DNA of 22,259 nucleotides from the IMG/VR virus record IMGVR_UViG_3300017755_000124, positions 1-22,259 of that record, one strand, 5' to 3'. This DNA is from a virus. The notes under the pieces are model-generated. The model worked only from the letters and a program-made list of their open reading frames with translations. It did not search any database and was not told the origin of the DNA. Both the position numbers and the translations under genes were made by a program. How positions within the stretch are numbered: the stretch's first letter is position 1; each line of letters opens with the position of its first letter. Below are positions 1 through 22,259 of the stretch, one piece after another.

Positions 1-563
1 AACAGTATGAGATGTTTGTAAAAAACAAAATTAGACGTTTTGCTACAGGTATAGGTTGCAGTTTTGAAACTATTAGTAAAGACTTCTCAGAAACTAACTA
101 TTCAAGTTCAAGACTTAGCTTGTTAGAAGACAGGCAGCATTGGAGCTTCTGTCAAAAGTACATGATTAAAAACTTTCATCTAAGAGTTTTTAAGATGTGG
201 ATAGAACTTGCAGTATTAACAGGAGAACTAGATTTTCCTGATTATTCTTCAAATTCCATGAGGTATTGCAAACCAAGATGGACTCCACCAGCACAACACT
301 ATGTTGATCCTTTGAAGGAAATAAAGGCTTATAGAGAAGCAGAACAAGCTGGATATATTAGTAAAGGTCAAGTAATAGCACAAACTAATGGTGGAGATTA
401 TGACGATATTGTGTCAGAAATTGCAAGAGAACAAGAAGTCGCTGAAGGGTTAGGAGTTACATTAGATAAAGATTTAGATTTAGAGGTAGAGATAGGACAG
501 GAAGCACCTCCGACTCCACCACCTACTAGAGCTAAAAAAACACGCAAAAAGAAAGCTGATTAG
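1..563 (+). CDS. Portal protein, lambda gpB type (C-terminal part, cut by window edge)
   Basis: The reading frame is open from base 3 with no stop, so the gene begins outside the window and only about 186 C-terminal residues are seen. The portal is a dodecameric ring at one capsid vertex through which DNA is packaged and ejected. The stretch FATGIGCSFETISKDFSETN followed by YSSSRLSLLEDRQHW is the characteristic C-terminal core of lambda-family portals (the D-F-S-x-x-N-Y-S-S-x-R signature), and the later PRWTPPAQHYVDPLKEIKA (trp-pro-pro / D-P-x-K-E) also fits that family. The protein ends in a proline-rich then lysine/arginine-rich tail. The next gene starts 2 bases after the stop, as expected for the portal-protease-capsid order. 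An ATG at 12 lies inside the gene and is not its start. Confidence 0.93.
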   Translation, partial: QYEMFVKNKIRRFATGIGCSFETISKDFSETNYSSSRLSLLEDRQHWSFCQKYMIKNFHLRVFKMWIELAVLTGELDFPDYSSNSMRYCKPRWTPPAQHYVDPLKEIKAYREAEQAGYISKGQVIAQTNGGDYDDIVSEIAREQEVAEGLGVTLDKDLDLEVEIGQEAPPTPPPTRAKKTRKKKAD

Positions 564-565
564 TT

Positions 566-3052
566 ATGGCAAATGTAAACGGAACTGATATAAACCTTAT
601 GCCTACTGATGGCATGAGGACTGAAGCTAAAAGATATAGAGAATGGAAAAAAGAAGGAGAAGGTGGTGGTACAGATGTTGCTAGAACAAGAGCAACACAA
701 ATATTAAGCGGAAACGAGCTATCAGCAGATACAGTTATTACAATGAACGCATGGTTCGCCCGACACGAATCAGATAAATCAGGGAAAGGCTTCCGTCAGG
801 GGGAAGATGGCTATCCTAGTAATGGTAGAGTAGCTTGGGCTGCTTGGGGCGGTGATGCTGGACAAACTTGGTCTGGTTCAAAGTCTAATTCAATCAAAAA
901 AGCAAGAGAACGCACTATGACTGAAGAAACAAAAACAGAACAAAGAGCCGAGCCTGATGGTTTGAGTGTCGGGGATTTTGTTCGTTGGAACTCTAGTGGA
1001 GGTACAGCTAGAGGAAAAATTGATCGTATCACTAGAGATGGATCAATAGATGTACCTGATAGTTCTTTTACTATTACTGGAACAGCAGAAGACCCTGCTG
1101 CACTTATTACTTTGTATCGAAATGGGGAGGCTACCGATAGAAAGGTCGGTCACAAATTTTCGACACTTACAAAAATTGCAGCGATTAGAAGTGTTGATGC
1201 TGGAGATAGACTTGAACGTAAAGAGGTTACGGACTTCAAAAATGTGAAATCACGCACATTTGAGTTTCCTTTCAGTTCTGAATATCCAGTAAAAAGATAT
1301 TTTGGTAACGAAGTATTAAGCCATGAAGATGGTGCTGCTGATCTTAGTCGATTGAACGATGGCGGTGCAGTTCTCTTCAATCACAATATGGACAAACCCA
1401 TAGGGGTAGTGGAGTCTGCCAGAATTGACTCAGAAACCAAACGAGGTTATGCGAAGATTCGTTTCTCAAGAAATAAGTTTGCATCTGAAGTTTTACAAGA
1501 TGTGTCTGACGGAATACTCAGGGGTATAAGTTTTGGATATAGCATCAATGATATTGATGAGACAGAAGATGGTATGCTTGCTCGGTCATGGTCGGTACAC
1601 GAATTATCGGTTGTAACTGTTCCGGCTGATCCAACAATCGGCTTCGGAAGGAGCTTGATTTCACCCTCACAAGGCAATAGTATTACTATGGAAGATAACT
1701 CCCCCATTGAGGAGATTAATTCTGCGGTTGAATCCGCATCACCCTCGGTTCGCACTATGGAAGAATCAACTAAAGAAACTGCGGTTGATACGGCTAATGA
1801 AGCCGTAGAGATCGACATCAAAGCCGAAGTACAACGTGCTATTGATGAAAATAATGCTCGTACAGCATCAATCACTTCTCTATGTCGTGAGTTCGGAAAG
1901 TATGGAGCAGAAGAGCTTACTGACTCACTTATTAAATCTAATAAGTCACCAGCAGAAGCCAAAGCAGCTATCCTCGATCTTGTGAAGAACAAGGCAGAGG
2001 CCGTAAATACACCAATCCGTTCTACTGACATGAGTACAAATGAAGTTGGCTTAGACCAAAAAGAAGTAAAGAGATTCTCTTTCTTAAGAGCATTAAATGC
2101 TTTAGCGAATCCTACAGATCGTCAAGCTCAAGAAGCAGCAGCTTTTGAGAGAGAAGTATCTGAGGAAGCTTCTAAGAGATATGAGAAACCAGCAAATGGA
2201 ATCTTAGTACCAAACGAAGTTTTAAAAAGAGACTTGAATGTAGGTACAGCAACAGCTGGTGGTAACTTAGTTCCAACAGAATTACTTGCAGGTTCATTTA
2301 TTGACATTCTTAGAAAGAGAATGGCTGTAATGGCAACAAACCCAACAATGTTGACTGGGCTTAGTGGAAACGTGGCTATCCCCCGGATGACCTCTAGTAG
2401 CACCGCTTATTTCGTTGGTGAATCTGGCGCACCTACAGAATCACAACAGGCTTTCGACCAAGTGAACATGACACCTAAGACAGTTGGTGCATTTGTTGAT
2501 TATTCAAGAAGATTATTGCTTCAGTCGTCTATTGATGTAGAGACAATGATTAGAGACGATATTGCGAAGGTTATTGCTACTAAACTTGATAACGCAGCAA
2601 TCTATGGTTCTGGTAGTTCTAACGAGCCTCTTGGAATCAAGGACACAACTGGTGTAGGTACACAGACAATCAGTACATTCGGTACTTTTGCTGAGTACAT
2701 CGGAATGGAAACAGACGTTGCAGCAGCAAACGCTGATGTAGCTAGTATGTTCTATCTAATCAATGCTTCTGCTAGAGGTGCGTTGAAGTCAACAGAAAAA
2801 GCTTCAAGCACAGCACAGTTTGTATTTGAGGATAACTCAATAAATGGCTATCCAGCTATTGTTTCTAATCAACTTGCAAACAACGATGTTCTCTTTGGAG
2901 ACTTCTCACAGTTTGTTATTGGTATGTGGTCTGGCTTAGATCTAACAGTAGATCCTTATGCAAATGCAACTGCTGGTAGCGTAAGAATAATCGCGTTACA
3001 AGATGTCGATTTCGGTGTAAAACAGCCGGGTGCATTTTGTTTCGGAACCTAG
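566..3052 (+). CDS. Maturation protease / major capsid protein polyprotein with N-terminal Tudor-like domain
   Basis: This 828-residue protein reads as four parts. Residues 15-115 form a domain seen beside phage head proteases (EDGYPSNGRVAWAAWGGDAG). Residues 133-204 resemble the Hva1_TUDOR/DUF2945 family (GDFVRWNSSGGTARGKI). Residues 224-365 are an HK97-type (U35) prohead protease, with the probable catalytic His at 273 (LFNHN), Ser at 322 (GISFGY) and the closing ELSVVTVPADP motif. Residues 366-545 are a charged, scaffold-like linker. Residues 546-828 are an HK97-fold capsid protein (NLVPTELLAGSFIDILRKR, later GSGSSNEPLGI). The protease would be expected to remove everything before about residue 541, leaving some 285 residues, close to mature HK97 gp5 (282). 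In-frame ATGs at 1688, 1757 and 2030 could start shorter capsid forms, but none has a clear Shine-Dalgarno. Protease-capsid fusions are known; the Tudor-like part is the less usual element. Confidence 0.93.
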   Translation: MANVNGTDINLMPTDGMRTEAKRYREWKKEGEGGGTDVARTRATQILSGNELSADTVITMNAWFARHESDKSGKGFRQGEDGYPSNGRVAWAAWGGDAGQTWSGSKSNSIKKARERTMTEETKTEQRAEPDGLSVGDFVRWNSSGGTARGKIDRITRDGSIDVPDSSFTITGTAEDPAALITLYRNGEATDRKVGHKFSTLTKIAAIRSVDAGDRLERKEVTDFKNVKSRTFEFPFSSEYPVKRYFGNEVLSHEDGAADLSRLNDGGAVLFNHNMDKPIGVVESARIDSETKRGYAKIRFSRNKFASEVLQDVSDGILRGISFGYSINDIDETEDGMLARSWSVHELSVVTVPADPTIGFGRSLISPSQGNSITMEDNSPIEEINSAVESASPSVRTMEESTKETAVDTANEAVEIDIKAEVQRAIDENNARTASITSLCREFGKYGAEELTDSLIKSNKSPAEAKAAILDLVKNKAEAVNTPIRSTDMSTNEVGLDQKEVKRFSFLRALNALANPTDRQAQEAAAFEREVSEEASKRYEKPANGILVPNEVLKRDLNVGTATAGGNLVPTELLAGSFIDILRKRMAVMATNPTMLTGLSGNVAIPRMTSSSTAYFVGESGAPTESQQAFDQVNMTPKTVGAFVDYSRRLLLQSSIDVETMIRDDIAKVIATKLDNAAIYGSGSSNEPLGIKDTTGVGTQTISTFGTFAEYIGMETDVAAANADVASMFYLINASARGALKSTEKASSTAQFVFEDNSINGYPAIVSNQLANNDVLFGDFSQFVIGMWSGLDLTVDPYANATAGSVRIIALQDVDFGVKQPGAFCFGT

Positions 3053-3067
3053 TCATACCAATAGATT

Positions 3068-3400
3068 ATGAAGGTTAAATTGCTAAGAGCAACAATGATC
3101 GCTGGAGTCCCAACGGACTCTGGCTCTATTGTTGATGTTGAACAGCATACTGGTGAATATCTAGTTGCTATTGACAAGGCTGAAGCTTACGTTGAAGCTT
3201 GCGAAGCACCTATACCTAGTGCAAAAACACTTGTTAAGGAAGAGCCTATTTCTAAAGACAAAGTTGATTTTGTTCAAATGACGAAAGCACAACTTGAAGT
3301 TTACGGAAGACAATTGGGACTTGAACTTGATAAGCGACATAACAAAGCTGATCTAATTGTTGAATTAGAAGAAGCAATCTCAATCATGGAGGAATCTTAA
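3068..3400 (+). CDS. Small neck/head-associated protein with SAP/HeH-like C-terminus
   Basis: 110 residues directly after the capsid gene. The N-terminal half looks like a small beta domain (KLLRATMIAGVPTDSGSIVD), typical of short phage proteins that follow the capsid gene. The C-terminal 35 residues (MTKAQLEVYGRQLGLELD, then HNKADLIVELEEA) have the helix-turn-helix layout of SAP, HeH or Rho-N like modules often found on head-completion proteins such as lambda gpFI analogues. Position suggests a role in packaging or head completion; this is inference, as no exact family could be named. The start codon has no clear Shine-Dalgarno sequence. A GGAGG near the 3' end of this gene serves the next gene, so the two are probably translationally linked. 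Confidence 0.7.
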   Translation: MKVKLLRATMIAGVPTDSGSIVDVEQHTGEYLVAIDKAEAYVEACEAPIPSAKTLVKEEPISKDKVDFVQMTKAQLEVYGRQLGLELDKRHNKADLIVELEEAISIMEES

Positions 3401-3401
3401 A

Positions 3402-3785
3402 ATGTCTGTTATCCAACAGAACCTAGAGAAGTTAACTGTTGTTGCTGGTGTTGCAACTGCTGCTGTAACAAGCACAGCTACATCAAGTGCAATAGATCTT
3501 CTTGAATACGATGGCGATGTAATGCTAATTTTGGATAGTGCTGCTGGTACTGGATCAAGTCCAACTTTAGACATCAAAATTACTGAGTGTGATACTACTG
3601 GAGGAACTTACACAGATTTATCTGGTGCTACTTTTACTCAAGTAGTTGATGGTGCTTCAATGCAAACACTTGCAATCAATAAAGACAGTGCAGAACGATT
3701 TATAAAAATTGTTCAAACAATTACTGGTTCTACACCTTCTTTCACTTTTAGCGTCAATTTAATTGGTGTTAAAAAGTACGGTTAA
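3402..3785 (+). CDS. Beta-rich small structural protein, possible capsid decoration protein
   Basis: 127 residues, rich in Thr, Ser, Ala and Val, with alternating polar/hydrophobic strands and no predicted membrane segment. The pattern (a run of AAVTSTATSSAIDLL, then a VMLILDSAAGTGSSPTLDIK strand, a loop with DTTGGTYTDLSG, and a last strand FTFSVNLIGVKKYG) is the layout of the small beta-sandwich proteins commonly found just after phage capsid genes, where some act as decoration proteins; no exact family is assigned. A good Shine-Dalgarno (GGAGG at about 3388) lies 9 bases upstream of the start. An intrinsic terminator follows the stop directly, so the gene sits at the end of a head-only transcript and should be made in quantities similar to the capsid protein. 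Confidence 0.6.
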   Translation: MSVIQQNLEKLTVVAGVATAAVTSTATSSAIDLLEYDGDVMLILDSAAGTGSSPTLDIKITECDTTGGTYTDLSGATFTQVVDGASMQTLAINKDSAERFIKIVQTITGSTPSFTFSVNLIGVKKYG

Positions 3786-3791
3786 ATACAT

Positions 3792-3818
3792 AGCCCTCTC
3801 TAAGAGGGCTTTTTTTTT
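3792..3818 (+). terminator. Rho-independent terminator between head and tail genes
   Basis: A perfect 8-bp stem, AGCCCTCT (3792-3799) with AGAGGGCT (3803-3810), has a 3-base loop and is followed by an uninterrupted run of eight T. The stem is GC-rich in an otherwise AT-rich region. It ends only 3 bases before the ATG of the next gene, so read-through transcripts would offer a U-rich leader with no Shine-Dalgarno for that gene. Confidence 0.93.
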
Positions 3819-3821
3819 CTT

Positions 3822-4100
3822 ATGGCATTTACTGAAGATTTAGATACATATTTTGCTGACTTTTCAGATACTGTTGTTTATAGTGGCACTACTTATAAAG
3901 GAATATTAGATCAACCAGACGAAATTGTTGCTGATGATCGTGTTCTAACTACTGACTATCAATTAACAGGTAAAACAAGTGATTTAGGAGCAATCTTATT
4001 TGACGCAACATTAACAGTTAATTCAGTAAGTTATAAAGTAAGAAGTGTTAGAAAAATAGATGATGGTAGTTTATGTATAGTTTCTTTGATGAAGGTGTGA
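3822..4100 (+). CDS. Head-tail joining protein (lambda gpFII / Phage_attach-like)
   Basis: 92 residues. The opening MAFTEDLDTYFADFSDTVVY, then SGTTYKGILDQPDEIVADDR, matches the layout of small head-tail attachment proteins: an acidic first helix, a strand ending in D-T-V-x-Y, then a G-I-L/F-D turn. The later SYKVRSVRKIDDGSLCIVSL supplies the closing strands (V-R-x-V-x-x-x-D-D-G). These proteins close the head below the portal and form the surface to which the finished tail docks. The start is peculiar: the ATG lies 3 bases after the T-run of a terminator and has no Shine-Dalgarno, so expression depends on terminator read-through. The stop is followed after one base by the next start. Confidence 0.75.
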   Translation: MAFTEDLDTYFADFSDTVVYSGTTYKGILDQPDEIVADDRVLTTDYQLTGKTSDLGAILFDATLTVNSVSYKVRSVRKIDDGSLCIVSLMKV

Positions 4101-4101
4101 A

Positions 4102-4530
4102 ATGGCTAGTAAACGAGAACAAATTTTAGCAGCGATAAAAACAAGTCTTGCTAATACGACAGGTGTAGGAACTCGCATTTATAGAAGTAGAGCCGAGCCA
4201 ATGGCTAGGGCAGAGTCTCCTAGTTTAGTTCTTGAATTTGTAACAGACGAACCTACTGTTAATAGTGCAACCTATTTAAAAATAGATTGGACATTAAGAG
4301 TAAGAATCGTTGTAGTTGTTAGGTCACAAACACCTGATACTTCAGCAGATCCTACCGTTGAAAGTTTACATTCTAAAGTTGTTAATGATCCAACTTTAGG
4401 AGGACTAGCAATTGACGTTAGGCCAGCAACAGTAACTTTTGATGTTATTGAAGCAGATCAACCAGCAGGGATAATATCCTGTGAGTATGAAGTAGACTAT
4501 AGGAGTAGTTATAACGATTTATCAACATGA
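4102..4530 (+). CDS. Tail terminator protein (lambda gpU-like)
   Basis: 142 residues, in the position where lambda encodes gpU, which caps the head-proximal end of the tail tube and stops its growth. The sequence has the alpha/beta layout of tail-terminator proteins: an N-terminal helix (KREQILAAIKTSLANT), a strand with RIYRSRAEPMARAESPSLVL, paired strands WTLRVRIVVVVRSQ, a helix with EPTVESLHSKV-type spacing (here VESLHSKVVNDP), and a final strand CEYEVDYRSSYND, whose Y-R-S/T-x-x-x-D end is frequent in the family. A Shine-Dalgarno-like AAGGTG overlaps the end of the preceding gene. A minor tail protein of the lambda gpZ kind is an alternative; no separate gpZ gene is present nearby. Confidence 0.7.
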   Translation: MASKREQILAAIKTSLANTTGVGTRIYRSRAEPMARAESPSLVLEFVTDEPTVNSATYLKIDWTLRVRIVVVVRSQTPDTSADPTVESLHSKVVNDPTLGGLAIDVRPATVTFDVIEADQPAGIISCEYEVDYRSSYNDLST

Positions 4531-4572
4531 CTTATAATGAAACTGCAACCCTAACAACCCTTATTGTTTAAT

Positions 4573-4725
4573 ATGAGTAATGATATCCCAAACGAGGGTG
4601 GAACTTACATTCTCAACCCTAAAACTGGCGAGCGAAAGCTAGTTCAACAAACTAAACAAGCTGAACCCCCTACAGAGGTAATTACAGATGGCACAACTGA
4701 CAAGGAAGAGAGTAATTCTGATTGA
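4573..4725 (+). CDS. Small 50-residue protein between tail terminator and tail tube
   Basis: A short frame starting MSNDIPNEGGTYILNPKTGE and ending TTDKEESNSD. The G-G-x-Y-I-x-x-P-K-T-G-E-R motif followed by an acidic, disordered tail is, to my memory, shared by small phage proteins encoded at exactly this place before the tail tube, so it is probably real despite its size. It fills most of a 157-base gap that would otherwise be unexplained in a tightly packed region, and it overlaps the start of the tube gene by 38 bases in another frame, which could couple their translation. Function is unknown. There is no strong Shine-Dalgarno upstream of its ATG. Confidence 0.6.
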   Translation: MSNDIPNEGGTYILNPKTGERKLVQQTKQAEPPTEVITDGTTDKEESNSD

Positions 4726-5620
4726 AGCGGAAAGCTCATATGGAAGTGACCCTACTCCAGCAGCAACAGATGTTGTTCTCGTAAGAGATTTAAGTATTAC
4801 ACCGCAATCAAGCGATGTGGTTAACAGAGATGTTGTAAGACCTTATTTAGGTGCATCACAACAGCTACTTGCAAACACCAAAGTAGAGTGTACATTTTCG
4901 GTGGAACTTGCTGGATCTGGCGCAGCCGGAACTGCTCCTAGATATGGAAGTGCGCTGAAAGCGTGTGGTTTCAGCGAAACTGTTAGTTCAGGAACCAGTG
5001 TTACCTACGAACCAATTTCAGCTAGTTTTTCATCTGTAACTATCCACTATAATGTAGATGGTGTAAGGCATATTGTTACTGGTTGTCGAGGGAATTTTAG
5101 TCTTAGTGCATCCGTTGGAGAAATTCCTTCAATTGATTTTACTTTTACTGGGATATACAATGCTCCAACTGATACTGCTTTACCAGCCGTAACTTATGGA
5201 GCGCAATCAACACCTTTAATATTTAAGAATGGTAATACAACTAGCTTTCAATTATTGTCCTATTCTGGTGCATTGATGAGTTTAACAATGGATGTTGGTA
5301 ATTCACTTGTATATAGAGAACTTGTTGGTGGTACAAAAGAAGTGTTGTTAACAGATAGAGCAGCTAATGGATCAGTAACAATAGAAGCACCAACAATCGC
5401 ACAAAAAGATTATTTTGCTGCTGCTTTAGTTGATACAACATTAGGTAACTTGACTGTTACTCATGGTACTGCTGCTGGTAATATCTGTGCATTTAGTAGT
5501 ACAAAGGTTGATATTGGAGATGTTGCTTACGGAGAAGCTGATGGAGTTACTATGTTAGAGATTCCATACACACTTGTACCAAGTTCGGCCAACGATGAAA
5601 TGAGCTTAGTTTTTACTTAG
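4688..5620 (+). CDS. Major tail tube protein (lambda gpV-like)
   Basis: 310 residues. Hexamers of this protein stack to form the tail tube. The N-terminus MAQLTRKRVILIEAESSYGS, then DPTPAATDVVLVRDLSITP, is the typical opening of siphophage tube proteins of this type. The beta-rich body contains SVTIHYNVDGVRHIVTGCRG and a G-N-F-S-L-S-A-x-V-G-E-I-P motif, a hallmark of the tube fold in this group. It is longer than lambda gpV (246 residues), with the extra length spread through the beta body rather than as an obvious terminal immunoglobulin domain. A GAGGT lies about 10 bases before the start, inside the overlapping small gene. A 47-base gap follows the stop and contains a 7-bp inverted repeat (5616-5638). 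Confidence 0.88.
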   Translation: MAQLTRKRVILIEAESSYGSDPTPAATDVVLVRDLSITPQSSDVVNRDVVRPYLGASQQLLANTKVECTFSVELAGSGAAGTAPRYGSALKACGFSETVSSGTSVTYEPISASFSSVTIHYNVDGVRHIVTGCRGNFSLSASVGEIPSIDFTFTGIYNAPTDTALPAVTYGAQSTPLIFKNGNTTSFQLLSYSGALMSLTMDVGNSLVYRELVGGTKEVLLTDRAANGSVTIEAPTIAQKDYFAAALVDTTLGNLTVTHGTAAGNICAFSSTKVDIGDVAYGEADGVTMLEIPYTLVPSSANDEMSLVFT

Positions 5621-5667
5621 TAAGTATTGACTACTAAGGTAGAGTAGAAGAGTATATAGCTTAATTT

Positions 5668-6000
5668 ATGGCATTTGTTAGAAAGAAGACCAAGGTGTAT
5701 TCTTGGCCTGTTGAGGTTCAAACACCTTCAGAAACTAAAATTGGTGAATTTGACACAACAGTTTTTACTGGTCAATTTATTCGTTTGTCCAGAAAAGAAC
5801 TTGATGATTTTGATTCAGCAACAGAGTTTGAAGCTTTAAAAAAAGTATTAGTTGGATGGACGGATGTTAATGAGGAAGATGGTACACCTATACAATTTTC
5901 AGATAAAGCATTAAAAGAATTTTCAGAAGATATTGATTTTGTTGCTGGAGTTTTGGCAGCATTTAAGAAGTTCTATGCAAATGCACAATCGGGAAACTAA
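5668..6000 (+). CDS. Tail assembly chaperone, short form (lambda gpG-like)
   Basis: 110 residues ending at a UAA directly after the slippery heptamer GGGAAAC. It lies between tube and tape-measure genes, the fixed location of the lambda G / GT chaperones, which coat the tape measure and recruit tube subunits. The sequence opens with a beta segment (FVRKKTKVYSWPVEVQTPSE) and contains a mixed middle (TTVFTGQFIRLSRKELDDFD) and a C-terminal helical part (ALKEFSEDIDFVAGVLAAFK), compatible with tail assembly chaperones. Most ribosomes should stop here to make the short form. The start has only a weak upstream purine stretch. Identification rests on position and on the frameshift arrangement more than on residue motifs. 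Confidence 0.85.
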   Translation: MAFVRKKTKVYSWPVEVQTPSETKIGEFDTTVFTGQFIRLSRKELDDFDSATEFEALKKVLVGWTDVNEEDGTPIQFSDKALKEFSEDIDFVAGVLAAFKKFYANAQSGN

Positions 6001-6338
6001 TTGATGCTGCCTTATTTTGGGCTTCGGGTGGCAAACAAGTTATAGATGAAACACAACAAGATGCTGCTGCATTTGGTGTAAAAATCGAGAAGCAACAAGA
6101 AGAAAAAATAGATTTTGAAGTTTTTCAAGAAAACTGGGATATTGTAAATATGTTTCTTCGTTGCCAAACACAATGGAATATGTCTTTTGGAGGTATAGTA
6201 GGGTTAAAATACGAGGTGTTATTGCTTGCTGGAGGACTGTTTGACCTCTATCATGTAGATAATCGCCAAGAAATGCTAGAAGGTTTACAACTTATGGAAT
6301 CTGTAGCCATGAAAGAAATTAATAAGGAGAAAAAGTAG
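5668..6338 (+). CDS. Tail assembly chaperone, -1 frameshift fusion (lambda gpGT-like)
   Basis: The frame shifted by -1 is open from 5967 to the stop at 6336-6338. It encodes a convincing T-part, LIDAALFWASGGKQVIDETQ onward, ending MKEINKEKK. A -1 slip on GGGAAAC at 5991-5997 joins residue 110 of the short form to Leu encoded from 5997 and yields a 223-residue product. The T-part contains a helical core (NMFLRCQTQWNMSFGGIVGL, then KYEVLLLAGGLF). In lambda the T domain binds the tube subunits while G binds the tape measure. An ATG at 6150 in the T frame would give a 62-residue protein, but the coding signal clearly extends upstream of it. The T stop overlaps the tape-measure start by one base. 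Confidence 0.85.
5991..5997 (+). promoter_or_regulatory. Programmed -1 ribosomal frameshift site
   Basis: GGGAAAC lies in the correct phase (G GGA AAC) for a tandem -1 slip and is followed at once by the zero-frame UAA. It differs in the last base from lambda's GGGAAAG. Seven bases downstream a 7-bp stem with two G-U pairs can form (TGCTGCC 6005-6011 with GGTGGCA 6027-6033), which could stimulate slipping, although it is weak. Confidence 0.85.
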
Positions 6339-8740
6339 TGGCTAAGAATGTCAATATTGAAAAAATCATAATAAAAGTTGAGGGTGTTACCAAACTAGGG
6401 AAACTTTCTTCTACTTTTGCAAAATTAAATAAGAATATTGGCTTAACTCCAAAAGAATTAAATAAGACAATAAAATCAATAACAGCTTATGACAGAAGAG
6501 GTCAACGAAGTGTTAATACGTTTAATAGACAAATAGCAGCATTAAAGCAGCTAAAAGACAATGTTGGTATTGGAGGTGCAGCATATAAAAAACTTGGTGG
6601 TGAGATAGATAGGCTAAGAGCTAAAATGGATAATCTTACTAATTCAACCAAAAAACAAAGTGCTTTTCAAAAACTTGGGGCTGGATTTAAAGCAGGTGGT
6701 GGTGCTGCTTTAACTGGTGCTGTTGGTAGATTTCTTCCTCCTTCTGCACAAGTGGGAGGTGCAGCAGGTTTTATCAAAGGAGGAGTTCCGGGGGCTATTG
6801 CTGGTGGTGCTATTGGTCTTGGGGTGGATGCTGTTGCTGGTGGTGTTAAGTTTGCATCTGAAGCTGCAACATACGCATCAGAAATCAAAAAATTACGAAT
6901 AGCATTAAAAGGTGTCACGAAAGATCAAGCTACCTTTGATAAAGGTCTTTCTATTATTACCGAAACATCTAAAAAATTAAACGTACCAATAGCTGCATCT
7001 ACTAAACAGTTCACAACTTTAGCTGCTTCTGTATTAGGTTCTGGTGGAACTATAAAAGACGCAGAAGAAGTTTTCACTGGTGTTTCAAATGCTATTAAAG
7101 CAACTGGTGGTAATGCAGAAGACGTACAATCTGCAATTCGAGCAATGTCGCAGATCTTTGGTAAAGGTAAGGTATCGGCAGAAGAATTACAAGGCCAGCT
7201 TGGTGAAAGATTGGCCGGTGCTGTTGTGAAATTTGCAGAAGCTAATGGTAGTAGTTTGCAGAAATTACAGAAAGATTTGAGAGATGGAACTGTTGGATTA
7301 GATCAAGTTATTAAATTTGCTAAAAAATTAAATATTGACTTTGCAGATACAGCAATAAAAATATCAAATTCATCTGCTGATGCAGGTCAAAGATTAAAAC
7401 TTCAGATGGATAATTTAAAACTTGCTGTAGGTGAGGCGGTCTTACCTATAGGTGCTGCTTTTCAAACAATGTTTAGTGAGATTGTTGAAGGTATAACTTC
7501 AAATCAAGAATCTTTAGATCTTCTAGGAGATACATTTAGATTTATAGGTGGTGCTGCGTTTACTACTGTAGCTGCTGTAAGATTTCTTATAAGAACTTTG
7601 GCTGATTTAGTTAAGATTACTTATCAAGTTAGTCAACTTGATTTTGAAGGCGCATTTAAAACAGCAACTAAAGGAATTGAAGATACATCAGCAAACTTCG
7701 TAAAAGATATGGATACAATCTTTAACAAGATAGATATATTTAGTACAAAACAAGGAAAACCTAAAATAAATAAAATTTCTGCTAGTCAATTTGACAATAG
7801 AAGAACAGTTACAGGAGGAGGGTTAGCTACCTTAACAGGAGATATAGATGGTAAAGAAAAAGAAAAACTTGAGAAGATAAATTTAGGTTTACAAAGAGGA
7901 ATATTATTAAAGCAAACAGAAGATGAAACTGATAGAAAGATACTTGAACGTAAATATAAATTTATTGATGCTATAAAAGAAGCAAAAGGAATAGATGATG
8001 AAGCAGCACAAGCAGATAGAATAGCGTTAGAGACTAAAGATTTTATAATAGATAAACAAAATATTTTAAATGATGCTTTAGAAAAAGGAAAAGAAAAAGC
8101 TTTTAGTTTTAAGGATGAGTTTAAAAAGATTGCAGATTCTGCACAAGATTTAAATAGTAGAGTTGGAGAAATTGCTATAAATTCAGTTAACAAATTGGGA
8201 GATAGTTTTGTAGAACTTGCGATGACAGGTAAAGCTAGTTTTGGAGATTTGGCAAGATCAATATTAGCTGATTTACAAAGAATGATATTAAAAGCATTAT
8301 TTTTTAAATCTATATCAAATTTTTTACCTTCTGGTTTAAGTAAGTTTTTACCGTTTGCAAAAGGCGGTGTAGTTAAAGATGGAGAAGTTGTTGAGAATGC
8401 TATGGGTAATGTGTTTGCTAAAAATAAAGTTGTTCCTTATGCAATGGGTGGAACAATAGTACGAAAACCATCAGTATTTCCAATGGCAAATGGAGGTGTA
8501 GGTTTAATGGCAGAAGCTGGTTATCCAGAAGCTATCATGCCATTGAAGCGTGGTTCTGACGGAAAGCTAGGAGTTCATGCATCTGGTGGCGGTATTGGTA
8601 ATATAGTTGTAAATGTTGATGCTTCTGGCAGCTCTGTTCAAGGGAATCAAGATGCTGGTAAAGAACTTGGAAGGGTTATTTCAGCATCAATTCAGTCAGA
8701 ATTAATTAGACAAAAAAGACCGGGAGGTTTATTAGCATAA
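6338..8740 (+). CDS. H: Tape measure protein
   Basis: 800 residues, starting with GTG that shares one base with the upstream TAG; the Shine-Dalgarno AAGGAGA (6324-6330) supports this start. The protein spans the tail lumen and fixes tail length. Residues 115-170 form a Gly/Ala-rich hydrophobic segment and another hydrophobic stretch lies near 400-425. Residues 279-300 (VSAEELQGQLGERLAGAVVK) are the signature of the phage tape-measure domain (TIGR02675 type). Residues 505-610 are charged and helical. The C-terminus has GGVGLMAEAGYPEAIMPLKR and DGKLGV, diagnostic of lambda gpH-type C-terminal regions, which are often cleaved during assembly. At about 1.5 angstrom per residue the tail would be near 120 nm. 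The stop overlaps the next start by one base (TAATG). Confidence 0.95.
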   Translation: MAKNVNIEKIIIKVEGVTKLGKLSSTFAKLNKNIGLTPKELNKTIKSITAYDRRGQRSVNTFNRQIAALKQLKDNVGIGGAAYKKLGGEIDRLRAKMDNLTNSTKKQSAFQKLGAGFKAGGGAALTGAVGRFLPPSAQVGGAAGFIKGGVPGAIAGGAIGLGVDAVAGGVKFASEAATYASEIKKLRIALKGVTKDQATFDKGLSIITETSKKLNVPIAASTKQFTTLAASVLGSGGTIKDAEEVFTGVSNAIKATGGNAEDVQSAIRAMSQIFGKGKVSAEELQGQLGERLAGAVVKFAEANGSSLQKLQKDLRDGTVGLDQVIKFAKKLNIDFADTAIKISNSSADAGQRLKLQMDNLKLAVGEAVLPIGAAFQTMFSEIVEGITSNQESLDLLGDTFRFIGGAAFTTVAAVRFLIRTLADLVKITYQVSQLDFEGAFKTATKGIEDTSANFVKDMDTIFNKIDIFSTKQGKPKINKISASQFDNRRTVTGGGLATLTGDIDGKEKEKLEKINLGLQRGILLKQTEDETDRKILERKYKFIDAIKEAKGIDDEAAQADRIALETKDFIIDKQNILNDALEKGKEKAFSFKDEFKKIADSAQDLNSRVGEIAINSVNKLGDSFVELAMTGKASFGDLARSILADLQRMILKALFFKSISNFLPSGLSKFLPFAKGGVVKDGEVVENAMGNVFAKNKVVPYAMGGTIVRKPSVFPMANGGVGLMAEAGYPEAIMPLKRGSDGKLGVHASGGGIGNIVVNVDASGSSVQGNQDAGKELGRVISASIQSELIRQKRPGGLLA

Positions 8741-9315
8741 TGGCAACTTTTCCAAGTATTGAACCTAGTTTTAGTGCTATGAAACAAGAAGCACCAAAGC
8801 AACGTGTAGTAGCGATGGGAGATGGATATGAGCAAAGAGTGACTTTTGGCTTACAACAAAATCCAATGAGCTTTGATCTTAAATTTACAAATATAACTGA
8901 TGTAGAAGCACAAACAATACAAGCTTTTTTAAACAGTAGAGCCAAAGATAATTCTAGTTTTGATTTCACACCACCAAAGGAAGGCTTTACTAAAACTGGT
9001 ACTTTTGGAAAGTCTGGTCAAGTTGTAACAGTTACAATAGCGTCAAAACATGGCTTGGCGATTGGAGATGTTATTACTTGTACCTTTACTGGAGGCAATC
9101 CAGCTAACGGAGCTTATACAGTTGTAAGCGATACAAGCGATGAAATTTTTACGTTAAAAGCAGCAACAGGAACGGCTGATGTAGGTGCTGGTACAGCTAT
9201 ATCTATTACAAAATCAGGACAAGGAAAATATGTTTGTGAATCTTGGTCTACTGATATTGATCTTCCTACAAGAAATTCTATATCAGCTACATTTAGACAA
9301 GTATTTGAACCTTAA
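8740..9315 (+). CDS. M: Minor tail protein M, with an inserted beta module
   Basis: 191 residues, against about 109 in lambda gpM. The outer parts match gpM: an N-terminal half with GDGYEQRV and SSFDFTPPKEG (the F-x-F/W-x-P-P motif), and a C-terminal KYVCESWSTD followed by ISATFRQVFEP. Between them, at residues 88-158, lies an extra domain, VVTVTIASKHGLAIGDVITC and so on, with the HGL-x-x-GD pattern also found in the J homologue downstream. gpM belongs to the tail-tip assembly pathway just above the tip complex. A GGGAGG lies 13 bases before the start in the end of the tape-measure gene. The stop overlaps the next start (TAATG). Confidence 0.88.
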   Translation: MATFPSIEPSFSAMKQEAPKQRVVAMGDGYEQRVTFGLQQNPMSFDLKFTNITDVEAQTIQAFLNSRAKDNSSFDFTPPKEGFTKTGTFGKSGQVVTVTIASKHGLAIGDVITCTFTGGNPANGAYTVVSDTSDEIFTLKAATGTADVGAGTAISITKSGQGKYVCESWSTDIDLPTRNSISATFRQVFEP

Positions 9316-9887
9316 TGACCACAGTTCCATTTACCGATCTTCAATCTATTAATCCCTCTGCAATTATTGAATTGTATGAGATTGCTTTAGATGCCACTTT
9401 ACATGGTTCGTCAGATGTCTTGCGTTTTCATAATGGAACACAATTAGTAAGTAATGGAAATATAAAATTTGCAACTAACACTTACACCAAGTTTCCTATT
9501 GAATGTAAAGGTTTTGAATATACATCTGGAGGTCAATTTCCAAGACCTACTATTACTGTTAGTAATGCAAGTGGTTTTATAACTGCTACTTTGGCAACGA
9601 TAACAACAGTAGGAAAAGACTTGGTTGGAGCAAAATTCACAAGGATAAGAACACTTGCAAAATTTTTAGATGATGATAACTTTCCAAGTAGTGTTAATCC
9701 TTTTGGTACAGCATCTCCTACAACAAAATTTCCCGATGAAATATATTTTATTGATAGAAAGATGACAGAAAATAGAGAAGCTGTACAATGGGAGGCAGCA
9801 AGTGCTTTAGACTTAACAAATGTAAAAATTCCAAAAAGAATTACAGGGGTAGAATTATTCCCTTCAATAGGTAAATATGTAGGATGA
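9315..9887 (+). CDS. L: Minor tail protein L, lacking the C-terminal cysteine-rich part
   Basis: 190 residues, shorter than lambda gpL (232). The opening of the protein and the segment FPIECKGFEYTSGGQFPRPT followed by ITVSNASGFITATL are characteristic of Phage_tail_L proteins, as is RIRTLAKFLDDDNFP and a later EIYFIDRKMTENREAVQWE. In lambda, gpL ends in a cysteine-rich domain that binds a [4Fe-4S] cluster. Here the protein stops at KRITGVELFPSIGKYVG, before that region, and only one cysteine (near residue 64) is present. gpL forms the ring that joins the tip protein J to the tube. The stop codon overlaps the start of the K homologue (ATGA). Confidence 0.88.
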   Translation: MTTVPFTDLQSINPSAIIELYEIALDATLHGSSDVLRFHNGTQLVSNGNIKFATNTYTKFPIECKGFEYTSGGQFPRPTITVSNASGFITATLATITTVGKDLVGAKFTRIRTLAKFLDDDNFPSSVNPFGTASPTTKFPDEIYFIDRKMTENREAVQWEAASALDLTNVKIPKRITGVELFPSIGKYVG

Positions 9888-10585
9888 CTTGGAAAGAAGA
9901 AGCGTTAGAACACGCAAAAAAAGAATCACCTTTTGAATCTTGCGGTTTGCTAATAGTTTTTGAAGGTAAAGAAAAATATTGTCCATGCAAAAACTTAGCA
10001 GAAGATAAAACCGATCAATTTATAATTGATCCTGAAGACTGGATTCATTATGAAGATCAAGGAGAAATTTTAGCAGTAATTCATAGCCATCCTTTTGATA
10101 CTTGTTTTCCAAGTCAAGCAGATTTAGCTTCTTGTGAATATTTAAATTATCCTTTCTATATAATTGGACTTGTTGATAACTTATGGCATAAATTTGAGCC
10201 TAGTGGTTATCAATCACCTTTGTTGGGTCGTACATGGGTATGGGGTTCTCAAGATTGTGTTTCTCTTTGTTATACATGGTATAAAGAAAATAGAAATATT
10301 ATTTTAAGAGATTGGGCAAGACCTAGATCTATAAAAGAATTTTATAAAAACATGAACTTTGGTAATTTAATAGAACAAACAGGATTTAAAAAACTTGAAA
10401 AAAATCAACCCTCAGAGATAGGAGATGTAATATTATTTGGTGAACATAATGGTGAACAGACTCACATAGGTTTATATATTGGAAATCAAACAATGCTTCA
10501 TCATCAGATAAGAAAATTGAGTTGCAGGGAATTTTATGGTAAAAATTGGTTAGAATTAACTTTAGATAGGTATAGGTATGCGTAA
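9884..10585 (+). CDS. K: Tail assembly peptidase K: JAMM metalloprotease plus NlpC/P60
   Basis: 233 residues in two enzymatic domains. The N-terminal half is a JAB/MPN (JAMM) domain: Glu18 in PFESCGLL, then the metal-binding HSHP (His67, His69) with Ser77 and Asp80 spaced as H-x-H-P-(x)6-S-x-x-D. The C-terminal half is an NlpC/P60 cysteine peptidase: Cys125 in WGSQDCVSLCYTWY, and His194 in THIGLYIG. All key residues appear intact. In lambda-like phages gpK is needed for tail-tip assembly and may also cut peptidoglycan during entry. It overlaps gene L by 4 bases (ATGA) and the next gene by 8 bases, so this run is likely translationally coupled. Confidence 0.93.
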   Translation: MTWKEEALEHAKKESPFESCGLLIVFEGKEKYCPCKNLAEDKTDQFIIDPEDWIHYEDQGEILAVIHSHPFDTCFPSQADLASCEYLNYPFYIIGLVDNLWHKFEPSGYQSPLLGRTWVWGSQDCVSLCYTWYKENRNIILRDWARPRSIKEFYKNMNFGNLIEQTGFKKLEKNQPSEIGDVILFGEHNGEQTHIGLYIGNQTMLHHQIRKLSCREFYGKNWLELTLDRYRYA

Positions 10586-11240
10586 CAAAATTACCATATA
10601 TGGGGATCTAGCAAAAATTGTAGGAGATAGAGTGTTTCATGCCAATATTAATAGTGTTATAGATAGTTATAGATTTTTAAAATGTAATTTTCCTATATTG
10701 CAGAGCTATATGCTTGAAAAAAATTACGTTGTTAAAGTAGGTGATAGAAATATTGATGAAACTGAATTATTTTATCCTGTAGGAGATGATGATATAAAAA
10801 TCGTACCAGTTGCAACAGGGTCAGGTAAACCCGGTAAAATTATAGGAGGTGCTTTTTTAATAGGTGCTTCTTTTCTTTTTCCCGGTGCTGGTTTGTTTGG
10901 TTATCAAGCGTTAGGGGCTACAGGAACAGCAGGTCTAGCTGGGGCGGGTATCGGGACAGCTATTGGTACAGGTTTATCTTATGTCGGTGCTTCAATGGTT
11001 TTGGGTGGTATACATCAAATGATTACACCCACACCACCTGATTTTCAAACAGATGTGGGTGGTGGTGCCAATTCTAATGCTGGTAAAAGCATGACTTTTA
11101 ATGGGGTTGTTAACTCTAGTGCTTCTGGAGTTGGGATTCCAATATGCTACGGAGAAGTATTTACTGGATCGGTGGTTGTTTCTGCTGGTATAGATACCAC
11201 TCAAAAAGTAGGAAAAGCAAAACTAAAAGGTACGGCATAA
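10578..11240 (+). CDS. I: Tail assembly protein I
   Basis: 220 residues. The first 78 residues (RNKITIYGDLAKIVGDRVF, later YVVKVGDRNIDETELFYPVG) form the ubiquitin-like fold typical of lambda gpI N-termini. Next comes a long Gly/Ala-rich hydrophobic region, residues 86-145 (IIGGAFLIGASFLFPGAGLF), which may insert in a membrane or pack in the tail tip. The C-terminus has GKSMTFNGVVNSSASGVGIP and CYGEVFTGSVVVSAGID, a motif (F-N-G-x-x-N-x-x-x-x-G-x-x-I/V-P-x-x-Y-G) that is highly typical of this family. gpI helps assemble J and is not found in the finished lambda virion. It ends one base before the start of J. Confidence 0.92.
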   Translation: MRNKITIYGDLAKIVGDRVFHANINSVIDSYRFLKCNFPILQSYMLEKNYVVKVGDRNIDETELFYPVGDDDIKIVPVATGSGKPGKIIGGAFLIGASFLFPGAGLFGYQALGATGTAGLAGAGIGTAIGTGLSYVGASMVLGGIHQMITPTPPDFQTDVGGGANSNAGKSMTFNGVVNSSASGVGIPICYGEVFTGSVVVSAGIDTTQKVGKAKLKGTA

Positions 11241-11241
11241 T

Positions 11242-14200
11242 ATGGCAGGTCTTAATAAATTAATTGGTGGGTTAGACGGAACTATAAGTTTTGAAAGTGA
11301 TGCCGTTGAGTTTAAGAAAAAAACTGGAGTAAAACTAATAAGTCAATCTTTTATGAAATTGATTGATGTTATATCAGAAGGTGAAATAGAAGGATTTCCA
11401 ACTCCATTAAAATTAGGAATTGAAAGACATACCTTAAACTATAAGATTGCTTGTCTAGCAGATGTATTTCTAGGAAAGACACCTATTTTAAAAAGCCCTA
11501 CAGTTCCTAGTATTCAACAAATTATTGATAATTATGCAGAATTACAAACTATAACTGGAAGTGGTAAAAAGAAAAAAGCACAAAAAACTGAGTTAAGTAA
11601 CACTACACTTGAAGCGTTTAATTTTTCAGATATTGTTGCAGATTTTCAATTTGGCTCTGCTGAAACTGATGATGATGGCAAAATTGTCAATAAATTTGAG
11701 GCAAACTGGTCATCTAGTTCTGCTTCTAGTGGTGATACACAAGGTGTTGTTACTATTACCAACAATCAAACTTCTACTTGTGTTCCACAAATATCAAAAG
11801 GAGACAGCATAAAATTAAACTTCATAACAAAAACTCAGACTCCAAGTGCAGTTAACTTAACTAAGAAATTTGCAACTTATGAATCTGCTTTGGTTAATGA
11901 TGATGGAGAATCAATAGTAACAGTAACTACTCTTAGTGGAGCAGGAGGCAGCCCTGCTGCTCATGGTTTTACTGCTGACCAAGAAGTATATATAAATTTC
12001 ACTTCTGGAGCGTTAAATTCACCAACTGATAAAGATGGCAGATATAAAGTTAAATTAATTAGTGATAACGATAATGCTTTTGAATTAGTCGTAGGGGGAG
12101 CAAGTATTTTTGTTGGAGATAATCCTACGCAGACAGCAACGGTAAGTGCAGATACTAATGATGGATTTTATAAAGTTATAGAATCCGACCATAAAAACGA
12201 GTTTAAGGTAAGGTTTTTAGATGCTATTGGTGAGAACAAAACTTTGGTTAGTGATACTGGAACAGTTGCAGTAGAAAAAATAGCTAACGTTCCATTTACA
12301 GGGGTGGAAGATACAGAGCTAAATCTAGATTTTGCTAATTATGGAACAATCGTAACCAAAAATGTTCCTCAAAGTTTTACGATACAAAAAAGTCCATTAA
12401 CAGAAGAAGTTATCGCAAATAATCCAGAGAGTCCCGGTTTTGACAGGTTAAAAGTAACATTAAATTGGAACTCACATTTTAAAGTTGGTAGTGGTGGTGT
12501 AGGCAAAACATTAACAAAATATAGAATATCAATTATTGATGCCAACAATGTGGAATATGATTATGTTGAAGGCGATAATGTATTTTTAACAAAAGGTGAA
12601 AAAAGCAATAACAACGCAGACGATGAACCCTCAATTATTGTACTAAATGGTAAAACACAAAAACCATTCAAAAGAGATCATGTAATTGACTTTGAAAATT
12701 TATTTTTAGAAGTTGGTAATAATGACACTACAGTATCACCAGCTTTTCCAATAACAGTAAAAGTCGAAAGAACAAATGGTTCAACTAACAAAAGAGCATT
12801 TAGTGTTAGTAAAATATCAAAACTGTTTGATAAGAAACAAAAATTTAGTAATTTAGCAGTAGCAGCTTTACGTTTTAATGGTCTGTCTTTCAGCAGCGTA
12901 CCATCCCGAATGTACAGGGTTCGTGGTATACGTGTACGAATACCTGATACTAATGGTGGTCTAAAGCCTACTGTTGATATTAATAACGGAAGAATTGTTT
13001 ATCCAAGTGGCTACAATTTTGCTGGTGATTTAACAAACAAATGTGTTTGGACAACAGATCCAGCTTGGATTTTGCTTGACATTATAACTTCTAAAAGATA
13101 TGGAATTGGAGATCATATATCTTTAAGTCAAATTGATCTTTTTTCTTTGTATGAAATTAGTAAATACTGCTCAGAATTAGTACCTGTAGGAAAAGATGGG
13201 GCGGAGGGTGAAATGGAACCACGTTTCAGTCTTTCCACAACAATAAGAAACAGACAAGATGCTTTTAAAGTTATTGCTGATATTACAAGTGTATTTAGAG
13301 GGTTTGGTTTTTGGAGTGCAGGGTCATTAAGTTTTAGTCAAGATAGAGGGGATCTAAGTTCTGAATATTTATTCAATTTAAGTAACGTAACAGTAGAAGG
13401 GTTTTCTTATTCAGGTACGAGTTTAAAAACAAGAGCAAATATAGTTACAGCTAGTTATTTTGATAATGAAACTAAACAAAGAGCGTATGTAACAGTGAAA
13501 GATGATAACCCAAATGTAGGATCTGGGTTAGAAACATATAAAAATTTTGGAGAAGTTCATAAAAAAGTATCTGCTTTTGGCTGCACCTCAAAGAGTCAAG
13601 CAAGAAGAATAGCAAACTTTATCCTTTATGAAAGTAATAGGAACATAGAAACAATTTCATTTTCTGCTGGTTTAGCTGCTGGAGTAATTGTTAGACCCGG
13701 GATGATAATTAGTGTTGCTGATCCTTTGAGGTCGGGTTTAAGAAGAGGAGGTAGATTATCTGTTACTGATCTAATTAGTGGTGATGTAAAAAACAAAGTA
13801 AAACTTGATAATGTTGATGATACAGATATACCTAGCTCTGGAAAAATTAGTATTATGATTACCACTCCAAATGCTGAGACTGGTATTGAAGAGGCTACTT
13901 TAGAAACTAAAGATTATACAACTGTTGTTGGTAATGAGATAACAACAACTTCAAATTTCACGACAAAACCATTACCAAATGCAGAATATTTAATAACGAA
14001 CTCAACAGTAGCTGCAACAACTTGGAGAGTTTTGACAGTTTCAGAAGATGTTGATGTTTATGCAATTACAGCTATTAGTTATGATCCTAATAAATATGAC
14101 TTTGTTGAAAATCCTACAGATGGGGTTCCAGATCCTGAACCAGTAACAATTTTAAATAAAGAAATAGCAGCACCTACAGGATTAGAATTAACTGAGGAAT

Positions 14201-16116
14201 ATTATGTAGAATCAGGTAAAGTAAAAAACAAACTTATTATCGAGTGGAATCAAACTGAAGGTGCAAAAGATTATGTACTTCAAATTTCATCACCTTCACA
14301 ACCTGATTTTGAGGTGTTTACCGATGAAACAAATCACACAATTTTTGATGCTGAATTAGGTTTATACGAAATATCGATTTCATCAAGAAATACTGGCAAT
14401 TTAATAACAGCAGGGGCAACAGAAGCAGAAAAAGAAATCGTTGGCAAGCAAACACCTCCAGAAGACTTGGTGGGGGTAACTGTTCAACCTGTTGATAAAA
14501 ACTTTGTAAAATTAAATTGGGACAAACCAGAAGATGCGACTGTTAAGAATGGTGGTTTTATATTTATAAAACATACAAATTTAACAAGTGGCGGAAGTTT
14601 TCAAAACTCAAGTCCAATATTGGAATGTGCTGGAAATTCATCAGAAGCAATAGTGCCAAAACTTGCTGGTACTTATATTGCAAAAACAAGAGATATTAAT
14701 GGCACTTTTTCTAATGGTGAGCAAACAGTTCAATTTACGTTAGATGATTCTGAGGCTGATGATGAAGATACAATTACAAATATAAATGAAGATGGAGCTA
14801 GTTTTGCTGGTACTCGAACAGGAGTTGCAGTAAGTCCTGATGGTAATGGCATTGAACTGATATTAGCTGGTGATGGGATATTTGATGATATAACAGACTT
14901 TGATTCATTATCTCCAAATTTAGATCAAATCGGAGATACTATTTCAACTACTGGGACGTATGAATTTAGCACTGTTGGAGATCTTTCTGCTAATAATGTG
15001 ATGCCTACGCACTTTGTTAAAAACATTGCTGCGACTACATTTTTAAAAAATACAGAAATAGATGCTAGAAATGAAATAGATTTATTCTCTGATATTGATG
15101 GTACGAAGGTAGACGAACCAAGAGTGGATTTATTTGTTGCTACTACAAATGATGACCCTAGTTCTGGTAGTCCTACATTTACTGCATTTGAAAAATTCAG
15201 TAATGCTACGTTTAAAGGAAGAGGATATAAATTTAAAGCTGTATTTACATCAACAAAACCTGATGAAAATATAAAAGTCACTACATTAAGAGCTACAGGA
15301 TCTCTTTCACAAAGAACAGAGACACAAAGAGAGGGAACTTGTGTTCATACTGTAAATGGAAATTTTGTTTCTAGTGCAAGTGCTGGAACAATAACCGTAA
15401 CTCCAACTGGATTATCAGACATTACTGGGGCAATAGTTGGAACGGATATTTTAAACGGAGATACAGTAAATTTAACTTTTTCAACAACTTCTTTAACTGG
15501 TTCTTATACCGCACCCGGAGGAATAACGACTATTACTATTACTATTCTTAATCATGGTATTTCTGCTGGTGACACAGTAGTTCTTGATTTTACAACTGGT
15601 TCTGCTACTGATGGTACATATACTGTTACTTCTACAACTACACACAGAGTTTATGTAACTTCTGCAACTTCACTAGATACATCTGGGGATGTAACTTTAA
15701 CTGTAGCTAAACCTGATGATGGTATATATACAGTGGCTTCAGTAAGTGGCACTACAAGTTTTACTGTTAATGATGCGGATGCACCTACTGTAACAAAAAA
15801 TGATGGTGCTATAGGAACATTACCGTCTGCTAATCAGACGTGTGTAACTAAGAAAACAATGATTCCTGATAATTCAGGATTTATTAGAAGTGGTGCTTTT
15901 GGTGTTACTTGTACTTTTGCAAAAAGATTTAAAACACCACCTACAGTAAATGTATTTTTAGGTGAAGCAAGTGCAAAAGATTTGTTTTTTCAACCTGTAG
16001 CTGTAACAGAAACAGAATTTACAATACGTTTTGGTGATGCAGGTGCAAGTAATTTATTAAAAAGTTTATTATTTTCATATACTGCAACAGGTTTCGGAAA
16101 AGGTGATACATCATAG
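11242..16116 (+). CDS. J: Tail tip / host specificity protein J
   Basis: 1,624 residues, longer than lambda gpJ (1,132). The N-terminus has the classic ISQSFMKLIDVISEGEIEGF motif. The hub region near residues 555-700 carries MYRVRGIRVRIPDTN, then WTTDPAWILLDIITSKRYGI and RQDAFKVIADITSVFRGFGF, all conserved in J proteins. Two fibronectin-III-like domains follow at about 977-1070 and 1075-1168. Residues 1225-1360 resemble the J C-terminal stem. The extra length comes from beta modules with an HG-x-x-x-x-(Q/G)-(E/D)-x-V pattern at about 224-302 and again at about 1382-1520, plus a beta C-terminal domain from about 1533 to 1615. J forms the tip of the tail and usually contacts the receptor; here it may share that job with the three fibres downstream. 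Confidence 0.95.
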   Translation: MAGLNKLIGGLDGTISFESDAVEFKKKTGVKLISQSFMKLIDVISEGEIEGFPTPLKLGIERHTLNYKIACLADVFLGKTPILKSPTVPSIQQIIDNYAELQTITGSGKKKKAQKTELSNTTLEAFNFSDIVADFQFGSAETDDDGKIVNKFEANWSSSSASSGDTQGVVTITNNQTSTCVPQISKGDSIKLNFITKTQTPSAVNLTKKFATYESALVNDDGESIVTVTTLSGAGGSPAAHGFTADQEVYINFTSGALNSPTDKDGRYKVKLISDNDNAFELVVGGASIFVGDNPTQTATVSADTNDGFYKVIESDHKNEFKVRFLDAIGENKTLVSDTGTVAVEKIANVPFTGVEDTELNLDFANYGTIVTKNVPQSFTIQKSPLTEEVIANNPESPGFDRLKVTLNWNSHFKVGSGGVGKTLTKYRISIIDANNVEYDYVEGDNVFLTKGEKSNNNADDEPSIIVLNGKTQKPFKRDHVIDFENLFLEVGNNDTTVSPAFPITVKVERTNGSTNKRAFSVSKISKLFDKKQKFSNLAVAALRFNGLSFSSVPSRMYRVRGIRVRIPDTNGGLKPTVDINNGRIVYPSGYNFAGDLTNKCVWTTDPAWILLDIITSKRYGIGDHISLSQIDLFSLYEISKYCSELVPVGKDGAEGEMEPRFSLSTTIRNRQDAFKVIADITSVFRGFGFWSAGSLSFSQDRGDLSSEYLFNLSNVTVEGFSYSGTSLKTRANIVTASYFDNETKQRAYVTVKDDNPNVGSGLETYKNFGEVHKKVSAFGCTSKSQARRIANFILYESNRNIETISFSAGLAAGVIVRPGMIISVADPLRSGLRRGGRLSVTDLISGDVKNKVKLDNVDDTDIPSSGKISIMITTPNAETGIEEATLETKDYTTVVGNEITTTSNFTTKPLPNAEYLITNSTVAATTWRVLTVSEDVDVYAITAISYDPNKYDFVENPTDGVPDPEPVTILNKEIAAPTGLELTEEYYVESGKVKNKLIIEWNQTEGAKDYVLQISSPSQPDFEVFTDETNHTIFDAELGLYEISISSRNTGNLITAGATEAEKEIVGKQTPPEDLVGVTVQPVDKNFVKLNWDKPEDATVKNGGFIFIKHTNLTSGGSFQNSSPILECAGNSSEAIVPKLAGTYIAKTRDINGTFSNGEQTVQFTLDDSEADDEDTITNINEDGASFAGTRTGVAVSPDGNGIELILAGDGIFDDITDFDSLSPNLDQIGDTISTTGTYEFSTVGDLSANNVMPTHFVKNIAATTFLKNTEIDARNEIDLFSDIDGTKVDEPRVDLFVATTNDDPSSGSPTFTAFEKFSNATFKGRGYKFKAVFTSTKPDENIKVTTLRATGSLSQRTETQREGTCVHTVNGNFVSSASAGTITVTPTGLSDITGAIVGTDILNGDTVNLTFSTTSLTGSYTAPGGITTITITILNHGISAGDTVVLDFTTGSATDGTYTVTSTTTHRVYVTSATSLDTSGDVTLTVAKPDDGIYTVASVSGTTSFTVNDADAPTVTKNDGAIGTLPSANQTCVTKKTMIPDNSGFIRSGAFGVTCTFAKRFKTPPTVNVFLGEASAKDLFFQPVAVTETEFTIRFGDAGASNLLKSLLFSYTATGFGKGDTS

Positions 16117-16163
16117 GCATATCTTCTTTTTTACTGTAAACTTAAATTATTAAATAAAACCTA

Positions 16164-16973
16164 ATGGCTAGAGTTGACGATACAGGAGGAAACGGCTACA
16201 TAGTAGATAACAATGTAGGGAGTGTGTTTCGCACGAAGATAAATTCTGCTTTTGCTGCAACAAATTCACTTAACTCAGGATCAGGCGATCCATCAATAAC
16301 AACCGCATATCAACCACATATAGATACATCTAGCAATTTACTCAAAATTAGAAATGGTGCTAATAATGGTTTTGTTACTTTAGGGAATATTTCACAAGAA
16401 AATTTAGGTTTAATACCTAAGTTATCTGGTGCGACTTCAGCAAGATCAGGTTCTCCAACTAACGGAGATTTTAGATATAACACAGATTTTAATAGTTTTG
16501 AAGGATATTTTGGTAGTGCATGGGCTACATTAGGAAACAAACCAGCTTTTGCTGCAAGACCTAGTGCTGTACAAGCAATTGCTAATACAACCTTTACTCT
16601 CGTCAGCAATAATACAGAGATATTTGATAGTGGTGGAGCGTATAACAACTCAACTTATAAATTTACTGTTCCGACAAATGGTGCAGGGAAATATGTTATT
16701 GGAGGTCAGGTTTCTTTAGATGATTTACAGGATGCTGATGCGATCCAAATGTCATTTTATTTAAACGATGCACAGCAAACTTCGTATGCAAAAGTCTCAA
16801 GAGCTTTCTGTCCCGGTGCAGATTTAATTACAACTGTTCATGCACAGGTTATTTTAGATTTAGCTGCTGGTAATACTGTCGCACAGTATGTTGAACATAA
16901 TGAAGGTAACAACCAAAATACAGTTACTAATGAGACTTGGTTTTATGGTTTTAAATTATCAGGGGTAAGCTAA
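16164..16973 (+). CDS. Tail fibre 1: shared anchor plus C1q-like head
   Basis: 269 residues. Residues 11-75 contain GYIVDNNVGSVFRTKINSAF and LLKIRNGANNGFVTLGN, related to the N-termini of the two fibres downstream, so this part probably anchors all three to the same site on the tip. Residues 95-125 (GDFRYNTDFNSFEGYFGSAW) match a common phage fibre motif. Residues 126-266 look like a C1q/TNF-type jelly roll: PAFAARPSAVQAI start, FTVPTNGAGKYVIGGQV core, and a closing HNEGN, with the E-T-W-F-Y-G-F end. Such heads trimerise and can bind receptors. The first of the run, it is the only one without a small chaperone-like gene after it. The 47-base gap upstream has no clear Shine-Dalgarno or terminator. 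Confidence 0.82.
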   Translation: MARVDDTGGNGYIVDNNVGSVFRTKINSAFAATNSLNSGSGDPSITTAYQPHIDTSSNLLKIRNGANNGFVTLGNISQENLGLIPKLSGATSARSGSPTNGDFRYNTDFNSFEGYFGSAWATLGNKPAFAARPSAVQAIANTTFTLVSNNTEIFDSGGAYNNSTYKFTVPTNGAGKYVIGGQVSLDDLQDADAIQMSFYLNDAQQTSYAKVSRAFCPGADLITTVHAQVILDLAAGNTVAQYVEHNEGNNQNTVTNETWFYGFKLSGVS

Positions 16974-18503
16974 ATGCCAGAACATGATTATATCGTAAAT
17001 AATGGAACAGGAAATGTTGTGAGGCAAGACATCAATAATGCTCTTGCTGCAATAGCTTCCAATAATTCAAAGGCTACAGATTTAACTACAAATTATGCTT
17101 ATCAATGGTATGCCGATACAGGGGATAATACATTAAAAATAAGAAATGCAGCTAATAATGCTTACATAAATGTATCTATAACAGGAGGAATAGAAACAGA
17201 AAATTTTGGTTTAGCACCACTGTCAGGAGGGACATTTACAGGTGATGTTACTTTTACAAGTAATGTAATACTTGATAATCAAGCTGACATAAGATTTGAG
17301 GAAGCAACTGCTAATGGTTCAAATTTCATTGCATTACAAGCCCCAGCATCAATAGCTTCAGATATTACCCTCACGTTACCAGCAGTAGCACCAACAGCAG
17401 GTCAAGCCTTACTAGCTGATTCTTCTACTCCAACTACTTTAACTTGGGGTTCTGCTGCTGGCGTAGGCGGTGCAACAGGTATAGATTTTAATGATGATGT
17501 AGCAATTAGATTTGGTACAGGAAATGATATTTCTTTAGATTTTGATTCTGGTACTAATGCTTTTAATTTGGTTTGTAGTAATGCCGCCAGTATTTTACTT
17601 GATTCTGATGATGATATAACTCTTAGATGTGACGATAATATTTTATTTCAAACCGATGGTACAACAACACAGGCTTTCTTTAGTAGTGCTGGATTAGAAC
17701 TTGTTGATGATAATTCAGGTCAAGGTTCAAATGGTACTACAACAAATGTTATAAACTTCCGTGATACAGATACTTCCACAAGTACAGATCAAGTTATTGG
17801 AAGAATAGATTTTGAGGGCTCTGATACTTCTTCAGGGGCTGCTGGTGTAGTAGCAAGAATACAGGGTCAGAGTCAATCAATATTAGGTGGTGGAGAAATA
17901 ATGTTCAAAGCTGCCAACACTCAGAGCACAAGTCTTGTGGATTCTTTAATTATAAGAGATGATAATATTATTTCATATGTAGACTTCATTATTAGTACTG
18001 GTAAGAGTCTTGAAGGAGTCGGAGTTGGTACTGCTGTTTGTATATTAAGAGAACGAGCAGCACACGCTGTTAACGGTGGTGACTTTACAAATAATCAAGA
18101 TCAAGTAAGAGTTTTAAATACAGAAGAACATGATGGAGAAAGTTTTTGTAGTTTAAATACAGGCACAGGTGAATTTGATTTGCCAGCAGGGACATTTTTA
18201 GTTTATTTTCAGGCTCAAGCTTTTGATGTCAATAATCATAGAGCAAAAATCACAACTGATGGAGGCACTGATCTGATTTTTGGGTCAAATGCAAGGGCTG
18301 CTGCTGCTGACTCTGGAATGAACATTTCTAATGGTTGGGGAGTTTTTACTGCTGGTTCTGCGGACAGTTATTTCTTAAAACATAGATGTCAAACTACAAA
18401 AACTGTCACTGGTTTAGGTCAAGATATGAATTTTGTTAATGACGCTGGCACTGAAGAAGTTGAATTTTATTCTCAAGTTATTATTTTTAGGATGACATCG
18501 TAA
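16974..18503 (+). CDS. Tail fibre 2: shared anchor, beta shaft, C1q-like head
   Basis: 509 residues. The anchor (residues 6-80) includes GTGNVVRQDINNALAAI and DNTLKIRNAANNAYIN, nearly the same as fibre 3. Residues 88-158 are one copy of a shaft repeat (FTGDV, EEATANGSNFIALQAP, LTLPAVAPTAGQ, TPTTLTWG). The shaft continues with GGATGIDFNDDVAIRFGTGN and a D-S-D-D-D-I-T-L strand pattern common in marine phage fibres. The last 150 residues (VCILRERAAHAVNGG, later FDLPAGTFLVYFQAQAFDVN and FYSQVIIFRM) resemble a C1q-like head, different in sequence from those of fibres 1 and 3. An AGGGG precedes the start. The stop overlaps the start of the small chaperone-like gene (TAATG). Confidence 0.85.
   Translation: MPEHDYIVNNGTGNVVRQDINNALAAIASNNSKATDLTTNYAYQWYADTGDNTLKIRNAANNAYINVSITGGIETENFGLAPLSGGTFTGDVTFTSNVILDNQADIRFEEATANGSNFIALQAPASIASDITLTLPAVAPTAGQALLADSSTPTTLTWGSAAGVGGATGIDFNDDVAIRFGTGNDISLDFDSGTNAFNLVCSNAASILLDSDDDITLRCDDNILFQTDGTTTQAFFSSAGLELVDDNSGQGSNGTTTNVINFRDTDTSTSTDQVIGRIDFEGSDTSSGAAGVVARIQGQSQSILGGGEIMFKAANTQSTSLVDSLIIRDDNIISYVDFIISTGKSLEGVGVGTAVCILRERAAHAVNGGDFTNNQDQVRVLNTEEHDGESFCSLNTGTGEFDLPAGTFLVYFQAQAFDVNNHRAKITTDGGTDLIFGSNARAAAADSGMNISNGWGVFTAGSADSYFLKHRCQTTKTVTGLGQDMNFVNDAGTEEVEFYSQVIIFRMTS
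17235..17447 (+). repeat. Fibre shaft repeat, copy A
   Basis: Encodes residues 88-158 of fibre 2, from FTGDV to TTLTW. The protein sequence is very close to copies B and C in fibre 3, but most codons are different. Confidence 0.8.
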
Positions 18504-18883
18504 TGACAATTAACGCAGAAGTACACATTCATTTAGCAATCGAGCAATTAGGTTTAAACAAACCTACAAACCCATATGTTTTGAATGTTGATACGCATAG
18601 TATTGAGAAATGGTATGACAGAAACGAAGATACAAAACCTACTGATGAACAGATAAATGCAGCTTGGGAAAGTTGGAAAACTGCAAATGGTTCGTTAGCT
18701 TTAGTTGAACTACGTTTTCAAAGAAATTTAAAGTTAAAAGAAACTGATTGGATGTCAAGTTCTGACAGAACTATGACTGACGCACAAAAAACTTACAGGC
18801 AAGCATTAAGAGATTTACCAGCAAGCCAAACTCCAACAGATGTTCAATTATCAAATATCACTTGGCCTACTGAACCGACTTAA
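18503..18883 (+). CDS. Tail-fibre assembly chaperone-like protein
   Basis: 126 residues. The C-terminal half has the pattern RFQRNLKLKETDWMSSSDRT, then YRQALRDLPASQTP and a closing WPTEP. The R-x-x-R-N-x-x-L-x-x-T-D-W ... Y-R-Q-A-L-R-D-L-P layout is that of the phage tail assembly chaperone family Pfam PF16778, encoded next to tail-fibre genes in many phages. The N-terminal half (VDTHSIEKWYDRNEDTKPTD) is less conserved. It probably helps the preceding or following fibre to fold or trimerise and is unlikely to stay in the virion; this is inferred from family and position. Its start overlaps the stop of fibre 2 and its stop overlaps the start of fibre 3 (both TAATG), so the three are coupled. 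Confidence 0.83.
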   Translation: MTINAEVHIHLAIEQLGLNKPTNPYVLNVDTHSIEKWYDRNEDTKPTDEQINAAWESWKTANGSLALVELRFQRNLKLKETDWMSSSDRTMTDAQKTYRQALRDLPASQTPTDVQLSNITWPTEPT

Positions 18884-20352
18884 TGCCACAACACTCAGGA
18901 AATATATCAAATGGAACTGGTAGTGTCGTTAGAACAGACATTAACAATGCTCTCGCTGCAATAAACTCTAACAATTCAGGAGCTTCAGATCCATCTACCA
19001 TGTATGCCTATCAATTTTATGCTGATACAGGAGATAACACATTAAAGATTAGAAACGCTGCTAATAATGCCTATATAAATCTTTCGGTAGTTGGAGGTAT
19101 TGGATTAGAAAATTTTGGTTTAGCTCCGTTAACAGGTGCAACCTTTACAGGTGATGTGATACTAGGAAACCAATCGGATTTAAAACTAAGAGAGGCAACT
19201 GCAAACGGATCAAACTTCATAGCACTTCAAGCCCCTGCTGCTATTACTTCTGACGTAACTTTGACATTACCAGCAGTAGCACCTACCGCAAATCAGGTAT
19301 TAACAGCAGATGCAAGCACACCAACTACGTTAACTTGGGCAACTCCTACAGTTCAGGCTACAGGTGCAACCTTTACAGGTGATGTTGTACTGGATAATCA
19401 GGTTGACTTACGGTTTGAGGAAGCGACAGCAAATGGATCTAATTTTATTGCTTTGCAAGCACCGGCAGCGATAACATCCGATGTAACTCTTACACTACCA
19501 GCAGTTGCTCCTACAGCAGGGCAAGTTTTACAAGCTGATAGTTCTACCCCGACAACTCTTACATGGGGTTCAGCGTCTGGAGTAGGTGGTGCGACAGGTG
19601 TAGATTTTAATGATGATATAGCAATAAGGTTTGGAGGTAGTAATGATGGAGTCATTCAATATGTTTCTTCTACAGATGCGTTTACTATATCAACTGCCGA
19701 TGGAGCAGATATAAAACTTGATTCAGATGACGATCTGACCATTGAATGTGACGATGATATGAATTTAATCTCAGGTGATGGAATTGCCTTAAAGCATGGA
19801 ACATCCTCTAGTAGTGAACTTATGATCATGTGCAATGATGATTCCAGTGTTGATCTATATTTTAATGGTAGTAAAAAGTTGGAAACTGTAACTGGTGGCA
19901 TAGCAGTTACTGGTTCTGTAACTGCATCTACTCCAGTAGCTTGGTATGGAGAGCAAGATACTCAACATAATGTTAGTAATAATACTTGGACGAACCTTGC
20001 AAATTTAGGAAACAATCCTGTTACTACAACTGGTTGGAGTGAATCTACTGGAGTATTTACAGTTCCTACAGGTCAAGCTGGTGCTTATATGTTAACAGGT
20101 GGGTTTGGTATAGATGACGTTCAAACTTTAGATGTAATTTTTGGAGGTTTTTCTGTAAATGATGCAGCTCCTACTGTTTACGTCAGAGTTAGACAGTATG
20201 GTGGAGCATCCAACCAAATAAAAGGAGGAACTGTAAGTGGTATAAAATATTTAAATGATGGTGATACTGTAAGTCTGCAACTTAGACATAACGAAGGGAG
20301 TACTGAGCCAACAGAACCACCGTATTGTTGGTTTGGAGGACACCGTATTTGA
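18883..20352 (+). CDS. Tail fibre 3: shared anchor, duplicated shaft repeat, C1q-like head
   Basis: 489 residues. The anchor at residues 6-80 (GTGSVVRTDINNALAAI, DNTLKIRNAANNAYIN) is nearly identical to that of fibre 2. The shaft repeat occurs twice, residues 88-152 and 164-228, then GGATGVDFNDDIAIRFGGSN continues as in fibre 2. Residues 250-345 are beta shaft ending in VDLYFNGSKKLETVTGGIAV, a common stem-to-head junction in marine phage fibres. The head (352-489) looks C1q-like: VFTVPTGQAGAYMLTGGF core and LRHNEGSTEPTEPP near the end, sharing the HNEG motif with fibre 1. No Shine-Dalgarno is visible; translation may rely on coupling to the upstream gene. The stop overlaps the following start (TGATG). 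Confidence 0.85.
   Translation: MPQHSGNISNGTGSVVRTDINNALAAINSNNSGASDPSTMYAYQFYADTGDNTLKIRNAANNAYINLSVVGGIGLENFGLAPLTGATFTGDVILGNQSDLKLREATANGSNFIALQAPAAITSDVTLTLPAVAPTANQVLTADASTPTTLTWATPTVQATGATFTGDVVLDNQVDLRFEEATANGSNFIALQAPAAITSDVTLTLPAVAPTAGQVLQADSSTPTTLTWGSASGVGGATGVDFNDDIAIRFGGSNDGVIQYVSSTDAFTISTADGADIKLDSDDDLTIECDDDMNLISGDGIALKHGTSSSSELMIMCNDDSSVDLYFNGSKKLETVTGGIAVTGSVTASTPVAWYGEQDTQHNVSNNTWTNLANLGNNPVTTTGWSESTGVFTVPTGQAGAYMLTGGFGIDDVQTLDVIFGGFSVNDAAPTVYVRVRQYGGASNQIKGGTVSGIKYLNDGDTVSLQLRHNEGSTEPTEPPYCWFGGHRI
19144..19338 (+). repeat. Fibre shaft repeat, copy B
   Basis: Encodes residues 88-152 of fibre 3. It shares 33 consecutive identical residues with copy C (19192-19290 against 19420-19518), yet 23 of those 33 codons differ at synonymous positions. 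Confidence 0.85.
19372..19566 (+). repeat. Fibre shaft repeat, copy C
   Basis: Encodes residues 164-228 of fibre 3, in tandem with copy B and separated from it by 33 bases. Copies A and C both begin DNQ-x-D-(I/L)-R-F-E-E, so C is closer to A than to B at its left end. Confidence 0.85.
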
Positions 20353-20720
20353 TGCCACAGTTATCATCAAAGGTAACTGTTCATCTTGTTAAGAACGGTA
20401 AATCATTATCAGAAACAAAAAAGATATTAAATGACTACAGACTTGTAATGCTGTTAGATCAGGGACAAGGTGCAATTATAAAAGATTGGAACGTACCAGA
20501 TGTTGTCAGGCCGACTGAAAAAGAATTAGAAAGTTACAGAGAAGAAGCTGAAGCTCTTGAATATAACCACAGAATTAATAGAGATAGAAAACGTCAATAT
20601 AAAACTATAGAAGAACAGTTAGATTTAATTTATAAGGATATGATGAATGGTACGTTTGATAAAAATGGTGAATGGGCAAGACATATAAATGAAGTAAAAA
20701 CTAATAATCCTAAACTTTAA
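20352..20720 (+). CDS. Fibre-associated small protein, possible second chaperone
   Basis: 122 residues from the ATG at 20352, which overlaps the stop of fibre 3 (TGATG); an in-frame ATG at 20325 inside the fibre gene is less likely. A GGAGG sits 15 bases upstream. The N-terminal half (VTVHLVKNGKSLSETKKILN, then YRLVMLLDQGQGAIIKDW) looks like a small mixed domain. The C-terminal half is helical, with RKRQYKTIEEQLDLIYKDMM and ending HINEVKTNNPKL. The Y-x-x-I-x-x-Q-L-D-x-I-Y/W-K ... I-x-x-V-K-x-x-x-P-K pattern recurs in small proteins beside fibre genes of many phages. A helper role for fibre 3 is inferred; no proven family function is known to me. It is the last gene before a 160-base stretch without + strand genes. 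Confidence 0.7.
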   Translation: MPQLSSKVTVHLVKNGKSLSETKKILNDYRLVMLLDQGQGAIIKDWNVPDVVRPTEKELESYREEAEALEYNHRINRDRKRQYKTIEEQLDLIYKDMMNGTFDKNGEWARHINEVKTNNPKL

Positions 20721-20765
20721 ACTTTTGCTATGTTATCTGTAGAAGTAGGAATATGCAGTAATGGA

Positions 20766-20885
20766 TCACAGTCTGTTTCTACTTCTAATCTTTGTTAAGT
20801 AACCTGCGGTTAGATATATAGGTGTAAGTGACGTTATTGTTGTTATTGCTAAGATATAAATACAAGCATATATAATCTTTTTCAT
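20766..20885 (-). CDS. Possible 39-residue membrane protein on the opposite strand
   Basis: A short frame on the minus strand, MKKIIYACIYILAITTITSL followed by TPIYLTAGYLTKIRSRNRL. A lysine-rich start, one hydrophobic segment of about 24 residues and a basic tail make a typical small inner-membrane protein. Its start codon overlaps the start of the next + strand gene through a CATG palindrome at 20883-20886. It would be the only minus-strand gene in the window, and no Shine-Dalgarno lies upstream. The + strand of 20721-20883 holds no convincing gene. Confidence 0.35.
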   Translation of the reverse strand: MKKIIYACIYILAITTITSLTPIYLTAGYLTKIRSRNRL

Positions 20886-21102
20886 GCTAAATAAAATTTG
20901 TCAGGTTCTTTCAATTCTCTCATTTTTGAGTGTTGTAACAATAGGAGTAGGAGGATTTGTTGGTTATCGTTACTTAAAAAGTCCAGAATTTGAAAGGACA
21001 TTAAAAAATAAAATTATGGGCGATTTACAAAAAGCAATGCCAAAGGCTATCGAAAAAGCAATACCAAAAACTACAGGAATATCATTACCAATAAAATTAT
21101 GA
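20884..21102 (+). CDS. Small single-pass membrane protein, function unknown
   Basis: 72 residues. A hydrophobic segment at residues 7-30 (VLSILSFLSVVTIGVGGFVG) is followed by YRYLKSPEFERTLKNKIMGD and an amphipathic, lysine-rich tail (AMPKAIEKAIPKTTG) with two similar MPKAIEKA / IPK units. The layout suggests an N-terminal membrane anchor with the tail in the cytoplasm or in the virion. I recall similar proteins in marine cyanophages but cannot name a function; a holin or spanin role is possible only on size and anchor. There is no Shine-Dalgarno. A perfect TATAAT (20871-20876) lies just before the ATG and could be a -10 element giving a nearly leaderless transcript. The stop overlaps the next start (ATGA). 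Confidence 0.65.
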   Translation: MLNKICQVLSILSFLSVVTIGVGGFVGYRYLKSPEFERTLKNKIMGDLQKAMPKAIEKAIPKTTGISLPIKL

Positions 21103-21266
21103 ACTGTTGGCATTGTCATACTGAATTAATTTGGGGTGGAGATCACAGCATGGATGGAGAAGATTATCCAACAACATCTACTGAATACAGTATGGTAACT
21201 AATTTGTCTTGTCCTAACTGTCAGTCTTTTGTAGAAGTATATAAACCAAGAGATGCCTACGATTAA
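21099..21266 (+). CDS. Small zinc-ribbon protein
   Basis: 55 residues, starting MNCWHCHTELIWGGDHSMDG and ending VTNLSCPNCQSFVEVYKPRD. Two C-x-x-C knuckles (Cys3/Cys6 and Cys38/Cys41), 31 residues apart, make a treble-clef or zinc-ribbon fold very likely. Its start overlaps the stop of the upstream gene (ATGA) and its stop overlaps the next start (TAATG), so it belongs to the same coupled run. Similar small zinc-binding proteins occur in many phages, including marine ones, as far as I recall, without an assigned role. It could bind nucleic acid or a host protein; the sequence alone does not say. The conserved cysteines and tight overlaps make it a real gene despite its length. Confidence 0.8.
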   Translation: MNCWHCHTELIWGGDHSMDGEDYPTTSTEYSMVTNLSCPNCQSFVEVYKPRDAYD

Positions 21267-21487
21267 TGATTTTTGGGTTTTTAAAAAAATTAGTTAAATA
21301 TTACGTTGATAAATTAATTCATTGGATGCGAATGAAAAAATTTAATTTAGAACTTGATAATGACATAAAAAAGTATCATCAACAATTAGATAAAAATATA
21401 AAGAAACCAAAGATTATAGAAACTGGTAAGTTTGGAGAAGATGGGTGGTCTATTTCTATTGGAGAGGTAGAAGATGGAGATACCTGA
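21266..21487 (+). CDS. Small basic protein with amphipathic N-terminus, function unknown
   Basis: 73 residues. The first 25 (MIFGFLKKLVKYYVDKLIHW) are hydrophobic and lysine-rich and could lie on or in the membrane. The middle (LELDNDIKKYHQQLDKNIKK) is a charged helix, and the end (GKFGEDGWSISIGEVEDGD) looks like a short beta hairpin. It starts on the last base of the preceding stop (TAATG) and overlaps the next gene by 14 bases in another frame. I do not recognise a family. Its place between two membrane-associated neighbours suggests a shared task at the membrane, which is inference only. Confidence 0.6.
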   Translation: MIFGFLKKLVKYYVDKLIHWMRMKKFNLELDNDIKKYHQQLDKNIKKPKIIETGKFGEDGWSISIGEVEDGDT

Positions 21488-22115
21488 GATAAAAGTACCA
21501 AAGATTGATGTTCCATTAATTAATAACAATATAAATAATCCTTTTCAAGTATTAAACGTACCAATGCCATCTTTGATGATGCCCGGTTGTGTACGTTATC
21601 ACAGAGATGCTAGTCCAAAAAATACTGCATTATATGATGATGACCCTACTGGTACTGTAGTCAGTTGTCCTTATGGTTCAATGCCATCATTTGAACCTCT
21701 GTTATATGACAGAAGAAAAATTGAAATAGTTGAGACTAAAGAAGAAGAAAATAAAACAGCAGAGAATGAAACAATAAAACCTGAAACCAAGAAAACTGAT
21801 ATACCAAAGAAGAAAGAAGAAGATGTATTTATAGAATGTCCAAATTCAAAGACTCAGAGAGTTGGAGATTTTCGTAACGAAAAACGATTGGAACGTGTAA
21901 AAGGCCATGAATTAAGTGAAGATGGGACTAGATGTATAACTCTCTATGAAGACGTACCGTTCAAGGATCAGTACATTCCAGAAGTTTCTACTATTGTATC
22001 TACTGCTGTTATTGGCTTGGTCGCTGCCAGTAGTCCACTTCTTCTTAATATCATCAAACCGCTAGTAAAAAATATCGTTAAAAAGCTGAAAAAGAAGAAA
22101 GATAAGGTACAATAA
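21474..22115 (+). CDS. Tail-anchored protein of unknown function
   Basis: 213 residues. The start is well supported by a purine-rich GGAGAGGTAGAAG just before the ATG, within the preceding gene. Residues 1-35 are proline-rich (IPEIKVPKIDVPLI). Residues 39-80 form a likely folded part with CVRYHRDASPKN and DDDPTGTVVSCPYGSMPSFE. Residues 86-117 are a glutamate/lysine linker. Residues 118-165 form a second folded part (VFIECPNSKTQRVGDFRNEK, then CITLYEDV). A hydrophobic segment at 172-195 (VSTAVIGLVAASSPLLLNII) is followed by a strongly lysine-rich C-terminus, giving a tail-anchored topology. The four cysteines (39, 65, 122, 154) are split two and two between the folded parts. I recall comparable proteins in marine cyanophages but know no function. 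It is the last gene before the terminator. Confidence 0.75.
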   Translation: MEIPEIKVPKIDVPLINNNINNPFQVLNVPMPSLMMPGCVRYHRDASPKNTALYDDDPTGTVVSCPYGSMPSFEPLLYDRRKIEIVETKEEENKTAENETIKPETKKTDIPKKKEEDVFIECPNSKTQRVGDFRNEKRLERVKGHELSEDGTRCITLYEDVPFKDQYIPEVSTIVSTAVIGLVAASSPLLLNIIKPLVKNIVKKLKKKKDKVQ

Positions 22116-22121
22116 ATAGGC

Positions 22122-22178
22122 AAAGCAACTCTTAATCAAGCTCCAAGCCAATAGTTAAGGGCGAGCTTTTGCTTTTTT
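22122..22178 (+). terminator. Rho-independent terminator after the last gene
   Basis: AAAGCAA (22122-22128) pairs with TTGCTTT (22169-22175), and AAGCTC (22138-22143) with GAGCTT (22163-22168), leaving a 9-base bulge on the left arm; an inner GCC/GGC pair (22147-22149 with 22160-22162) can extend the stem. Six T (22173-22178) follow, partly within the stem. It lies 6 bases after the last stop. Confidence 0.7.
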
Positions 22179-22205
22179 AGACAAGTAACTACTCGTAGCT
22201 TGTCT
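22179..22205. repeat. Inverted repeat directly after the terminator
   Basis: AGACAAG (22179-22185) pairs perfectly with CTTGTCT (22199-22205); inside, CTA CTCG TAG adds a 3-bp stem with a 4-base loop, with TAA bulged. No T-run follows on either strand, so it is not a standard terminator by itself. It may stabilise the 3' end or be a protein site. The remaining bases to 22259 hold no gene that I can support. Confidence 0.5.
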
Positions 22206-22259
22206 ATTTAAAAATTTTCAAATGTAGTTACTATATAAATAGAAGTAGAAGATTCTTAA

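Follow-up and report, generated by a model that had tools for sequence, protein, structure and literature searches.

A conserved gene pair from a cassette of membrane and exported proteins in three kinds of marine cyanophage, with a possible role in lysis

T4-like cyanophages have been reported to carry a 'mobile hypothetical cluster', T4-GC 218/219/234/235/237, as a mobile cassette linked to a 'plasmid stability' gene (GC 414); S-PM2 was reported without it (Sullivan et al. 2010, PMC3037559). We find the cassette in the T4-like phages S-ShM2, P-SSM4, metaG-MbCM1, S-SSM4 and Sf-FS3, where the order is T4-GC 218, (414), (219), 234, 235, (236), 237. T7 offers a different point of reference. Its record places holin 17.5 between the fibre and terminase genes and spanins 18.5/18.7 (Rz/Rz1) between the two terminase genes; our T7 holin control query matched T7 and T7-like records at 98.5-100%, which confirmed it. 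In the T7-like cyanophage P-SSP7, the block PSSP7_042-045 lies between fibre gene gp17 and the terminase genes.

Lysis of Prochlorococcus and Synechococcus by marine cyanophages matters for ocean carbon flow. These phages are listed as spanin-less in a spanin survey, which suggested as an alternative a C-anchored inner-membrane protein together with an outer-membrane protein. We found no report naming a cyanophage holin.

A conserved pair and a variable slot

The window, the whole stretch of DNA analysed here, is a virus contig of 22.3 kb that encodes portal, capsid, tape-measure, tail and fibre proteins. Among its other genes, an 828-aa ORF at 566-3052 (+) apparently joins the major capsid protein to a head maturation protease region (matches to phrog_617, phrog_4523 and phrog_80), and a tail protein with JAB and NlpC/P60 domains at 9884-10585 (+) is a probable tail-associated peptidase. 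Four ORFs, A to D, lie near its end on one strand (Table 1). A first-pass annotation had described four small genes overlapping by 1 to 14 bases, in agreement with the successive overlaps of 4, 1 and 14 bases in the ORF list. Because each has homologues elsewhere, we take all four to be genes and not chance ORFs.

Table 1. Positions of the predicted features in the window
Feature	Position	Strand	Description	Evidence
Microprotein ORF	20766..20885	-	39 aa, single TM, divergent from A	minus-strand sequence, family HMM, substitution bias
Gene A	20884..21102	+	72 aa, N-terminal TM, phrog_568	phrog_568 E = 8.6e-7, hydropathy
Gene B	21099..21266	+	55 aa, two CxxC pairs, zinc-ribbon-like, probable cargo	ORF sequence, Pfam, homologue neighbourhoods
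Gene C	21266..21487	+	73 aa, basic, amphipathic N-terminus, phrog_6464, probable cargo	phrog_6464 E = 4.5e-6
Gene D	21474..22115	+	213 aa, tail-anchored, four invariant Cys, phrog_570 (T4-GC 234 family)	phrog_570 E = 2.4e-42
Two stem-loops	22118..22206	.	3' of D, probable terminator region before expected convergent E	joint folding z

We fetched 80 relatives of D from IMG/VR and clustered their neighbouring genes; as the relatives were retrieved via D, counts of D itself are biased. A and D proved to be a near-constant pair, both being present in 72 loci. Between them there was nothing at 23 loci, B at 21, C at 14 and B with C at 4, and in the rest the slot was mixed, with a second A-like gene or with unrelated genes. 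One such insert is a staphylococcal-nuclease homologue, and another may be a 2OG-Fe(II) oxygenase. Homologues of B adjoin gp45 in T4-like cyanophages and occur also in Pelagibacter and Puniceispirillum phages, and C-like sequences are found at other T4-like cyanophage sites and, in T7-like P-RSP2, directly upstream of H, a gene of the cassette discussed below. Because the content of the slot varies and B and C have homologues elsewhere, the two are best read, from these neighbourhoods, as cargo between the conserved A and D.

The first-pass annotation had suggested that the four genes are one functional unit, a candidate undescribed system to be sought as a conserved block in marine phage genomes. 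We reject that unit as stated, since B and C are optional and present elsewhere, and the exact order A-B-C-D is found at only 4 of the 72 loci; it is the A-D pair that is conserved. Genes lying apart in unrelated places, named there as evidence against the unit, are seen for B and largely for C, whereas A and D stay paired. Nor is the system undescribed, as most of the cassette to which A and D belong was already reported in 2010 as a hypothetical-gene cluster in T4-like cyanophages. The same annotation called three of the genes membrane-associated, which holds for A and D but not fully for C. By hydropathy heuristics, on which all our TM and signal-peptide calls rest, A has a single TM segment (residues 8-26) followed by a short tail, D has a hydrophobic stretch (168-186) followed by a lysine-rich tail, and C has no TM, leaving it an amphipathic candidate. 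The Pfam zinc-ribbon matches of B all fall below curated cut-offs. As for the common terminator, two stem-loops do follow D, at 22118-22174 and 22178-22206 (joint folding z = -3.6 for 22110-22215), but a strict terminator scan detected none there.

The family of A is labelled 'plasmid stability', and we reject this role. A has no Pfam match, no NCBIfam match above cut-off and no stability or antitoxin domain, only the TM helix and its short tail. Divergent from A is the 39-aa ORF, absent from the first-pass annotation, which runs from 20885 down to 20766; its start ATG and that of A share one CATG palindrome. A family HMM detects this microprotein ahead of A at 65 loci, among them that of the window (E = 1.2e-5 for the window). 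Substitutions among close members number 87/55/230 at codon positions 1/2/3, and this concentration at position 3 argues that the ORF is coding. The Prochlorococcus siphovirus P-HS2 carries it too, unannotated.

The S-ShM2 homologue of D is labelled GC 234, and the four cysteines do not vary in 42 homologues. D lacks a signal peptide, and its large N-terminal domain may therefore lie in the cytoplasm. A lipobox pattern occurs in 12 of 85 D proteins, but in these it falls on a conserved Cys inside the protein and is not preceded by a signal peptide. Among close relatives (D of the window compared with L006:2893-3534), the C-terminal TM region differs sharply and the N-terminal part is nearly identical, which suggests mosaic exchange of the anchor.

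The other half of the cassette and its distribution

The window stops 144 nt after D, and the genes E, F and H of relatives would fall beyond this point. In 62 of 63 relatives having at least 1.2 kb after D, D is convergent with E. E is followed by F, sometimes with a second copy (phrog_564; phrog_650/DUF6322), then in most loci long enough by H (DUF6450, phrog_721/2714), and then often by divergent small genes. Judging from these relatives, the unit probably extends past the contig end, a point the first-pass annotation overlooked, and E, F and H would be encoded on the opposite strand just beyond it. After H there is often a group of three small genes on the plus strand, of 53, 54 and 92 aa (L005:5693-6324 and many relatives), and the 54-aa family (j54) also adjoins the cassette in T7-like cyanophages. 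At two loci (L003:9348-9513, L098:3771-3826) E and the exported-protein gene preceding it overlap in different frames at the 3' end of the latter, which recalls the Rz/Rz1 overlap.

E has four invariant cysteines. Most E and F proteins have a signal-peptide-like N-terminus; by our heuristic, 65 of 74 E proteins and 84 of 87 F proteins have the hydrophobic segment. H is small, with a layout of two TM helices and charged ends; it matches only DUF6450/phrog_721 and no known holin family. A lipobox search returned 0/74 E, 1/87 F, 0/78 A and 0/59 H. The structure models of D and E were poor. A TolC-like fold for E, guessed from beta strands followed by a long helix, was dropped, as the model is poor and a PDB fold search with E gave no match. 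Nothing turned up in the literature under DUF6450, DUF6322 or the names of these gene clusters.

D-like genes occur in 386 phage records and E-like genes in 453 of 50,697, all of them cyanophages or uncultured marine viruses. The cassette is present in P-HS2, and in T4-like phages it is recognizable as the T4-GC cluster: D is of the GC 234 family, A of the 'plasmid stability' family, and the E, F and H of relatives correspond to GC 235, 236/237 and 218, with D and E convergent in both. The arrangements differ in that H lies at the far end of the minus-strand operon in our relatives and before D in T4-likes, and in that here GC 219 is missing, B and C have been inserted and the divergent microprotein precedes A. 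With H heading the operon of D in T4-likes, the set has been kept while its order changed.

HMMs built here found H, F and E in 9 of 9 T7-like cyanophages examined. A D-like tail-anchored gene is present in seven (P-SSP7, P-GSP1, NATL2A-133, P-SSP10, 9515-10a, S-TIP37 and P-SCSP1m), matched to D mainly by place and layout, the homology being weak (hhalign probability 44%). In PSSP7_042-045, genes for a tail-anchored protein, H, F (DUF6322) and E follow the fibre genes as a single block, but all share one strand and A is missing; the D-like protein is shorter than D, lacks the cysteines and has only weak profile similarity to D. P-SCSP1m has the order D-like, E, F, H, j54, in a convergent layout as in siphoviruses. 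On gene content and order, A and D belong to a membrane and exported-protein cassette common to three unrelated kinds of marine cyanophage. As far as we searched, what is new is that siphovirus-like and T7-like cyanophages carry the cassette, that it occupies the T7 holin interval, that a microprotein diverges from A, and that B and C are read as cargo.

Possible roles at the host envelope

We propose, with a probability of roughly 0.48, that the cassette is a lysis or envelope-breaching module, which would breach the picocyanobacterial envelope at the end of infection. The window would then hold its left half, A and D with cargo B and C, and the right half would be E, F and H on the opposite strand. 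H, with two TM segments and charged ends, could serve in the inner membrane as a holin-like trigger. D and A, with one inner-membrane helix each, would reach towards exported E and F, E probably having two disulfides, and the four, perhaps as a complex, would take the part of the missing spanins Rz/Rz1 and break up the wall and the outer membrane. The 39-aa microprotein may tune A, either as an antagonist or by antisense overlap of the two mRNA leaders. The membrane unit for lysis or host takeover suggested by the first-pass annotation would survive in this form for A and D, within a cassette of three tail types, and not for all four genes.

The lysis reading draws on the near-invariant D-E convergence, followed by F and usually H, and on the recurrence of the same set in three kinds of phage. 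In P-SSP7 the cassette occupies the interval that in T7 contains holin 17.5. Like the T7 genes, the cassette lies between the fibre and large terminase genes, with a small TM protein near envelope proteins; unlike them, it has no lipoprotein o-spanin, its exported proteins are larger, E carries four conserved cysteines, and homology to 17.5 or 18.5/18.7 is not detectable. A C-anchored D with exported proteins also fits the outline of the alternative spanin suggested in the survey. In P-SCSP1m, moreover, the proteins tested gave no match to a known lysis family, except for an SLT domain in a gp16-like virion protein. More tentatively, it is tempting to speculate that T4-like, T7-like and siphovirus cyanophages may all leave the host by one non-homologous lysis system, a DUF6450 holin with a tail-anchored-plus-exported set replacing Rz/Rz1, which passed between unrelated phage lineages because it suits the envelope of picocyanobacteria.

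Several observations count against lysis. The cassette proteins show no holin-family, endolysin or spanin homology, no consistent lipobox and no peptidoglycan hydrolase, so a canonical holin-endolysin-Rz/Rz1 cassette is not what we see. The possibly cytoplasmic N-terminal domain of D is a further point against. T4-GC 219 (phrog_605; L091:4237-4851, L092:5536-6129) was considered as a hidden endolysin and rejected: it is N-anchored with a glycine-rich hydrophobic C-terminal region and has no Pfam match. T4 late promoters are not consistently found upstream of the T4-like cassette, and we do not use them as evidence of timing.

In T4-like phages the cassette sits among replication genes, and one lineage, represented by S-PM2, was reported to do without it. 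Both facts count against lysis and would suit a different role, in which the cassette remodels the host envelope without lysing the cell. E and F would then be placed in the periplasm or at the outer membrane, with A, D and H at the inner one, and the result could be superinfection exclusion, a change in transport or a protected infected cell. A cassette made up only of membrane and exported proteins would suit it as well. Exclusion genes are usually lineage-specific, which we count against this role. The cassette is moreover retained in P-SCSP1m, at 37.8 kb the smallest cyanopodovirus genome examined, and sits at the T7 holin interval, and on balance we find remodelling without lysis the less likely of the two roles.

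It seems improbable that the cassette is a mobile passenger kept by a plasmid-stability gene, following Sullivan et al. 2010. Its variable position, its inserted genes and the annotation of A would be explained, but A lacks any plasmid-stability or antitoxin domain, and phages of three tail types have retained the set as a group, a hint that its function is under selection. Our finding questions the view of the cluster as a mobile, plasmid-stability-linked curiosity of T4-like phages. Similarly improbable are virion or entry components made beside the fibre genes, which the cassette adjoins in siphovirus-like and T7-like phages, given the signal-peptide-like N-termini of E and F, the TM segments of A, D and H, and the distance of the T4-like cassette from tail genes.

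If the cassette does serve in lysis or envelope breaching, its presence in three tail types and at the T7 holin interval provides a short list of genes to test, H, E, F and D. Of the T7-like cyanophages carrying them, S-TIP37 is now open to engineering (PMC8776855).

The restriction of D-like and E-like genes to cyanophages and uncultured marine viruses points to a host-specific task, which we count in favour of lysis. A search of cellular genomes for E with a single conserved motif gave three matches; two of these loci were inspected, both in assemblies of single cells, and they look viral. Three unrelated genes lie between E and D in one of the contigs, from a Prochlorococcus single cell (L102:5921-7530), so the convergent D/E junction tolerates insertions. 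The cassette also occurs on a virus-like contig of an alphaproteobacterial single-cell assembly (L101), where hosts beyond cyanobacteria or a co-sorted virus are possible.
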